Below the pieces are notes generated by a model, which saw nothing but the letters and a program-made list of their open reading frames with translations, did not search any database and had not been told where the DNA came from. The translations under genes and the position numbers were made by a program. Positions 1-56,447 of a DNA stretch of 56,447 nt are shown here, in pieces. How positions within the stretch are numbered: the first letter of the stretch is position 1; the number at the start of each line of letters is the position of its first letter. The stretch lies in contig JAJVHZ010000030.1 of the NCBI GenBank assembly GCA_022072255.1, forward strand, positions 23,048 to 79,494. The letters run 5' to 3'. The DNA is from Gammaproteobacteria bacterium (GTDB taxonomy: Bacteria > Pseudomonadota > Gammaproteobacteria > JAJPIJ01).

Positions 1-639
1 GGCGAGCCGCAGGGGCAGGGCGTGAGCCGTCGCGTCGGCATCCACCCAAAGTATGGGCGTCTTCAGTCGCCGCCACATTTCCAGGACGAAGGACGGTTTG
101 TAGCTGCAGTTGCGTTCCCAGCAGCCAAGAGAATCCACGGGTACTACGAGATGTGGAAGGTTCAGACCCTGCAACGACTCGATGAGGCGCTGCGCGTGCT
201 GCTCGTACTGAGTGCCGGCGGTGTAATAGCTGACGATCGTCGGCAGGTTCGCGCCACCGCGCACCGCATCCACACCACCCGGCACAGACCCGCACCACAG
301 CCACTGGCCGTTCGGCACCGAGAGCGTCTCCCGCTCGACCAGCCTGGCCTTGAGTTCATCCCATTCGCGACGTTCCGCACCTGCCACGATCACGCGGGTA
401 CCGGGCCGCAGCATCGCCAATAGGTCCGTGACCTGTGACTCCGGAAGGAGCTGGGGCAGGAATACAGCCTCTGCGCGGGCAACATCCGTGTACTCACCCG
501 GTCGAACGGTCGACCAGTGGCACCGCCCCAGCCAATCCTGCAGTGCGTTGAGCGCCTCCGCGCTCCAGTATCCCGCGGGCAGGTGCTCGCCGGCCGCGAC
601 AGCACCACCGGCGCCGGCGATGGCGCTCAGGCAGCTCAT
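1..639 (-). CDS. Glycosyltransferase-like protein, 3' end cut by window edge
   Basis: An open frame runs from an ATG at 639 to the window edge (213 codons) with no stop, so the protein is truncated on the right of its sequence only by the window. The only upstream in-frame room before a stop at 670-672 contains no other ATG. Residues ~135-205 read like a nucleotide-diphospho-sugar transferase: LPTIVSYYTAGTQYEQHA, then a W-x-R-N-C-S-Y-K-P-S-F segment and ILWVDADA, whose D200-A-D202 fits the DxD metal/nucleotide-sugar site. The N-terminal 130 residues are not recognised. It lies 156 bp downstream of flgL on the same strand; in Pseudomonas that location holds the flagellin glycosyltransferase, so a role in flagellin or surface glycosylation is inferred, not shown. 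Confidence 0.72.
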   Translation of the reverse strand, partial: MSCLSAIAGAGGAVAAGEHLPAGYWSAEALNALQDWLGRCHWSTVRPGEYTDVARAEAVFLPQLLPESQVTDLLAMLRPGTRVIVAGAERREWDELKARLVERETLSVPNGQWLWCGSVPGGVDAVRGGANLPTIVSYYTAGTQYEQHAQRLIESLQGLNLPHLVVPVDSLGCWERNCSYKPSFVLEMWRRLKTPILWVDADATAHALPLRLA

Positions 640-795
640 GATCCGCCATCCGCAATCATGAGCTGCGCGTCAGCGGTGACACCGAATTCGTCGAAATTTC
701 CCTGGATGTCTGCGTGTGGCACGACTCCCCTCCCCTTCCGCCGCGGTGGCGCGCCGCCGACTCTGCATCATGCAGTCGTCGCGCGCGATGGTTCG

Positions 796-2001
796 CTAAA
801 GGTAATTGAACAGGCTGAGATTCTGCATCCTGGCGAACGCGGCCTGCGCCGCCTGCAGGGTGACGAGCCGCAGATTGAGGTTGCTGGCCGCCTCGATGAG
901 GTCCACGTCCTCGAGCGAGGAGCGCAGACCGGTCAGCTGCAGGGTCAGGTCCTCGTTGAAGGACTTCTGCGCCTCGATGATGTTCTGCCGCGCGCCGATG
1001 GCCGCGCGCACCTCGAGGAAGTTGTCCTGGCTGCGATCGATGTCGGCGATGGCCGAGTTGAGCGCGTTCTGCAACTGCGCATTTGCCGCCGGCGTCCCGG
1101 CCGGCGTTTCCAGCGCCGTGGCGATGCGGTCGAGCGTCTCGAAGACGGACTGGTAGCTGCTCGGCGAGACGTTGAACTCGTCGCCCGTGGCCGGTGCTCC
1201 GGTGATGATCAGCGTCTGGCCGTCGAAATCGATGCTGCTACCGCTGGTGTAGGTCTGGCCGCCGAGCACCACGGCGCCGCTGGTGTCGTCGAGCACGTCG
1301 TAGGTCGTGGCCGAGGTGAACACGATGCGGTAGTCGTGGGCAAGGAACGCGCTCGCGTCCGTGACGCTGCCGACGTTGACCACGCCGGTGCCGGTGTTGG
1401 CGGGATTGGCGCTGGTGGCGAACTGGCCGTTGCCGCTGCGCATCATCATGAAGACCTCCGACCCCGGGTCGCCGTCGGCGACGGTGTTCGTCGGACTGAT
1501 GTCCAGCATGCGTACGCCCTGGTCGCCGTTGTACTGCACCGAACCGGTCGCGCCGTCGATCGTGAACGGCTTGGTCTTGGCCTGGTACCCGGCGAACAGG
1601 TAATCGCCGTTGCCGTCGACGGTGTTGGCCAGACCCATCATCTGACCGAGCAACTGCCGGATCTCCACGGCGAGGAAGCCGCGCTCGCGGTCGCTGTACT
1701 GGCCGCTGCGGCCCTGAAGCGCGAGCTCGCGCGCGCGCACCATGATCTCCGAGGCGCTCGCGATCGCGCCCTCCTCCAGTTGCAGGCGCGAGGTCGCCAT
1801 GTCGGCGTTCTTCTGGTACTGGTCGGTCGTGGCCGTGGCGTTCTCGATCGACAGCACCTGCGCCGAGGCGGCCGGGTCGTCCGAGGGCGCGAGGATGCGC
1901 TTCTGGGTCGCGATCTGCTGCTGGATACGGGCGACCTCGGTCTGCTTGTTGAGTATGTTGGTGATGCCCTGTTGGTAGATCTGGCTGGTCGATATGCGCA
2001 T
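796..2001 (-). CDS. flgL: Flagellar hook-filament junction protein FlgL
   Basis: 401 aa. FlgL is the second hook-filament junction protein, exported through the flagellar type III apparatus and linking FlgK to the flagellin filament. The N-terminus MRISTSQIYQQGITNILNKQ and the C-terminal helix ending LQAAQAAFARMQNLSLFNYL are the two flagellin-like coiled-coil ends of the family; the middle (~130-280) is the variable exposed domain. It is longer than the E. coli protein (about 317 aa) but similar to Pseudomonas-type FlgL. It starts 5 nt after the flgK stop, so the two are co-translated at the distal end of the flg operon. Confidence 0.95.
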   Translation of the reverse strand: MRISTSQIYQQGITNILNKQTEVARIQQQIATQKRILAPSDDPAASAQVLSIENATATTDQYQKNADMATSRLQLEEGAIASASEIMVRARELALQGRSGQYSDRERGFLAVEIRQLLGQMMGLANTVDGNGDYLFAGYQAKTKPFTIDGATGSVQYNGDQGVRMLDISPTNTVADGDPGSEVFMMMRSGNGQFATSANPANTGTGVVNVGSVTDASAFLAHDYRIVFTSATTYDVLDDTSGAVVLGGQTYTSGSSIDFDGQTLIITGAPATGDEFNVSPSSYQSVFETLDRIATALETPAGTPAANAQLQNALNSAIADIDRSQDNFLEVRAAIGARQNIIEAQKSFNEDLTLQLTGLRSSLEDVDLIEAASNLNLRLVTLQAAQAAFARMQNLSLFNYL

Positions 2002-2006
2002 GACGG

Positions 2007-3893
2007 CTAGCCCCTGACCGCGTTCAGCAGTTCGTCGAACACCGTGTTGCCGGTGGCGATCACCTGGGCCGCCGCCTGGTAGGCCTGCTGGAACTTCAGG
2101 AGGTTGGCGGCCTCCTCGTCCAGGTTCACGCCGGAGAGCGCCTGCTGAGAACTAACGGCATTGTCGAGCAGGGTCTTGAGCGCCGTGCTGCTGACCTCGT
2201 GCTGGCGCGTGACGGTGCCGACATTGCCGACCATCGCGCCGTAGGCGTCGCCGTAGGTCGCGGTGCCGCCCTCGAGAACGCCGTTCTGTGCCAGCTCGGC
2301 CAGGGCGAGCAGGTTGCGGTTGTCGCCCACCCCGCCGGTGTTGGCCTCGATCACGACCTGATCGCCGGCCGCCGGCGTGCCGCTCAGCTGTATCCGCCAG
2401 CCGTTGATGTCGATGTTGGCGCCGGCGGTGTAGGCGATGCTGGCACCGGCGCCGTTGATGCGGTAGCTGGTCGGCGGATTGTCGAAGACCAGGGTGACCG
2501 TCGTGGTCAGGTTCGTGTCACTCGCGTCCAGGATCTCAGGCGCCGTCACGTTGACGTTGCCGAGGTTGCCCAGCGAGGCGCCGGCCCGCACCGGACTCGC
2601 CGCGGCGATCTCACGCACGTCGGTGATGGCGACCCCGATGTCGCGCGCGATGTAGCGCGTCGGCTGCAGCCGGTAGGTGTCGCCGGCCGCCGGCGCCGCG
2701 CCCACCGTTATCGTCAGCCCGTCGACGCTGAAGGGACCGGCGCCGCTCAGGGTCTGTGTCGTGCCGTCGGAGTACCGGTACAACTGCCAGTCGGTGCCGT
2801 CGAAGGTGAGGTCGTAATCCGAAATGGTCAGGTCACCGACATTGGCGTCATCGAAGGCGAGCGTGATCGTGCCGGTGTTGCCGCCCGCGGCATTGAACGA
2901 CGGCGACGGTACGGAGAAGAAATCCCCACCCATGGTCCCGTTCATGTCGACGCCTTCCTGGTGCTGCGTATTGAAGGTCATGGCCAACGCCGCGCTCAGG
3001 CGGCCGAGCGCATTGCGGGTCGGCTCGAGCAGGTCCTCGCGAAACGCGAGCGCGCCGCCCATCTGTCCCGAGCTCATCTGGCTGGACACCACCGAGGTCA
3101 CGCCGCCCACGACGTAACCGACCTCCAGGCGCGAGGCGTCCAGGGTGTTCGGCTGCGTCGTCAGCGTGGCGGTCGTCGAGCCCGTGACCAGCATCAGGCC
3201 GTCGCCGACCATGACGTTCATGGCGCCGTCGTCCTGGATGAAGGTGCTGACACCGGTGATCTCGGAGAGCTCGAGGACGAGCTGGTCGCGCCGGTCGAGG
3301 AGATCGTTGGCGGAATCCGAGCCGGTGCGCCCGTTGGCGAGCACGATGCTCTTGTTGAGATCGGCGATGGACGCGGCCAGTTCGTTGACCTGGCGCACCT
3401 GGTCGGCGAGCTTGGCGTTGATGGCGCTGTTGATGTCGTCCAGGCGCGCGATCTGGTCGTGCATCCGCGAGACCATGGTCCCGGCCGCCCCGAGCATGGC
3501 CTGCCGGGAAGGTATGGATGTCGGCTGGTCGGCCAATTGCTCGATGCTGCTGAAGAACCCCGTCATCGCGGTCGACAGGCCGGAGTTCGAGTCTGCCAGC
3601 ATGTTGTTCAACTGCGTGGCCAGGTCATAGAAGGAGCTGGCCTGCTGGTAGCTGGTCGAGCTCAGTTGCACCTGGCGGCCGAGGAAGGCGTCCGCGGCGC
3701 GGCTGACGTCGCCGATGCCGACACCCTTGCCGAAGTACACGTTGCCGCTGACCTGCGGGGCGCGCGCGGCGAGCTCCACGCGCTGACGCGAGTAGCCGGG
3801 CGTGTTGGCGTTGGAGATGTTGTGGCCAATGGTCGACAGCGCGCGTTGCGTCGACAGCAGCGCGGAAACGCCAATGTTCAGGATGTCAGCCAT
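2007..3893 (-). CDS. flgK: Flagellar hook-associated protein FlgK (HAP1)
   Basis: 628 aa. FlgK is the first junction protein added to the hook end. The N-terminus has the rod/hook family motif ALSTIGHNISNANTPGYSRQ and the C-terminus has the matching GVNLDEEAANLLKFQQAYQA helix, which pair in the D0 domain. The middle holds repeated Ig-like or beta-rich stretches (several TYRL/TYR-type repeats around residues 330-520), normal for FlgK. No export signal peptide, as expected for a type III substrate. It lies 51 nt downstream of flgJ. Confidence 0.96.
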   Translation of the reverse strand: MADILNIGVSALLSTQRALSTIGHNISNANTPGYSRQRVELAARAPQVSGNVYFGKGVGIGDVSRAADAFLGRQVQLSSTSYQQASSFYDLATQLNNMLADSNSGLSTAMTGFFSSIEQLADQPTSIPSRQAMLGAAGTMVSRMHDQIARLDDINSAINAKLADQVRQVNELAASIADLNKSIVLANGRTGSDSANDLLDRRDQLVLELSEITGVSTFIQDDGAMNVMVGDGLMLVTGSTTATLTTQPNTLDASRLEVGYVVGGVTSVVSSQMSSGQMGGALAFREDLLEPTRNALGRLSAALAMTFNTQHQEGVDMNGTMGGDFFSVPSPSFNAAGGNTGTITLAFDDANVGDLTISDYDLTFDGTDWQLYRYSDGTTQTLSGAGPFSVDGLTITVGAAPAAGDTYRLQPTRYIARDIGVAITDVREIAAASPVRAGASLGNLGNVNVTAPEILDASDTNLTTTVTLVFDNPPTSYRINGAGASIAYTAGANIDINGWRIQLSGTPAAGDQVVIEANTGGVGDNRNLLALAELAQNGVLEGGTATYGDAYGAMVGNVGTVTRQHEVSSTALKTLLDNAVSSQQALSGVNLDEEAANLLKFQQAYQAAAQVIATGNTVFDELLNAVRG

Positions 3894-3944
3894 GTGTGCT
3901 GCCTCGTCTCACTGCACCCGCCCTGCGGAACGCGTCCGTTGCGT

Positions 3945-4940
3945 TCAGCCGTTCTCCGTGCCGCCCGCTGCCCGCGCCTGGCGCAGGGTACGGATCTGGT
4001 TGTTCATGATGCTGAGCACCTTGTCCGCGTAGCGCGGGTCGGTGGCATAGCCGGCGCCCTGCAGGGCGCGGATGTAGGATTCCGGATCGCCCGCGTTCTC
4101 GAGCGCGCGCGAGTAGCGCGGCCGGCTCTGCAGGAAATCGATGTAGTCGTTGAAGCTGTGCGAATAGGATTCGTAGGCGCGGAACGGCGCCAGCTCGCGG
4201 CGCGCGACACCGTTCTCGTACTCGAGCGTGCTCACCCGCGTCCGCTCGCCGCTCCAGCTCGAGCCGGCCTTGATGCCGAAGAGATTGAAGCTGTTGCCGC
4301 CGGCGCGGTCGCGGATCATGTGCTTGCCCCAGCCGGTCTCGAGCGCCGCCTGCGCGAGCAGCAGGTCCGGATCCAGTCCCAGTTTCCTGCCCGCCGCCTC
4401 CGCGTGAGGCGCCAGCGCGCGCACGAACTCCTCGCGCGAGCCGAAGGTGCGCGGGTTGTACGCCGGGGTTTGGCCGGTCGCGTCGGCCGGCTCGGCGTCG
4501 TCCTCCGATGCGCCGACGGCGGCGGCGATGCGCTCGGAGGTCTCCAGCTGCCGCATCGTCTGCAGCGGCTCGCCGTGCATGCCCTGCCACCAGCGGGGTT
4601 CGAACCTGACGAGCGCCCCGGCATCCACCGTGCCCGTTTCCCTCGGCGCGATCTGCTGCAGCAGCATGTCGGCCAGGCCGAGGTCGCCGCGCCTGGCGAT
4701 GTCCGTGGATATCTGCTTGTCGAAGAGGTCCTGGTAGAGCTCGGTCTGCGAGCTGTCGAACAGCCCGCCGAAGTTGTTCGCCTCGCGCATACTCTGCAGC
4801 ATGGTCTGCACGAACAGGGCCTCGAACTGCTGGGCAACGGCGCGCGCGGCCTCGGGCGAGTTCCTGCGGGCCTGGGCGCGCAGACCGACGAGTGCGCCGA
4901 AGTCCGCACCCGCCAGCGCCTTCTCGAAGCCGTTCGCCAT
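3945..4940 (-). CDS. flgJ: Bifunctional flagellar rod-cap / peptidoglycan hydrolase FlgJ
   Basis: 331 aa. Two domains are visible. The rod-cap part is ~30-110, with AVAQQFEALFVQTMLQSMR. The glucosaminidase-type muramidase is ~175-320, with LLLAQAALETGWGKHMIRD, where the Glu of ALETGWG is the expected catalytic acid, and GNSFNLFGIKA. FlgJ caps the growing rod and cuts peptidoglycan so the rod can pass. This two-domain form is typical of gamma- and betaproteobacteria; alphaproteobacteria have the first domain only. The ATG overlaps the flgI stop by one base (TGATG), indicating translational coupling. Confidence 0.95.
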   Translation of the reverse strand: MANGFEKALAGADFGALVGLRAQARRNSPEAARAVAQQFEALFVQTMLQSMREANNFGGLFDSSQTELYQDLFDKQISTDIARRGDLGLADMLLQQIAPRETGTVDAGALVRFEPRWWQGMHGEPLQTMRQLETSERIAAAVGASEDDAEPADATGQTPAYNPRTFGSREEFVRALAPHAEAAGRKLGLDPDLLLAQAALETGWGKHMIRDRAGGNSFNLFGIKAGSSWSGERTRVSTLEYENGVARRELAPFRAYESYSHSFNDYIDFLQSRPRYSRALENAGDPESYIRALQGAGYATDPRYADKVLSIMNNQIRTLRQARAAGGTENG

Positions 4941-6034
4941 CAGATCACCACCAGCTCGGCCTTCAGCGCGCCGGCCTGCTTGAGCGCCTCGAGTATGGCG
5001 ACCAGGTCGCCCGGCGCAGCACCCACCGCGTTGACGGCCCGGACGATGTCGTCGAGCCTCACGCCCGGATTGAAGAGGAACATGCGGTTCTTCTCCTCCT
5101 TGACGTCGATGTTCTGCTTCGGAACCACGACTGTATCGCCGCGCGACAACGGCGGCGGCTGGCTCACGATGGGGTCGTTGGTGATCGTGACCGTCAGGCT
5201 GCCGTGCGTGACCGCGGCCGCGCTGACGGCGACGTGCTGACCGATGACGATGGTGCCGGTGCGCGAATTGACGACCACCTTGGCGGCCGCCTCGCCCGGG
5301 GAAAGCTCCAGGTTCTCGACCTGCGACATGAACGCCACCCGCTGCTGCGGGTCAACCGGCATGGCGACGGCCACGGATGACCCGTCGATCGGCTGGGCGC
5401 GCCCGCCGTTGGCGTTGATGGCCTCGGCCATGCGCGTGGCGGTGGTGAAATCCGGGAAATTGAGCGTCAGCAGCAGCTGGTCGCCCTGGTTGAAGGCGGT
5501 CATGACCTCGCGCTCCACGGTCGCTCCGTTGGCGATGCGTCCGCTGCTCGGCACGTTGATGCTGATCGAGGAGCCGTCGGTGGTCTCCACACCGAGTCCG
5601 CCGACGACCACGTTGCCCTGTGCGATCGCATATACGCCCCCGTCGGCGCCCTTCAGCGGCGTCATCACCAGGCTGCCGCCGCGCAGACTCTTGGCGTCGC
5701 CGAGCGAGGAGACGGTCACGTCGATGGTCTGGCCAGGCTTGGCGAACGGCGGCAGCGTCGCCTGCACGATGACGGCCGCGGCATTCTTCAGTGACGGCTT
5801 GACCTTCTGGGGCAGGGTGAGACCCAACTGCTTGACCATGTTCTTCGCGGTCTGCGCCGTGAACTCCGTCTTGTCGCCCGTACCGTCGAGACCGACGACC
5901 AGGCCGTAGCCCACGAGCTGATTGTCGCGCACGCCGGCAATGCGGGCGATGTCCTTGATGCGCTCGGCCTGCACCGCGGTGGCGCCCAGCGCCAGCATCG
6001 CACCGGCCACCAGTCCTGTCAGTACACGCTTCAT
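4940..6034 (-). CDS. flgI: Flagellar P-ring protein FlgI
   Basis: 364 aa. FlgI polymerises into the periplasmic P ring around the distal rod. A Sec signal peptide is evident ([23 protein letters not shown], cleavage after AQA), followed by [20 protein letters not shown] and [13 protein letters not shown], both highly typical of FlgI. Length matches the family. It is 28 nt downstream of flgH and its stop overlaps flgJ by one base. Confidence 0.97.
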
Positions 6035-6062
6035 ACGGATCGTTTCGCTCTTGTTCCGTCTA

Positions 6063-6812
6063 TCAGAGCGGCGACAGCGCGCTGGTGAAGAATCGCGTCA
6101 GCCAGCCTGCCTTGCTGGCACTGGCGGTCTGTCCGTCGCCGTTGTAGATGATGGTGGCGTCGGCGATCTTGGTCGACGGCACGGTATTGTCCAGGTCGAC
6201 GTCGATCGGGCGCACGATGCCGGAGAGCTTCACGTACTCGTTGCCCTGGTTGATACGCACGCGCTTCTCGCCGCGCACGACCAGGTTGCCGTTCGGCAGC
6301 ACGTCCGCCACCGTAACCGTGATGTCGCCGATCAACTTGCTCTCCTGCTCGTTGTCGCCCTTGCCGCTGAAATCGGAGGTGGCACCCATCGAGGTCTCGA
6401 GCGTGTTGTTGTCGGTGTCGGCCAGCGGCAGCGCGCCGGGCAGGCCGAACTGCGGGGTGGACCCGAGAATGGTGGGATTGGCGATGGTCGTCGAGCTCTC
6501 CTTGTCGAAGCTGCTGCTGGAGGAACTCTCCGCCGTGGTCTTCTCGACCAGCTTGACGGTCAGCGTGTCGCCGATGCGGCGCGCTTTCGCGTCCTCGAAC
6601 AGGTAGAGGGCGTAGCCGGGCTGGTAGATGGAGCCGCCGGAATGCTGCTCCGTTGGCACGCGCGCCGCCGGCATGGCGGCGGCGAACTCCGGGTCGCGCC
6701 GCGGAGCGCTGCCGGTGCATCCGCTCAAGGCGATGATGGCCACGGCGAGGAAGGTCCAGGCCGCCACCAGTGTGGCTTTGTCGTACATGCGCGAAATTTC
6801 CGGCGTGATCAT
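6063..6812 (-). CDS. flgH: Flagellar L-ring lipoprotein FlgH
   Basis: 249 aa from the ATG at 6812. FlgH forms the outer-membrane L ring. It has a hydrophobic signal and lipobox IIALSGC, then the conserved regions [30 protein letters not shown] and a beta-rich C-terminal half ending with [10 protein letters not shown]. The alternative ATG at 6788 (MYDKATLV...) gives a more typical 24-residue lipoprotein signal and may be the true start; neither has a strong Shine-Dalgarno. It is 15 nt downstream of flgG. The presence of FlgH and FlgI shows a diderm envelope. Confidence 0.94.
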
Positions 6813-6827
6813 GGTTTCAGCTGCCTA

Positions 6828-7613
6828 TCAGAGTGTCTGGGTGACGAAGCCCAGCATTTGGTCCACGGTGGAGATGGCCTTGGAGTTCATCTCGTAGGCG
6901 CGTTGCGTCTCGATCATGTTCACCAGTTCCTCCACCACATTGACGTTGGAGCTCTCGAGCGAACCCTGCACGAGCGTACCCATTCCATCGGTGCCCGGCG
7001 TTCCGGTCTGCGCCGTCCCGCTCGATACGGTCTCCTTGAAAAGGTTCTGGCCGACCGGCTGCAGGCCCAGCGGGTTGACGAAGTCGGCGAGCTCGATCGT
7101 GCCGATCTGCTGCGGCGTGGACTCACCGGCAACCAGAGCGCTCACGGTACCGTCGGATCCGACGGTCAGGCTCAGGGTGTCCTCCGGTATCGTGATGGCG
7201 GGCTCCACCAGGTAACCCTCGGACGTCACGAGTTGCCCCTCCGAATCCATCTCGAAGGAACCGTCGCGCGAATACGAGATGCTGCCGTCGGGCATCAGCA
7301 CCTGGAAAAAGCCACGGCCCTGGATGGCGACATCCAGCGGATTTTCGGTCTGCTCGATGCTGCCCTGTCCGAAATTCTTCTCCGTGGCGACGATGCGCAC
7401 GCCCGTGCCGAGCATGAGGCCGGAGGGAAGTTCCGAGTTCTGCGAGGAGGCCGCGCCCGGCTGCCGCACCGTCTGATACAGCAGATCCTCGAAGGAGGCG
7501 CGGTCGCGCTTGAAGCCGGTGGTGTTGACGTTGGCCAGGTTGTGCGCGATGACCTGCATGCGCGTGTTCTGAGCATCCAGTCCGGTCTTCGCGACCCAGA
7601 GTGCCGGTTCCAT
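6828..7613 (-). CDS. flgG: Flagellar distal rod protein FlgG
   Basis: 261 aa with start at [15 protein letters not shown] (ATG at 7613), the usual FlgG start and family length; an ATG 9 codons upstream would add an unlike basic extension. Family signatures are [20 protein letters not shown] near the N-terminus, and [20 protein letters not shown] with the C-terminal [11 protein letters not shown]. FlgG builds the distal rod that passes through the P and L rings. It is separated from the upstream flgF by 144 bp carrying the large palindrome at 7666-7733, the widest gap within the operon. Confidence 0.97.
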
Positions 7614-7665
7614 TCTGTTTCTCCGTCGGTGCCAGTGCACCGGTCAGGGGGGTGTGCCGTGATCC

Positions 7666-7733
7666 GTGAGTGGTGATCCGTGATTGGTGACTGGCCGGGC
7701 CGTGCCAATCACCAATCACGGATCACCACTCAC
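7666..7733. repeat. Perfect 25-bp inverted repeat with 7-bp internal period
   Basis: The left arm 7666-7690 and right arm 7709-7733 are exact reverse complements with an 18-nt spacer; after one mismatch a further TGGC/GCCA pairs in the loop. Each arm is made of heptads with the pattern GTGANNN (left, starting a little upstream at about 7659) or NNNTCAC (right), about five in each direction. The element sits between flgF and flgG and would form a very stable hairpin in the operon mRNA. It resembles REP/BIME-like intergenic repeats rather than a terminator (no U tract on either strand). Confidence 0.88.
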
Positions 7734-7757
7734 GACTCACCGTATACGTATCACTTT

Positions 7758-8498
7758 CTATGCCATCCGCAGCAGTTGCGACATGGCGGTGTCATTCTTC
7801 TCGGCGGTCTGCATCGCCTTGACCTGCAGCTCGAAGTTGCGCTGATAGGTCATCATGTTGATCATCTCGGAGACCGAGTTCACATTGCTGCTCTCCAGCG
7901 CACCCTGCACCACGCGCACCGAGGCATCGGCCTCGAGATTCGCGCCGTCTTTCCGCCGGAACAGTCCGTCCTCGCCCTTGTGCAGCTCCCGGATGTCCGG
8001 CCGAACGAGCTTCAGGCGATCGACCACCACCAGCGTGTCGGAGCCCTGGCCGACGGGGCGGATCGAGATCGTGCCGTCGGCGGCGATGAGGATGCTCTCC
8101 GCCGGCGGAATGGCCACCGGCCCGCCATTGCCGAGCACCGGCCGGCCGTTGCCGGTCTCCAGCATGCCATTGCCATTCAGCCGCAGGTCCCCCGCGCGCG
8201 TGTACGCCTCGGTGCCGTCGGCCGCCTGCACCGCGAGGAAGCCCTCGCCGTCGACCGCGACGTCGAGATCGTTGCCCGTCGTCTCGAGCGAGCCGGGCTG
8301 GTAGTTCACGGCCGGTCGCTCCGCCATCGCGTAAACGCGCGTGGGCTGCCCGGGGCCGAACACCGGCATGGCGCGGAACGCCTCGAGGTCGGCGCGGAAC
8401 CCGGGGCTGGCGGCGTTGGCAAGGTTGTTCGACGCGGCCGCCTGCTGCATCAGCATCTGCCGCGCCCCCGTCATTGCCAGGTAGACCATCCGATCCAT
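7758..8498 (-). CDS. flgF: Flagellar proximal rod protein FlgF
   Basis: 246 aa, the usual size. N-terminus MDRMVYLAMTGARQMLMQQA followed by SNNLANAASPGFRADLEAFR, and C-terminus SSNVNSVSEMINMMTYQRNF are the FlgF versions of the paired rod-protein helices. FlgF is a proximal rod subunit exported by the flagellar type III system. It lies 33 nt after flgE and 144 bp before flgG. Confidence 0.95.
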   Translation of the reverse strand: MDRMVYLAMTGARQMLMQQAAASNNLANAASPGFRADLEAFRAMPVFGPGQPTRVYAMAERPAVNYQPGSLETTGNDLDVAVDGEGFLAVQAADGTEAYTRAGDLRLNGNGMLETGNGRPVLGNGGPVAIPPAESILIAADGTISIRPVGQGSDTLVVVDRLKLVRPDIRELHKGEDGLFRRKDGANLEADASVRVVQGALESSNVNSVSEMINMMTYQRNFELQVKAMQTAEKNDTAMSQLLRMA

Positions 8499-8531
8499 GC
8501 GCTTTTCCCCGGGCGGCTAGCCGTTCAACGG

Positions 8532-9743
8532 TTAACGGATGTTGATGATCGACTGGGTGACCTGATCGGCGGTCTGGATGACCTGCGCGTTCGCCTGGAA
8601 GTTGCGCTGCGCGACGATCATCTTCACCAGCTCCTCGGAGAGATCGACGTTGGACTCCTCGAGCGCCCCGCCCTGGATGAGCCCCAGGTTCGATGAGCCC
8701 GGCGCGGAGACCAGCGGCGCGCCGGCCTCGAAGGTCTCGGCCCAGGCGGTATCGCCCACCGGCTGCAGACCCTGCGGGTTGGCGAAATTCGCCAGCGCCA
8801 CCTGGCCGAGCGTCACCGCCTGGCCGTTGGAGTAGCGCGCGAAGATGATGCCGCTCTTGTCGATGTCCAGGCCGCTCAGCGTGCCGGTGGTGTAGCCGTC
8901 CTGCACCATGCTGTTGACCGAGAACGGGCTGCCGTACTGGGTGCTGGTGCCGTAGTTCAGATCGAGCGTCATCGCCGCACCGCCGCCGCTCGGCGTGAAG
9001 GAGGCCGTCGTGAAGGCGCCGCCCGCCGGAGCGGTGAGCGCGCCGCTGCTGTTGAAGGTCAGCGCGGTCGGTCCGTCCACGGCGACGCCGTCGACGTAGG
9101 TATAGGTATCCCACGCATTGGCGCCGGACTTCACGTAGTACATCGAGGCGACGTGCGAATTCCCGAGCGAGTCGTAGACGGTCGTCGACGTCGCATTGTT
9201 GTAGCTGGACGTGTTGGTCGGATCGAACGTCGCCACCGCCGGCACGCTGGCGGAGGAATCCAGGTTCAACCCGACCGTTACGGCGGTCGACGCCGCCGGT
9301 GCGACGTTCGCGGTGTTGATCAGCAGATCGCCCAGCGCGCCGGTGATCGTGCCGCTGGTATCGGCCTGGAAGGCCTGCAGGCGCTGACTCTGCGCGTTCA
9401 CGACGTAGCCCTCGCGGTCCACGCCGAAGGCGCCGGCACGGGAGTAGAGATTCGAGCCGCCGTCGTTGACGACGAAGAAGCCGTTGCCGTTGATCGCCAG
9501 ATCGAGCGCATTCTCGGTGAACGACACCGTGCCCTGCGAAAACTGCTGGGCGATGCGCGAGACGTTCACGCCCGATCCCGGCGTGTCGCCGGCGACGCCG
9601 AGATTGCTGGCGGCGTAGATGTCTGCAAACTCCGCGCGCGACTTCTTGAAGCCGGTCGTGCTGGCGTTGGCCACGTTGTTACCGATGGTACTCAGGTCGG
9701 TCATCGAAGCGCGCAGACCGCTGATTGCTGTGCGAAACGGCAT
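8532..9743 (-). CDS. flgE: Flagellar hook protein FlgE
   Basis: 403 aa, close to the Salmonella size. FlgE polymerises into the flexible hook under the FlgD cap. N-terminus MPFRTAISGLRASMTDLSTI with GNNVANASTTGFKKSRAEFA, and C-terminus ESNVDLSEELVKMIVAQRNF with the ANAQVIQTADQVTQSIINIR end. Glycine-, serine- and threonine-rich exposed domains lie between. It lies 49 nt downstream of flgD. Confidence 0.97.
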   Translation of the reverse strand: MPFRTAISGLRASMTDLSTIGNNVANASTTGFKKSRAEFADIYAASNLGVAGDTPGSGVNVSRIAQQFSQGTVSFTENALDLAINGNGFFVVNDGGSNLYSRAGAFGVDREGYVVNAQSQRLQAFQADTSGTITGALGDLLINTANVAPAASTAVTVGLNLDSSASVPAVATFDPTNTSSYNNATSTTVYDSLGNSHVASMYYVKSGANAWDTYTYVDGVAVDGPTALTFNSSGALTAPAGGAFTTASFTPSGGGAAMTLDLNYGTSTQYGSPFSVNSMVQDGYTTGTLSGLDIDKSGIIFARYSNGQAVTLGQVALANFANPQGLQPVGDTAWAETFEAGAPLVSAPGSSNLGLIQGGALEESNVDLSEELVKMIVAQRNFQANAQVIQTADQVTQSIINIR

Positions 9744-9792
9744 GGTCGTTCTCTCCTGTCAGATCTCTTCGGAAAAGAGGCTTCCCCGATCC

Positions 9793-10479
9793 CTACTTGA
9801 TGGCCTTGACGCTGTCGATGCCGACTGCGCCGAGACCCGCCAGATTCAATCGCGAGGCCGCCCCGTTGGTGCCCAGCGAAACGCTCTCCACGCGCGCCTC
9901 CAGTTGCGTGGCCATGGCCACGGTCTGGCCGTTGTATTCCGCCTGCGCGGTGATGCGATAAGTACCGGCCGGTGCGGCGACGCCACCGCTGTCCATCCCC
10001 TCCCAGGTGAACTTCACCTCACCAGCCGGTTGTGCCCCCAGTGGAATCTCCTTCACGAGCTGTCCCGTGGAGTCGTAAACCTTGACGTTCAGCGAGCCGG
10101 TCTGCGCCGGCAGGTTGATGACGCCGGAAATCTTGTCGCCCGCGGCCTGCGTGGTCATCTTGCCGGCATCCACCAGCACGGTGCGGCCGACCATGGTCGA
10201 GGCCTGCAGTGCCTGGTTGGACTGCAGCGTGCTCGCCAGCGTCTCGAAGGACTTCTGCAGCTGGGTCACGGCGTTCAGCTGGCCGAACTGCGACAACTGG
10301 CTCAGGAACTGACCGCTCTCCATGGGCTTGTTCGGATCCTGGTTGTTCATCTGCGCGACCATCAGCTTCAGGAAGGTATCCTGGCTCAGCGTCTTGCTGG
10401 CCGCCTTGGTCGACTGCTGAATCGCGTACTGGTCCAGTACGCTGCCGCCGGAACCGACTGAGTTCGAATTGCTGGCCAT
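9793..10479 (-). CDS. flgD: Flagellar hook-assembly (hook cap) protein FlgD
   Basis: 228 aa. FlgD caps the growing hook and is replaced by FlgK. The conserved N-terminal segment LSQDTFLKLMVAQMNNQDPN followed by KPMESGQFLSQLSQFG is diagnostic. The C-terminal half (~110-200) has the FlgD Tudor/FnIII-like region with KVYDSTGQLVKEIPLG and a W-E-G-M-D-S-G-G stretch. It lies between flgC and flgE with ~49 nt gaps on both sides. Confidence 0.96.
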   Translation of the reverse strand: MASNSNSVGSGGSVLDQYAIQQSTKAASKTLSQDTFLKLMVAQMNNQDPNKPMESGQFLSQLSQFGQLNAVTQLQKSFETLASTLQSNQALQASTMVGRTVLVDAGKMTTQAAGDKISGVINLPAQTGSLNVKVYDSTGQLVKEIPLGAQPAGEVKFTWEGMDSGGVAAPAGTYRITAQAEYNGQTVAMATQLEARVESVSLGTNGAASRLNLAGLGAVGIDSVKAIK

Positions 10480-10528
10480 GTTTCCTGCTTCCTACCGTTT
10501 CGCGACCTGTTTCATTCCGGTTTGCCTA

Positions 10529-10951
10529 TCACATGCCCAACTGCAGCGTGCTCAGCACGAGCTGCTTGGAGGCGTTGGCGATCTCGATGTTCATCTGGTA
10601 GCTGCGCGAGGCCGACATCATGTTCGCCATCTCCTCGACCATGTTGACGTTCGGCATGTGGATGTAGCCGTTCTCGTCGGCCATCGGGTGCTCGGGCCGG
10701 TATATCGACCGCACCGGCGCCCGGCTCTCGATCACGCCCCGTACCTCCACACCGGCGCCGGCGCTATCGCCCTCGAAGCTCATGAGGTCGTCCATCATCG
10801 TCGCGAACACCGGGTGGCGCGCGCGGTAGGTGGTCGCGATGCTGCTGGAGACGCTGTCGGCGTTGGCCATGTTGCTGGCCGTCGTGTTCAACCGCAGCGA
10901 CTGCGCGCTGAGCGCGCTGCCTGCTATGTCCATCACCTTGAACAGGGACAC
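10529..10951 (-). CDS. flgC: Flagellar proximal rod protein FlgC
   Basis: 140 aa, family length. N-terminus MSLFKVMDIAGSALSAQSLR with LNTTASNMANADSVS, and C-terminus MPNVNMVEEMANMMSASRSY, define FlgC, a proximal rod subunit. It follows flgB with a 3-nt gap, so translation is almost certainly coupled. Confidence 0.96.
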   Translation of the reverse strand: MSLFKVMDIAGSALSAQSLRLNTTASNMANADSVSSSIATTYRARHPVFATMMDDLMSFEGDSAGAGVEVRGVIESRAPVRSIYRPEHPMADENGYIHMPNVNMVEEMANMMSASRSYQMNIEIANASKQLVLSTLQLGM

Positions 10952-10954
10952 GCG

Positions 10955-11347
10955 CTACTCTCCCCGTATCGCCGAGCGCAGCCCCTGGATGCGCTGGTTG
11001 AGGAACCGCAGGCTGGCCTGGTACTGCATGGCGTTCTTGACGAACTCGGCCTGCTCGATCTGGGTGTCCACGGTGTTGCCGTCGAGGCTGGGCTGGTCGG
11101 GCTCGCGGTAGAGCACCCCGGCGCCGAAGAAGCGGCTGTCGCCGAGGTCGAGGTGGCGGGCGTCGGTCTTGACCAGACCGGCGTCGGACTCGCCCAGCTG
11201 GCCGCGCATCAGCGCCGCGAAGTCGACGTCGCGCGCCTTGTAGTTCGGCGTGTCGGCGTTGGCGAGATTCGCCGCCAGGATTTCCGCGCGCCGGCTGCGT
11301 GCCACGAGGGCTGCGCCGTGTATGCCGAAGATGGAGTCCAGTGCCAT
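10955..11347 (-). CDS. flgB: Flagellar proximal rod protein FlgB
   Basis: 130 aa from ATG 11347, giving MALDSIFGIHGAALVARSRR, the usual FlgB start; a longer in-frame version begins at 11404 but would start inside the sigma-54 promoter and adds non-conserved residues. The motif RAEILAANLANADTPNYKAR is the rod-protein signature and the C-terminus has FVKNAMQYQASLRFLNQRIQ. FlgB is the first gene of the operon and a proximal rod component near the basal-body base. Confidence 0.95.
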   Translation of the reverse strand: MALDSIFGIHGAALVARSRRAEILAANLANADTPNYKARDVDFAALMRGQLGESDAGLVKTDARHLDLGDSRFFGAGVLYREPDQPSLDGNTVDTQIEQAEFVKNAMQYQASLRFLNQRIQGLRSAIRGE

Positions 11348-11386
11348 GTCTGTGAGTCTCTGCCGGGCTGTTTCCTGACAGGACCT

Positions 11387-11404
11387 AAGCAGCACCTGTG
11401 CCAA
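11387..11404 (-). promoter_or_regulatory. Sigma-54 (RpoN) promoter of the flgBCDEFGHIJKL operon
   Basis: On the minus strand the sequence is TTGGCACAGGTGCTGCTT. It has the GG and GC doublets exactly 10 nt apart and matches TGGCAC-N5-TTGCW closely (the first T of the -12 element is C). Transcription would begin ~12 nt past the GC, about 11378, leaving a ~30-nt leader before flgB. Polar flagellar rod-hook operons in Pseudomonas and Vibrio are RpoN-dependent class genes, so position and sequence agree. Confidence 0.85.
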
Positions 11405-11571
11405 CTACATTTTATGTATATTTTTCAGGATATTGCTGAATTCCTGGCCGCCCGGGGATGGGTCGCTCGGCAAGCGCTTGCCGGTCGCGGCGGGCAAGGC
11501 GGCAAGGCCGCGGGGGCCAGGGCCGCCGGCCCGGGCGGCTGCCTGCAGCCAGGCGCGGCGGAGCCTCCGCG

Positions 11572-13503
11572 CTAGTCGGTTCCGGTGTTGAGCAGGCGGT
11601 GGAATTCACGCGTCCACTCGCCGTCGTCGGGCCCGATGGTGGCCTCGGGGTCGGCGGCCGGCATGGCCAGCGTCACCGACCCCCCCGGGGGGAGGAGCTG
11701 ACCGGCGGGCAGCTCGCTCGCCGTGACGCCGAGGTCCTTCTGCCGTGCCTCCACCCAGGCCGAGGCCAGCTTCATGAACGAGCTGCGCTCCGTATCGATC
11801 TCCAGCACCGGCGCGAACTGCCGGAATCGATCGATACCGGCGGCGAGGACCGCCACCGCATGTGCCGGCGCCAGGGGAATGATCCCCTGTATCGGCGCCA
11901 GCAACGCGCGCAGCTCGCCGCTGTCCGGTTCCGGCACGCCGCCGCCCGCGGCGGCGCGGCAAAGGCCATTGGCGAATATCGTCAGGCACCGCAACGTCTC
12001 GGCGTGCGGCGCGTTGGGTGGCAGGATCTTCAGATCGCGATCCACCATGCTGAAGAGGATGATCTCGGGAAAAGCCCACTCCCGAGCGATCGCGTATCCG
12101 AGCTCGGTGTAGCGCACGCCCAGCACCGAGCGGGCCGCGGCATCCTCCTCGCCACCCTGCTCGATGAGCGCGGCGATGTCGCGAAAGTCGTCGGCGAAAT
12201 AGTACATGGTGACCGTACGGCCGAGGTCGTGCAGCAGGCCGCAGATGAACGCCTCCTCGACGTCCCTTATGCCGCAGCGCGAGGCCAGGTGGCGCGTCAG
12301 CAGGCCGGCGACGAAGGATCGGATGAGCGTCTCCTTCAGATCGCGGTCCCCGGCCTTGTCGGCGAAATGGCCGAAGCAGGCCAGGCCGTTGCAGGCCATG
12401 CGCACCTGATCCACGCCGAGTATGCGCACCGCGTCGGTGACGCTGCGGACGCGACCGGCGAAATTTCCGTAGAACGCCGAGTTGGCGAGCTTCAGCAGGC
12501 GGCTGGTCAGCGAGTAATCGCGCAGTATCACGTTGGCGAGCTGATCGGTGTTGGCGCGGCACTCGTCCCCCGTCAGGCGGTTGATCTCCTGCAGCGTGCG
12601 CGAGATGACCGGGAAATCACCCTTGCGCTGGATACGGCGCAGTATGAACTCGATCGTGCCGTGCAGCGGCGGATCCTGCTCGCCGCCCATGTAGCTGATG
12701 TGGCGCGAGGCCTGGGCCAGCGCCTTGCCCATGGCACCAGCATCGGGGTAACGCTGCGCCGGATCCTGCTGCAGCGCGAACTCCAGCACCGCGGTGACCA
12801 GGCCGGCGGGGTCGCGCTGACGCAGCAGGTCCCAGTTGATGCGGCCGCTGCGGATCTGCTCGACCATCCGCTTCTGATCGTTGCCCAGCACCACCGGCTT
12901 GCCCGTGATCAGTTCGTAGATTATGAGGCCCAGCGCGTAGACGTCGGTGCGCTTGTCCAGCTTGCGCGTGCTGGCGTGCTCCGGAGAGATATAGCGCAGC
13001 GTGCCGACGAGCTCGCCGCTGAACGGCGTGGAGGCGCTGCGCGAGAGGTCGAAATCCATGATCCGGGGCCGTCCTTCGCGGTCGCGCATGACGTTGGAAG
13101 GATTCAGGTCCATGTGCAGAATGCCGCGCGCGTGCGCGAACGACATGCCGTCGACGATCTGCCGGCCCACGCTCACCGCTTCGGGCAGCGGCAGCGCGCC
13201 GCGATCGCGGATCTCCTCGCGCAGCGTGCGGCCCTCGAGATACTCGGTGACCAGGTAGACGCGCTCGCCGGCGATGTCCGCATCGTAGAGCGCCACGATG
13301 TTGGGATGACGAAGCTGAGCGAGGAATTTTGCCTGCGGCGAGATGACCGGACGGGGCTGCTCGGGATCGGGGTGCAGCACCTTGACCGCGACACGCCGGC
13401 GCAGGTGCGGATCCTCGGCGAGGAACACCGCGCCGTGCAGCCCCTTGCCCAGCGGCTTGACCAGGACATACCGACCAATCTTGACGTTCTGTGCCGCTTG
13501 CAT
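11572..13503 (-). CDS. Atypical Ser/Thr protein kinase fused to an HDOD domain
   Basis: 643 aa from ATG 13503; a GTG at 13563 would add 20 residues. The kinase domain (~8-270) has GKGLHGAVFLAE and VAVKVLH (Lys41). The catalytic loop reads HMDLNPSNV instead of HRDLKPxN, the metal loop reads DFD instead of DFG, and the usual helix-C Glu position appears to be Pro. The second half (~285-500) is an HDOD domain: SLTSRLLKLANSAFYGNFAG and ICGLLHDLGRTV, with HD at ~424. HDOD proteins are regulatory and have no proven enzyme activity in most cases. It sits upstream of flgB on the same strand but beyond the sigma-54 promoter. A signalling role for motility is inferred from place only. The kinase may be weak or inactive. 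Confidence 0.88.
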   Translation of the reverse strand: MQAAQNVKIGRYVLVKPLGKGLHGAVFLAEDPHLRRRVAVKVLHPDPEQPRPVISPQAKFLAQLRHPNIVALYDADIAGERVYLVTEYLEGRTLREEIRDRGALPLPEAVSVGRQIVDGMSFAHARGILHMDLNPSNVMRDREGRPRIMDFDLSRSASTPFSGELVGTLRYISPEHASTRKLDKRTDVYALGLIIYELITGKPVVLGNDQKRMVEQIRSGRINWDLLRQRDPAGLVTAVLEFALQQDPAQRYPDAGAMGKALAQASRHISYMGGEQDPPLHGTIEFILRRIQRKGDFPVISRTLQEINRLTGDECRANTDQLANVILRDYSLTSRLLKLANSAFYGNFAGRVRSVTDAVRILGVDQVRMACNGLACFGHFADKAGDRDLKETLIRSFVAGLLTRHLASRCGIRDVEEAFICGLLHDLGRTVTMYYFADDFRDIAALIEQGGEEDAAARSVLGVRYTELGYAIAREWAFPEIILFSMVDRDLKILPPNAPHAETLRCLTIFANGLCRAAAGGGVPEPDSGELRALLAPIQGIIPLAPAHAVAVLAAGIDRFRQFAPVLEIDTERSSFMKLASAWVEARQKDLGVTASELPAGQLLPPGGSVTLAMPAADPEATIGPDDGEWTREFHRLLNTGTD

Positions 13504-13649
13504 TTCCCGTGTCAGTTGCTCGTGCGCATGTGAAAACCGAATCGGTGCGGGCGTGAGAACCACCGATCATCATCGCCGCGCGCTTCCCCGATCGGGTTAG
13601 CGACCGCGGACCGTGGAGGTTTAGCGGCAGGCCGCGGCCACGCCGGCGC

Positions 13650-14393
13650 TCAGCGCCGCCCGCGGCCACGCCCCAGACCCGCAAGCGCGACGAGCGAGGT
13701 GGCGAGCAGCCATATCGCCGGCGGCAACGGCACGGGCTGCGGCTGGAAGGTGAAGCGGGTGACCAGGCCAACGGTATCGGCGGCCCCCGCCGTCGCGCGG
13801 ACATCCCGGGCCACGACCCGCGAGAGACCGTCGGCGCGCGCGTTCACGGCATCCATCTGCGTGGTTGTCGTCGTGCCGTAACTGCGGATGTCGAGCAGCA
13901 GGTTGCCGCGCGCGGGATCGAACAGGAACGGATCGGTCAGCGCGAGCAGGATATCGAAGACCTTCGCGCCGCCCGCCAGCGCGGTGGCGGTGCTGGACAG
14001 GGTGATCGCGCCCTCGAACACGGTGTGCCGGTCGGGACCGATGTTCTCAGCGAACGTCGGGGAGAGATTGTCGGCGCCGAGCAGCGTCGTCGACAGATCG
14101 ATGCGCAGATCGAGCGTCGCCGCGGCAAATCCGCTGCCATGGGCGCCGTCGGCGCGAAAGGCGATCGTGGTGAGATACTGCGGCCCGGGAAGCGCGGCGA
14201 TCTCACCGGCCTCGTAGACCTGCTGCAGCCGCATCGAGCCGCCGCCGAACAGACTCGTATTGAAAGGGAAACCCGAATTGTAGTTCCCGTCGGTCCCGGC
14301 ACTCGCGCCCGCGACCAGAACCGTGGCCGCGTGCACGGCGGCGCCGTGGCCAAGCGCGAGGCACAGCAGGATCGCAGGGGCGATCCGGTTCAT
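13650..14393 (-). CDS. Exported protein with VPLP-type PEP-CTERM sorting signal
   Basis: 247 aa from ATG 14393, chosen because it starts the signal peptide MNRIAPAILLCLALGHGAAVHA; the frame also allows a start at 14447. The C-terminus has the tripartite sorting signal VPLPPAIWLLATSLVALAGL followed by an Arg-rich tail RGRGRR, the gammaproteobacterial VPLPA variant processed by an exosortase. The body is threonine/alanine-rich, predicted beta, with no recognised catalytic motif. Such proteins are linked to exopolysaccharide and biofilm surfaces. No exosortase is present in this window. It lies between two kinase/cyclophilin genes on the same strand. Confidence 0.82.
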   Translation of the reverse strand: MNRIAPAILLCLALGHGAAVHAATVLVAGASAGTDGNYNSGFPFNTSLFGGGSMRLQQVYEAGEIAALPGPQYLTTIAFRADGAHGSGFAAATLDLRIDLSTTLLGADNLSPTFAENIGPDRHTVFEGAITLSSTATALAGGAKVFDILLALTDPFLFDPARGNLLLDIRSYGTTTTTQMDAVNARADGLSRVVARDVRATAGAADTVGLVTRFTFQPQPVPLPPAIWLLATSLVALAGLGRGRGRR

Positions 14394-14467
14394 CGCAAAG
14401 TGACTCGGCCCCGGCACTGTCTCTCCCCCTTCGTGCGGCGATGCCACGGGCGTCGCCGGATGGCGGA

Positions 14468-14496
14468 CCCGGGCCCCGATCCTTTTTCGGCCCGGG
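14468..14496. repeat. GC-rich hairpin downstream of the cyclophilin pair
   Basis: Perfect 8-bp arms CCCGGGCC (14468-14475) and GGCCCGGG (14489-14496) with a 13-nt loop. It lies between the end of the cyclophilin gene (14598) and the start of the VPLP-CTERM gene (14393). There is no T tract on the minus strand after the stem, so it is at best an attenuator or weak terminator for the minus-strand transcript. Confidence 0.45.
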
Positions 14497-14597
14497 GAGG
14501 ATTTTCTTGACGCGAACGGAACGGCGCACGCGCGAGAGGCCGGCGCGCGCAGGCATGCCGCGGCACGGTGCGTGCGGCGGCGTCACGGGCGGAAACG

Positions 14598-15098
14598 CTA
14601 CTCTTCCAGGACGATCGCCCTGTCGATGGTCACATCCTCCAGCGGCACGTCGTCGTGGCCGCCGCGCGCGCCGGTCCCGACCTTCTTGATCTCGCTGACC
14701 ACGCCCATGCCCTCGACCACCTTGCCGAAAACCGCGTAGCCCCACCCCTGGGAGGTCGGCGCCGTGTGGTCGAGGAAGGTGTTGTCCTTGACGTTGATGA
14801 AAAACTGCGCGCTCGCCGAGTGCGGGGCCATGGTGCGGGCCATGGCGATGGTGCCGGTCTCGTTGCTCAGGCCGTTGTCGGCCTCGTTCTGGATCGGCTC
14901 ACGCGTTGGCTTCTGCCTCAGGCCGGGCTCGAAACCGCCGCCCTGGATCATGAATCCGTCGATCACGCGATGGAAGACCGTCCCGTCGTAGTGGCCGGCC
15001 CTGACGTAACCGACGAAGTTATCGACGGTAATGGGCGCCTTCTCACGATTGAGCTCGAGCACGATATCGCCCTTGCTGGTCTGCAGTTTCACTCTCAT
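14598..15098 (-). CDS. ppiB: Peptidyl-prolyl cis-trans isomerase, cyclophilin type (cytoplasmic)
   Basis: 166 aa, normal for cytoplasmic PpiB. Cyclophilin signatures are [20 protein letters not shown] (with the catalytic Arg of FHRV) and [13 protein letters not shown] with [13 protein letters not shown]. No signal peptide, so it acts in the cytoplasm on proline bonds during folding. Its ATG overlaps the stop of the upstream exported cyclophilin by 4 nt (ATGA), so the two are coupled. The two proteins are clearly duplicates. Confidence 0.92.
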
Positions 15099-15724
15099 GG
15101 CGTGCCTCCCCCTGCAGCCGCGGCAGCCGGCGCCGCCTCGGCGGCGAGCACGCGCGCGTGCTCGATGACGACCGGCGTGCTCGGCACGCCCTCGAACGGG
15201 CCGCGCTGCCCGGTGGCCACCTGACGGATCTTGTCGACCACGTCCATGCCCTCCACCACCTTGCCGAACACCGTGTAGCCCCAGCCCTGCGGCGTCGGCG
15301 CGGTGTGGTTGAGGAAATCGTTGTCGGCGACGTTGATGAAGAACTGCGCCGTGGCGGAGTGCGGATCGCCGGTGCGCGCCATGGCGACGGTACCGGTCGT
15401 GTTTTGCAGGCCGTTGGCGGCCTCGTTCTCGATCGGCTCCCGCGTCTCCTTCTGGTCGAAGTCAGGCGTGAAGCCGCCGCCCTGGATCATGAAACCGTCG
15501 ATGACCCGGTGAAAGATCGTGCCGTCGTAGAAGCCGTCGTTCACGTACTGGAGGAAGTTGGCGACCGACTTGGGCGCCTTGTCGGGATAAAGCTCCAGCA
15601 CGATGCTGCCCAGGCTGGTCTTCAGCTCCACGCGCGGGGACTCCGCGGTGGCGACCTGCGAGGTCATGAGGATCAGCGCCGCCACCGACCACCTGGCGAA
15701 CGACAGGAATTTCCGAGTAAGCAT
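15095..15724 (-). CDS. ppiA: Peptidyl-prolyl cis-trans isomerase, cyclophilin type (exported)
   Basis: 209 aa. It has an N-terminal signal peptide ([19 protein letters not shown], likely cut after ATA) and then a complete cyclophilin fold with [20 protein letters not shown] and [13 protein letters not shown]. The C-terminal ~20 residues are an Ala/Gly-rich tail. The likely site is the periplasm, where PpiA assists folding of exported proteins. First gene of the pair: its stop overlaps the start of the cytoplasmic cyclophilin. Confidence 0.9.
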
Positions 15725-15759
15725 GGTGAGGTCTCGCCCTGATTGGAAAGGGCGTTACT

Positions 15760-17124
15760 CTACCACGGTCTCCTCCCCGGCGCCGCCGGCGCGGCGTCGC
15801 CTGCCGGCGCTGTGCCTTCCCGGCTGCGCGGGACCGCACCCTCGCCCTTGAGCCGCGCATCACCCCACTTCGACTTGACGTACACCAGCACCTCGCGCGC
15901 GCTCTGGAAACGCTCGCCCGGGACCTTCGCAAGCAGCCGATCGAGCAGTTCCTGCATGGCGGACAGGGACGGTGGCAGCCGCGGCGGCGGTTCGGTCGCA
16001 TGCATGTGGATGATCATCATCAGCGACTTCGCGGTGAACACGCGCCTGGCGGTGAGCATCTCGTAGAAGATGGCCCCCAGGCTGTAGAGATCGCTGCGGG
16101 CATCCACCGCCCTGCCGCTGCCCTGCTCCGGGCTCATGTACAGCGGAGTGCCCACCAGCTCGCCGGACTGCGTGAACTCCGTGGCGATGGAGTCCATCTG
16201 CGAGACGCCGAAGTCCACCAGCGCCAGCGAGCGATCGGCGCGAAACATGATGTTGGGCGGCTTCAGATCGCGGTGCACGATGCCGTGCTGATGTATCGAA
16301 TCCAGGGCCATGCCCATCGCCCACAGCAGAGACAGCGCCCGGTTCGGCGCGAACGGCCGACCGAGCTGCTGCTTGAGATCGCCGCCCGGGAAATGCTCCA
16401 TGGCGATGAACACGTGGTCGTCCGTGAATCCCTGGTCGAAGATCTTCACGACCCAGGGGCTGTCGACCTGGGCCACGATGCGGTACTCGTGCATGAAGCG
16501 CTGCAACTGCACGGGGTCCTGCATCATCGATCCGTCGAGGATCTTGAGTACGAGCTCCTGGCCGTCCGCCTCGCGCTCGGCGATGAATACGCGCGACATC
16601 CCGCCTTCGCCGATCTTTCTCATCAGCCGGTAGCCGCGGATGCGGATGGGCTTGCCGTTCATGCAGAAATCGACAGCATCGGGCGCCGGTTCGCCGTCGC
16701 CGGTGAAGACCAGCCGATCGGTCACGTCCTCGCTGCGCACCATGACCGGCGTGGTGCGCTCCGCGAGGAGTCGGTTCAACACCTCGCTCAGGGTGGCGCG
16801 TGAGAGTGACTGCACCGGCAGGAAGACGCAGATCCCGCCCTGGAGCACCGGCCGCACGACCGGTTCGTGCACCGCCTCGCCGATGCACAACAGCGGCCTG
16901 CCGGAGAACCGCACCGCCAGCTCGTTGGCAGCGGCCCGCAGAGTGTTGGCGTCATCGTGGCCGACGATGACGAAATCCGGCGGATCCGCCAGCTCGCGCG
17001 CCGCGACGGCCTCCCATTCGGCGAGCGCGCAGTCGACCACCTGGACGTCCGGCCAGAGGATGGCGAGGTACTGGCTGAGGAGCAGCCGGAAGTCCTCGGA
17101 TTGATGTATGAGGAACGCCTGCAT
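15760..17124 (-). CDS. Ser/Thr protein kinase with N-terminal receiver-like domain
   Basis: 454 aa from ATG 17124, preceded by GAGAGAAG; a longer frame to 17205 lacks conservation. Residues 1-120 look like a receiver fold (MQAFLIHQSEDFRLLLSQYL, PDFVIVGHDD, RPLLCIG) but the acidic pocket and KP motif are not clear, so it may be a pseudo-receiver. The kinase domain (~155-420) is canonical: KIGEGGMSRVF, LVLKIL, HRDLKPPNIMF, LVDFGVSQ, GTPLYMSPEQ. The C-terminus is a basic Ala/Pro tail with no transmembrane segment, so it is cytoplasmic. It is divergent from pilG across a 282-bp gap, which suggests, without proof, control of pilus or surface behaviour. Confidence 0.9.
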   Translation of the reverse strand: MQAFLIHQSEDFRLLLSQYLAILWPDVQVVDCALAEWEAVAARELADPPDFVIVGHDDANTLRAAANELAVRFSGRPLLCIGEAVHEPVVRPVLQGGICVFLPVQSLSRATLSEVLNRLLAERTTPVMVRSEDVTDRLVFTGDGEPAPDAVDFCMNGKPIRIRGYRLMRKIGEGGMSRVFIAEREADGQELVLKILDGSMMQDPVQLQRFMHEYRIVAQVDSPWVVKIFDQGFTDDHVFIAMEHFPGGDLKQQLGRPFAPNRALSLLWAMGMALDSIHQHGIVHRDLKPPNIMFRADRSLALVDFGVSQMDSIATEFTQSGELVGTPLYMSPEQGSGRAVDARSDLYSLGAIFYEMLTARRVFTAKSLMMIIHMHATEPPPRLPPSLSAMQELLDRLLAKVPGERFQSAREVLVYVKSKWGDARLKGEGAVPRSREGTAPAGDAAPAAPGRRPW

Positions 17125-17406
17125 TCTTCTCTCGGTGTGGTTCCGGGTCGGCACGCCCTCGCTCGCACCATCGCGAACGCATATCGGCCATCTTCGGAAA
17201 TCCATTAGTTGCGCGCCGCGGCAACTGAAGCCTTCAACTCCCAGGGCCCGCGGCTCGCCGCGCCCTAAAGTCGTGTACGGTCTGGCCGCTATTCCTCGTG
17301 TGCGTAAACCCGGCGGGGGTCGTCGAGAGCGCTTTCGCGGGCGTGCAACGGGATTTCGGGTAGGCGTTCACCAATAACAACACGTCATGGGGACGAGGCC
17401 GGATCA

Positions 17407-17832
17407 GTGACAACGCAATCGCAGGCTGCGGTGACCAGCGCACCCGACGGGCTCGCCGGGATCCGTGTGATGGTCATCGACGACAGCGCCACCATCCGGC
17501 GCAGCGCGGAGATCGCGCTGACGCAGGCAGGCTGCCAGGTAATCCTGGCCGAGGACGGCTTCGATGCGCTGGCCAAGGTCATCGATCACCAGCCGGACGT
17601 CATCTTCATGGACATCATGATGCCGCGCCTGGACGGGTATGCGACCTGCAGCATGCTCAAGCGCAACCCGCAGTATCGCGACACGCCGGTCATCATGCTG
17701 TCGAGCAAGGACAGCGTCTTCGACCAGGCGCGCGGCCGCCTCGTCGGCGCCAGCCAGTATCTGCTGAAACCCTTTACGCGACAGAGTCTGCTGCTGAGCG
17801 TCGCCGCTCACGTATCCACCACCGGCAGGTAA
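17407..17832 (+). CDS. pilG: Twitching motility response regulator PilG
   Basis: 141 aa, GTG start. Single receiver domain: VMVIDDSATIRRSAE, the phosphoacceptor Asp in VIFMDIMMPRLDGY, a conserved Ser in IMLSSKD, and Lys in LLKPFTRQSL. PilG is the CheY-like output of the Chp system that promotes pilus extension. It has an N-terminal extension of ~18 residues before the receiver, as in PilG. First gene of pilGHIJ-chpA, with pilH 16 nt downstream. Confidence 0.93.
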   Translation: MTTQSQAAVTSAPDGLAGIRVMVIDDSATIRRSAEIALTQAGCQVILAEDGFDALAKVIDHQPDVIFMDIMMPRLDGYATCSMLKRNPQYRDTPVIMLSSKDSVFDQARGRLVGASQYLLKPFTRQSLLLSVAAHVSTTGR

Positions 17833-17848
17833 CTGCAAGGAGTTCACA

Positions 17849-18211
17849 ATGCCCGTATCGAAAGTTCTGGTCGTCGACGATTCGCCCACCGAACGCCACT
17901 CCCTGACCGAGATGCTCACCGCCAGCGGCTTCCAGGTGGAGACCGCGCAGGACGGCGAGGAGGCGGTGGCCAAGACCAAGACCGGCAAGCCCGACCTCGT
18001 GCTCATGGACGTGGTGATGCCGGGTCTGAACGGCTTCCAGGCGACCCGCTCCATCACCAGGGACGAGGCCACCAAGCACATCCCCGTCATCATCTGCTCC
18101 ACGAAGGACCAGGAGACCGACAAGGTCTGGGGCATGCGCCAGGGCGCGAAGGACTACATCGTCAAACCGGTCGACAAGGAAGAGTTGCTGAGGAAGATCC
18201 GCGCGTTCTGA
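17849..18211 (+). CDS. pilH: Twitching motility response regulator PilH
   Basis: 120 aa. Single receiver domain with VLVVDDSPTERHSLTEMLTA, phosphoacceptor in LVLMDVVMPGLNGF, IICSTKDQETDK and the VKPVDKEELL lysine. In Pseudomonas PilH acts as a second CheY-like protein or phosphate sink opposing PilG. A good Shine-Dalgarno (AAGGAG, 6 nt before ATG) sits in the 16-nt gap after pilG. Confidence 0.94.
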   Translation: MPVSKVLVVDDSPTERHSLTEMLTASGFQVETAQDGEEAVAKTKTGKPDLVLMDVVMPGLNGFQATRSITRDEATKHIPVIICSTKDQETDKVWGMRQGAKDYIVKPVDKEELLRKIRAF

Positions 18212-18224
18212 AGGCACCGCACCC

Positions 18225-18740
18225 ATGGCAACGCGCACCGATCTCCGGAAATTCCAGCAGTCGCTCATCGAACGGCTGAATGCCAGCACGGCGACCTCGA
18301 CGCTGCATGCCAGGCTCGGCTTCCAGATCGGCGAGGAGGCGTGGCTCGTGGACCTGGACGGTTGCAGCGAGGTACTGCCGGTGCCCGCGATCGAACCGGT
18401 ACCGCTGGCGCACAAGTGGGTCGCCGGAGTCGCGAACGTGCGCGGCAATCTCTACACCATCGTGGACATGTGCGGCTTCCTCGGGCATCCGCGCGCGGAG
18501 GCGACCGCCACGAGCCGCGTGCTGCTGCTCAGCCCGCGCATCGCCCGCGGCGCGGGCCTGCTGGTCACCTCCGCGTACGGCCTGCGCCACGACGGCCAGT
18601 TCACTCCCGACGACTCCTACAAGTCCGGCGAAACGCCCTGGATCAAGGCTGGCTACCGCGACCGCAACGGACGTTACTGGCGCGAACTGGATCCGCAACA
18701 ACTGGTGGCACAGCGCAGCTTCCTCGACGTATCGGAGTAG
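18225..18740 (+). CDS. pilI: Chemotaxis adaptor PilI (CheW domain)
   Basis: 171 aa. A CheW-like fold covers most of the length: ARLGFQIGEEAWLVDLDGCS, the conserved VANVRGNLYTIVDMCGFLG, and a C-terminal RDRNGRYWRELDPQQLV segment. PilI couples the receptor PilJ to the kinase ChpA in the cytoplasm. It follows pilH by 13 nt; pilJ follows after 87 nt. Confidence 0.93.
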   Translation: MATRTDLRKFQQSLIERLNASTATSTLHARLGFQIGEEAWLVDLDGCSEVLPVPAIEPVPLAHKWVAGVANVRGNLYTIVDMCGFLGHPRAEATATSRVLLLSPRIARGAGLLVTSAYGLRHDGQFTPDDSYKSGETPWIKAGYRDRNGRYWRELDPQQLVAQRSFLDVSE

Positions 18741-18827
18741 CGGGCCGCGAGACCAGCAGAACAGATACGATTCCCGACCGACGCACGGGATGCGTCGAAT
18801 CAACACTCGCATTGACGGAGGTAACTC

Positions 18828-20987
18828 ATGATGCTCAGCACGATCGGGACGCGCCTGAAGTCCCGCACGAAGAAGCGGAACGCCCAACCGCGTCCGAAGG
18901 CGGCTACGCCCGACGCCAGGGCCACGCTGCTGCAGCGCCTGTTCGGTCGCATGAGCCTCGCGCAGACCTTCGCGCTGGTGGGCGTGCTGTTCTCCGTACC
19001 CCTCGTGCTGCTGCTGGTCTACCTGGTGCGCGAGCTCGCGATGTCCGTGAAATTCTCCGAACGCGAACGGCTCGGCGTGCCCTACATGGTGCCGCTCACC
19101 AAGGTTGCGGCCAACCTGCCCATACACCAGTTCTTCGCCGTGGAGTATGCAAAGGGCTACAACATCTATGCCGCGAGGCTGCAGGAGCTCGACCACGTCA
19201 TCGACGCGCAAATCGCCGAGCTCGATGCCGTCAACGCCGCGCAGGGCATGGAACTGGGCGTTCACGACCAATGGAAGGTGCTGCAGGAGCAGTGGACGAC
19301 GATGAAGTCCGCGGCCGCCGAGTCCACGGTCGAGAGCGTCAGGACGTCGCACCAGGTGTTCGCCGACGCGCTGCTCACCTTCCAGACCGACGTCGCCGAC
19401 AACTCCAAGATGACGCTCGACCCGCAGGTCGAGACCTACTACCTCGTCTCGGTGATCGCCGCGCAGTTGACGCAGACCTCGCTGGAGGTCGGCAAGGTCG
19501 CGGCGCTCGCCGCCGCGCACGCCGGTGCGCAGCCCATGCTGTCGCGGGTTCGCGCGCTGGTCGCGGAGACCTACTCCGATCGACTGATGACGGGCGTGCG
19601 CGGCAGCCTGGCGCGCTCCTTCGGCGCCAACGGCGACATCGAGGACGCCCTCGGCGGCGCGCTGCAGGCGGCCACCGAAAAGACCGGGAGTCTGCTCGCC
19701 TTGTCGCGCTCCGGCCTGGGCGCGGAAACCGGTCCCGCGCAATCCCTGGAGGAGATGCTGGCCGCCTACAACGAGGCGGCCGCCGGACTGGTGGAGCTCG
19801 GCATCGGCGCCAGCCGTGTGCTCGACGATCTGATCGCCAAGCGTATCGCCGCCGGACAGACGCGCGCGGTCACCGACACCCTCATAACGGCGGCGCTGTC
19901 GCTGCTCGCCATCTTCCTGCTTACCCTGCTGGCGCGCTTCACGATCGCCACGGCGCGCGCGCAGAAGGAGCAGGCCGACAAGATCGGCGCCGACTATCAG
20001 CGCAACCAGGAGGCGATCCTGCGCCTGCTGGATGAGCTCGGCGACCTCGCCGACGGCAATCTCACCGTGAAGGCGAAGGTGACGGAGGATTTCACCGGCG
20101 CCATCGCCGACTCCGTCAACTTCACCATCGGCGAGCTGCGCAACCTGGTCGAACGCGTCAACACCGCGACTGCCGAGGTGACGGACAAGACAGAGCAGGC
20201 CAGCACGATCTCCGCGCGTCTTTTGAGCGCCGCCAAGATCCAGACCCAGGAAATCCAGGACGCCGGCAAGCGGGTGGTACAGGTGGCGAGCGGCGCGAAG
20301 AAGGTTTCCGAGACGGCCACGGAATCCGCGGGCGTCGCGCAGCGCTCGCTGCAGGCCGCCGCCAAGGGCGCTTCGGCCGTGGAGAACTCCATCAAGGGCA
20401 TGAACGACATCCGCGACCAGATCCAGGAGACGGCAAAGCGCATCAAGCGTCTCGGCGAGAGCTCGCAGGAGGTCGGCGAAATCATCGAAATGATCTCCGA
20501 CATCACCGAGCAGACCAACGTGCTCGCGTTGAACGCGGCGATCCAGGCCGCGGCCGCCGGCGAGGCCGGCCGCGGATTCGCAGTGGTCGCCGAAGAGGTG
20601 CAGCGGCTCGCCGAGCGCTCCGGCGACGCCACCAAGCAGATCGGCGCGCTCATCCGCGCTATTCAGCGCGACACGCAGGAGGCGGTGGCGGCCATGGAAC
20701 GCAGCACGGTCGGCGTGGTGGAAGGGGCGAAGCTCTCCGATGCCGCGGGCGAGGCGCTCACCGAGATCCGCGAGGTATCCAAGGATCTTGCCGGTCTCAT
20801 CGAGCAGATCTTCGGCGTGGCGAGGGAGCAGGCGATGGCCGCCACCGACGTGTCCAGACGCATGGAGAGCATCATGAAGATCACGCTGCAGACCACCGAG
20901 GGCACCAAGCGCACCACCGAGTCGGTCACGCAGCTGACGCAGGTGGCCGACGAGCTGAAGACATCGGTATCGGGATTCAAGATCTAG
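18828..20987 (+). CDS. pilJ: Type IV pilus methyl-accepting chemotaxis protein PilJ
   Basis: 719 aa, slightly longer than Pseudomonas PilJ (about 680). ATG 18828 is preceded by GGAGG at ideal spacing and is followed at once by a second ATG. Segments: cytoplasmic basic start, TM1 (~45-68, GVLFSVPLVLLLVYLV), periplasmic region ~70-350, TM2 (~352-375, ALSLLAIFLLTLLA), HAMP-like linker, then the signalling helices with the hairpin tip EQTNVLALNAAIQAAAAGEA at ~565. It senses surface contact or pilus tension and signals to ChpA through PilI. No pilK-type methyltransferase follows. Confidence 0.95.
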   Translation: MMLSTIGTRLKSRTKKRNAQPRPKAATPDARATLLQRLFGRMSLAQTFALVGVLFSVPLVLLLVYLVRELAMSVKFSERERLGVPYMVPLTKVAANLPIHQFFAVEYAKGYNIYAARLQELDHVIDAQIAELDAVNAAQGMELGVHDQWKVLQEQWTTMKSAAAESTVESVRTSHQVFADALLTFQTDVADNSKMTLDPQVETYYLVSVIAAQLTQTSLEVGKVAALAAAHAGAQPMLSRVRALVAETYSDRLMTGVRGSLARSFGANGDIEDALGGALQAATEKTGSLLALSRSGLGAETGPAQSLEEMLAAYNEAAAGLVELGIGASRVLDDLIAKRIAAGQTRAVTDTLITAALSLLAIFLLTLLARFTIATARAQKEQADKIGADYQRNQEAILRLLDELGDLADGNLTVKAKVTEDFTGAIADSVNFTIGELRNLVERVNTATAEVTDKTEQASTISARLLSAAKIQTQEIQDAGKRVVQVASGAKKVSETATESAGVAQRSLQAAAKGASAVENSIKGMNDIRDQIQETAKRIKRLGESSQEVGEIIEMISDITEQTNVLALNAAIQAAAAGEAGRGFAVVAEEVQRLAERSGDATKQIGALIRAIQRDTQEAVAAMERSTVGVVEGAKLSDAAGEALTEIREVSKDLAGLIEQIFGVAREQAMAATDVSRRMESIMKITLQTTEGTKRTTESVTQLTQVADELKTSVSGFKI

Positions 20988-20999
20988 GGACGCAAGATC

Positions 21000-23900
21000 A
21001 TGACCACTTCGACGGGTGCTCACCGCGGACTGCTTGGCTGGGTACACGGGGAGATCGACCGGGGACTGAACGTGGTCGCCGGACAGTTGACGGCAGTGCC
21101 GGAGCCCGCGAAGGCCGCGCCGCTTGCCGAGGAGCTGCACCGCATCGCCGGCGCGCTCGGCATGGCGGAGTTGCACGGCGCGGTACGCTACTGCGAATCG
21201 CTGGAGGCACTGGCGGCGTCATTGAAGAGCGATCGGCACGCCGAGGCGAAGAGGCAGGATGCGGTCAACGCCTTGCGCGTGGGCATTCCCGCGCTCGGCG
21301 CGTACCTGAAGGATCTCGTCGCCGGGAGCCCGGATCGGCCTTTGCGGCTGCTGCCCGCCTACACCGCGCTGCGGCGCGCGCTCGGTGAAGACCAGGTGGC
21401 GGCCGCCGATCTGTTCTACCCGGACGTACGCCCGCCACGGCCGGCGCACAGCCTGCCGCCGGCGGCGGACGCGCGCATGGACCCCGCGGAGGTCGCGCGC
21501 GCGGCGCGCGGCCACTACCAGCGCGCCTTGCTGCAATGGCTGCGCGGTGACGCACGCGGACTTCAGCAGATGAAGGTCGCCATGGAACCGATGGATCGGC
21601 TCCATGGCACGGTCACGCCGCTGTTCTGGGCCTGCACCGGACTCATCGAAGGCATCATCGACGGCGGCATTGCAGCCGACGCGCAGGTCAAGCGCCTGTG
21701 CGCGCGCATCGACATACAGCTCTCGCGCATGGCGGAAGGCTCCGCCAGCGTCGCCGACGCGCTGCTGCGCGAGGTGCTCTACCACCTCGCCCGCTGCACC
21801 AGCGAAAGCGCCACGATCGCCGCGGTTCGCGACCACTATTCACTGCAGGCCCATCTGCAGGAATCGCAGCCGGGCAGCGTACCGCCGGCCGCCACGGCGA
21901 CCGTCGAGCAGCTGAAGGCCGCCTGGGAGGCCGGGGTGGCCACCGGCAGACCGGATTGCGCGGCGATCGCCGAGCTCGTGGAACGTCTCGCCGCCACGCT
22001 GGCCGCCGGCGCCGAGCCGGCCGTGCAGGCGTTGCGCGAGGTGGTGATTGCATTGGAGGCCGCGCCCTGCGCCGCGCTGCCGGAGCCCGTCGGTCTCACC
22101 GTAGCCAAGCTGATACTGGTCGTCGAGGAACTCGCCGGATCGACCGGCGCGCAGCGTGCCGAGTTCGCCGCACGCCTGCAGTGGGCGATCGCCAACGTCA
22201 AGGCCGCGCTCGCCGGCGGCGGCGGCGGCGAGTACGCCGCACAGCCGGAAACGCCCGACACCACCCTCAGCCGCGAAACACTGGCGCTGGTATGCGAGGA
22301 GGTGATCGGCGGACTGAAGCGCGCCGAGCACGCGCTGACGAACTACATCGGCCAGGGCGCCCAGGTCGCGGAGGCGCGAGCGGCGATTGCGACACTCGGA
22401 CAGATCTGCGGCGCCCTGCAGGTCGCGCAGCTCGAGGACGCGGCCAACGTCACACGACGCTGCCGCGAGCTGATCGGTACCTGGGTGGAAAGCGGCGGCG
22501 AGCGTGTCGGCGGCGATCTGGAGACCGTCGCCGACACGCTCGCGGCGTTGGAACTGTACATGCACGCCATGAAGGGCCGGCAGCCCAACGCGGGCGGGGT
22601 GCTGGATCCCGTGCTCCCGCGTCTGGGCCTCGAACGCGCGCATCCGCCGCAGGTGGAGGCCCCGGTCGCACCCGCCGGGCCGACCACCGCGCTCGCCGGG
22701 ATCATCACCGCCATCGGCCATGAGGGCGAACCCGCCGCCGCCGACTCCATGCAGATCGACACCGGCGAAGACCCGGAGATCCTCGAGGTGTTCCTCGATG
22801 AGGCCGCCGGCGTGCTGCGGACCATCGCCTCCACGCTCGAGGCGCTGCGCGAGAATCCCGCGGATCGCGAGGCATTCACCACGGTACGCCGCTCCTTCCA
22901 CACCCTGAAGGGCAGCGGCCGCGTGGCCGGGCTGTGCCGCATGGGTGACGTCGCCTGGAGCTTCGAGGAGCTGCTGAACGGCTGGCTGAGCGAGAACCGA
23001 CCCGTGAGCGCGGCACTGATCGAGCTGCTTGCCGCGGGCGGTCAGCGATTCGAGGGCTGGATCGGCGCACTGAAGACCACCGGCTCCGCGACGGTGGCGG
23101 CCGCGGACCTGCTGAGCACGGTCGAACGGATACGCACGGGCGGGCCCGTCAGCATCGCGCAGACCGCCGATACGGCGACGACCGCGCCGGATCCGGCGCC
23201 ACCGGCATCGACCCGGGAGCCGCAGCCCCAGCCGCAACCGGTGCGCGAGACCGTCACGCTGGGCGACGCGCTGACCGTCTCGAAGACGTTGTTCGAGATC
23301 TTCCTGCAGGAGGCCGTGGTGCACCTGCGCACGCTGCGCGAAGAACTGGCCGAATGCGGAGGGGAGAAGGCCATCCCGCACGAATTCGTGCGCGCCGCGC
23401 ACACGCTGGCGGGTATCGCCCGTACGGTCGGCGTCGCCTCGCTCGCCGGACTCAGCCACGCACTCGAGAAGCTGCTGCAGATGCGTCACGAGTCGGCGCA
23501 GCCGATGAGCGGCGCCGATCGGCAACTCGCCGAATCGGCACTCGACAGACTGGAGGCCATGGTCGAGGCGGTGCGTGGACGGCAATTGCCGCCCCTGGCG
23601 GCCGAGCTCATGCAACAGCTGGAGACCGTGCGCGAACTGCAGGCTTCGGGCGGGGAGTCCGCATCTCCGACCGGTGCGGCGCTGTCGAACCACGAGGCTG
23701 CCGCGCCACCGACCGTCGATGCCGCGGACGCGGAGCCCGCAGCGCCCGCGGCCGCCGTGGAGCAGGACGAGGCGCTGCTCGCGCCGAAGGAACCGGCTGC
23801 GCGGCCGCCCGCCGCGAGCGCGCCAGGGGCTGCGGCCCCCGCGTCGACGGACAAGGCCGCGATCTCGGCGGTGGACATCTCCGCCATCGACGCCGATCTG

Positions 23901-26123
23901 CGCGGGACGTTCGCCGAGGAAGGGCTGGAGCTCGCCACCGCACTCGCCCGCAGCATGCAGGCGTGGCGCAACGCGCCTGGGAATGCGGCGCACGCCGAGG
24001 AGATCGCGCGCCATCTGCATACGCTGAAAGGCAGCGCCCGCAGCGCCGGCGCCATGCCGATAGGCGAGATCGTGCACGCCACGGAGTCGCGCGTGCTCCA
24101 CGCGATGCACACGAGAGAGGCCTCGCCCGCCTTCCTCGACTGCCTGCAGGCGACCTTCGATCAGTGGTGCGAGGCCTTCGAGAACGCCCGCCATGTGACG
24201 CAGCCGTCGGTCTCCACCGCGGTCGTCAACGCGGTGTCGATCGCCGCGCAGGCCGAGGAACTGCCCACCGAGGAACTGAAGGCGGACGGCGCGCGAACCG
24301 GTTCCGCCGCACAGTTGCGCGTGCAGGTCGAGATGCTGGAGCGCCTGCTCGACGGCTCGGCGGAGATCGCGCTCACGCGGGCGCGCATCGACTCCGAGCT
24401 CTCCGCAGCGCGTCGCGCCGCCACCGACATGGAAGAGCGCGTGACGCACCTGCGCGCCCAGCTGCGCGAGATCGAGATCCAGGCCGAGAGCCAGATGCGC
24501 GCGCGCTTCGACGGCCTCGATCAGTCCGACGCCGCGTTCGACCCCCTCGAGTTCGATCGCTACACGCGGCTGCAGGAGCTAACCCGGTTCATGGCCGAGT
24601 CGCTGCACGACCTGACCACGGTGCAATACAACCTCAGCCGCCACTTCGACGAGACCGAGGGTGTGCTCGGCCAGCAGGCCCGTCTGCAACGCAACCTGCA
24701 CTCCGATTTGATGCACATACGCACCGTGCCGTTCGGAAGCGCCGCCGAGCGCCTGCAACGCATCGCGCGCCAGACGGCCTTCGAGCTCGGGCGCAGCGTC
24801 CGCCTGAGCATCAGCGGCGGCCACGTCGAACTCGATCGCACGGTCCTCGACCGGCTGATCTCGCCGCTCGAGCACATGGTGCGCAACGCGGTCGCCCACG
24901 GGATCGAGGATGCAGGGGAGCGGCGGCGCGGCGGCAAGCCGGAGACCGGCAGCATCACGATCGCGGTGCACCAGGAGGCCAACCAGGTCATGATCGTCTG
25001 CAGCGACGACGGCGCCGGCCTCGACCTGGGGCGCATCCGCGCCAAGGCCGAGGCGGGCGGCTTCATCGCCGCCAGCGAGCAGGCGAGCGACGACGCCCTG
25101 CGCCAGCTCATATTCCGCCCCGGCTTCAGCACCGCCGAACAACTGACCGAAGTCGCCGGCCGCGGCGTGGGCATGGACGTGGCGAAGAGCACCGTTGTCG
25201 CTCTGGGCGGCGACATCAGCGTCGAATCCCGGCCCGGCTTCGGCACCACCTTCACGCTCAGCGTTCCGCTGACGCTGGTGGTGGTGCAGGCGATCATGAT
25301 CCGCAACGCCGATCGGATCTACGGCATCCCTTCGAACCTCGTTGTGCAGATCCACCGCTGCGACGCCGCAGAGCTCGAGGCCATGTACGAGCACCGGCAC
25401 GCCGACTGGGCCGGCGAGCGCCATGCCTTCCGCTACATGGGCGATCTGCTGGGCACCGCACCGCGAGGGGCCGTGCAGCGGCGCAACAACATCGTCATCT
25501 TCCTGCGCGCCGCCAACGAGCGGGTGGCCGTGCACGTCGACGACATCCTGCTGAACCAGGAACTCGCGCTGAAGGAGATGGGTCCGCAGCTCGCCGGCGC
25601 GCTCGGGGTCGCCGGCGCTTCCATCGGCGAGAACGGCCGCGCGCTGCTCATCATCAATCCGCTGCAGATTGCGGTGCGGCACGCCACCGCCAGGGTCCGG
25701 GCGCAGATCGTCGACAGCAGGCCGGCGCACGCGCCGCTGGTTCTGGTGGTGGACGACTCGGTGACAGTGCGCAAGGTCACCAGCCGGCTGCTCGAACGCT
25801 CAGGCTACCGCGTGGCGACCGCGAAGGACGGCGTCGACGCGCTGGAGCGCATGCGCGAGGAGCCGCCGGCCGTGGTGCTACTGGACATCGAGATGCCGCG
25901 CATGGACGGCTTCGAGCTGACCAGGCACCTGCGCGCGCAAGCGCAGACCGAGAAGCTGCCGATCATCATGATCAGCTCGCGCACGGCGGAGAAGCACCGC
26001 ATGCACGCGCGCGATCTGGGGGTGACGATGTTCCTCGGCAAACCCTTCAACGACGCCCTGCTGTTGCGCCAGATCGAGCGCCTGACGAGAGGCGACCACC
26101 CGCCGGCGCGCAGCGTCGCCTAG
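21000..26123 (+). CDS. chpA: Hybrid chemotaxis histidine kinase ChpA
   Basis: 1707 aa, shorter than Pseudomonas ChpA (~2470). HPt-like units are recognised at H47, H262, Q468 (Gln replaces His), H634 (FHTLKGSGR), H801 (AHTLAGIAR) and H1007 (LHTLKGSARSAG). Then come a dimerisation and HATPase region with HMVRNAVAHGIED (~1291) and DDGAGLDLGRIR (~1337), a CheW-like domain (~1420-1560), and a C-terminal receiver (~1580-1700) with LVVDDSVTVRK and LLDIEMPRMDGF. Ala/Pro-rich linkers separate the units. It is the kinase of the pilus chemotaxis system and starts 12 nt after pilJ. H634 and H1007 look most canonical. Confidence 0.95.
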   Translation: MTTSTGAHRGLLGWVHGEIDRGLNVVAGQLTAVPEPAKAAPLAEELHRIAGALGMAELHGAVRYCESLEALAASLKSDRHAEAKRQDAVNALRVGIPALGAYLKDLVAGSPDRPLRLLPAYTALRRALGEDQVAAADLFYPDVRPPRPAHSLPPAADARMDPAEVARAARGHYQRALLQWLRGDARGLQQMKVAMEPMDRLHGTVTPLFWACTGLIEGIIDGGIAADAQVKRLCARIDIQLSRMAEGSASVADALLREVLYHLARCTSESATIAAVRDHYSLQAHLQESQPGSVPPAATATVEQLKAAWEAGVATGRPDCAAIAELVERLAATLAAGAEPAVQALREVVIALEAAPCAALPEPVGLTVAKLILVVEELAGSTGAQRAEFAARLQWAIANVKAALAGGGGGEYAAQPETPDTTLSRETLALVCEEVIGGLKRAEHALTNYIGQGAQVAEARAAIATLGQICGALQVAQLEDAANVTRRCRELIGTWVESGGERVGGDLETVADTLAALELYMHAMKGRQPNAGGVLDPVLPRLGLERAHPPQVEAPVAPAGPTTALAGIITAIGHEGEPAAADSMQIDTGEDPEILEVFLDEAAGVLRTIASTLEALRENPADREAFTTVRRSFHTLKGSGRVAGLCRMGDVAWSFEELLNGWLSENRPVSAALIELLAAGGQRFEGWIGALKTTGSATVAAADLLSTVERIRTGGPVSIAQTADTATTAPDPAPPASTREPQPQPQPVRETVTLGDALTVSKTLFEIFLQEAVVHLRTLREELAECGGEKAIPHEFVRAAHTLAGIARTVGVASLAGLSHALEKLLQMRHESAQPMSGADRQLAESALDRLEAMVEAVRGRQLPPLAAELMQQLETVRELQASGGESASPTGAALSNHEAAAPPTVDAADAEPAAPAAAVEQDEALLAPKEPAARPPAASAPGAAAPASTDKAAISAVDISAIDADLRGTFAEEGLELATALARSMQAWRNAPGNAAHAEEIARHLHTLKGSARSAGAMPIGEIVHATESRVLHAMHTREASPAFLDCLQATFDQWCEAFENARHVTQPSVSTAVVNAVSIAAQAEELPTEELKADGARTGSAAQLRVQVEMLERLLDGSAEIALTRARIDSELSAARRAATDMEERVTHLRAQLREIEIQAESQMRARFDGLDQSDAAFDPLEFDRYTRLQELTRFMAESLHDLTTVQYNLSRHFDETEGVLGQQARLQRNLHSDLMHIRTVPFGSAAERLQRIARQTAFELGRSVRLSISGGHVELDRTVLDRLISPLEHMVRNAVAHGIEDAGERRRGGKPETGSITIAVHQEANQVMIVCSDDGAGLDLGRIRAKAEAGGFIAASEQASDDALRQLIFRPGFSTAEQLTEVAGRGVGMDVAKSTVVALGGDISVESRPGFGTTFTLSVPLTLVVVQAIMIRNADRIYGIPSNLVVQIHRCDAAELEAMYEHRHADWAGERHAFRYMGDLLGTAPRGAVQRRNNIVIFLRAANERVAVHVDDILLNQELALKEMGPQLAGALGVAGASIGENGRALLIINPLQIAVRHATARVRAQIVDSRPAHAPLVLVVDDSVTVRKVTSRLLERSGYRVATAKDGVDALERMREEPPAVVLLDIEMPRMDGFELTRHLRAQAQTEKLPIIMISSRTAEKHRMHARDLGVTMFLGKPFNDALLLRQIERLTRGDHPPARSVA

Positions 26124-26156
26124 ACTTCAGGCCGTACCGAGGGATCGACATTCGAG

Positions 26157-26200
26157 GCCGGCGCGTCGCCGGCAGGCGGTGGCGGCAGGGAGTGCCACCG
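26157..26200. terminator. Two hairpins between convergent chpA and the copper chaperone gene
   Basis: A 7-bp perfect stem GCCGGCG/CGCCGGC with a 3-nt loop (26157-26173) is followed by CGGTGGC/GCCACCG (26177-26183 and 26194-26200, 10-nt loop). They lie in the 84-bp gap between two genes that converge, where a bidirectional terminator is expected. Neither has a U tract, so this is a low-confidence call. Confidence 0.35.
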
Positions 26201-26207
26201 GAATGGA

Positions 26208-26681
26208 TCAAGGTTGATGACCCGAGTGATCCCCCGTCGGCGCACCGCTGCCGCGCACCTCCACATCGGCCTGCACCTTGCCTGCGACCTTGAACGTCAG
26301 CGTCAACGGATAGCGCGCACCCGCCACCAGGGGATGCTTGAGATCGATCAGCATCAGGTGCATCTCCCCCGGCTTGAGCACGACGGTCCCGCCCGCCGGC
26401 ACCTCGAGGTTCTCGACCTTGCGCATGCGCATCATGCCGTCATCCATCGTCATCGTGTGGGCCTCGACGGAGCCTGCAACAGGGCTTTCCATGGCGGTGA
26501 CGACGTCGTCGGTGCCGGTGCCGTTGCGGATCGTCATGTAGCCGGCGCCAACCGTGGCGCCGGGCGGCGTTTCCGGCGACCAGGCCTCCGAGACCTCGGT
26601 GCTCGAGGGGGCGGATGGACCGCCACAGCCGGAGAGCATGACCAGCATCGCCACCGGGATTGTCTTCAACCACGTCTGCAT
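26208..26681 (-). CDS. PCu(A)C-type copper chaperone lipoprotein
   Basis: 157 aa from ATG 26681, preceded by GGAGG. The lipoprotein signal MQTWLKTIPVAMLVMLSGC places Cys19 at the lipobox. The periplasmic DUF461/PCuAC domain has the copper-binding H(M)x10Mx21HxM pattern: EAHTMTMDDGMMRMRKVENL, and later GEMHLMLIDLKHPL. The C-terminus has a His-rich end (GDHSGHQP). Such proteins deliver Cu(I) to the Cu-A site of cytochrome oxidases, often with a Sco protein. It is on the same strand as the downstream-facing SafE-like gene (155-bp gap). Confidence 0.93.
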   Translation of the reverse strand: MQTWLKTIPVAMLVMLSGCGGPSAPSSTEVSEAWSPETPPGATVGAGYMTIRNGTGTDDVVTAMESPVAGSVEAHTMTMDDGMMRMRKVENLEVPAGGTVVLKPGEMHLMLIDLKHPLVAGARYPLTLTFKVAGKVQADVEVRGSGAPTGDHSGHQP

Positions 26682-26836
26682 GCAAATCCTCCGCTGAGGT
26701 CGATGACGCGCAAACCGCGCCGCCGCATCCGATCGCGGCCATGCCGCGCCGGGCAGGCCGGGGAGTCTATCGACAACGGGCCCGGCGCGGGGATGCGGCA
26801 AAATGCCGCACGTTCCTCCCCCTGCCGCCGCCGGAA

Positions 26837-27532
26837 CTAGGCGAGGCAGTACTGCACGATGACGTGCCGCAGGTTGGCTCCGATGCTGATCGCGCCGATG
26901 GCGACCAGCAGCAATCCCGCGCCGCGGCGCACGACCGTCTTCCGCGTGAAGCCGGCGGCGCCGCCGGCCAGCATGCCCGCCGAGGCGATCGCCGGCACCG
27001 TGCCCAACCCGAAGAGCAGCATGTAGAGCGCCCCGCGCAGGGGATCGGCACTCGCCGCTGCCCACAGCAGCGTCGAGTAGACCAGGCCACAGGGCAGCCA
27101 GCCCCACAGCGTGCCGAGCAACACGGCACGCGGCGCGGAGCGCACGGGCAACAGCGTATGGGTGTACGGCTGCAACCGCCGCCACAGGCCGGCGCCCAGC
27201 GCCTCGATGCGGCGCAGGCCGGGAAACCAGCCGGCCAGGTGCAGACCGACCATGACCAGCACCGTGCCCGCGACGACCGCAAGCAACTGGTGGCCCGCCT
27301 GCGGCATCACCGCCGGCAGGGCGGAGAACACCGTCGCCGCGAGCGCCCCGGCGAGCGCGTAGCTCGCGATCCGGCCGAGGTTGTAGGCGATGACCCGCGA
27401 GAGCAGCCGCGAGGGGTTGGCGCGATCGGATTCCGGCAGCCCGAGGGTCAACGCGCTGGCGATACCGCCGCACATGCCGATGCAATGCACGGAACTGAAG
27501 AGACCCAGAACGGCGGCGATCAGTATGGACAC
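26837..27532 (-). CDS. SafE/TauE-like integral membrane protein (DsbD-like, HCxGMCGG)
   Basis: 231 aa, GTG start. About six hydrophobic segments are visible (AAVLGLFSSV, ALAGALAATVF, LLAVVAGTVLVMVGL, LLGTLWGWLPCGLVY, GALYMLLFGLG, GAGLLLVAIGAISIG). The N-terminal motif HCIGMCGG and the later WLPCGLVYS place it in the COG2836-type branch often linked with cytochrome cbb3 oxidase assembly and metal transport. Its neighbour is the PCu(A)C chaperone, which supports a role in copper handling for respiratory oxidases; the transported substrate is not known from sequence. Confidence 0.82.
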   Translation of the reverse strand: MSILIAAVLGLFSSVHCIGMCGGIASALTLGLPESDRANPSRLLSRVIAYNLGRIASYALAGALAATVFSALPAVMPQAGHQLLAVVAGTVLVMVGLHLAGWFPGLRRIEALGAGLWRRLQPYTHTLLPVRSAPRAVLLGTLWGWLPCGLVYSTLLWAAASADPLRGALYMLLFGLGTVPAIASAGMLAGGAAGFTRKTVVRRGAGLLLVAIGAISIGANLRHVIVQYCLA

Positions 27533-27831
27533 GGTCAGGCGTTGCGATTCCCGGTCATTGCGGTCGCCGGGGAAGACCGGTGCGCCGCGCCGGCGGCATA
27601 CCGGCGGACAAATACCCGCTGCCCGGCAGCGGCGACCTGTTCCAGATCAAGTCTTGCGATCAACTTTTCCGGAACTATCCCATCGGATCCGCGGGCGAAA
27701 TGCCGGAAGGCCCCGATGCGGCAAATTGCCACATCGCGTCGCACCCGCGGATCGCCGTTATTCAGCGTCCGTTTGGCCGTCCGGCATAAGTATTAACATC
27801 GGTCACATTCTAATATAAGGAGAGTGCCAAG

Positions 27832-28158
27832 ATGTCCATTCGACGTACCGCGATCGCTGTGATCGCCGCCCCCCTCCTCCTGACGAGCTTCGCGGCGACC
27901 GCTGGCGACGACGGCGCGCAGATCGCCCAGGGTCTGTGCTTCGCCTGTCACCAGTCCGGAATGAACGGCGCCCCGAAGTTCGGTAACAAGGTCGCCTGGG
28001 CACCGCGCGTCGCTCAGGGCAAGGACAAGCTCTATGCGAACGCGATCAACGGACTGCGCGGCATGCCTCCGCGCGGCGGCGGCGCCAACCTCACCGACGA
28101 CCAGGTCAAGGCCGCGGTGGACTACCTGGTGAAGGGTTCGGGCGGATATCCGCAGTAG
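27832..28158 (+). CDS. Cytochrome c5-type monohaem cytochrome
   Basis: 108 aa. Sec signal peptide MSIRRTAIAVIAAPLLLTSF...ATAG, then the haem motif CFACH (CxxCH) and a Met in GLRGMPPRGGG as likely sixth ligand. The C-terminus DDQVKAAVDYLVKGSGG is typical of class I cytochrome c5. It is a soluble periplasmic electron carrier. It has a strong Shine-Dalgarno (AAGGAGAG) and a well-formed terminator at 28211. It diverges from the SafE-like gene across a 299-bp region in which no confident promoter was found. Confidence 0.93.
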   Translation: MSIRRTAIAVIAAPLLLTSFAATAGDDGAQIAQGLCFACHQSGMNGAPKFGNKVAWAPRVAQGKDKLYANAINGLRGMPPRGGGANLTDDQVKAAVDYLVKGSGGYPQ

Positions 28159-28210
28159 GTTTCGAAAATAGCAGCCCCTCGCTGTCGTCCGCGGACAGCA
28201 GCAGGATTCA

Positions 28211-28247
28211 CGACCGGTGCCAGGGAAGACGCCGGTCGATATTTTTT
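28211..28247 (+). terminator. Rho-independent terminator after cytochrome c5
   Basis: Stem CGACCGG (28211-28217) and CCGGTCG (28232-28238), 14-nt loop, then A-T-A and a run of six T (28242-28247). It is 53 nt past the cytochrome stop codon. The rest of the 354-bp gap up to gltX contains no gene; a smaller stem GCTGTC/GACAGC lies at 28181-28199. Confidence 0.8.
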
Positions 28248-28512
28248 CAATCCCCCCTCTTGCGTGCCCGGCATTTCACGCGGCGCGAAGCTGATGGCGT
28301 CTGCGGCAATCTGCCGCATTCACAGCCGCGGGCGGGCGCTCTACCTTTCCGCACGGTTGCTTTCCAGAGTGACCGCACTCCTCGCCCCGGGCGGACGAGT
28401 GCGCAGCATTCGGGGCCGCGCGAAAGGTCACCTGCGCAGCCCCTTTTTTCCCCTCCCCCGTCATGCCCGCCTTTTGAGGGGCACGCGGCGAACCTGCTAA
28501 CATGCCGCCCCT

Positions 28513-29915
28513 ATGCCGGGGGAGGCAGTCAAGACTCGTTTTGCACCCAGCCCCACGGGCGCGATGCATCTCGGCAATGCGCGCACGGCGCTGTTCTCGT
28601 GGCTGCTCGCGCGCCGCCACGGCGGCCGCTTCCTGCTGCGCATCGAGGACACCGATCGCGAGCGCCACCAGCACGGGGCCGAAGAGGCCTTCATCGAGGA
28701 CCTGCGTTGGCTGGGTCTGAACTGGGACGAGGGCCCGGACATGGAAGGTCTCGCCGGCCCCTACCGGCAGTCCGAGCGCAGTCATATCTATGTGGCCCTC
28801 TACGGCCGTCTGGCGGAGGCCGGGCTCACCTATCCCTGCTTCTGCTCGGCGGAGACACTGGCGGTGCAGCGCAAGACCCAGCTCGCCGCGGGCAAGCCGC
28901 CGCGCTACGCCGGAACCTGCGCCAGCCTGAGCGAGGCGCAGGTCAGCGGGAAGCTCACGCAGGGACTCACGCCCACGATGCGCTTCCACGTGCCGCCCGG
29001 CAGGCAGATCCTCTTCGACGACATCGTGCACGGCCCGCAGCGCTACAACTCCGATGACATCGGCGACTTCATCATCCGCCGCGCCGACGGCACGGCCTCG
29101 TTCTTCTTCTCCAACGCCGTGGACGACGCGCTGATGGCCGTGACACACGTCCTGCGCGGTGAGGACCACCTCACCAACACGCCGCGGCAACTGCTGCTGC
29201 TGGAATCGCTCGGATACCCGCCGCCGCAGTACGGCCACGTGAGCCTCGTCGTCGGCAGTGACGGCGCGCCGTTGTCCAAACGCCACGGCAGCGCCTCGGT
29301 GGAAGACCTGCGCGCGCGCGGCGTGCTGCCCGGCGCCGTGGTCAACATGCTGGCGCGCCTCGGCCATTACTACGAGTCTGGCCACTACATGCCGCTGGAG
29401 GCGCTGGCGCAGTCGTTCGAGACCAGGCACCTCGGCACGGCCCCGGCCCATTTCGACGAGCACCAGCTCCGGCACTGGCAGCGCGAGGCGGTGCTGAACG
29501 CCGACGAGAACCTGCTGGTGAACTGGCTGCGGGACCTGCTGCCGTCGCAGCTCGACGACAGGGCGCGCCGGGAGTTCGTCCACGCCCTGCGCGGCAACCT
29601 GCTCTACCCCGCCGATGCGGACACCTGGGCGCGGATCGTCTATACAGACGATATGCCGGTCACCGAGGAGGCCTTGGCAGCACTGCGGGGTGCTGACAAG
29701 GGCCTTTTTGTGTCTGCCGTCACCGCCGCCGGGGAGGCCGGGACCGACTACGCCGCATTTGTCGCACGGCTGAAGACACTCATCCCGGCCAGGGGCAGGG
29801 CGCTGTTCCAGCCGCTCCGTGCCGCCCTGACCGGGCGGCTGGATGGACCGGAGCTTGCTTCCCTCTTCGCGCTGCTGGGAGCCGATCGAATAACGCGTCG
29901 TCTGGAGAAACCACC

Positions 29916-29922
<7 letters not shown>
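28513..29922 (+). CDS. gltX: Glutamyl-tRNA synthetase
   Basis: 469 aa, normal for bacterial GluRS. Class I motifs: [20 protein letters not shown] (HIGH equivalent MHLGN) and the KMSKS equivalent LSKRHG at ~253. The zinc-like cluster CFC...YAGTC (residues ~109-135) is present. The C-terminal anticodon-binding region (~330-469) is complete. It loads glutamate on tRNA(Glu); whether it also charges tRNA(Gln) cannot be told here. Its end overlaps cysS by 7 nt, so the two synthetases are co-transcribed. Confidence 0.95.
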
Positions 29923-31313
<1,391 letters not shown>

Positions 31314-31424
31314 ACCGGGTCCGCGGGAATCCATTTTTGCGGGAACGACAAGCCGCGGCGGGGTCTCCGGATCGTGGCACGAAACGGCGAAGCACCACTC
31401 TAAGTGGCTATTCCTGAAAACCAA

Positions 31425-31454
31425 TTGACGATGTCGGGGGCCGATGCGTATCAT
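31425..31454 (+). promoter_or_regulatory. Sigma-70 promoter of the tRNA cluster
   Basis: TTGACG (31425-31430), 18-nt spacer, TATCAT (31449-31454). Start of transcription would be near 31461, ~34 nt before tRNA-Pro. The bases after the -10 box are GC-rich (GCCGGCCC), a discriminator type found in stable-RNA promoters under stringent control. Confidence 0.72.
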
Positions 31455-31494
31455 GCCGGCCCTCTGTGCGGTACCCCCGCTCTTGGAGCGGAAT

Positions 31495-31571
<77 letters not shown>

Positions 31572-31602
31572 AATATAATGGGTTACAGTTCGGCCGGTAT
31601 CC

Positions 31603-31678
31603 GCGCCTGTAGCTCAGGGGATAGAGCATCGGCCTTCTAAGCCGGTGGTCGCAGGTTCGAATCCTGCCAGGCGCGCCA
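31603..31678 (+). tRNA. tRNA-Arg (anticodon TCT)
   Basis: 76 nt with encoded CCA. Acceptor GCGCCTG/CAGGCGC, discriminator G, D arm GCTC...GAGC, anticodon loop CTTCTAA in stem TCGGC/GCCGG, T arm GCAGG TTCGAAT CCTGC. Confidence 0.96.
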
Positions 31679-31712
31679 GATTGTGCGGCAAGCGCCATTG
31701 CAAGGTTCAATG

Positions 31713-31788
31713 GTGGGCGTAGCTCAGTTGGTAGAGCCCCGGATTGTGATTCCGGTTGTCGTGGGTTCGAGTCCCATCGTCCACCCCA
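31713..31788 (+). tRNA. tRNA-His (anticodon GTG)
   Basis: 76 nt with encoded CCA. Acceptor GTGGGCG/CGTCCAC, discriminator C. The base before the acceptor (31712) is G and can pair with the discriminator as the encoded G-1 specific to tRNA-His. Anticodon loop TTGTGAT gives GTG. Confidence 0.96.
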
Positions 31789-31829
31789 TTCGACAACATA
31801 TATAGTGAAGGCAGTAGACCCGCAGCACC

Positions 31830-31905
31830 GGGGCGTTAGCTCAGTTGGTAGAGCAGCTGACTCTTAATCAGTAGGTCCAAGGTTCGAATCCTTGACGCCC
31901 CACCA
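31830..31905 (+). tRNA. tRNA-Lys (anticodon CTT)
   Basis: 76 nt with encoded CCA. Acceptor GGGGCGT/ACGCCCC, discriminator A; anticodon loop CTCTTAA in stem GCTGA/TCAGT gives CTT; T arm CAAGG TTCGAAT CCTTG. Last tRNA of the cluster; the sequence beyond it does not hold the usual neighbours. Confidence 0.96.
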
Positions 31906-32292
31906 ATCTCCTCGAACGCTTACGCGCAACCCCCTCCAGCGCCAGCGCTGAAACAGCCTTTGTCCAACCGGGCAAAGGAGGATGCCCGCCGGCTCTGCCC
32001 ACAATCGAACCCACCGTCATCGACATCTGGGTGGGGTGAGTCCGGAGCAGTTCGAGGCGGATCACAGGATCAGACGCCGGGGTATCTATTGAATACCGGG
32101 AACTCCATCATGGACAAGTCGGTCCGTCCAACCTCGGGTCACATCAGTCTTCACTGCGCGTTCGAATCGACATGCGCCGAACGGCCGAGTCCGCACCTCC
32201 GCCCGACCTGATCAGGTCCGTCAACAAGTTGCTTCTCCCCGCAAGTGACGGGGACAGGAGCTATACTCACTGATGATCAGGCGGAGGCTGCC
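31906..32292. other. 387-bp gap between tRNA-Lys and the HEAT-hydrolase gene
   Basis: No convincing gene on either strand; the minus-strand frame through the tRNAs is an artefact of antisense tRNA. Close to its right end, TATACT (32262-32267) could be a -10 box for the next gene, 25 nt before its ATG, with a short inverted repeat TCCCCG/CGGGGA (32236-32241, 32249-32254) just upstream that could be an operator. The -35 box is poor. A 9-mer shared with the tRNA T arm (GTTCGAATC near 32160) is too short to call an attachment site. Confidence 0.4.
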
Positions 32293-33438
32293 ATGTCGCG
32301 CTATCCATACGTTGAAAAGCCGCTGAAGGGCATCGCCAGTTTTTCCAGGATCGCCGAAGACAGTTCCCAATCACAGGCCGCCGTGCTTCTCATGCTTGGC
32401 CGCCAGTTACGCGGCGACGACGCTGCAACGGTCGCGCATGCCCGGGCAGCCTCCGCTCAAAGAAGACTTGATGTCACCGGCCTGAAGGGCGAATCGGAGT
32501 TCCCGGTGCCCAAGTTGCGGCCATCACCCGTGCGCCTGCCCAGTGCTGCCCGCCAGCAAAGCCTCAGAAAATGGCACGGTGCCCGCGCGCTCACCGGGGA
32601 AAGGGACCTGGCGTACCTGGATTGTGCTGCACGGCTGTACAAGAAACCAACAGTGGAGACGGCGGCGGATTTGTTCGAGCTGTGCCTGCGGCATCCGCTG
32701 CCATTGGTAAAGATCGCGGCGGCCACCGCCTACTTTCCCGTCAGCGCCGAACCTGGAAGGCTGATCAAGATCCTCAACGCCGGTGTGCGCAGCCGGGAAA
32801 CGCTGGAGCGCGATGTCGCAGCCACGGCCCTGGCTCGCATCGATCCGACCTCGCCGGCGTTGCGATTCCTGACGCGCGCCAGGCGAGTGCAGAAGAAGAG
32901 GGCTTCGAAAAAACGCACGATCATGCTGGTCCACGGTACCTGGGCGAGCGACGCGGCATGGTGGCAGCCGGGCGGTGACTTTCACGCCTTCATAAAGAGC
33001 CTGCGTTCCGACTTGTACAGCGCAACGGATCGCTACGAGTGGTCGGGCGGCTACAGCGACCTTGCACGTTCACAGGCTGCCGGCAGCCTGAAGGCATGGG
33101 TCGATGATCACGCAGAGGGCGGCCTCGACCTGATGGGCCACAGCCACGGTGCAAACGTAATCATGCTCGCCACGTTGAACGGCACCAGAACCGGCAAGCT
33201 CATCCTGCTCAGTTGCCCGGTCCACCTGCACAAGTACTTCCCGGATTTCAGCAACTGTACAAGTGTGTACTCCGTTCGGGTGAAACTGGACTTGGTCATT
33301 CTTGCTGACCGCGGTGGCCAGAGGTTCGCCGATCCCCGCATCAAAGAGAATGTCCTGCCGATCTGGTTCAATCACGGAGCCACACATGATCGCGCGGTCT
33401 GGACGAAATACAACGTCGCCGCGAAGGTCGCGTTGTAG
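32293..33438 (+). CDS. HEAT-like N-terminus fused to alpha/beta hydrolase
   Basis: 381 aa from ATG 32293, preceded by GGAGG at 5-nt spacing. The first ~200 residues are helical with HEAT-like units (LPLVKIAAATAYFPVSAEPG, LERDVAATALARIDPTSPAL), then a basic linker KKRASKKR. The second half (~208-381) is an alpha/beta hydrolase: TIMLVHGTWASD (oxyanion region, ~212), the nucleophile elbow LMGHSHGANVIM with Ser ~283, a possible Asp in LDLVILAD, and His in NHGATHDRAVW. The substrate is unknown; an esterase or lipase activity is inferred. It forms a two-gene unit with the HEAT protein 6 nt downstream, next to the tRNA cluster. Confidence 0.82.
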   Translation: MSRYPYVEKPLKGIASFSRIAEDSSQSQAAVLLMLGRQLRGDDAATVAHARAASAQRRLDVTGLKGESEFPVPKLRPSPVRLPSAARQQSLRKWHGARALTGERDLAYLDCAARLYKKPTVETAADLFELCLRHPLPLVKIAAATAYFPVSAEPGRLIKILNAGVRSRETLERDVAATALARIDPTSPALRFLTRARRVQKKRASKKRTIMLVHGTWASDAAWWQPGGDFHAFIKSLRSDLYSATDRYEWSGGYSDLARSQAAGSLKAWVDDHAEGGLDLMGHSHGANVIMLATLNGTRTGKLILLSCPVHLHKYFPDFSNCTSVYSVRVKLDLVILADRGGQRFADPRIKENVLPIWFNHGATHDRAVWTKYNVAAKVAL

Positions 33439-33444
33439 TCGTGA

Positions 33445-33783
33445 ATGAAACTCGGTGAAGCCGTCAAGCTGTTCGCCGCACACTGCCTATGGCGTGTCAC
33501 CGGCGCAAAGTCTGCGGGCCGGGTTCTTATCCGCGGACTCACCTCCAGCGAGGAAAACAATCGACTCATTGCCGGCATGCTGCTGGTGCGCAGCGGAGCC
33601 AAAGCGAGTCCGCTTTATCGCGAGGCGCTCGAGCGCGGCTCGCCGCCACCGCTCCTGTTGCGAGTCATCGGCGATGGCGGGGTCCGGGACCTGCACTCGC
33701 AAATCGCACGCTACCTCGACAGTAACGATCCCAACGTGGCGCGAGCCGCCGCTTACGCCCTGGACGCGCTGAAGAGGAGTTGA
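33445..33783 (+). CDS. Small HEAT-repeat protein
   Basis: 112 aa. Two or three HEAT-like helical pairs are visible: GRVLIRGLTSSEENNRLIAG, LLRVIGDGGVRDLHSQIARY and LDSNDPNVARAAAYALDALK. No catalytic motif, signal peptide or membrane segment. It begins 6 nt after the hydrolase stop, so the two are probably co-translated, and its repeats resemble the N-terminal part of that hydrolase; a binding partner or regulator is a reasonable guess. Confidence 0.75.
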   Translation: MKLGEAVKLFAAHCLWRVTGAKSAGRVLIRGLTSSEENNRLIAGMLLVRSGAKASPLYREALERGSPPPLLLRVIGDGGVRDLHSQIARYLDSNDPNVARAAAYALDALKRS

Positions 33784-33928
33784 TCCCTGCCGCCATCTCT
33801 GCGCCTGCAGGGCCCGGGGGCTACGTCTGTTTCCTGTACGCCGTGGAGGTCACGGGAATCATTCACGTGTCATTGGCGACAGTCTCTGCCGGGCCTGGCA
33901 TTTGCCAGCTCGGCTTCCGGTCGTGCCT

Positions 33929-34585
33929 TCAATGGACCAGGAAGGCCTTCGCCCTGCGTGATGCGGCGAGGTAACCGGCGACGAGCAGCAGGATCACTAT
34001 CAGGCCGGAGGCCATGATCACCCCGGCGGTGTCCGTGGACGCGGTTGTCGTGAATTGCCCGGCGATCTGCCTGCCCAACAGCAGCGCCCAGCCGATCGCC
34101 ACCGCTGTGCTCAACAGGCGTGACCATCGCCGGCGCAGCAGCAGGCCCGCAAAGGCGGATCCGTGGATCACCCAGACCGCCAGCATCGCTGCCCAGAGCC
34201 CGACGTCGTGGTACGGGTACCACCTGCCCTGAAGCACCGTCCCGATCACCTGAGTAATCCCGACAAGCGTACCGATGCCCGTGCCGACGAGCGCCAGCCT
34301 GAGGCCAACAGGCCAGGGTTGGTCCTCTGTGGAGGCGCGGGCAGCCATCCGCCGGCCCTTGGCAGCCAGGCACTGCACGCCAAAAATAAGACCGTGCCCG
34401 GCGACCCAGGCGACAAGGACGTACGGGACGAGGATGATCGCAGGCGGATGGCCGGTCTGCCTCGTCAGAACCAGAAAGGCACAGGCGACGAGGGCAAGTA
34501 CCGCCCACGCTGCGTGGGTAAGACCTGGTTTCGCGCTCACGTCTTCCACCCGCGCAATGGGGATGCCATTGATGCCGTCCAGCAC
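33929..34585 (-). CDS. Uncharacterised multi-pass membrane protein
   Basis: 218 aa. Five or six hydrophobic segments: HAAWAVLALVACAFLVL, AIILVPYVLVAWVAGHGLIF, VGTGIGTLVGITQVIGTVL, VGLWAAMLAVWVIHGSAFAG, LLSTAVAIGWALLLG and VIMASGLIVILLLVAGYLA. No recognised family. It is convergent with the HEAT protein (145-bp gap) and divergent from the glycosylase gene. The frame is chosen for its consistent transmembrane pattern; overlapping frames are Arg-rich shadows. Confidence 0.65.
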   Translation of the reverse strand: MLDGINGIPIARVEDVSAKPGLTHAAWAVLALVACAFLVLTRQTGHPPAIILVPYVLVAWVAGHGLIFGVQCLAAKGRRMAARASTEDQPWPVGLRLALVGTGIGTLVGITQVIGTVLQGRWYPYHDVGLWAAMLAVWVIHGSAFAGLLLRRRWSRLLSTAVAIGWALLLGRQIAGQFTTTASTDTAGVIMASGLIVILLLVAGYLAASRRAKAFLVH

Positions 34586-34961
34586 GATTTGAAAGACACG
34601 GGCTTGGGAAAAAAAACGGCAGCCTGTCCGATAATATCGACGCCGTGATGTGAGCTACGCCGTTCAGACGCCATGGGAAGCCTCCCCTTGGCACGCGTTA
34701 TTGGGAATATTAGATTAAACGGCGACACGGACAAGCCACGACCGTCCGCTGTGGCGGTCCGAAGGATCCCTTTTTTGGGCGAGCCGGCCGTCCGCTCCTG
34801 GCCCGATGGCAGTCCTCCGACAGGAACGGGGCGAAGCAACCTGGCCAGGGGTGCAGCGCGGACAGCCGAACGGGTGCGGTGGCCGCAGCGGATGCGGAAT
34901 GGACCGGCCTGCGGGAGATTGCCCGCAGAGGCGCCACTGCCAACGACTGAACGCTAGCGAG
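34586..34961. other. 376-bp divergent intergenic region
   Basis: Separates the membrane protein (minus) from the AlkA-type gene (plus). It contains a short AT-rich stretch around 34697-34722 (TTATTGGGAATATTAGATTA), which stands out against the GC-rich background and may hold promoters, but no clear -35/-10 pair was found. No gene seen. Confidence 0.35.
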
Positions 34962-35921
34962 ATGTGCACGATGGCCGCGAACGACCCGGAGAAAGACTCG
35001 CGTCCACGCTCATTCCAGGTGGGCGCGGTGCCGCCATTCCGACTGGATCTCACCGTGTGGGGCCTGCGGCGCCGGGCGGACAACGCGATCGATCGCTGGG
35101 ACGGGCGGACCTACCGGCGCGTCCTGCAGATCAACGGCACGCCTGCGGAGGTGGCCGTCACGCAGACCCAGGGGATCGACGCACCGCAGCTCGAGGTCGC
35201 GGTCGATGGCGTGCCGCTGACGCCCGCGGTGAGATCCGCCGTCACGGGCACGCTGGATCTGCTCCTGGGCCTGCCGCTCAGCGTGGATGAGTTCCACAAT
35301 CTCGCGCGAGACGATGCCCGCCTCGGCCCGCTCGCTCAGCGCTTCCGTGGACTCAAGCCGCCGCGGTTCCCGTCCGTGTGGGAGGCGCTCGTGAACGGGA
35401 TCGCTTGTCAGCAACTCACGCTCACCGTGGGCATCCGGCTCCTCAACCGGCTGGCGGAGCATCATGGGGCCAGGTATGCGCCCCGGCGCGCGCCGGCGTA
35501 TGCCTTCCCGTGTCCCGAGGACCTGTGCGACGTGCCGCTCGACGCCTTGCGGAGGCTGGGCTTCAGCGTTCAGAAGGCGCGGGCCATCACGGAGCTCGCG
35601 CGCGGGATCGCAGAGCGATCGACGAGGCTCGAGACGCTGGCGGACATGGGCGATGCGCAGTGCCTGGAGCGGCTGATGCAGTTGCGCGGCATAGGACGCT
35701 GGACCGCGGAGTACGCCCTGTTGCGCGGCCTGGGACGGGTGCATGTCTTTCCCGGAGACGACGTGGGCGCCCGCCGCAACCTGCAGCGCTGGCTCGACAT
35801 CGGCGAGGCGCTGGATTACGAGGCGGTCCGGCGAACGCTCGCCCCCTGGCGGCCCTACGCGGGCTTGATCTACTTCCATCTCCTGCTGCAGCGCCTCGCC
35901 GAGTCGGAGTGCCTGCCATGA
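34962..35921 (+). CDS. DNA-3-methyladenine glycosylase, AlkA type (HhH-GPD)
   Basis: 319 aa from ATG 34962 (MCTMAANDPEKD; a second ATG at 34971 is equally possible; upstream residues are not conserved). The C-terminal half is an HhH-GPD glycosylase: WEALVNGIACQQLTLTVGIR, the helix-hairpin-helix LMQLRGIGRWTAEYALLRGL, and the catalytic Asp in VFPGDDVGARRNLQ (~266). It removes alkylated bases to start base-excision repair. The N-terminal ~100 residues match the AlkA-like TBP-type extension poorly. The stop overlaps the DUF488 start by 4 nt (ATGA). Confidence 0.87.
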   Translation: MCTMAANDPEKDSRPRSFQVGAVPPFRLDLTVWGLRRRADNAIDRWDGRTYRRVLQINGTPAEVAVTQTQGIDAPQLEVAVDGVPLTPAVRSAVTGTLDLLLGLPLSVDEFHNLARDDARLGPLAQRFRGLKPPRFPSVWEALVNGIACQQLTLTVGIRLLNRLAEHHGARYAPRRAPAYAFPCPEDLCDVPLDALRRLGFSVQKARAITELARGIAERSTRLETLADMGDAQCLERLMQLRGIGRWTAEYALLRGLGRVHVFPGDDVGARRNLQRWLDIGEALDYEAVRRTLAPWRPYAGLIYFHLLLQRLAESECLP

Positions 35922-36490
35922 TCGCGGCCACGGCCGAAACGCCGCTGCTCGCCCTGACGGTCGGTCATTCCACGCGTCAACTCGAGGCCTTCCTCGAGTT
36001 GCTGCGAACCCATGGAGTCACCTGCGTCGTGGACGTGAGGACGATACCTCGTTCGCGACACAATCCGCAGTTCAACCGTGAGACCCTGCCCGACGCCCTG
36101 GCGCCGTCTGGCATCCGGTATCGGCACATGCCCGGCCTGGGCGGCCTGCGCCATGCTCGCCCCGATTCGCGGAACGCGGCGTGGCGCAACGCCTCCTTCC
36201 GCGGTTTCGCCGATTACATGCAGACACGGGAGTTCGCCGATAACCTGGATACGTTGATTGAACTGGTCCGTACCGAGCGCATTGCGCTGATGTGTGCGGA
36301 AACCCTGCCCTGGCGCTGCCATCGTTCCCTGATCGCGGACGCGCTGCTGGTGCGCGGCGTCCGGGTGGAGCATATCCTCGATCGAGCCCACCACCAGACA
36401 CACACGCTCACGCCCTGGGCGCGGGTGGATGACATGCAGGTCACTTATCCGTCACCGGCCGCGGAAGGGCCCGGCGGGTCATCCGCATGA
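35918..36490 (+). CDS. DUF488 family protein
   Basis: 190 aa from ATG 35918. Features of DUF488: LTVGHSTRQLEAFLELL at the start, VVDVRTIPRSRHNPQFNRET, and IALMCAETLPWRCHRSLIAD. The Cys in CAE and the Cys/His in WRCHRS are the family's conserved residues; the function is not established. It is translationally coupled to the AlkA-type glycosylase, suggesting a link to nucleic-acid damage handling. Confidence 0.88.
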   Translation: MIAATAETPLLALTVGHSTRQLEAFLELLRTHGVTCVVDVRTIPRSRHNPQFNRETLPDALAPSGIRYRHMPGLGGLRHARPDSRNAAWRNASFRGFADYMQTREFADNLDTLIELVRTERIALMCAETLPWRCHRSLIADALLVRGVRVEHILDRAHHQTHTLTPWARVDDMQVTYPSPAAEGPGGSSA

Positions 36491-36625
36491 ATGCGGGCTG
36501 GAGTGAAGCAACCCGGTGCACGCACCATGTCATCTCACTGCGCCCCGTGTCTGCTGGCGATGCTTCTCGACCGGGCGTAGGATTGGGCTCGCATCGGTTG
36601 CCGCGGGGATCCCGGGAGGTACACC

Positions 36626-37093
36626 ATGAAGGGCGACAAGAAGACCATCGAATTCCTCAACCGCTATCTCGCCACCGAGCTGACCGGTCATCATCAGTAT
36701 CTCGAGCATGCGCGAGTGCTGAAGAACTGGGGCGTCACCGGCCTCGCCGGGCACGAGGACGAATATGCCAAGGAGGAACAAACGCATGCTGCGCGCATCG
36801 CCGACCGCATCCTCTTCCTCGAGGGAGCACCCGAATTCCGGACCATCGGCACGCTTGCCATCGGCACGGACGTGAAGCAGATCCTGGGCTGTGATCTCGG
36901 CCTCGTTCGTCAAGCCCAGACGTTGCTGAGAGAAGGCGTGGCGCACTGCGAATCCGCCGCCGATTACGTCTCCCGCGATCTCCTGCGGGAGATGCTGGAC
37001 GACGAGGAGCAGCACGCCTACTGGCTCGAGATTCAGCTCGCGCTGATAGTGAAGATTGGCCTCGAGAACTATATTCAGTCGCGGAGCGACTGA
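36626..37093 (+). CDS. Bacterioferritin-like protein lacking canonical Met52 and Glu94
   Basis: 155 aa, aligned without gaps to E. coli Bfr as read by eye (MKGDKKTIEFLNRYLATELT at the start, RILFLEG, DYVSRDLL, DEEQHAYWLE). Ferroxidase ligands E18, E51, H54, E127 and H130 are present, but E94 is Val, and the haem ligand Met52 is Gln (KEEQTHAA). The four-helix fold is otherwise intact. In some bacteria Bfr forms mixed shells of haem-binding and ferroxidase subunits. With both sites altered, this one might be structural, partly active or DNA-protecting. It has a strong SD (GGGAGG) and is monocistronic. Confidence 0.9.
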   Translation: MKGDKKTIEFLNRYLATELTGHHQYLEHARVLKNWGVTGLAGHEDEYAKEEQTHAARIADRILFLEGAPEFRTIGTLAIGTDVKQILGCDLGLVRQAQTLLREGVAHCESAADYVSRDLLREMLDDEEQHAYWLEIQLALIVKIGLENYIQSRSD

Positions 37094-37349
37094 CCCGACT
37101 CAACGGCGTTGACGACGGCTCGTGGCGAGTGGGGTGCCGGGATGCCGCTCCGCGCATATCCCGCGGCCCGTCGCCGCCGTCGCGGGGACCGACCATCCCG
37201 CCCGCCGTGCCAGCCGGGCCGTTGGCTGCCGCGGGTGCGGTGATACGCCTGCGCCCGGCGCGGGCAGTTCCGACCACGGATGACCTCCTCGATCCGCATG
37301 CGGGCGCGTGCGGGCACCGGGACGATTCACCGCATCGCCCGACCGCGCT

Positions 37350-38630
37350 CTATCGTCGAGCGCGCCAGACGGCGGATCTGACCCGCGCCAGTCCCGCTGC
37401 GATCCTTCCGCGCACGATGTCACGCGCCCGATCACGGCTTCGGACGAAGCCGGCGTGAACGGCCGTGAGCGCCCGATTGCGCAATGTTCCCGGCAGGACA
37501 ACGACTGATGCGTTGTCCGTACTGTGGGTACCGAAACGCGCCTTGTAGGGGGCATCGCCCCATCCGAAATCCAGCCGGTGCGCAGGGCGATGGCCGACGA
37601 GATCCCGCTGGATCATGAGCAGCAGCACGGTACCCGGGGAGAGATCAGCATATTTTTCAGCGTAGCCGACCTCGACATAGTGATAGACGCCCTTGTACTG
37701 GTAGCCAATCGCGAATGCGCACGGCTCCTCGCGGAAAAGAAGCAGGTATGACCGCAGGACGCCCCGGCTTGCCAGGTGCGTCAGACGCTCAACTTCAGCA
37801 CGATCCGTTGTGACCCGCGGACCGAGCTTGCGGTGCTGCCACGACTGCCGCGATACCCGCGCGGCAAGCGAGAGCAGCAGACCGACTTGCTGCGGCGAAT
37901 CGATCCGCACCAATCGTGAGCCTGGATTGGCAGCTTCATCGAAGGTTACCAGCCGCTCGCGCAGATAGCGCCTGTGCTTGCGGCTCATGCGTGCCAGGCA
38001 TGCGTCCAGGGTGGGCGAGAGCTCGATGTAGTGCCGCTTGCGCACGCCGTCCAGCGGATGAATCAGGCAGTCTCGCCCGGCATGGGCATGCAGGGCGCGC
38101 CACGTGAATGAGTCCGTCGGCAGCTTTCGAAACAAAAGGCCGCCACAGGAGTCGTTGCGTCCGAGGATGGCCGCGTACAATGTCGCGTGAGCTGCGTGAT
38201 CGTCGGGCAGCAGCGGTTGGCCTCCAAGGATGTTGGCGACCGGCCAGCTGTGGCGAAGAATTACCCTGTTGCCAATCTCGAATTCGAGCGACACGGTCTG
38301 ATGGCGTATCGGCACGACTCCGACGACGATGCCGGAGGTGTCGCGGATTACAGCGACCTCGCTTCGGCGGCTGTCGCCCGCGCCGTGCCAGCTCTCGGTC
38401 CATGTTGGCGATTGGTAGAGAGTCTCCGGATTCGCACTTTCGGACGCGAGCATGGACCATGCGGCACGAACTTCCTTGCGCCCGAGCGCATCACTCGATT
38501 TGAGAAAGCACAACGAGTAGGCCGGCGTCCTCGCCGCCCCCGATTGCGGGGTGTCGGAGGAGGGCAAGACTTGCTGCCGGTACGGATCCGTTTGTGTCAT
38601 GTCGACCGATCGCACTGCGTTGCCAGGCAT
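37350..38630 (-). CDS. Acetyltransf_6/CelD-like (FemAB-type) protein
   Basis: 426 aa from ATG 38630; ATG 38600 is an alternative. The C-terminal half has a GNAT-like fold of the PF13480 type: CLARMSRKHRRYLRERL, LASRGVLRSYLLLFREEPCA, FAIGYQYKGVYHYVEVGYAE, then LDFGWGDAPYKARFG. Such proteins occur beside polysaccharide and cellulose genes and are thought to transfer acyl or aminoacyl groups. The N-terminal ~60 residues are polar and poorly conserved. A distant relative lies at 45950-47167. Single gene, with its upstream side in a 572-bp gap. Confidence 0.75.
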   Translation of the reverse strand: MPGNAVRSVDMTQTDPYRQQVLPSSDTPQSGAARTPAYSLCFLKSSDALGRKEVRAAWSMLASESANPETLYQSPTWTESWHGAGDSRRSEVAVIRDTSGIVVGVVPIRHQTVSLEFEIGNRVILRHSWPVANILGGQPLLPDDHAAHATLYAAILGRNDSCGGLLFRKLPTDSFTWRALHAHAGRDCLIHPLDGVRKRHYIELSPTLDACLARMSRKHRRYLRERLVTFDEAANPGSRLVRIDSPQQVGLLLSLAARVSRQSWQHRKLGPRVTTDRAEVERLTHLASRGVLRSYLLLFREEPCAFAIGYQYKGVYHYVEVGYAEKYADLSPGTVLLLMIQRDLVGHRPAHRLDFGWGDAPYKARFGTHSTDNASVVVLPGTLRNRALTAVHAGFVRSRDRARDIVRGRIAAGLARVRSAVWRARR

Positions 38631-39202
38631 GGTTGGAGACCTTTGCGCCCGAATCCCCCGGCGTGACGTCGCCTTGGAAAGAGACAGTCATTGAGGGGCT
38701 CGGTTCCGTGCACCTCGGTTCCCTCGGAGTGCGCTGATATGCGGTCGTGCGGAAGCTTGCGGGAAACAGCGTCCGCTGAACCTGAACGAGATTCCCGAGG
38801 CGGCCGTTCCGATGAGTCCGCAATGCGCGGGCTTCCTCTCAGGGGACCAGCGCTCGATGATCCTGCCATTTGCGCGGCGGAGATCGTGATTGGCATCGCT
38901 AAATCGAGACCTGCCCGCCGCAGGCAGGGGCCAGGCCCGCCATCCGCGCTCGGCCGGCGTAGCCCGACAGCCAAGCGATGCGCCCGGGGCCGAGCATCTG
39001 GCTGGCCGCCTTCCGCATTTCGTCGCCGAGCAGCATTCTGACGAGATCTACGGGTCCGCGATGGTGGCCCCGAGCGAAGGGCAGCAGGCGCCAGCCGCCG
39101 ATAAGCACGGGATCGATTGACCGGGATCAGCGCTTTCGCGTCGCCTGCGGAGTTGAATTAGACTTGTCTCGATGCGATTGGGATTGGCGACAGGGTCCGC
39201 AT
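38631..39202. other. 572-bp gene-poor region
   Basis: Between divergent genes (Acetyltransf_6 on minus, PmtA-like on plus). Several overlapping small frames exist on both strands (for example 38899-39108 minus), but none has family features or a good ribosome site. No repeat or clear promoter was found. A decayed gene cannot be excluded. Confidence 0.4.
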
Positions 39203-39979
39203 ATGAATATAAGAACGATCGAGCGGGCTTACCGGCGCTACGCTCCTGGTTACGACCTGTATTTCGGCAGGTTCCTGCAGCCCGGCCGACGCGCCACCGT
39301 TCAGTGCATGAGCTGCCATCCCGGAGAGCGAATTCTCGAGGTCGGCGTCGGAACCGGGCTGTCGCTCCCGCTATATCCACCCGAGACCACGGTCTACGGC
39401 ATCGATATCTGCCCGGAGATGCTGGCGCGCGGCAGCGCCCGCGTGTTCCGTGAGCATCTCGAGCAATCGGCAGGTCTCTGCAGGATGAATGCCGAGCGTA
39501 TGGGGTTTGCGGACGACACCTTCGACAAGGTGGTGGCGATGTACGTGGTGTCCGTGGCACCCAATCCCGGCCGCATGGTCGATGAGATGCGCCGGGTGTG
39601 CAAGCCGCACGGGGAACTGTACTTCGTGAATCATTTCCTCCATCCCCATCCCGCCATGGCCTTCATCGAGCGTATGGCTGCCCCTTTGTCCCGCTTTCTC
39701 GGCTTCCACCCCACCCTGAGCCTGCAGGGGCTCGTCGCCGAGGCGAGCCTCGAGGTGACGGAGAAGACCCCGGTGAACGCCTTTGGTTACTGGACTCTCC
39801 TGCGCGCCCGGAACAACAAGCAGACGTTCCGGCGGGCTGCCGTACGAACGGGATGTTCCAGCGTTGCCCGCGGGACGGCGGAGCTGAGAGCGCAAGGCGC
39901 CACCGCTGTCGCGGCGGCGCAGGACGGATCGGAGTTTTCGCTGAATCCCAAGATCGTGTCCGCGGACGACCCGGCATAG
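39203..39979 (+). CDS. PmtA-like SAM-dependent methyltransferase
   Basis: 258 aa from ATG 39203. Class I methyltransferase: MNIRTIERAYRRYAPGYDLY, then motif I ILEVGVGTGLSLPLYP, acidic VYGIDICPEM, and AERMGFADDTFDKVVAMYVV. The C-terminal core FVNHFLHPHPAMAFIERM and GYWTLLRARN resembles PmtA, which methylates phosphatidylethanolamine toward phosphatidylcholine. About 55 residues beyond RARN form a low-complexity tail that PmtA normally lacks; it may be non-functional or a frameshifted end. No partner genes are nearby. Confidence 0.8.
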   Translation: MNIRTIERAYRRYAPGYDLYFGRFLQPGRRATVQCMSCHPGERILEVGVGTGLSLPLYPPETTVYGIDICPEMLARGSARVFREHLEQSAGLCRMNAERMGFADDTFDKVVAMYVVSVAPNPGRMVDEMRRVCKPHGELYFVNHFLHPHPAMAFIERMAAPLSRFLGFHPTLSLQGLVAEASLEVTEKTPVNAFGYWTLLRARNNKQTFRRAAVRTGCSSVARGTAELRAQGATAVAAAQDGSEFSLNPKIVSADDPA

Positions 39980-40014
39980 CGCTGCACGCTTTGGGCCGGG
40001 TCGACGGCCGCGGG

Positions 40015-40752
40015 TCAGTCCAGGATCCCGCCGAGGCGCGCGCACATGTGCTGCCAGTGGCTGCCTTTCCAGTATATGCGTCCGCAGCCGCGGCATACGT
40101 AGTACTCCTGGTGCAGCCGCGCAACCGTCGGTGGCACCTTGTCGATGACCGTCGCCTTCTCGATCGGCGTCACTGCAAGGTTGCAGCACAGACACAGGGT
40201 GAACGGCCGCACCGATGCGCCGAGTTGGAGGCGCCCGATGATCTCCTTCGCCTGCGCCAGCGGCTCCAGCGCGTGCACATAGCATCCGTGCGTGACGGTG
40301 CGGACTTTCAGCAATTCGCGATCGCGCGTGAGGATGATGCGCGACTCGCGCTGCGCGAGTTCGACGATGTCGCGGTCGGAGTATGCGCGGTCGTGGAGCG
40401 TGTCGAACCCGAGCATGCGCAGCAGACGTGCGAGACCGCCGAGCTGTGCATCGGCGATGAAGCGGCTAACGCGCAGCGGTTCCGGTCGCAAGCGCAGCAG
40501 TGGCCCGACGTCGAAGGCTTCGAACATCGGGTAGACACTGATGCGATCGCCGTCGCGCAGGCGGTATGCAAAGTCCACGGACATGCCGTTGACCAGGATG
40601 AGCTCGACCTCGGTGTGTGGAACGCCGAGCGCCTCTATCGCCTGCTTGACCGTCGCCCCGCGGGCGTGCCGGTGCTCGAACTCGCACCTGCGATGCGGGT
40701 AATCGAGAAAATCGTTGAGCTCCTCGTAGAAACGAAACCGCGCGGTCGCCAT
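40015..40752 (-). CDS. Mut7-C RNase domain protein with N-terminal ubiquitin-like domain
   Basis: 245 aa. The N-terminal ~85 residues are ThiS/MoaD-like (Mut7-C ubiquitin type: ATVKQAIEALGVPHTEVELI, LVNGMSVDF, GDRISVYPMFE). The C-terminal part is the Mut7-C domain: RFIADAQLGGLARLLRMLGF, YSDRDIVELAQRESRIILTR, plus a zinc-ribbon with CLCCN and CRGCGRIYW. PIN-like RNase activity is predicted for the family (DAQL and the TRDRELL acidic residues). Monocistronic; the 3' end nearly meets the convergent PmtA-like gene. Confidence 0.9.
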   Translation of the reverse strand: MATARFRFYEELNDFLDYPHRRCEFEHRHARGATVKQAIEALGVPHTEVELILVNGMSVDFAYRLRDGDRISVYPMFEAFDVGPLLRLRPEPLRVSRFIADAQLGGLARLLRMLGFDTLHDRAYSDRDIVELAQRESRIILTRDRELLKVRTVTHGCYVHALEPLAQAKEIIGRLQLGASVRPFTLCLCCNLAVTPIEKATVIDKVPPTVARLHQEYYVCRGCGRIYWKGSHWQHMCARLGGILD

Positions 40753-40894
40753 GACCGCGAATTATGCGTCCGCGGTCGCAGCGTTCAAACCCTGGCAGAC
40801 GGCATGGACGCGGGTGGGTCTGGTCGGCTGCCTGCTGTTAACGTCGGAGGCCAGCTCCGGACCGAACGGCCGGGCCGTCCCCGCGCGAGGGGCA

Positions 40895-41185
40895 CTACGG
40901 CATCCGGCCGATGATCTGCTTCATCTGGTCCGGAGAGTAGGCGTGCAGGGTCTGCGATCGAACATTGCCCAGCGAGCCCACCGCCAGCAATACGGTCGTG
41001 GCGGCTTCGTCGCTGCCCTCCACCACCACGACCATGTCGTAGTTCCCGACAGTGTAATAGGCGCTCACGACCGATACGCCCAGCTTTTCGGCCAGCGCCC
41101 GGAATCCATTCAGGCGGTTCGGCGAGTCCTTGACGTTCCGGATTCCCTGATCGGTGAAGTTGATAAGGCTGATGAACGTTGCCAT
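40895..41185 (-). CDS. GYD domain protein
   Basis: 96 aa. FISLINFTDQGIRNVKDSPN, then the name motif VGNYDMVVVVEGSDEA (G-N-Y-D variant) and a C-terminal QMKQIIGRMP. The family has a dimeric ferredoxin-like fold with unknown function. Strong Shine-Dalgarno GAGGAGGA in front of the ATG. Confidence 0.88.
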   Translation of the reverse strand: MATFISLINFTDQGIRNVKDSPNRLNGFRALAEKLGVSVVSAYYTVGNYDMVVVVEGSDEAATTVLLAVGSLGNVRSQTLHAYSPDQMKQIIGRMP

Positions 41186-41716
41186 GGCTTCCTCCTCGGA
41201 AGGCTCGTGCCCCGTTTCCTATCGCCTGGTTCGCGCACGCGCCAGTCGAACCTGTAACAGGCGGCGAGAGTGCGCCCCCCAAGCATTGCCGTACAACTGC
41301 AAGTGTAGGCGGCAGGCCTGCCATTCGCGAGAAACGCGGTGAGGGCCGGCTCCGGCATGAGGATCGGAGTGAATCAGCCCGGGGCGCGCGCCGGGATAAT
41401 GCAGTCCGGCCACCTGTCTGCGTTCCAGGGGCGACATGTGGAGGCTGAACGGGCTTCACGAGCCGGCATCGCCCCCTGCCGGCGGCCAGCGTTCGCAATG
41501 GCGGCACGGCGGATCTGATCAATGCGGATTCCCGGATATGCACCTGCCTGCCAGGCCTCGTTGCCGGCATTCCCGCTCCTCGGTCTCCTGCAACGCGCCC
41601 GTCGCAATCCCTGCTGCCGACGTCGCCCGACGGTGGGAGACGAGCAACCGACCGGAGTAAACTTGGGCGTCGCGGATCCGAGCCTCGCCGTCGTCTTCAG
41701 GTAACAGGTGAACCCG
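41186..41716. other. 531-bp gap without a supported gene
   Basis: Between the GYD gene (minus) and the MlaC gene (plus). Frames present on both strands are Arg/Pro-rich shadows. No RNA gene, repeat or convincing promoter was seen. Confidence 0.4.
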
Positions 41717-42349
41717 ATGACTGGACTTCTCGCCCGGCCCATCCTGCTGGCCCTGCTGTGCAGCACGGCCTGGGTCGGCGCCGCCGCTGAATCCGTCGGC
41801 AACGACGATCCGCAGGCGCTGGTCCGGGACACCATCGAAAAACTGCGCGCGGCCGTGCTGCGCGACAAGGCGGCCATCGAGGGCGATCCCAACCGCGCCG
41901 TGGCTGTCGTCGACGAGATCGTCTCACCGCACGTCGATGCGACGCGATCCGGCAGGCTGATCCTGGGCAAGCACTGGCGCACGGCCACGCCGGAGCAGCG
42001 CCAGCAGTTCATCGACCTGTACAGGCGCCTGCTGCTGCGCACCTACGCCATCCACGTCAGTGACTACACCGACGTCGGCGTGGACTACCTCGCGACCATG
42101 CCGCTCGGCGAGGAAGGCAAGGATGCCGTCGTACGCACCCGCGTGATGCGGCCGGGCAAGGACGCCGCCAACGTGGACTACCGGATGACCCGGTCCGGGT
42201 CGGGTTGGAAGGTCTACGATGTCGTGGCCAACGGCGTGAGCATCGTCGTCTCCTTCCGCTCCGGCGTCGATGCCGAGATCCAGCAGTTCGGCATCGACGG
42301 CCTGATCACCCGGCTGGCCGAGAGGGTGCAGCGCCCGCTGACGAATTGA
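41717..42349 (+). CDS. MlaC/Ttg2D-type periplasmic phospholipid-binding protein
   Basis: 210 aa from ATG 41717 (AGGTG 6 nt upstream); a GTG at 41708 would add three residues. Signal peptide LLARPILLALLCSTAWVGAA followed by the Tol_Tol_Ttg2 domain: RAVAVVDEIVSPHVDATRSG, LILGKHWRTATPEQRQQFID, YRRLLLRTYAIHV, and the C-terminal WKVYDVVANGVSIVVSFRSG. MlaC shuttles phospholipid between the inner-membrane MlaFEDB complex and outer-membrane MlaA. The rest of the mla operon is not here, so it is an orphan copy in this window. Confidence 0.9.
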   Translation: MTGLLARPILLALLCSTAWVGAAAESVGNDDPQALVRDTIEKLRAAVLRDKAAIEGDPNRAVAVVDEIVSPHVDATRSGRLILGKHWRTATPEQRQQFIDLYRRLLLRTYAIHVSDYTDVGVDYLATMPLGEEGKDAVVRTRVMRPGKDAANVDYRMTRSGSGWKVYDVVANGVSIVVSFRSGVDAEIQQFGIDGLITRLAERVQRPLTN

Positions 42350-42400
42350 AGGCCTGACTGAATTTGTACATCATGCACGGTAAAGGACTGGAGACGAAGC

Positions 42401-43678
42401 ATGAAACATTCGAAGAATGAACATCTGATGGCCCGCAAGGCCGCCGCCACGCCCCGCGGTGTCGGCGTGATGGCCAGCTTCTTCGCCGACCGCGCCGAGA
42501 ACGCCGAACTGTGGGACGTCGAAGGTCGCCGCTACATCGACTTCGCCGGCGGCATCGCGGTGATGAACGCCGGCCACGGCAACCCCCGGGTGGTGGCGGC
42601 GATCGAGGCGCAACTGAAGCGCTTCACGCACACCTGCTACCAGGTCGTGCCCTACGAGAGCTACATAGCGCTCGCCGAGAAACTCAACGCGATGACGCCG
42701 GGCGGCCATGCCAAGAAGACGGCGCTGTTCTCCACCGGCGCGGAGGCCGTGGAGAACGCCATCAAGATTGCGCGCGCGTACACCAAGCGCTCCGGCGTGG
42801 TCGCCTTCGGCGGTGCCTTCCACGGCCGCAGCCTGTTCGCCGTGTCGCTCACCGGCAAGGTGCAGCCGTACAAGGCCGGCTTCGGGCCCTTCCCGCCCGA
42901 GATCTACCACGCGCCCTTCCCCTGCCAACGCACCCGGCTCGAGGAGGTGAAGAAGGCGGTGGATCACATCTTCAAGGCCGACATCGAGCCCGGCCGCGTG
43001 GCCGCGATCATCTTCGAGCCGGTGCAGGGCGAAGGCGGCTTCAACGTGATCCAGGCAGAAGCGGTGAAGTGGCTGCGGCAACTGTGCGACGAGCACGGCA
43101 TCGTGATGATCGTCGACGAGGTCCAGACCGGCTTCGGCCGCACGGGCAGGATGTTCGCGATGGAGCATTTCGGCGTCATCCCCGATCTCATGACCATCGC
43201 CAAGAGTCTGGCCGGCGGCGTGCCGCTGTCGGCCGTCACCGGCAGGGCCGAGGTCATGGACGCGCCGGCGCCCGGCGGGCTGGGCGGCACCTACGCCGGC
43301 AACCCACTGGCCGTGGCTGCGGCGCACGCCGTGATCGACCTCATGTGCGAGGACAAGCTGCCCGGGCGCGGCCAGGTGCTCGGCGACAGGCTGAAGGCCG
43401 TGCTGCAGGAGATGCGCGCAACGGTGCCGCAGATTGCCGACATCCGCGGCCTGGGCGCGATGGTGGCGGCGGAGTTCAACCGCGTGGGCAGCGACGAGCC
43501 CGACGCCGACTTCGCAAAGAAGGTGCAGGCGGCGGCACTCGAACGCGGGCTCATCCTGCTGACCTGCGGCGTGAACGCGAACGTGGTGCGCTTCCTCTTC
43601 CCGTTGACCATCCCGCAGCCGGTGTTCGAGGAGGGCCTGGACGCGCTGCGGGCAGCGCTCAGGGCCGCCGTGGGCTAA
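42401..43678 (+). CDS. gabT: 4-aminobutyrate aminotransferase
   Basis: 425 aa, usual length. PLP-dependent class III aminotransferase: FAGGIAVMNAGHGNPRVVAA, ALFSTGAEAVENAIKIARAY, IIFEPVQGEGGF, MIVDEVQTGFGRTG and the PLP Lys in TIAKSLAGG (K268), GGTYAGNPLA. It converts GABA and 2-oxoglutarate to succinic semialdehyde and glutamate; a related substrate (5-aminovalerate) is possible. No gabD is next to it. It starts 51 nt after mlaC, possibly in the same transcript. Confidence 0.93.
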   Translation: MKHSKNEHLMARKAAATPRGVGVMASFFADRAENAELWDVEGRRYIDFAGGIAVMNAGHGNPRVVAAIEAQLKRFTHTCYQVVPYESYIALAEKLNAMTPGGHAKKTALFSTGAEAVENAIKIARAYTKRSGVVAFGGAFHGRSLFAVSLTGKVQPYKAGFGPFPPEIYHAPFPCQRTRLEEVKKAVDHIFKADIEPGRVAAIIFEPVQGEGGFNVIQAEAVKWLRQLCDEHGIVMIVDEVQTGFGRTGRMFAMEHFGVIPDLMTIAKSLAGGVPLSAVTGRAEVMDAPAPGGLGGTYAGNPLAVAAAHAVIDLMCEDKLPGRGQVLGDRLKAVLQEMRATVPQIADIRGLGAMVAAEFNRVGSDEPDADFAKKVQAAALERGLILLTCGVNANVVRFLFPLTIPQPVFEEGLDALRAALRAAVG

Positions 43679-43751
43679 AAGGCAGGCGGACGCTCGTGCG
43701 GCACGGCCGCGGCATCCCCGACCGGTGCGTGAGCAAAGGCCGATCTCCGGC

Positions 43752-44135
43752 TCAACCGAGCAAAGGGATGCAGTCGGAACTGCACGCGCGGGCCGATGGC
43801 GCTGCCGGCTTGCCCGGCCGCTGCAACACGCCGCGCGTCGGCGTGACACTGATTCGCATGTCGGCGCCACTGCCGATCACGCGCCCATCGCCATCGACCA
43901 TCAGGCTGTAGCCGCCGGGCTCGACCGGCGGCCACAACAGGCTGAGCAGTGGACCTGCGGCGACGTTGGCGGCGCTGCGCGCGCCGGTGCTCGCCACGAT
44001 GCGATCGCCGTGCCATTCGATCGACACGGCCACCGCATGCGGCCGGCCGTCCTTGCCCTGGGTCAGCAGATAGGGATTGACGCCGAAACGCGCGCTCTCC
44101 GCGCGCAACTTCTCGGTGGCAGGCGTTGCATTCAT
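43752..44135 (-). CDS. Pyridoxamine 5'-phosphate oxidase-like (split-barrel) protein
   Basis: 127 aa. FMN-binding split-barrel features: NPYLLTQGKDGRPHAVAVSI, DRIVASTGARSAANVAAGPL and LSLLWPPVEPGGYSLMVDGD. Its small size and lack of the PdxH C-terminal residues exclude a true PdxH; many relatives are of unknown function. It converges with gabT (73-bp gap). Confidence 0.78.
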   Translation of the reverse strand: MNATPATEKLRAESARFGVNPYLLTQGKDGRPHAVAVSIEWHGDRIVASTGARSAANVAAGPLLSLLWPPVEPGGYSLMVDGDGRVIGSGADMRISVTPTRGVLQRPGKPAAPSARACSSDCIPLLG

Positions 44136-44476
44136 ATCGATACCTCGAAAGTGGCCGGGCTACACGAAAGATCGCGCCGCTCGCGCGCGCTGTCAATCCA
44201 GCCCGGACGGACGGACGGACGGAAAGTCTACGTCACGACCGGCTCGGTGTCGCGACCGGCCAGGCATTCGAGACGCCACCGGTTCTGATAACTAATTCAT
44301 TGATCAGGTTTACCCGACCCGATCCTCGATGACGTCGAGATCGAGCTCGCCGGCGGCGCCCCGGCCGCGCTGGCCGGCGGGCCTTTCCCTGTCCAGCGCG
44401 GCGGGGGCGCGGTTGATCCCGATGGTCCTGCGGGCATCTGCCACGCGGATCGTGCCGGTCGCATTGCAGCGGCTGT
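44136..44476. other. 341-bp gap with a GGAC tetranucleotide run
   Basis: No gene found. Around 44204-44222 there are nearly five copies of GGAC in tandem, a short simple-sequence repeat upstream of the PNPOx-like gene. The AT-rich stretch TGATAACTAATTCATTGATC lies near 44286-44305. Confidence 0.45.
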
Positions 44477-45091
44477 TCAGTCGTAGTCCGGCGCGTCCTC
44501 TCCCGGCTCGAGATCCGGGGGCGGCTCCTCCGGGAACCCTTCCGCGCCCGGAGCCGCTTCGCACATGCCCAGCGCGCGCGTGATGGCCGCCCGGGAGCCG
44601 GCCAGGGGATATCTGCCGAAGAAGACCTGCGTCTGCCCCGGGATGCGGAACTCGAAGCGCGCGGCTCGCCCTTCCATCAGCTCCTTCAGGATGGCCGCCT
44701 GCTCCTCGGGTGCGTAGATGTGCAGGGAGACCGCGTCGGAACCGTACTCCGTCGCCACGGCCATGACGAACTCGTACGCGGGCCGGTCGTCGATCCTGAG
44801 CCGGGTCGGCAGTGCGCTCACGATCCCGGTGGCGCTCTGCACCACGCCGAGACTCAGTATGATCGTGATGAGGAACCGGCTGCAGTCCGGCGGGAAGTAG
44901 TCAACCGCCAGGACCGACTGGCCCTCCTCGCCGATGGTGGCGGCGCGAAACGCCGTTTCATCGCCCAATTCCATGCCCTGGGAAAGCCAGCTCCCCGACA
45001 CCTGCTGCTCGTAGACGTTGAAGTCCACTGCACCGCAGTAGCTGCCCAGGAAGAAGAGGACGGCGCTCACCCACCGGCGTGTACCCCGCAC
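44477..45091 (-). CDS. Exported protein of unknown function
   Basis: 204 aa, GTG start with AAAGGG ahead. N-terminal hydrophobic signal (RWVSAVLFFLGSYCGAVDF). Mixed beta/alpha content with FLITIILSLGVVQS and YEFVMAVATEYGSDAVSLHI. The C-terminus is Pro/Glu/Asp-rich (PEEPPPDLEPGEDAPDYD). No recognised domain. Cys residues are few (three in the mature region), so disulfides are possible. Followed on the same strand by nothing obvious downstream for 340 bp. Confidence 0.6.
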   Translation of the reverse strand: MRGTRRWVSAVLFFLGSYCGAVDFNVYEQQVSGSWLSQGMELGDETAFRAATIGEEGQSVLAVDYFPPDCSRFLITIILSLGVVQSATGIVSALPTRLRIDDRPAYEFVMAVATEYGSDAVSLHIYAPEEQAAILKELMEGRAARFEFRIPGQTQVFFGRYPLAGSRAAITRALGMCEAAPGAEGFPEEPPPDLEPGEDAPDYD

Positions 45092-45267
45092 GTCTTTGCC
45101 CTTTGTGCTGCGAAAAACTCAGTATACGGCCGCAAGGGGCAATCGATGCGTAACCTGCAGCCATCTCCACTCGCACGACCAGGCTATGTCGGACGGTAGC
45201 GGCGCGACGCCGGGTTGACCGGAACTGCTGGCGGAGAGTCGGGCTTCGGCGCGCTGACCGACCCGAC

Positions 45268-45531
45268 CTACTTGCAGGGCACCACCTTGCGATAGGTGTC
45301 GCGCGACCAGAGCTTCTGGCCGTCCGGCGTCTTGCCGTCCTCGTGCCACTTCTGCGTGACCTCCATGCAGAAGGTGCCGACGTCCTCGATCGTCGGTCCG
45401 GTGTCCTCGGGCGGCTCGCCGCCGACCTGCACGTTGGGATCGGTGGAACTGTAGTCCGGGGTGATGGTGCTGCTGGCGCAGCCGCCCAGGGTCACCGCGG
45501 CAGCGATGATGAGCAGGGGATGGTGTCGCAT
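45268..45531 (-). CDS. Small lipoprotein of unknown function
   Basis: 87 aa from ATG 45531, preceded by GAGGAG. Signal with lipobox MRHHPLLIIAAAVTLGGC (Cys18), then a Thr/Asp-rich stretch and the end VTQKWHEDGKTPDGQKLWSR followed by DTYRKVVPC. Two further Cys residues may form a disulfide. No family recognised; 176 bp upstream of the exported protein gene on the same strand. Confidence 0.7.
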   Translation of the reverse strand: MRHHPLLIIAAAVTLGGCASSTITPDYSSTDPNVQVGGEPPEDTGPTIEDVGTFCMEVTQKWHEDGKTPDGQKLWSRDTYRKVVPCK

Positions 45532-45949
45532 GTTCTCCTCCTCGCGCCGTCCGGCGCAGCGATTTTCGATGCCCGAAGGTAGCATCGGGGCAGCTGCCCA
45601 AAGTGTGATCGGGGGCGCGGACACGGGCCTGGGGGAGGCCAATCCTCGCGCGCAGCCGGGGGGCGAGCGCTCGCTGCATGGGCGTGTCGGTCTTCACGCG
45701 CGCTCGAGACTTCCATGAGACGAGACCCCTACGCGGCACGTCTGCGGCAACGCGGCAACGGCGGGGAGCGCGGGTCCGCGGATACCGTGACGGTGCGGCT
45801 CGAGGTTCTCCCCACGAACCGCGCGACACTGCATATACTCAGAAACAGGGAGCTGCCTGCTCCTCGACGAGGGGTGCGATGCCTATGAATGCGATCATGA
45901 ATGTCCGGATCGATGCCTCGGCCGCGGCCGGCACGTGCGGTTGCCGCCC
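45532..45949. other. 418-bp divergent intergenic region
   Basis: Separates the small lipoprotein gene (minus) from the Acetyltransf_6 gene (plus). Nothing gene-like was found: overlapping frames here lack ribosome sites and family features. No promoter could be assigned with confidence. Confidence 0.4.
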
Positions 45950-47167
45950 ATGAATCCGCCGGCAGTCGACAGCCATCACCCCAGCGCCCCCTCGGGTCTG
46001 CCAGACGCGCCTCACCCGGCCGGCACCGTCACGCACGACACGCCGATCAGCGTGGAGATACTGGAAGGACGCAACGGCACCCTGCCGGACATCGAGCACG
46101 AATGGGTCGAGTGCCTGCGGAATGCCCCGGAGCACCAGCAGTTGTTCGGATATCACTGGTACTCCGCATGGCTGCAGCACCTCGCGCGCGAAGACGAATG
46201 GTCGGGCGAGGCGCGCCTCCTGCTGGCACGCGGCTCGGGGAAGAGGTTGCTTGGCATCCTGGCGCTGGCGAAGCGCTGTTTCCGCGGCGCGGTGTTCTGG
46301 GGACTGGCGGGATACTACCAGCCGCACCGGGGCTACGTGTGCCTGGCGGAACATCGGGCCGCTGTCTGTGCGGCGTTCGCGCGCGCACTCCTGAAGATGC
46401 AGGGGTTGCGCGAGTGCCTGCGCCTGGGTCCGTACGACACCGCCTTCCCCGAGCGCCGGCTGCTCGTGGAGGAGCTCGCGCGGCGCTCACGACGCATGTC
46501 GGCCTTCAACCTGGAACCGACGATCGTCGCCCGCGACCTTCCACAATCGCTGGAGGCATATGATGAGATGGTGCGCAACCATTCCTCCATGTGGCGGGCG
46601 CGGTCATACCAGCGGCGCATGGAGCGCGACGGGGACGCCGAGATCCGGCACTATCAGCGCCCCCTCGGCGAGGAACTGCGAGGCATGCTTGCGGACTGCG
46701 CTGCCGTCGAACGGAAGTCCTGGCTCGCGTCGGACGCCGAAGCACGACCGCGGTTCGTTTCACCTGCCAGTCAGCGCTACTGGGAACATGTCTGCACGAA
46801 GCAGTTCGTTCCCCAGAACCAGCTCAACGTCTGGGTAGCCCACTTCAACGGCGCGCCGGTCGCGTTTCGTTTCACCGTGACGACCGGGTCGATTCGGTAC
46901 GCCATCGCCAACCAGTTCGATCAGCGCTTCGAGAGATATCGCCTCGGTTGGATCCTCTATCTCCACGACCTTGCGGACTGCGCCACCCGCGGGGTACGCA
47001 GCATCGACATGGGAACCGGAAAGCTCAGCTACAAGGCGCACCGCGGCGGCAGGGAGGCGGCCATGAACCAGGTGTTCGTGGTGTGGCCGCCGGGGCCCGT
47101 TGGCCACCTCGCCGCCGCTCTCGCCGCGTTCGCCCCCATCCACCGCCGCATTCGACGGCGCATCTAG
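45950..47167 (+). CDS. Acetyltransf_6/CelD-like (FemAB-type) protein
   Basis: 405 aa from ATG 45950; a GTG at 45935 is also in frame. The pattern is similar to the protein at 37350-38630: HWYSAWLQHLAREDEW, an N-terminal domain ending near 200, SMWRARSYQRRMERDGDAEI, LNVWVAHFNGAPVAFRFTVT, then IDMGTGKLSYKAHRGGREAA. Expected fold is GNAT (PF13480); substrate unknown, likely cell-envelope or polysaccharide linked. C-terminal basic tail HRRIRRRI. Monocistronic. Confidence 0.75.
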   Translation: MNPPAVDSHHPSAPSGLPDAPHPAGTVTHDTPISVEILEGRNGTLPDIEHEWVECLRNAPEHQQLFGYHWYSAWLQHLAREDEWSGEARLLLARGSGKRLLGILALAKRCFRGAVFWGLAGYYQPHRGYVCLAEHRAAVCAAFARALLKMQGLRECLRLGPYDTAFPERRLLVEELARRSRRMSAFNLEPTIVARDLPQSLEAYDEMVRNHSSMWRARSYQRRMERDGDAEIRHYQRPLGEELRGMLADCAAVERKSWLASDAEARPRFVSPASQRYWEHVCTKQFVPQNQLNVWVAHFNGAPVAFRFTVTTGSIRYAIANQFDQRFERYRLGWILYLHDLADCATRGVRSIDMGTGKLSYKAHRGGREAAMNQVFVVWPPGPVGHLAAALAAFAPIHRRIRRRI

Positions 47168-47389
47168 CAGCGGCGCGGCGCTTCGCCTGCGTGACCCGGG
47201 GCGCCTTCTCGCATGACAATCTTTTACAGCCGCGGAAGGTGAACCTTCCCCCTGCACGACCGCTCCATTAGATCATACGTCTCACCTCATACACGTTGGT
47301 ACGATGAGGGTGGGATGCAAGGTTCCGGCGGTCGCGGATAGATCGCCGGAGATGAATCCATCAGCACCTTTACGGGTCAGGAGGTATGT

Positions 47390-47644
47390 ATGATCAACCG
47401 GAGAATTTCCGCACCCGCAGTGATCGTTACCACGCTACTCGCATTGGGAAGTGCCGGCGCCGCCTCGGCGGGGGGAGGCTCGTCGCACAACCCATATCAG
47501 GTGAATGGCAGTGGTGTTCTGATGCTCAACAAGACGCCGACGCGCCAGCAGAGCATGAACATCTGCCAGAATGAAGCGGCGTTCAGACATCTGACCGGGC
47601 AGGGGCGCGGCACGTTCCTGCACCAGTGTGAGACTTCCGCCTAG
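47390..47644 (+). CDS. Small secreted protein of unknown function
   Basis: 84 aa. AGGAGGT sits 4 nt before the ATG. Signal peptide RRISAPAVIVTTLLALGSAGAASA; mature part ~57 residues with only two Cys (in MNICQNEAA and LHQCETSA), probably one disulfide. No recognised domain. A strong 11-bp hairpin lies 16 nt past the stop. Confidence 0.68.
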   Translation: MINRRISAPAVIVTTLLALGSAGAASAGGGSSHNPYQVNGSGVLMLNKTPTRQQSMNICQNEAAFRHLTGQGRGTFLHQCETSA

Positions 47645-47659
47645 CGCACGTCCGTATCG

Positions 47660-47686
47660 GCCACGGCGGCGATGAGCCGCCGTGGC
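47660..47686. terminator. 11-bp hairpin after the small secreted protein gene
   Basis: Perfect stem GCCACGGCGGC (47660-47670) / GCCGCCGTGGC (47676-47686) with a 5-nt loop GATGA. It is 16 nt after the stop codon at 47644. No T run follows, so it may be a terminator of the intrinsic-like, U-poor kind or an mRNA-end stabiliser. Confidence 0.5.
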
Positions 47687-47848
47687 ACCCGCACCGACCG
47701 ACGTCCGCCGGCGCCGGGGATCGTAAACCCCCAAGCCCCTCGAAGCGTATCGCCTGGCCCGCGGCAGAGGTCCCGGGAATGCGGTTGACGGCCCTCGCTA
47801 CGCGCACCTAACATCCCTTCCGGCCAGTCGACCTGGGAGGGAGGTCCC

Positions 47849-48304
47849 ATGCACATCGGGGCGATCGTCGCGAGCAAGGGCGGTTCGGTACACACCATCG
47901 AACCGCATCGGACATTGAGCGATGCCGTCGACCGCATGCTCGCGCTGCGGGTGAGCTCGCTGCTCATACTCGAGGAGGACGGCAGGGCCGCCGGCATCAT
48001 CACCGAGCACGACGTCATCCGCGCGCTGCAGCGCCAGCCCGACGCCTGGAAGAGCACGCGCGTGGACGACGTGATGACGCGCGATCTGTTCACCGCGAGC
48101 CCTGAGGATGAGCTCGGCGAGGTCATCGCCGCCATGACCGGGCGCCACATCCGGCACTTGCCGGTCGTGAACGGCGGGCGTGTCGCGGGCGTGCTCTCGA
48201 TCCGGGATCTGATCCGGGCGGCGATGGAGGAACTGGCCCGGCACAACGAGATGATGAAGCGCTACATCAGGGAGTGGCCGGAGAGCGGCGAGACGCCGGG
48301 CTGA
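47849..48304 (+). CDS. CBS-pair protein
   Basis: 151 aa. Two CBS domains: VHTIEPHRTLSDAVDRML with VSSLLILEEDGRAAGIITEH, and LFTASPEDELGEVIAAMTG with HIRHLPVVNGGRVAGVLSIR. Such stand-alone pairs bind adenine nucleotides and regulate partners. No effector domain. GGGAGG upstream of the ATG. Confidence 0.92.
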   Translation: MHIGAIVASKGGSVHTIEPHRTLSDAVDRMLALRVSSLLILEEDGRAAGIITEHDVIRALQRQPDAWKSTRVDDVMTRDLFTASPEDELGEVIAAMTGRHIRHLPVVNGGRVAGVLSIRDLIRAAMEELARHNEMMKRYIREWPESGETPG

Positions 48305-48335
48305 GGGCACGGCGGCCGAACGCGCGCCAAGCTGC

Positions 48336-48644
48336 CTAGGCCGCCATCCGCGCCCCGCCGGTGGGGATCGGACGGTTGTCCTGGTCGAACATCTGCAACT
48401 GGTTGTCGCGCGCGAAGCCGGTGACGAAGCTGAAGACGGCAGGGTCCTGCTCCCTCAGCCGCGTGTCGACCACCACGCAGCGGCTGTCGTCGGTCATCTT
48501 GATGGTCACGAACGGATTGAACGTCACCTGCCCGTGCGGGCCGTAGCTGGCCACGGCGTAATAGAGACGCTCGGTCCAGTCGCTGGGCCGGAAGTTCCTG
48601 CCATCGACGGTCTTGCCGTGGATTACTATCGCTGGTGTCTTCAT
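48336..48644 (-). CDS. DUF3579 family protein
   Basis: 102 aa from ATG 48644, preceded by GAGGGG at 5 nt. IVIHGKTVDGRNFRPSDWTE, RLYYAVASYGPHGQ, SRCVVVDTRLREQDPAVFSF and VTGFARDNQLQMFDQ match DUF3579, a small family of beta/gammaproteobacteria with unknown function. It converges with the CBS gene (31-bp gap). Confidence 0.85.
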   Translation of the reverse strand: MKTPAIVIHGKTVDGRNFRPSDWTERLYYAVASYGPHGQVTFNPFVTIKMTDDSRCVVVDTRLREQDPAVFSFVTGFARDNQLQMFDQDNRPIPTGGARMAA

Positions 48645-48828
48645 AGTGTCCCCTCTTTTGGCGGCAGGCACAGGCCGGAGTTCAGGCGGGACGGAGGGTT
48701 CTGAGAACTCGCGCACTCGCACCGGAACCGCGGGCCGGCAACGGCGGTCACGCTTGTGGAGGGCCTCGCAGCGCTCACCCTCGCCCCCCGAACGACATTC
48801 AGGGCCACGGACGGTACAGGAGGCAGCG

Positions 48829-49872
48829 ATGAACTCATCGACGAGAAAACACCCGGGATCCGGATCCACGCCGTTGCGGCCGCGACCCATGTCCCGTGGG
48901 CTTGCGATCGGACTCGCGCTGGCCATGGCCACGCTGGTGGCGCAGGCCGGCGGCTCCAACTACGGCATCAAGCCCGGCGCTCGCGACATCGCCGGCAAGG
49001 TCGCCGAATGGCCGGTGCCAACGCCGCAGTTCGCACGCGACCCCACCCCGGCCCCGGACGGCCGGATCTTCCTGGTGGCGATGGCGGGCAACAAGCTCGC
49101 GCGCTTCGACCCGGCGACGGAGAAGTTCCAGGAGTGGGATCTGCCGGCGGATACCAATCCGCACAGCGTGCTCGTGGACGGCGACGGCGTGGCGTGGCTG
49201 ACCGGCAAGGGCAACGGCACCATCCTGGAGTTTCATCCCGACACCGGCAGGGCCGTGGCCCATCGCGTTCCCTCCGGCGGCGATCCCCACACTGCCGCGC
49301 TCGACGACAACGGCGTGCTCTGGTTCACCGAACAGGCCGCAAACCGCATCGGCAGGCTGGACCGGAACAACGGCACCATCACCGAGTATCAGACCTCCGG
49401 CACGCCCTATGGTCTTTCCATCGATCATTCCGGGAACGTGTGGGTCTGCCGCATCCAGGGCGACATGCTCGGCAAGCTCGACCCGGGCACCGGCACGATC
49501 ACCGACGTGCCGATGGGCAAGGGCTCCGCGCCGCGCCGCATCGCCACGGCGCCCGACGGGACCCTGTGGGTGGCGCTGTGGGGCAACGGCACGCTCGCGC
49601 ACGTCGATCCGGCCACGGCCACCGTCATCAAGGCGTACCCGCTGCCGGGCGGCCGCGACAGCGGCGCCTATGCGGTCACCGTGGATGGCAGCGGCAAGGT
49701 GTTCGTGAACGAGTTCAACACCGATGTCGTGGTGATGCTCGACCCGCGGACGGAGGCAGTGCGCAACATCCAGGTGCCCCGGAGGAGCGGCATCCGCAAG
49801 ATGGTGATCGACCAGGCGGGCAGCCTCTGGTACGTGGGCAGCAGCAGCGGCCGGCTGGGACGCATCGACTGA
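48829..49872 (+). CDS. Vgb-like (streptogramin lyase-type) beta-propeller protein
   Basis: 347 aa from ATG 48829 (AGGAGG ahead). Signal peptide RGLAIGLALAMATLVAQAGG after a basic stretch. About seven related blades with the pattern D-G-x-x-W-x-T-x-x-x-x-x-I-G-x-L-D: GVLWFTEQAANRIGRLDRNN, GNVWVCRIQGDMLGKLDPGT, GTLWVALWGNGTLAHVDPAT, SLWYVGSSSGRLGRID. It resembles virginiamycin B lyase and SMP-30/NHL propellers; the catalytic His of Vgb is not verified, so lyase activity is unproven. Exported to the periplasm. Confidence 0.82.
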   Translation: MNSSTRKHPGSGSTPLRPRPMSRGLAIGLALAMATLVAQAGGSNYGIKPGARDIAGKVAEWPVPTPQFARDPTPAPDGRIFLVAMAGNKLARFDPATEKFQEWDLPADTNPHSVLVDGDGVAWLTGKGNGTILEFHPDTGRAVAHRVPSGGDPHTAALDDNGVLWFTEQAANRIGRLDRNNGTITEYQTSGTPYGLSIDHSGNVWVCRIQGDMLGKLDPGTGTITDVPMGKGSAPRRIATAPDGTLWVALWGNGTLAHVDPATATVIKAYPLPGGRDSGAYAVTVDGSGKVFVNEFNTDVVVMLDPRTEAVRNIQVPRRSGIRKMVIDQAGSLWYVGSSSGRLGRID

Positions 49873-50450
49873 ACTTCCACGGGGGTCAGGCCTCAGGTCC
49901 TGAACGTGCCCGCGATTGTGGACGATCCAGTTGCGGGCCCCGGACCCGCGGTGTCTGGTGCCGGGAAAACCGCTCGACCCCCAGGCCTGTTCCGAAGCGT
50001 TTGGAGTGCCCGATGAGCAGTGGGGGCCGCGCGGTAGGAAGATTATCGGCAATCGCGTGCGTGGCTGAAGGGCCTGCGCACACCGGCCGTCGAAAAGTTG
50101 AACGACGCCGCTATTGCGCCGCGGCCCCGGGGCGTAATGCCTGCGGCACTCCGTCGGCCGCGCGATGGCAGGCGGCGACGCCAGGGCTCGCCGCCAGTGG
50201 GATGCTGCAAGGCAATACTGCCAGACGGACGACGAGGTTCGCGTCCGCGTTTCGCGCACCGCACTGCAGCGCAGGACGCGCGTGTTCACATGCCTGCGCC
50301 GCCGTCCGGTACGCGAAAAAAATGTGTGTGCGGCGATTCACGAACCCCGGATGCCAGGGATGCGATGCGGCGCGGAGGTTCGCTACAGTGCGATGAAAAC
50401 AAGACGTACCCTCAACGAGCGCAGGGAACCCGTCGTGAGAGGAGAACGTC
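49873..50450. other. 578-bp gap before the CsrA-like gene
   Basis: Longest gene-free stretch in the right half. Several overlapping frames occur on both strands but none has recognised features. The DNA immediately ahead of the CsrA-like gene (50393-50450) includes AGAGGAGAA, which serves as its ribosome site and contains GGA, the core CsrA/Rsm recognition triplet, so autoregulation is possible. No promoter is certain. Confidence 0.4.
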
Positions 50451-50681
50451 ATGCTATTTTTCAACCGCGGCCCGAGTCAGTCGATCTATCTCTCACTCGC
50501 TGAAGACATCGACCCCGCCACCCCCGTCGGCGAATTGTTCAAGGAAGGCCCCATCCGCATCCGTATCATGAACGTCAACGGCACGCAGGTCCGCCTCGGC
50601 GTGCGCTCGCCGCTGCACCTGGACGTGTACCGCGAGGACGGCCTGGAGAGCATCCCGCACGCATCCGCATCCACCGGCTGA
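50451..50681 (+). CDS. CsrA-family RNA-binding protein, RsmN/RsmF-like with inserted segment
   Basis: 76 aa. Aligned by eye to CsrA: MLFFNRGP at the start with Arg6 kept, then IYLSLAEDI and an ~15-residue insertion before GPIRIRIMNVNGTQVRLGVR, SPLHLDVYRED with Arg61 in the place of CsrA Arg44 / RsmN Arg62. Pseudomonas RsmN/RsmF has the same extra segment between its strands (ITLSL...LREGGIRI). It binds GGA-containing mRNA leaders and controls translation. The usual RR at positions 6-7 is RG. Ribosome site AGAGGAGAA. Monocistronic, and no canonical csrA in the window. Confidence 0.78.
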   Translation: MLFFNRGPSQSIYLSLAEDIDPATPVGELFKEGPIRIRIMNVNGTQVRLGVRSPLHLDVYREDGLESIPHASASTG

Positions 50682-50801
50682 GCGCCAGCGCATGACGCGC
50701 CGGCGCTCTCCGCGGGAGGCTCCGCAGAACCTCGCCGCGCTGCAACCGCCGGCGCACCCCCTCCCCGCCGGGACCGCGCCGTCAGTCTTCGTACGCGCCG
50801 G

Positions 50802-51272
50802 TCAGACGTGGTGGCTGAACTGCCCGCGCGGCGCGTTCTCGATGAGCCGCAGAAAATCCGTGCCGCTGACGTGTACGAGATCGGTGTGATCGCCGGCCTC
50901 GAAGTAGACGTCCGTGCAGTGCGTGAGCGATTCGTCCACCACCATCCGGATCCCGTAGGCCGCCCCGAGCGGCGGTACTGCGCCGAACTCGCAATCCTCG
51001 AAAAGCCCTCCGACCTCGGGCTCCGTGGCCAGCCCCAGTCGTCGCTGCATCTGCCGGCTCAGCACGCCGAGGTCCAGCCGATGCGTGGCGGGAATCACCG
51101 CAAGCACGTAACCGCGCTCGTCGCCCACGACAACGCTCTTGGCGAGCTGATCTCCGGAAATGTTGGCAGCACCGGCGGTGCGCAGGCTGTTGGCCGTGTG
51201 CGAATGTGCCACCACGTCGTACCTGATGCCCTGTTGGTCGAGATACTGCTTGACGGACGCGGGGATAGTCAT
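50802..51272 (-). CDS. YbaK/ProX-type aminoacyl-tRNA deacylase
   Basis: 156 aa. YbaK fold with QLAKSVVVGDERGYVLAVIP (the catalytic Lys), ATHRLDLGVLSRQM, FGAVPPLGAAYGIRMVVDES and the C-terminal HTDLVHVSGTDFLRL. These proteins hydrolyse mischarged aminoacyl-tRNA (Cys- or Ala-tRNA(Pro)). Single gene; the upstream side is 172 bp from the cytochrome b561 gene on the same strand. Confidence 0.9.
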   Translation of the reverse strand: MTIPASVKQYLDQQGIRYDVVAHSHTANSLRTAGAANISGDQLAKSVVVGDERGYVLAVIPATHRLDLGVLSRQMQRRLGLATEPEVGGLFEDCEFGAVPPLGAAYGIRMVVDESLTHCTDVYFEAGDHTDLVHVSGTDFLRLIENAPRGQFSHHV

Positions 51273-51444
51273 CGTTCACCCTCCTGACCCGGGCCGGGTC
51301 TGCCAGTTAGGGAGTCGCGTTCCTGAAATAAGGATAGCCAAGAACGGGCGAAACCACAGGCCCGGACGCTCGCCGGCCCGACAACTGCCCCGCTGCCGAC
51401 GGTATTCCGGTGTGGCGCGGGGGCAGCGTGTCTCGCTTCGCGCG

Positions 51445-52170
51445 CTACCTGTCCGCCGGCGGCTGGCTCAGGACCTTGCGGCCCGTGATCATCCCCGACA
51501 CCAGGGTGCCGCCTTCGCGCGCCTCGGTCACGACCACAGCGACGATGTGGACCACCGCCACCACGAGCAGCGTGTAGAAGTTAAAGTAATGGATGGTGAC
51601 GAACGGTTTGCGGAAGGCGCGCATCGCCTCGTAGGCCGTCTTCTCGTACATGTCCGGCGCGTAGGGCACCAGCGTCGCCGGATCCACGCCCGGCGCGGCC
51701 ACCCAACCGGCGATCCACGCGCCGAGCGGCGGGTAGAACAGGTCCGTGCCGGCGAGCACCAGCCCGGTGACGGCCTGGACCAGCAGCAGCAACAGCAGCA
51801 GCGCCACGGCGAGACGGCCGAGCGGATTGTGGCCGACGTACTGGCGCGGACGCCCGGTGCGAACGGCGGCGAAGTACTCGCGCACCTCCGTCATGTAGCC
51901 CGGACCGCCGGGCAGGATCGCGCGCCACCGCGCCCCCGTCCCGCCGATGAAGGCCCAGAGCAGGCGCCAGAGCAGATTCAGTACGAACACGTAGCCGATC
52001 CAGACGTGTACCGTCTTCAGCAGTACCTTGCCGTCGTCGGTGACTCCGAGCGCCTTGTCGTTGAGGATCGCCACACCGACCGCGATCAGTCCCAGCATGC
52101 AGATCAGGTTTATCCAGTGAAACCACCGCACACCGGCGTCCCAGGCCGAGTAGGTCTTCAGTTCGCTCAT
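51445..52170 (-). CDS. Cytochrome b561 / Ni-Fe hydrogenase-type b cytochrome
   Basis: 241 aa from ATG 52170 (GGGAG 8 nt upstream); a longer frame to 52245 is unlikely. Four hydrophobic segments and haem His in VRWFHWINL, LLKTVHVWIGY, and near the C-terminus HYFNFYTLLVVAVVHIVAVV. It binds two b haems and passes electrons to or from quinone. No hydrogenase or dehydrogenase subunit is next to it, so its partner is unknown. Confidence 0.86.
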   Translation of the reverse strand: MSELKTYSAWDAGVRWFHWINLICMLGLIAVGVAILNDKALGVTDDGKVLLKTVHVWIGYVFVLNLLWRLLWAFIGGTGARWRAILPGGPGYMTEVREYFAAVRTGRPRQYVGHNPLGRLAVALLLLLLLVQAVTGLVLAGTDLFYPPLGAWIAGWVAAPGVDPATLVPYAPDMYEKTAYEAMRAFRKPFVTIHYFNFYTLLVVAVVHIVAVVVTEAREGGTLVSGMITGRKVLSQPPADR

Positions 52171-52335
52171 CGCGGAATCTCCCAAAGGTTGCCTTTTGAC
52201 TGGAGAATAACGGCTCAAGATCAATTCAAGATTACAATCGCGCACCTTGGATCCGCACGAGCGGGGTACGCGCCCGCGGCCGGTCGCGATGCGCCGCGTC
52301 GGCAGCCGATACGTGCCGCTCGCGTTCGCCGCCGC

Positions 52336-52575
52336 TCAAAGCGACTTGTGGGTACCGTCGCAGTAGGGTTTGTTGCCGGAATGCTTGCAGCCGCACAGCC
52401 ACGCCTTCCCGCTCTTTGCGGCCGTGAACTTCACCGGCGTGAACGGCGTGGTCTTGTGCGAACCGTCGCAGTAGGGCTGATTCCCGCTCTCACCGCAGGC
52501 GCACCACCAGTAGCTCTGGCCGGCGACCACGTCGACCTGATAAGGCGAGTTCCGGGCGATCTTGGGGCTGTTCAT
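52336..52575 (-). CDS. Double-CDGSH iron-sulfur protein
   Basis: 79 aa from ATG 52575, preceded by GAGGAGG. Two CDGSH motifs: CACGESGNQPYCDGSH (Cys25, Cys27, Cys36, His40) and CGCKHSGNKPYCDGTH (Cys61, Cys63, Cys72, His76). Each should hold a 2Fe-2S cluster with 3Cys-1His ligation. This is the bacterial tandem-type (Miner2-like) arrangement. No transmembrane or signal segment, so it is cytoplasmic. Same strand as cytochrome b561 with a 165-bp gap. Confidence 0.93.
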   Translation of the reverse strand: MNSPKIARNSPYQVDVVAGQSYWWCACGESGNQPYCDGSHKTTPFTPVKFTAAKSGKAWLCGCKHSGNKPYCDGTHKSL

Positions 52576-52759
52576 CGACAGGCCTCCTCGTGGTTGGCAA
52601 TTGCCTACACCGCCGGTCACATGCTGCCGCCAGCGGCGCATCCCCGCACGCGCGAGTGTCGGTGAGGAGTATACAGCCCGCGGCGCCGACGGCGATCCGG
52701 GGATCGCCGTCCCCTGCGTCGGGCAACGGCGCCTGTCGCCCGGCGCGACGCCGGTGTCC

Positions 52760-53158
52760 CTACTGGGTCTTCACCTCGATCCTGCGCGGCTTCGCCTCCT
52801 CGCGCTTGGGTATGCGCACGCTCAGCACGCCGTCCTTGAGGTTCGCCTCGATCGCCTCGAACCTCAGCTCGCTGCTGAGGGTGAAGCTGCGCCGGTAGCG
52901 CGTGGAACGCACATCCGCGTACAAGGCGTTCATGCCCTCGGGCATCTGAATCTTCGCCTCGCCCTCGATGAGCAGCGTATCCCTGTCGACCTGCACCGTG
53001 AGGCGATCCCTGGACACGCCCGGCATGTCGGCCTGCACGTGTATGCCGTCGGCATCCTCGTAGATGTCGACCGGGGGATACAGCGCCGTCTCCGGCTGAC
53101 CGTCGGCTGGGCGGACCTCGCCGGTTTTCGCGGACGCGACTTCCTGCTTTTCAGTCAT
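52760..53158 (-). CDS. Small heat-shock protein Hsp20 (second of pair)
   Basis: 132 aa. Alpha-crystallin domain: PPVDIYEDADGIHVQADMPG, DRDTLLIEGEAKIQ, YRRSFTLSSELRFEAIEANL, LKDGVLSVRIPKREEAKPRR; C-terminal IEVKTQ. Holds unfolded proteins in an ATP-independent manner. Ribosome site CAGGAG. 18 nt downstream of the first Hsp20 gene. Confidence 0.93.
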   Translation of the reverse strand: MTEKQEVASAKTGEVRPADGQPETALYPPVDIYEDADGIHVQADMPGVSRDRLTVQVDRDTLLIEGEAKIQMPEGMNALYADVRSTRYRRSFTLSSELRFEAIEANLKDGVLSVRIPKREEAKPRRIEVKTQ

Positions 53159-53176
53159 GGCATGTCTCCTGAGGGA

Positions 53177-53620
53177 TTACTTGACCTCGATGCGCCGCGG
53201 TTTCGCTGTCTCGCGGCGCTTGACGGTGATCTGCAGAACGCCGTCGCGATAGCGCGCATCGACGCGATCCGGGTCCACGTCGTCGGGAAGCGTGATGACA
53301 CGGCGGAACTCGCCGCTGTAGCGCTCCTGGCGGTAATAATCCACGCCTTCCTTCGCCGGGATCTGGCGCGAACCGCTCACCGTCAGCAGATTCTGCTGGA
53401 CCGAGATTTCCACGGCCTTCGGATCCAGCCCGGCCGCGAAGAGATAGATGTCCACGCCGTCCGCCGTCGCGCCGACGTTGATCGGCGGATACGCACCGCG
53501 TGCAGCGGACCGGATCCCGGCCGGCCACGGCCAGCGACCCAACATCTCGTCCATCTGTCGCTCCATGCGCCTGAACTCGTCGAACAGGCGGCTCTCACCG
53601 CTGAATAGGCTCTCGAACAT
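53177..53620 (-). CDS. Small heat-shock protein Hsp20 (first of pair)
   Basis: 147 aa from ATG 53620 (AGGAGG at 7 nt). N-terminal helix FESLFSGESRLFDEFRRMER, alpha-crystallin core with YPPINVGATADGVDIYLFAA, LLTVSGSRQIP, YSGEFRRVITLPDDVDPDRV and DGVLQITVKRRETAKPRRIE. The two Hsp20s may form mixed oligomers. The promoter at 53673-53700 has a sigma-32 character. Confidence 0.94.
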   Translation of the reverse strand: MFESLFSGESRLFDEFRRMERQMDEMLGRWPWPAGIRSAARGAYPPINVGATADGVDIYLFAAGLDPKAVEISVQQNLLTVSGSRQIPAKEGVDYYRQERYSGEFRRVITLPDDVDPDRVDARYRDGVLQITVKRRETAKPRRIEVK

Positions 53621-53672
53621 TTCGGCACCTCCTGTGGGCAAACCTGCCCGTGCTGAGTCGGTTCGAGATCGG

Positions 53673-53700
53673 ATATAGGGACGGCGAGTCCGGTTTCAAG
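53673..53700 (-). promoter_or_regulatory. Sigma-32 (RpoH) promoter of the Hsp20 pair
   Basis: On the minus strand: CTTGAAA (53700-53694), a 13-nt spacer, then CCCTATAT (53680-53673). This agrees with the heat-shock consensus CTTGAAA-N11-16-CCCCATNT. Start of transcription would be near 53666, ~45 nt before the first Hsp20 ATG. Confidence 0.8.
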
Positions 53701-53924
53701 GGGGTGCTTCCCGTGAAGGCACGGCACCCGGCCGCCGGACTTCCCGGCCGGACCGAGTCCCGGGGGCTCCGCAGTCAACCTCGCGAACCGCGGTCTGCGC
53801 CCACTTGATCTCCCTCAGGAAACGGCGCTCGGGTTGGATTAGCCTGCTCCTCACCGCGCGCGTCTGGCGGAGGCCGGTTGCGGATTTCCCGCATCCAGCG
53901 CACGACATCGGTGATTCTGATTCG
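53701..53924. other. Rest of the divergent region between hsp20 and the PilJ-domain gene
   Basis: Together with 53621-53700 this is a 304-bp non-coding stretch. Apart from the sigma-32 promoter no feature is clear; a frame upstream of 53925 exists but has no signal or homology, and the signal peptide starts at 53925. Confidence 0.4.
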
Positions 53925-54761
53925 ATGAACAGACTCCTTCTGCGCGCGGGGTTGGCGGTCGCGCTGACGATGGTGGCACTGGCGGCGACCCCGGGAGGAG
54001 CCCCGGCTGCCGAATCGACCGCCGGGCTGGACAGCACCGCCGCAGTGAACGTCGCCGGTCGCCAGCGCATGCTCTCCCAGCGCATGGTGAAGGCGTATCT
54101 CATGCTGGGCCAGGACATCGCGCCCGAGGATGCACGGCGCATCCTTCGTGAGTCCATCGATCAGTTCGAGTCCCAGCTCGCCGCGCTGAAGGCCTACCAG
54201 CCGACCCCGGGCGTGGAGCAGGCGCTGGTGGCGCTGGAGACGGCGTGGTCGCAATGCAGTGCGCTGCTGGCCGCACCGCCGAGCAGGGCCGGGGCGGAGC
54301 ACCTTTACGACGCGAACGAGACCCTGCAGAGGGCGGCGCACGCAGCCACGCTGGCATACGAGCACATCACCGACGCGCCCCTCGATCACCTGGTCAACCT
54401 CGCGGGCCGGCAGCGCATGCTGTCGCAGCGCATGGCCAAGTTCTACTTCTACCGGACGTGGGAGATCTACGACACGCCGGCGGACATGGAGCTGCACCTC
54501 AGCCATGCGCATTTCACCGCCGTGCTCAACCAGATCGAGGTCTCGCCGCTCGTCTCGGCACCGGTGCGGGAACGCGTGGCGCAGCTGCGCCGTGAGTGGG
54601 AACCGTACGAGAAGCTTCTGCTCGCGAGCAAACATCCCGCGGAAATTCGCCGGGACGCGGCACGCGTGGCGGTGCTGAGCGAGCAGGTGCTGGCGGGCAT
54701 CGAGGAGCTCGTCGCCAGGATCCTCGCGCAGGCGGGCGCCGGCACCGGCGGCGCCCGCTGA
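53925..54761 (+). CDS. Stand-alone periplasmic protein with two PilJ-type sensor units
   Basis: 278 aa from ATG 53925. Signal peptide MNRLLLRAGLAVALTMVALA...APAAE. Two repeats of the PF13675-type motif: NVAGRQRMLSQRMVKAYL (~43) and NLAGRQRMLSQRMAKFYF (~155), each followed by helical stretches. This is the ligand-binding part of PilJ, NarX and related sensors, here with no transmembrane signalling domain, so it would be a soluble or loosely attached periplasmic protein. The partner is not in the neighbourhood. Confidence 0.85.
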   Translation: MNRLLLRAGLAVALTMVALAATPGGAPAAESTAGLDSTAAVNVAGRQRMLSQRMVKAYLMLGQDIAPEDARRILRESIDQFESQLAALKAYQPTPGVEQALVALETAWSQCSALLAAPPSRAGAEHLYDANETLQRAAHAATLAYEHITDAPLDHLVNLAGRQRMLSQRMAKFYFYRTWEIYDTPADMELHLSHAHFTAVLNQIEVSPLVSAPVRERVAQLRREWEPYEKLLLASKHPAEIRRDAARVAVLSEQVLAGIEELVARILAQAGAGTGGAR

Positions 54762-54964
54762 TACGCATTCGCCGCCGGCCGCGGTGTCCGCGGCGCGGCG
54801 GAGCCCCCGCACCGCGGCCGTTTTCGATGATAATCCCCGTCGGCAGCGGACCCCCGCGCGCCGGTCCGTTCCAGGAGTCGAATTCGGGCGCAAGCGGCGG
54901 AGTGCGAGGGCGGATGCCGGCGGCTACAGTGCAACGCGCAGCTACGGCAACCACGGGATCGAAC

Positions 54965-56077
54965 ATGAAAAAATCCGCGAAGACCTCCAGGGCCGCCGGC
55001 GTCGCCACCGAGCGCGACCCGCGATGGGCCGCCGTCATCGCCCGCGACCGCGGGGCCGACGGCGAATTCGTCTATTCGGTGAGAACCACCGGCGTGTATT
55101 GCCGGCCATCCTGCCCCTCGCGCCGCGCGCGGGCGGAGAATGTGCGGTTTCACGCCACCTGCGAGGATGCGGAGCGCGCCGGCTTTCGCCCCTGCAGGCG
55201 CTGCCGGCCCCGGGAGGCTTCGCTCGCCGAACGGCACGCGAGGATGGTGGCGGAGATCTGCCGCCTGATCGAGGCTGCGGAGCGGATCCCGAGCCTCGAG
55301 GCGCTGGCAGCCAGGGCGGGTCTCAGTCCGTTTCATTTTCACCGCGTCTTCAGGGCCGCCACCGGGGTGACGCCGCGGGCGTACGCCGCCGCCCATCGCG
55401 CCCGGCGCGTGCAGAGCGGGCTGCGTCGCGGCCGCTCGGTGACGGAGGCGATCTACGATGCCGGCTTCAATTCCAGCGGGCGGTTCTACGAGAGCGCGGA
55501 GCGGATGCTGGGCATGACCCCGATGCAATTCCGCTGCGGCGGCCGCAATGCGGAGGTCCGCTTCGCCATCGGCGAGTGCTCACTGGGCTCGATCCTCGTC
55601 GCCAGCAGTGCGAAGGGCGTGTGCGCGATAATGCTCGGTGATGATCCCGATGCGCTCGCGCGCGAACTCCAGGCGGGGTTTCCGCGCGCGCACCTGATTG
55701 GCGGCGATGCGGAGTTCGAGCAGCTCGTCGCCAGGGTGGTGGGCCTCGTCGAGGCACCGGGGCTGGGGATCGAGCTGCCGCTGGACGTGCGCGGCACGGC
55801 ATTTCAGCAGCGGGTCTGGCAGGCGCTGCGGGCGATCCCGCCCGGTTCGACCTTGAGTTACGCCGAACTCGCGAAGCGGATCGGCGCGCCGCGCTCGGCG
55901 CGTGCCGTGGCGAGCGCCTGCGCCGCCAACAAGCTGGCCGTCGCCATACCCTGCCATCGCGTGGTGAGTACCGACGGCGGACTGTCCGGCTATCGCTGGG
56001 GAGTGGAGCGCAAGCGCGAGCTGCTCAGGCGGGAGGCCGAGGACAAGCGGGCGCGACGCGCATCGGGGCGCCGATGA
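54965..56077 (+). CDS. ada: Ada: bifunctional DNA alkylation repair protein / transcriptional activator
   Basis: 370 aa from ATG 54965. N-terminal Zn domain with Cys46 (methyl acceptor in GVYCRPSCPSR), Cys50, Cys77 and Cys80 (FRPCRRCRP). AraC-type HTH in the middle (LAARAGLSPFHFHRVFRAAT, YDAGFNSSGRFYE). MGMT-like C-terminal domain with AIPCHRVVS, Cys330 as the methyl acceptor. It repairs phosphotriesters and O6-methylguanine and, once methylated, activates alkylation-response genes. It ends with a 4-nt overlap with the following membrane protein gene. Confidence 0.95.
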   Translation: MKKSAKTSRAAGVATERDPRWAAVIARDRGADGEFVYSVRTTGVYCRPSCPSRRARAENVRFHATCEDAERAGFRPCRRCRPREASLAERHARMVAEICRLIEAAERIPSLEALAARAGLSPFHFHRVFRAATGVTPRAYAAAHRARRVQSGLRRGRSVTEAIYDAGFNSSGRFYESAERMLGMTPMQFRCGGRNAEVRFAIGECSLGSILVASSAKGVCAIMLGDDPDALARELQAGFPRAHLIGGDAEFEQLVARVVGLVEAPGLGIELPLDVRGTAFQQRVWQALRAIPPGSTLSYAELAKRIGAPRSARAVASACAANKLAVAIPCHRVVSTDGGLSGYRWGVERKRELLRREAEDKRARRASGRR

Positions 56078-56442
56078 ATGCCGGGGCCCGGCCGCGCCTC
56101 TCACCCGGCATGTGGAGACGGATCTGTGCGATCAGTCTGCTCGTGCTGATCACGGCCGGGTGGCTCGGCAACACGCTCGAGGGCCGGATCGGCAGGCCGG
56201 GCATGGTCGGGCTGGCGGCGGTGATCGACGTCGCCCTGCTCGCCTTCATCGTCTCGATCCCGCCGGTCCTGGTGCGCGGCCTCATCGACGTGCAGAGGCT
56301 CATCGGCAACAGCGACGTGGCCGCGGTGCGGTTTCTGGAGCGCAACGAACGCGGCGTGGTGCGGCTGATGTGGATCGTCTGGCTGCTCGGTGCGCTCCTC
56401 GCCGCGCCGTTCGTCATCCACGACCTGCTCACCGCGCGGTGA
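56074..56442 (+). CDS. Small membrane protein of unknown function
   Basis: 122 aa. Three hydrophobic stretches: ICAISLLVLITAGWLG, GLAAVIDVALLAFIVSIPPV and LMWIVWLLGALLAAPFVI. Between the last two, VQRLIGNSDVAAVRFLERNE is polar. No recognised family. It overlaps the ada stop by 4 nt (ATGA), so it is co-translated with Ada. Confidence 0.7.
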   Translation: MNAGARPRLSPGMWRRICAISLLVLITAGWLGNTLEGRIGRPGMVGLAAVIDVALLAFIVSIPPVLVRGLIDVQRLIGNSDVAAVRFLERNERGVVRLMWIVWLLGALLAAPFVIHDLLTAR

Positions 56443-56447
56443 GAGCC

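Follow-up and report, generated by a model that had tools for sequence, protein, structure and literature searches.

The gene upstream of the flgB-flgL operon in a gammaproteobacterial genome encodes a fusion of a Hanks-type kinase with an HDOD domain, which we read, with a probability of about 60%, as a late flagellar regulator of the FliA class. This reading is drawn from sequence comparison. The kinase-HDOD family was almost confined to flagellated bacteria and often carried a late-flagellar-type promoter, and for these two reasons we regard it as a probable, so far unrecognised component of flagellar control. Of the two halves of the reading, the assignment to flagella has the better support; kinase activity, the target of HDOD and whether its effect is positive or negative are what we infer.

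Domain layout and flagellar surroundings

In the window (the whole stretch of 56,447 nucleotides analysed), the kinase-HDOD protein P0002 has 643 aa and is encoded at 11572-13503 of the minus strand, with an ATG start at 13503 and a possible in-frame GTG at 13563. The fusion and its coordinates had been given correctly in the original prediction, as the Pfam matches and the list of open reading frames showed. Pfam placed a Pkinase match at residues 12-220 (3.7e-42; 12844-13470, minus strand) and an HDOD match at residues 298-484 (2e-39; 12052-12612, minus strand). The HDOD profile PF08668 scored 135.6 bits against a gathering cut-off of 22.9, which assigns the protein to the HDOD family. The AF2 model had a mean pLDDT of 81 and a pTM of 0.53, so the mutual placement of the two domains is unreliable. 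A kinase fold was found by Pfam, in this model and by the match to PknB (5u94, Z 32.6, rmsd 2.1, 251 residues aligned), and the fold match extended to about residue 267. Among solved proteins, PknB-type kinases were closest to the kinase domain both by sequence and by fold, and the NCBIfam profile PknB_PASTA_kin scored 201, far under its cut-off of 450. The structure-search matches of the model were to the kinase domain and the HDOD domain was assigned by sequence, with 3hc1 as its nearest solved relative (E 5.6e-18) and 3m1t and others also matching.

The adjoining gene upstream (13650-14447, minus strand) encodes a secreted-looking protein that gave no match in Pfam or NCBIfam. It ends in VPLPPAIWLLATSLVALAGLGRGRGRR, which we take to resemble a VPLPA/PEP-CTERM sorting tail.

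On the same strand, downstream of the kinase-HDOD gene, lie flgB (listed at 10955-11404, minus strand) and flgC-flgD-flgE-flgF-flgG-flgH-flgI-flgJ-flgK-flgL (796-10951, minus strand). Here flgI was identified by NCBIfam, and the other names are presumed from the sequences and the E. coli K-12 gene order. A sigma-54-type site, TTGGCAC-N6-TGC, precedes flgB at 11389-11404 (minus strand) and is conserved in the congener, G001. It was the only match without mismatch in the window, and the pattern with one mismatch was not rare (5 found, 4.5 expected). The listed TTG start of flgB at 11404 overlaps this site, and an ATG near 11347 is the likely start. The kinase-HDOD gene ends 167 nt before the first listed flgB start. 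Given this gap and the sigma-54-type site that flgB has of its own, the sequence indicates that the flagellar operon does not simply begin with the kinase-HDOD gene. Co-transcription with flgB was likewise rejected as the sole reason for the flagellar link, since the site before flgB is conserved. Between 11300 and 13700 no sigma-70 match was found, nor a terminator match in a scan that misses terminators without a T run.

The original prediction had also placed the gene where flgA or flgM is found in pseudomonads and had proposed a genome search for both. The position upstream of the flagellar operon stands. The search located flgA and flgM elsewhere (G000:C11 in the genome of the window, G001:C21 in the congener), and a functional replacement of either by the kinase-HDOD gene was rejected, since both are present.

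The flanks of 60 kinase-HDOD loci were queried with the flagellar proteins of the window and of E. coli. Flagellar structural genes were found at three of them (G001, G470 and G482), the window itself not counted, and at neither of 2 further loci. In G470 flgA, flgM, flgN and the kinase-HDOD gene follow one another in this order on one strand, and flgB-J run divergently from them. In G482 a gap of 40 nt separates the end of the kinase-HDOD gene from fliK; fliEFGHIJ lie upstream, with a histidine kinase gene on the opposite strand between fliJ and the kinase-HDOD gene, and the downstream matches were fliM, fliN, fliP, fliR, flhB and flhA, as in a fliKMNOPQR-flhBA cluster. In G662, the nearest distant relative with the motifs of P0002, the flg operon is on a different contig. 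Adjoining flgAMN-kinaseHDOD in G470 (L255, 3358-8653) are genes for a stand-alone HDOD protein, a PAS-GGDEF-EAL protein and a sigma-54 activator, and these surroundings are possibly a c-di-GMP/flagellar regulation island.

Late-flagellar-type promoters and co-occurrence with flagella

The consensus of FliA (sigma-28) promoters is TAAA-N15-GCCGATAA. Upstream of the kinase-HDOD gene, a pattern match revealed a sigma-28-type promoter, TAAA-N15-GTCGCTAA, at 13597-13623 of the minus strand. The site is conserved in the congener as TAAA-N15-GCCGCTAA. It was the sole match without mismatch in the window, and 2 matches were found with up to one mismatch compared to 0.05 expected. The gene thus has the type of promoter that marks the FliA regulon, as judged by this consensus, against which the P0002 site scores just 10/12. 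The other match in the window, with 1 mismatch, lies at 17266-17292 (plus strand), about 115 nt before a pilG-like gene that opens a pilGHIJ-chpA cluster.

A genome-wide pattern that fits both sites gave 7 matches in the genome of the window and 8 in that of the congener, compared to 6 and 1 for the reversed control. Six pairs were conserved between the two genomes by their downstream gene, namely kinase-HDOD, a CheV-like CheW-REC gene, Cache-HAMP, GGDEF, MlaA and GlmM, the last assigned from its sequence. These pairs include cheV and a chemoreceptor-like gene (Cache-HAMP), and two of the six, MlaA and GlmM, look non-flagellar.

Across the family, this type of promoter was enriched. After near-duplicate upstream regions were removed, 88 of 89 regions were left. 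The FliA consensus was matched at 10/12 or better in 33 of these and at 11/12 or better in 12, while Markov shuffles gave means of 1.7 regions (largest 5) and 0.05, respectively. Kinase-only genes reached 10/12 in 2 of 116 cases and 11/12 in none (p 3.8e-12 against the family), and those of the class sample reached 10/12 in none of 33. The opposite strand and the reversed pattern, used as controls on the family regions, each gave 3/89. The spacer was 15 in 25 of the 33 sites, and one site, that of L190, was perfect. Proteins with an aligned length below 690 had a site in 21 of 38 cases and longer ones in 12 of 50. The remaining 55 of the 88 kinase-HDOD genes had no site at 10/12.

The distribution of the family was then compared with that of flagella. 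In the class, a carrier was defined as a genome with a full-length fusion at a best E below about 1e-140, and flagella were scored with the FlgG profile TIGR02488 at E<=0.001. In the class sample, 27 of 369 genomes were carriers and 200 had FlgG. FlgG was present in all 27 carriers (26 over the cut-off), compared to 173 of the 342 others (p 3.6e-8, kinship uncorrected) and 73 of 122 kinase-only genomes (p 6.8e-6, kinship uncorrected). One genome with a truncated fusion (G357) was counted as a non-carrier among the 342 and was excluded from the kinase-only control and from the size-stratified test. The latter, made on the 150 genomes with matches minus G357, still gave p 1.1e-4 with genome size as its sole control. 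In the order of G169, FlgG was found in 21 of 23 carriers (20 over the cut-off) versus 119 of 273 genomes (p 9.9e-6, kinship likewise uncorrected); the two carriers without it, G510 and G593, are draft genomes. Among the 4 genomes of P0002's own order, the 2 with FlgG carry the kinase-HDOD gene and the 2 without it do not. FlgG and FlgM were also found in the host genome. The promoter, co-occurrence and neighbourhood data together back the flagellar role at which the original prediction had hinted.

The alternative that P0002 is a kinase-HDOD signalling protein of general purpose, without any particular flagellar role, and that its gene stands before flgB by chance appears improbable on these data. 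In its favour, most relatives lie away from flagellar genes, flgB has its own promoter-like site and the host genome encodes many other Hanks kinases (22 matches in one search, HDOD-only ones included). But the promoter enrichment and the co-occurrence with FlgG persist after the controls, and two further lineages place a kinase-HDOD gene inside flagellar operons.

Two observations concern the other Hanks kinases of this genome. One contig of 24.5 kb (G000:C51) has at least 5 Hanks-kinase matches between 2.4 and 21.9 kb. In the window, a second Hanks kinase gene with canonical HRDLK and DFG lies at 15760-17205 (minus strand) beside the pil-chp cluster; the N-terminal 190 residues of its product look like a degenerate receiver and gave no Pfam match.

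The altered active site and its conservation

The kinase domain of P0002 differs from the canonical sequence at four positions, all read from the sequence and the alignments and all as originally predicted. The helix-C Glu is replaced by Gln57 (13333-13335, minus strand). In the catalytic loop H130-M-D-L-N-P-S-N137 (13093-13116, minus strand; canonical HRDxKxxN), Met131 replaces the HRD Arg and Asn134 the catalytic Lys. D150-F151-D152 (13048-13056, minus strand) stands where DFG is canonical, with Asp152 for the Gly. There is also no Arg or Lys at D+2 (Asn134) or D+4 (Ser136). The Gly-rich loop GKGLHG, VAVK with the beta-3 Lys41, the HRD Asp132, the D+5 Asn137 and the DFG Asp150 are retained; the first reading of the sequence had noted that this loop, the VAVK Lys and the catalytic Asp were kept. 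An alignment error was rejected as the source of the odd motifs, since the flanking columns align with relatives bearing E, HRD and DFG.

Full-length kinase-HDOD proteins were collected from one scan of genome contigs and from searches of relatives, of the class and of two other orders. The profile match had to start before 30 and end after 480, and proteins that were near-duplicates over their last 400 aa were thinned. The alignment of 87 rows omits a partial row and also L259, whose gene is that of L037. The tree, with 66 rows, was built by a quick method with the motif columns left out and with 2 tandem pseudokinase copies excluded; it is unrooted and has SH-aLRT support only.

In this tree P0002, its ortholog in the congener and L037 grouped together with a support of 99, and the group nested in a clade of 32 rows (support 96) of proteins of about 600 residues without GAF. 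The HRD Arg column held Leu, Met or Phe in 32 of 32 rows of this clade, although the column had been excluded from the tree. A short set of 35 rows was chosen by that residue and by a short tail, and its 35/35 for Leu, Met or Phe is therefore by construction. The equivalents of Lys41, Asp132, Asn137 and Asp150 were kept in all 35 short rows. The D+2 residue was Ser in 26, Asn in 6 and Lys in 1 of them, and Arg stood at D+4 in 22. The remaining 52 rows mostly had HRD (36), Lys at D+2 (34) and DFG. P0002 has the HD dyad, but just 3 of the 35 short rows and 2 of the 52 others do, which does not fit a metal-dependent HD phosphohydrolase.

Among the 35 short rows, helix-C Gln and DFD occurred in exactly the same 4 (P0002, L031, L037 and L260), and Gln57, Asn134 and Asp152 are common to all 4 members of P0002's branch. 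The loss of the HRD Arg and of the catalytic Lys is thus probably older, and the change at helix C and DFD a later step of P0002's branch; this order takes canonical kinases as ancestral, as the tree is unrooted. In 184 non-redundant kinases that keep K/D/D, helix C lacked Glu in 3 (P0002, its ortholog and L037), and only these 3 had DFD, with L260 as a fourth case outside that set. For a statistical rule coupling helix-C loss to DxD, the 3 give no independent support, because they are a single lineage.

The original prediction had left room for the odd motifs being confined to this strain, and its phylogenetic check decided the matter: the congener and two distant genomes share them (G001, L037 and L260, at 93, 44 and 43% identity to P0002), and canonical HRD and DFG appear only in more distant relatives. 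Between the genome of the window and the congener, the kinase part had 96.2% identity with dN 0.017 and dS 0.217 (dN/dS about 0.08), the HDOD part 94.1% with dN 0.027 and dS 0.183, and the C-terminal part 86.1%, so that the kinase part was the most conserved. The gene is under purifying selection. The idea that an ordinary kinase-HDOD gene is decaying in this one strain, to which a paralog with HRD and DFG in the same genome (G000:C21) might point, has next to no likelihood left against these shared changes and this constraint and was ruled out.

In the excerpts of PMC12599244, a pseudokinase is defined by the loss of the beta-3 Lys, the HRD Asp or the DFG Asp. P0002 has Lys41, Asp132 and Asp150, and by this published definition its sequence does not earn the label; catalysis is predicted. 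The same excerpts describe DYD kinases, which are membrane-associated proteins of actinobacteria and firmicutes. In AlphaFold3 models of these, the beta-3 basic residue is paired not with a helix-C Glu but with the second Asp of DYD, and the catalytic-loop Asn contacts the gamma-phosphate (PMC12599244, excerpts). P0002 similarly lacks the helix-C Glu (Gln57) and has a DxD (D150-F-D152) and a catalytic-loop Asn (Asn134), but it retains the beta-3 Lys41, unlike the DYD kinases as excerpted, which have a beta-3 Arg. The likeness is likely convergent, because the tree places P0002 inside the kinase-HDOD family. By analogy, Asp152 might pair with Lys41 and Asn134 might contact phosphate. Compared with its closest solved relatives, the PknB/Stk1-type Hanks kinases, P0002 has the helix-C Glu, the HRD Arg, the catalytic-loop Lys and the DFG Gly replaced and an HDOD domain for PASTA.

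With these four residues absent, the domain may be inactive. P0002 would then be a flagellar regulator with a kinase domain that senses nucleotide without catalysis, holding ATP via the Gly-loop, Lys41, Asn137 and Asp150 and gating HDOD by conformation only. We consider this sensor unlikely, though far from negligible. It is favoured by the four altered canonical positions, by the lack of Arg or Lys at D+2 and D+4 where 22 of 35 short rows have Arg at D+4, and by the existence of clear pseudokinase-HDOD relatives, namely the tandem copies of L047 and L049, which lack Lys and DFG, and L142, in which the catalytic Asp is missing. Against it, Lys41, Asp132 and Asp150 are kept throughout the short rows, the kinase part is more constrained than the HDOD part, and P0002 falls outside the pseudokinase definition as excerpted from PMC12599244. 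The preferred reading is a flagellar regulator with a putatively active kinase.

Proposed mode of action and relation to HDOD motility regulators

We propose that proteins of the kinase-HDOD and kinase-HDOD-GAF family would be made late, via FliA, once the hook-basal body is complete. The PknB-like N-terminal domain would bind Mg-ATP and act as an unusual non-RD kinase. In P0002's branch, the second Asp of DFD may pair with Lys41 and compensate for the lost helix-C Glu, and Asn134 may contact the phosphate where the catalytic-loop Lys has been lost, in line with the models of DYD kinases, to which P0002 is unrelated. HDOD, as a non-enzymatic output module, would respond to whether the kinase is phosphorylated or which nucleotide it holds, and its output would tune flagellar gene expression or swimming, as GsmR, SadB and PSPTO_4229 do. 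A fuller version, which we hold tentatively and with the odds somewhat against it, is that the family is a conserved FliA-class checkpoint across the flagellated members of P0002's class, in which a Hanks kinase made after hook completion reports the ATP or assembly state to HDOD. In P0002's branch, three linked replacements (Gln for the helix-C Glu, DFD for DFG and Asn for the catalytic Lys) would have rebuilt the active site, convergently with DYD, inside an otherwise more canonical family.

Changes in swimming due to HDOD proteins were reported for Pseudomonas, Xanthomonas and Campylobacter (PMC11813219 and PMC11004494, excerpts). According to the excerpts of PMC6543031, they affect motility in several bacteria by a mechanism that is not established, SadB was reported to bind c-di-GMP, and HDOD is described without catalytic activity. 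P0002 shares the HDOD output domain with GsmR (Xanthomonas), SadB (Pseudomonas), PSPTO_4229 and Cj0248, which influence swimming or the expression of flagellar genes (PMC11004494, PMC11813219 and PMC6543031, excerpts). Unlike P0002, GsmR is described as a response regulator, SadB has a YbaK-like domain and PSPTO_4229 is described with HDOD only, and none of the four is described with a kinase domain in these excerpts; the comparison was by HDOD profile and description only. The listings from searches of the open-licence literature showed neither a kinase-HDOD fusion nor FliA control of one. The family, widespread and tied to flagella by its promoter type and genome distribution, offers a tractable entry to the HDOD-motility question, with a single gene to delete, a sigma factor that can be predicted and a putative ATP-binding domain in the protein itself. 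Moreover, P0002's branch is a natural test of whether DxD can replace the helix-C Glu with the beta-3 Lys kept, which bears on calling bacterial pseudokinases from sequence.

The kinase-HDOD-GAF paralog of the same genome (G000:C21) and its relatives have the same kinase-HDOD arrangement as P0002, and the G000:C21 gene is also preceded by a sigma-28-type site (10/12). Unlike P0002, they have a C-terminal GAF domain, keep HRD and DFG and lack the HD dyad. A kinase-HDOD-GAF gene of G225 (L142:991-3390, minus strand) has HGAL for HRDL and GLG for DFG and has lost the catalytic Asp separately. The pseudokinase-HDOD genes at L047:6100-8004 (plus strand) and L049:6063-7985 (plus strand), which lack the beta-3 Lys and DFG, directly precede a canonical kinase-HDOD gene and form natural kinase/pseudokinase tandem pairs.

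Follow-up and report, generated by a model that had tools for sequence, protein, structure and literature searches.

An RsmN/RsmF-type CsrA paralog in an uncultured gammaproteobacterium outside Pseudomonas

Introduction

RsmN of Pseudomonas aeruginosa carries a 16-residue insert that forms a helix between strands beta2 and beta3, and the strand-swapped dimer of the CsrA family is replaced in it by two docked monomers (PMC3791407). The protein binds ANGGA RNAs, and the R62A exchange lowers its affinity more than 1000-fold; in the glycogen test with the laboratory E. coli csrA mutant TR1-5 it fails (PMC3791407). The other Pseudomonas Rsm paralogs keep the standard fold (PMC7366521). In the literature searched, which covered few subscription papers, RsmN/RsmF is described only from Pseudomonas (PMC3791407, PMC7366521).

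Here we describe a gene of this type from an uncultured gammaproteobacterium with a genome of 4.27 Mb in 128 contigs (95% complete). The window, i.e. the whole stretch of DNA analysed, comprises 56,447 nucleotides; coordinates refer to it unless another contig or locus is named. The evidence supports the original prediction in its main interpretation: the product of positions 50451-50681 is an RsmN/RsmF-type CsrA paralog from a host other than Pseudomonas.

Gene and protein features

The rsmN-like gene (50451..50681, plus strand) starts with ATG in the context GAGAGGAG-AACGTC-ATG and encodes a CsrA-family protein of 76 amino acids (MLFFNRGPSQSIYLSLAEDIDPATPVGELFKEGPIRIRIMNVNGTQVRLGVRSPLHLDVYREDGLESIPHASASTG) that has a predicted extra helix between beta2 and beta3. 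The match to the Pfam CsrA family (PF02599) is significant (E 2.6e-7, 30.9 bits against a curated cut-off of 27) and covers the second half of the protein only. The NCBIfam csrA equivalogs TIGR00202 and NF002469 are not reached (31.3 versus 73 bits and 25.5 versus 70.1 bits, respectively). An ortholog with 91% protein identity and an intact frame is present in a congener, the metagenome-assembled genome Gammaproteobacteria bacterium Bin_9R, which is the nearest named relative and the only genome reached by a profile search of named genomes. Because of the Pfam score, this ortholog and the profile match to RsmF/RsmN through the insert (see below), the reading frame is not a chance one.

Aligned to canonical CsrA, the protein shows an insert of 17 columns, residues 18-34, between strands 2 and 3 (codons 18-34, 50502..50552, plus strand; EDIDPATPVGELFKEGP). 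It interrupts the beta2-beta3 hairpin of the canonical protein, and is supported by alignments, the helical hydrophobic moment and the model helix. The original prediction had correctly placed extra residues after IYLSLAEDI, but its estimate of about 15 was too low. The other residues that it had named, Arg6, GTQVRLGV, Arg61 and a Gly (Gly7) at the position of CsrA Arg7, are all present.

In a phmmer search against solved structures, P. aeruginosa RsmF (4k59) and RsmN (4kji) came out on top, aligned over residues 2-67 with the insert included. Canonical CsrA entries ranked lower and were aligned only from residue 26-34 onward. A profile search likewise placed 4k59 and 4kji first, aligned through the insert; over both searches, canonical CsrA was aligned mainly from residue 26-35 onward. 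Identity to RsmN/RsmF is about 30%, and the insert is one residue longer than theirs. With canonical CsrA, RsmA and RsmE the protein shares the Pfam family, the G-x-QVR-x-G core and counterparts of Arg6 and Arg44; it differs from them in the insert, in the predicted lack of a C-terminal helix and in scores far below the csrA equivalog cut-offs.

Predicted fold

The structure was predicted with AlphaFold as a single chain, from an alignment of four rows: the window protein, its ortholog, the ortholog of the second paralog and the neighbouring canonical CsrA. A three-row job had given a poor model (pLDDT 54), and addition of the canonical CsrA row made it usable. The monomer model reaches a pLDDT of 69.7 overall and 77-84 in residues 11-60. 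It contains strands at 2-6, 11-16, 36-43, 46-52 and 57-62 and a helix at 26-29; a helix around residues 25-32 of the insert is also predicted from helical amphipathicity (hydrophobic moment). The element order, beta1-beta2-alpha-beta3-beta4-beta5, is that of RsmN. No helix follows beta5, unlike in CsrA, and residues 65-76 are of low confidence.

Foldseek returned a probability of 1.00 for 4kji, 4k59 and 4krw only. In VIA-align these three chains gave Z scores of 8.2, 7.9 and 7.6, respectively, and the next chain 3.2, values to be read with the caveat that AlphaFold may recall 4kji. Canonical CsrA chains were absent from the fold matches, although an absent row does not show that folds differ. 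The predicted fold has the five-strand CsrA/RsmN topology and, among solved structures, matches RsmN/RsmF only, as was expected in the original prediction from the sequence. An RsmN-like monomer topology is accordingly what the model predicts for the protein.

RNA-contact and core residues

The codon of Arg6 (50466..50468, plus strand) corresponds to RsmN Arg8 and CsrA Arg6. That of Arg61 (50631..50633, plus strand) corresponds to RsmN Arg62 and RsmA Arg44, which are essential there for RNA binding. The RNA-contact residues Arg49 and Gln47 of RsmN are kept as Arg48 and Gln46, and the positions of its salt-bridge pair Arg8-Glu64 hold Arg6 and the acidic Asp63. Two of the four basic RNA-contact residues of RsmN are lost (Arg9 to Gly7, Arg56 to Leu55), so that the RNA affinity of the protein could be low.

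The hydrophobic beta1 residues Leu2 and Phe4 are kept. The core positions Leu18, Leu27, Leu31, Ile36, Pro55 and Val58 of RsmN are occupied by Leu16, Val26, Phe30, Ile35, Pro54 and Leu57, respectively; Val26 and Phe30 stand at the helix-packing positions Leu27 and Leu31, and Ile28 is replaced by Gly27. Where the inserted helix of RsmN ends in a Gly-Ile motif (within Gly-Gly-Ile), the protein has Gly33-Pro34-Ile35, i.e. the Ile is kept and the Gly is shifted by one.

Gene neighbourhood and paralogs

The rsmN-like gene stands alone, with a virginiamycin-B-lyase-like gene on one side and a convergent tRNA-editing (YbaK-type) gene on the other. No signs of mobile elements were found near it. The genome had been described as rich in motility genes, and the window agrees: it contains genes for flagellin-like/FlgL-type, FlgK, FlgI and FlgE proteins, a methyl-accepting chemotaxis protein (MCP) and a large CheA-type kinase. 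These flagellar and chemotaxis genes lie in its first half, 25-50 kb from the rsmN-like gene. The kinase (1707 aa, 21000-26123) is a hybrid in which several Hpt domains are combined with CheW and a receiver domain; it is encoded beside the MCP gene and resembles a pilus chemotaxis kinase. Four consecutive tRNA genes (31495-31902) follow downstream of a glutamyl-tRNA-synthetase-type gene (28513-29922).

The search of the genome for canonical csrA found two intact copies, on contigs 19 and 5, so that the protein coexists with canonical CsrA as RsmN/RsmF does with RsmA in Pseudomonas. As a secondary copy beside a main one it is also comparable to RsmE, RsmI, RsmC, RsmD, RsmH, RsmL and RsmM of Pseudomonas and to CsrR of Legionella. 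On contig 5 the canonical csrA is preceded, at a distance of about 30 bases, by a second RsmN-like gene; this tandem copy is a further difference from RsmN/RsmF. The two genes form an apparent two-gene operon (L022:5487-5895) that is kept in the congener (L061:3866-4313), which has orthologs of both RsmN-like genes. The second RsmN-like gene scores 21.6 bits against the Pfam CsrA cut-off of 27, so annotation could miss it.

A csrA split by a frameshift (contig 21, 29640-29793; L027) and a C-terminal csrA fragment (contig 31, 37897-37974; L026) were also found. Since further intact csrA genes are present on contigs 11 and 13 of the congener, the two are either copies in decay or errors of the assembly. 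The congener further encodes a CsrA protein of 203 aa with two insert-type domains (contig 24, L024:7265-7876) that was not seen in the genome of the window. Its first domain lacks the QVR motif and has Cys as the counterpart of Arg61. An EAL-HDOD gene lies just upstream of this gene and a HIG_1_N gene downstream.

Insert-bearing CsrA proteins in other families

A profile search was performed in 369 sampled genomes of the bacterial class. Counts leave out the RsmN group f160, which is presumed to be Pseudomonadaceae from the likeness of its proteins to RsmN of P. aeruginosa. Full-length insert-bearing CsrA proteins were found in 18 genomes (about 5%) from 13 families, the genus of the window included; a class-wide draw repeated around another genome gave the same genomes. 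Seventeen representatives, again with the own genus, align over 67 columns with no internal gap. Met1, Arg6, Phe30 and Arg61 are invariant in this alignment, the Pro of Gly-Pro-Ile is present in 15 of the 17 rows, and P-x-M-T-V-x-E-L-F-x-x-G-P-I recurs as a signature. A profile of the group, built without Pseudomonas-type sequences, matches Pseudomonas-like RsmN at 1e-10 to 1e-13, and in 398 genomes of a phylum draw it did not list canonical CsrA at 1e-8. Judged from these sequences, the insert-type form is a scattered but coherent group in further families of this class of bacteria. Its occurrence outside Pseudomonas, which the original prediction had raised as a possibility, is borne out.

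Canonical csrA is also present in all of the insert-bearing genomes checked (22/22). One single-contig genome (G312; L066, L067, L068) carries three CsrA genes of the insert type and three canonical ones. In a protein of genome G135, an insert-type CsrA is followed at the C-terminus by a fused helix-turn-helix domain of the Cro/C1 type (L069:2284-2814, minus strand; Pfam CsrA 42 bits, HTH_31 30.6 bits), so that a single chain holds one domain for RNA binding and one for DNA binding. A plasmid or phage origin was considered and rejected, as the window protein has no tblastn match in plasmids or phages. One relative from the group was absent from plasmids and phages and another from plasmids, and two viral-contig scans held no relatives.

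Leader and control of the gene

The leader (50377..50450, plus strand) is the same in the congener at 73 of 74 bases, while other nearby intergenic stretches are mostly about 50-65% identical. The segment 50377-50516, 74 bases of which lie upstream of the start codon, is the most conserved 140 nt of the 13.3 kb shared with the congener (98.6% versus a mean of 81%). Silent sites in the first 33 codons are conserved at 15 of 16 positions against 16 of 23, an excess that is not significant (p 0.11).

A hairpin is predicted at 50402..50453 (plus strand), in which the arm GACGU-CCCUC pairs with the Shine-Dalgarno region GAGGAG-ACGUC. The apex exposes an ANGGA motif (AGGGA, at 50423) with a largely accessible GGA (unpaired 0.38-1.0); in the Shine-Dalgarno GGA, both Gs are paired. 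The z score is modest (-2.1 to -2.4), 5 of 200 shuffled sequences fold equally well, and the comparison covers two genomes, too few for covariation. Just upstream, an inverted repeat CGAACCCC...GGAGGTTCG (50341..50382, plus strand) has arms that are conserved and a loop that varies in the congener; it is a candidate RNA hairpin or operator. Promoter and terminator scans found none. Rfam identified only tRNAs in the window and no known Csr/Rsm RNA. The RsmY and RsmZ family models had no match in the genome. These results are uninformative given how narrow the models are.

Given the conserved leader and a hairpin that can hide the ribosome site, it is plausible that a CsrA/Rsm protein controls translation of the gene. 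The original prediction had read the GGA in the ribosome site of the gene as a sign of self-control. The GGA is indeed there, but as evidence it is weak, being nearly automatic for an AGGAG Shine-Dalgarno sequence. The leader and its hairpin support self-control in part, but the binding protein may be canonical CsrA. In P. aeruginosa RsmA represses the translation of RsmN (PMC6061880), and control by canonical CsrA is therefore at least as likely as self-control.

Proposed function and alternatives

We consider with good confidence that the protein is an RsmN/RsmF-type paralog, most likely acting as a secondary translational regulator beside canonical CsrA, with putative binding of GGA/ANGGA sites. 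By redirecting the chain, the inserted helix would let every monomer complete its own fold; two such monomers would then dock, in place of the strand swapping of CsrA. The GGA-binding edge (beta1, beta5 and Arg61) would be retained. The protein would most likely bind GGA/ANGGA sites in mRNA leaders and block or alter translation, as a secondary regulator in a cell that also has two canonical CsrA proteins. The ribosome-site hairpin, bound by canonical CsrA and/or by the RsmN-like protein itself, probably holds the mRNA of the gene at a low level.

It is unlikely, yet the best of the alternatives, that the RsmN-like fold is no longer an mRNA-binding regulator but a modulator of CsrA, acting for example through mixed dimers or small-RNA competition. 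Such a role would suit the position of the second copy directly upstream of canonical csrA in both genomes, the loss of two basic RNA-contact positions, the constant company of canonical CsrA and, in the congener, the two-domain protein with its one domain devoid of RNA-contact residues. However, the key contacts Arg6 and Arg61 are invariant in 17/17 members of the group, which points to retained RNA binding, and mixed dimers would be hard to form because the dimer interfaces of RsmN and CsrA differ (PMC3791407).

A further alternative is that the protein is a canonical CsrA homolog with a beta2-beta3 loop that has kept the strand-swapped dimer, its likeness to RsmN being a convergent insertion. 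A tree of 68 columns bears on this and is poorly resolved: the best tree sets Pseudomonas-type RsmN nearer canonical CsrA, with a support of 88/77 that is not decisive. The Gly-Pro-Ile in place of the RsmN Gly-Ile would also fit separate insertions. Against this, a single origin, in which the tree separates canonical CsrA from every insert-bearing protein, is not rejected by the AU test (p 0.41). Taken by themselves, the insert segments resemble one another more closely than column shuffles do, 2 of 1000 of which score as high as the real segments, and the model matches RsmN chains with no C-terminal helix predicted. With hhalign, the non-Pseudomonas group aligns to Pseudomonas-type RsmN over 65 columns with one gap, through the insert (5e-20), and to canonical CsrA with a 17-column gap (2e-17). 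We regard a strand-swapped homolog with a convergent insertion as improbable, somewhat more so than the modulator role.

Decay of a non-functional csrA duplicate, which the frameshifted csrA and the csrA fragment on other contigs suggest may happen in this lineage, is hardly credible for this gene in view of its 91% identity to the congener, intact frame, invariant key residues and a leader that is the best conserved in the region.

Returning to the RsmN/RsmF-type reading, there is roughly an even chance that the insert-bearing proteins make up an old branch of their own within the CsrA family, scattered over the bacterial class, with Pseudomonas RsmN as one divergent offshoot. Its members would have diversified by fusion, both of two insert-type domains, one of them without RNA contacts, and of an insert-type CsrA with a Cro/C1-type domain.

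The known example of a CsrA fold that a single inserted helix has rearranged is RsmN/RsmF. The group described here makes it testable whether this form arose once or several times, and why cells with a swapped CsrA retain an unswapped one as well. For the second question, natural experiments are available in the tandem rsmN-csrA operon and the two fusions.
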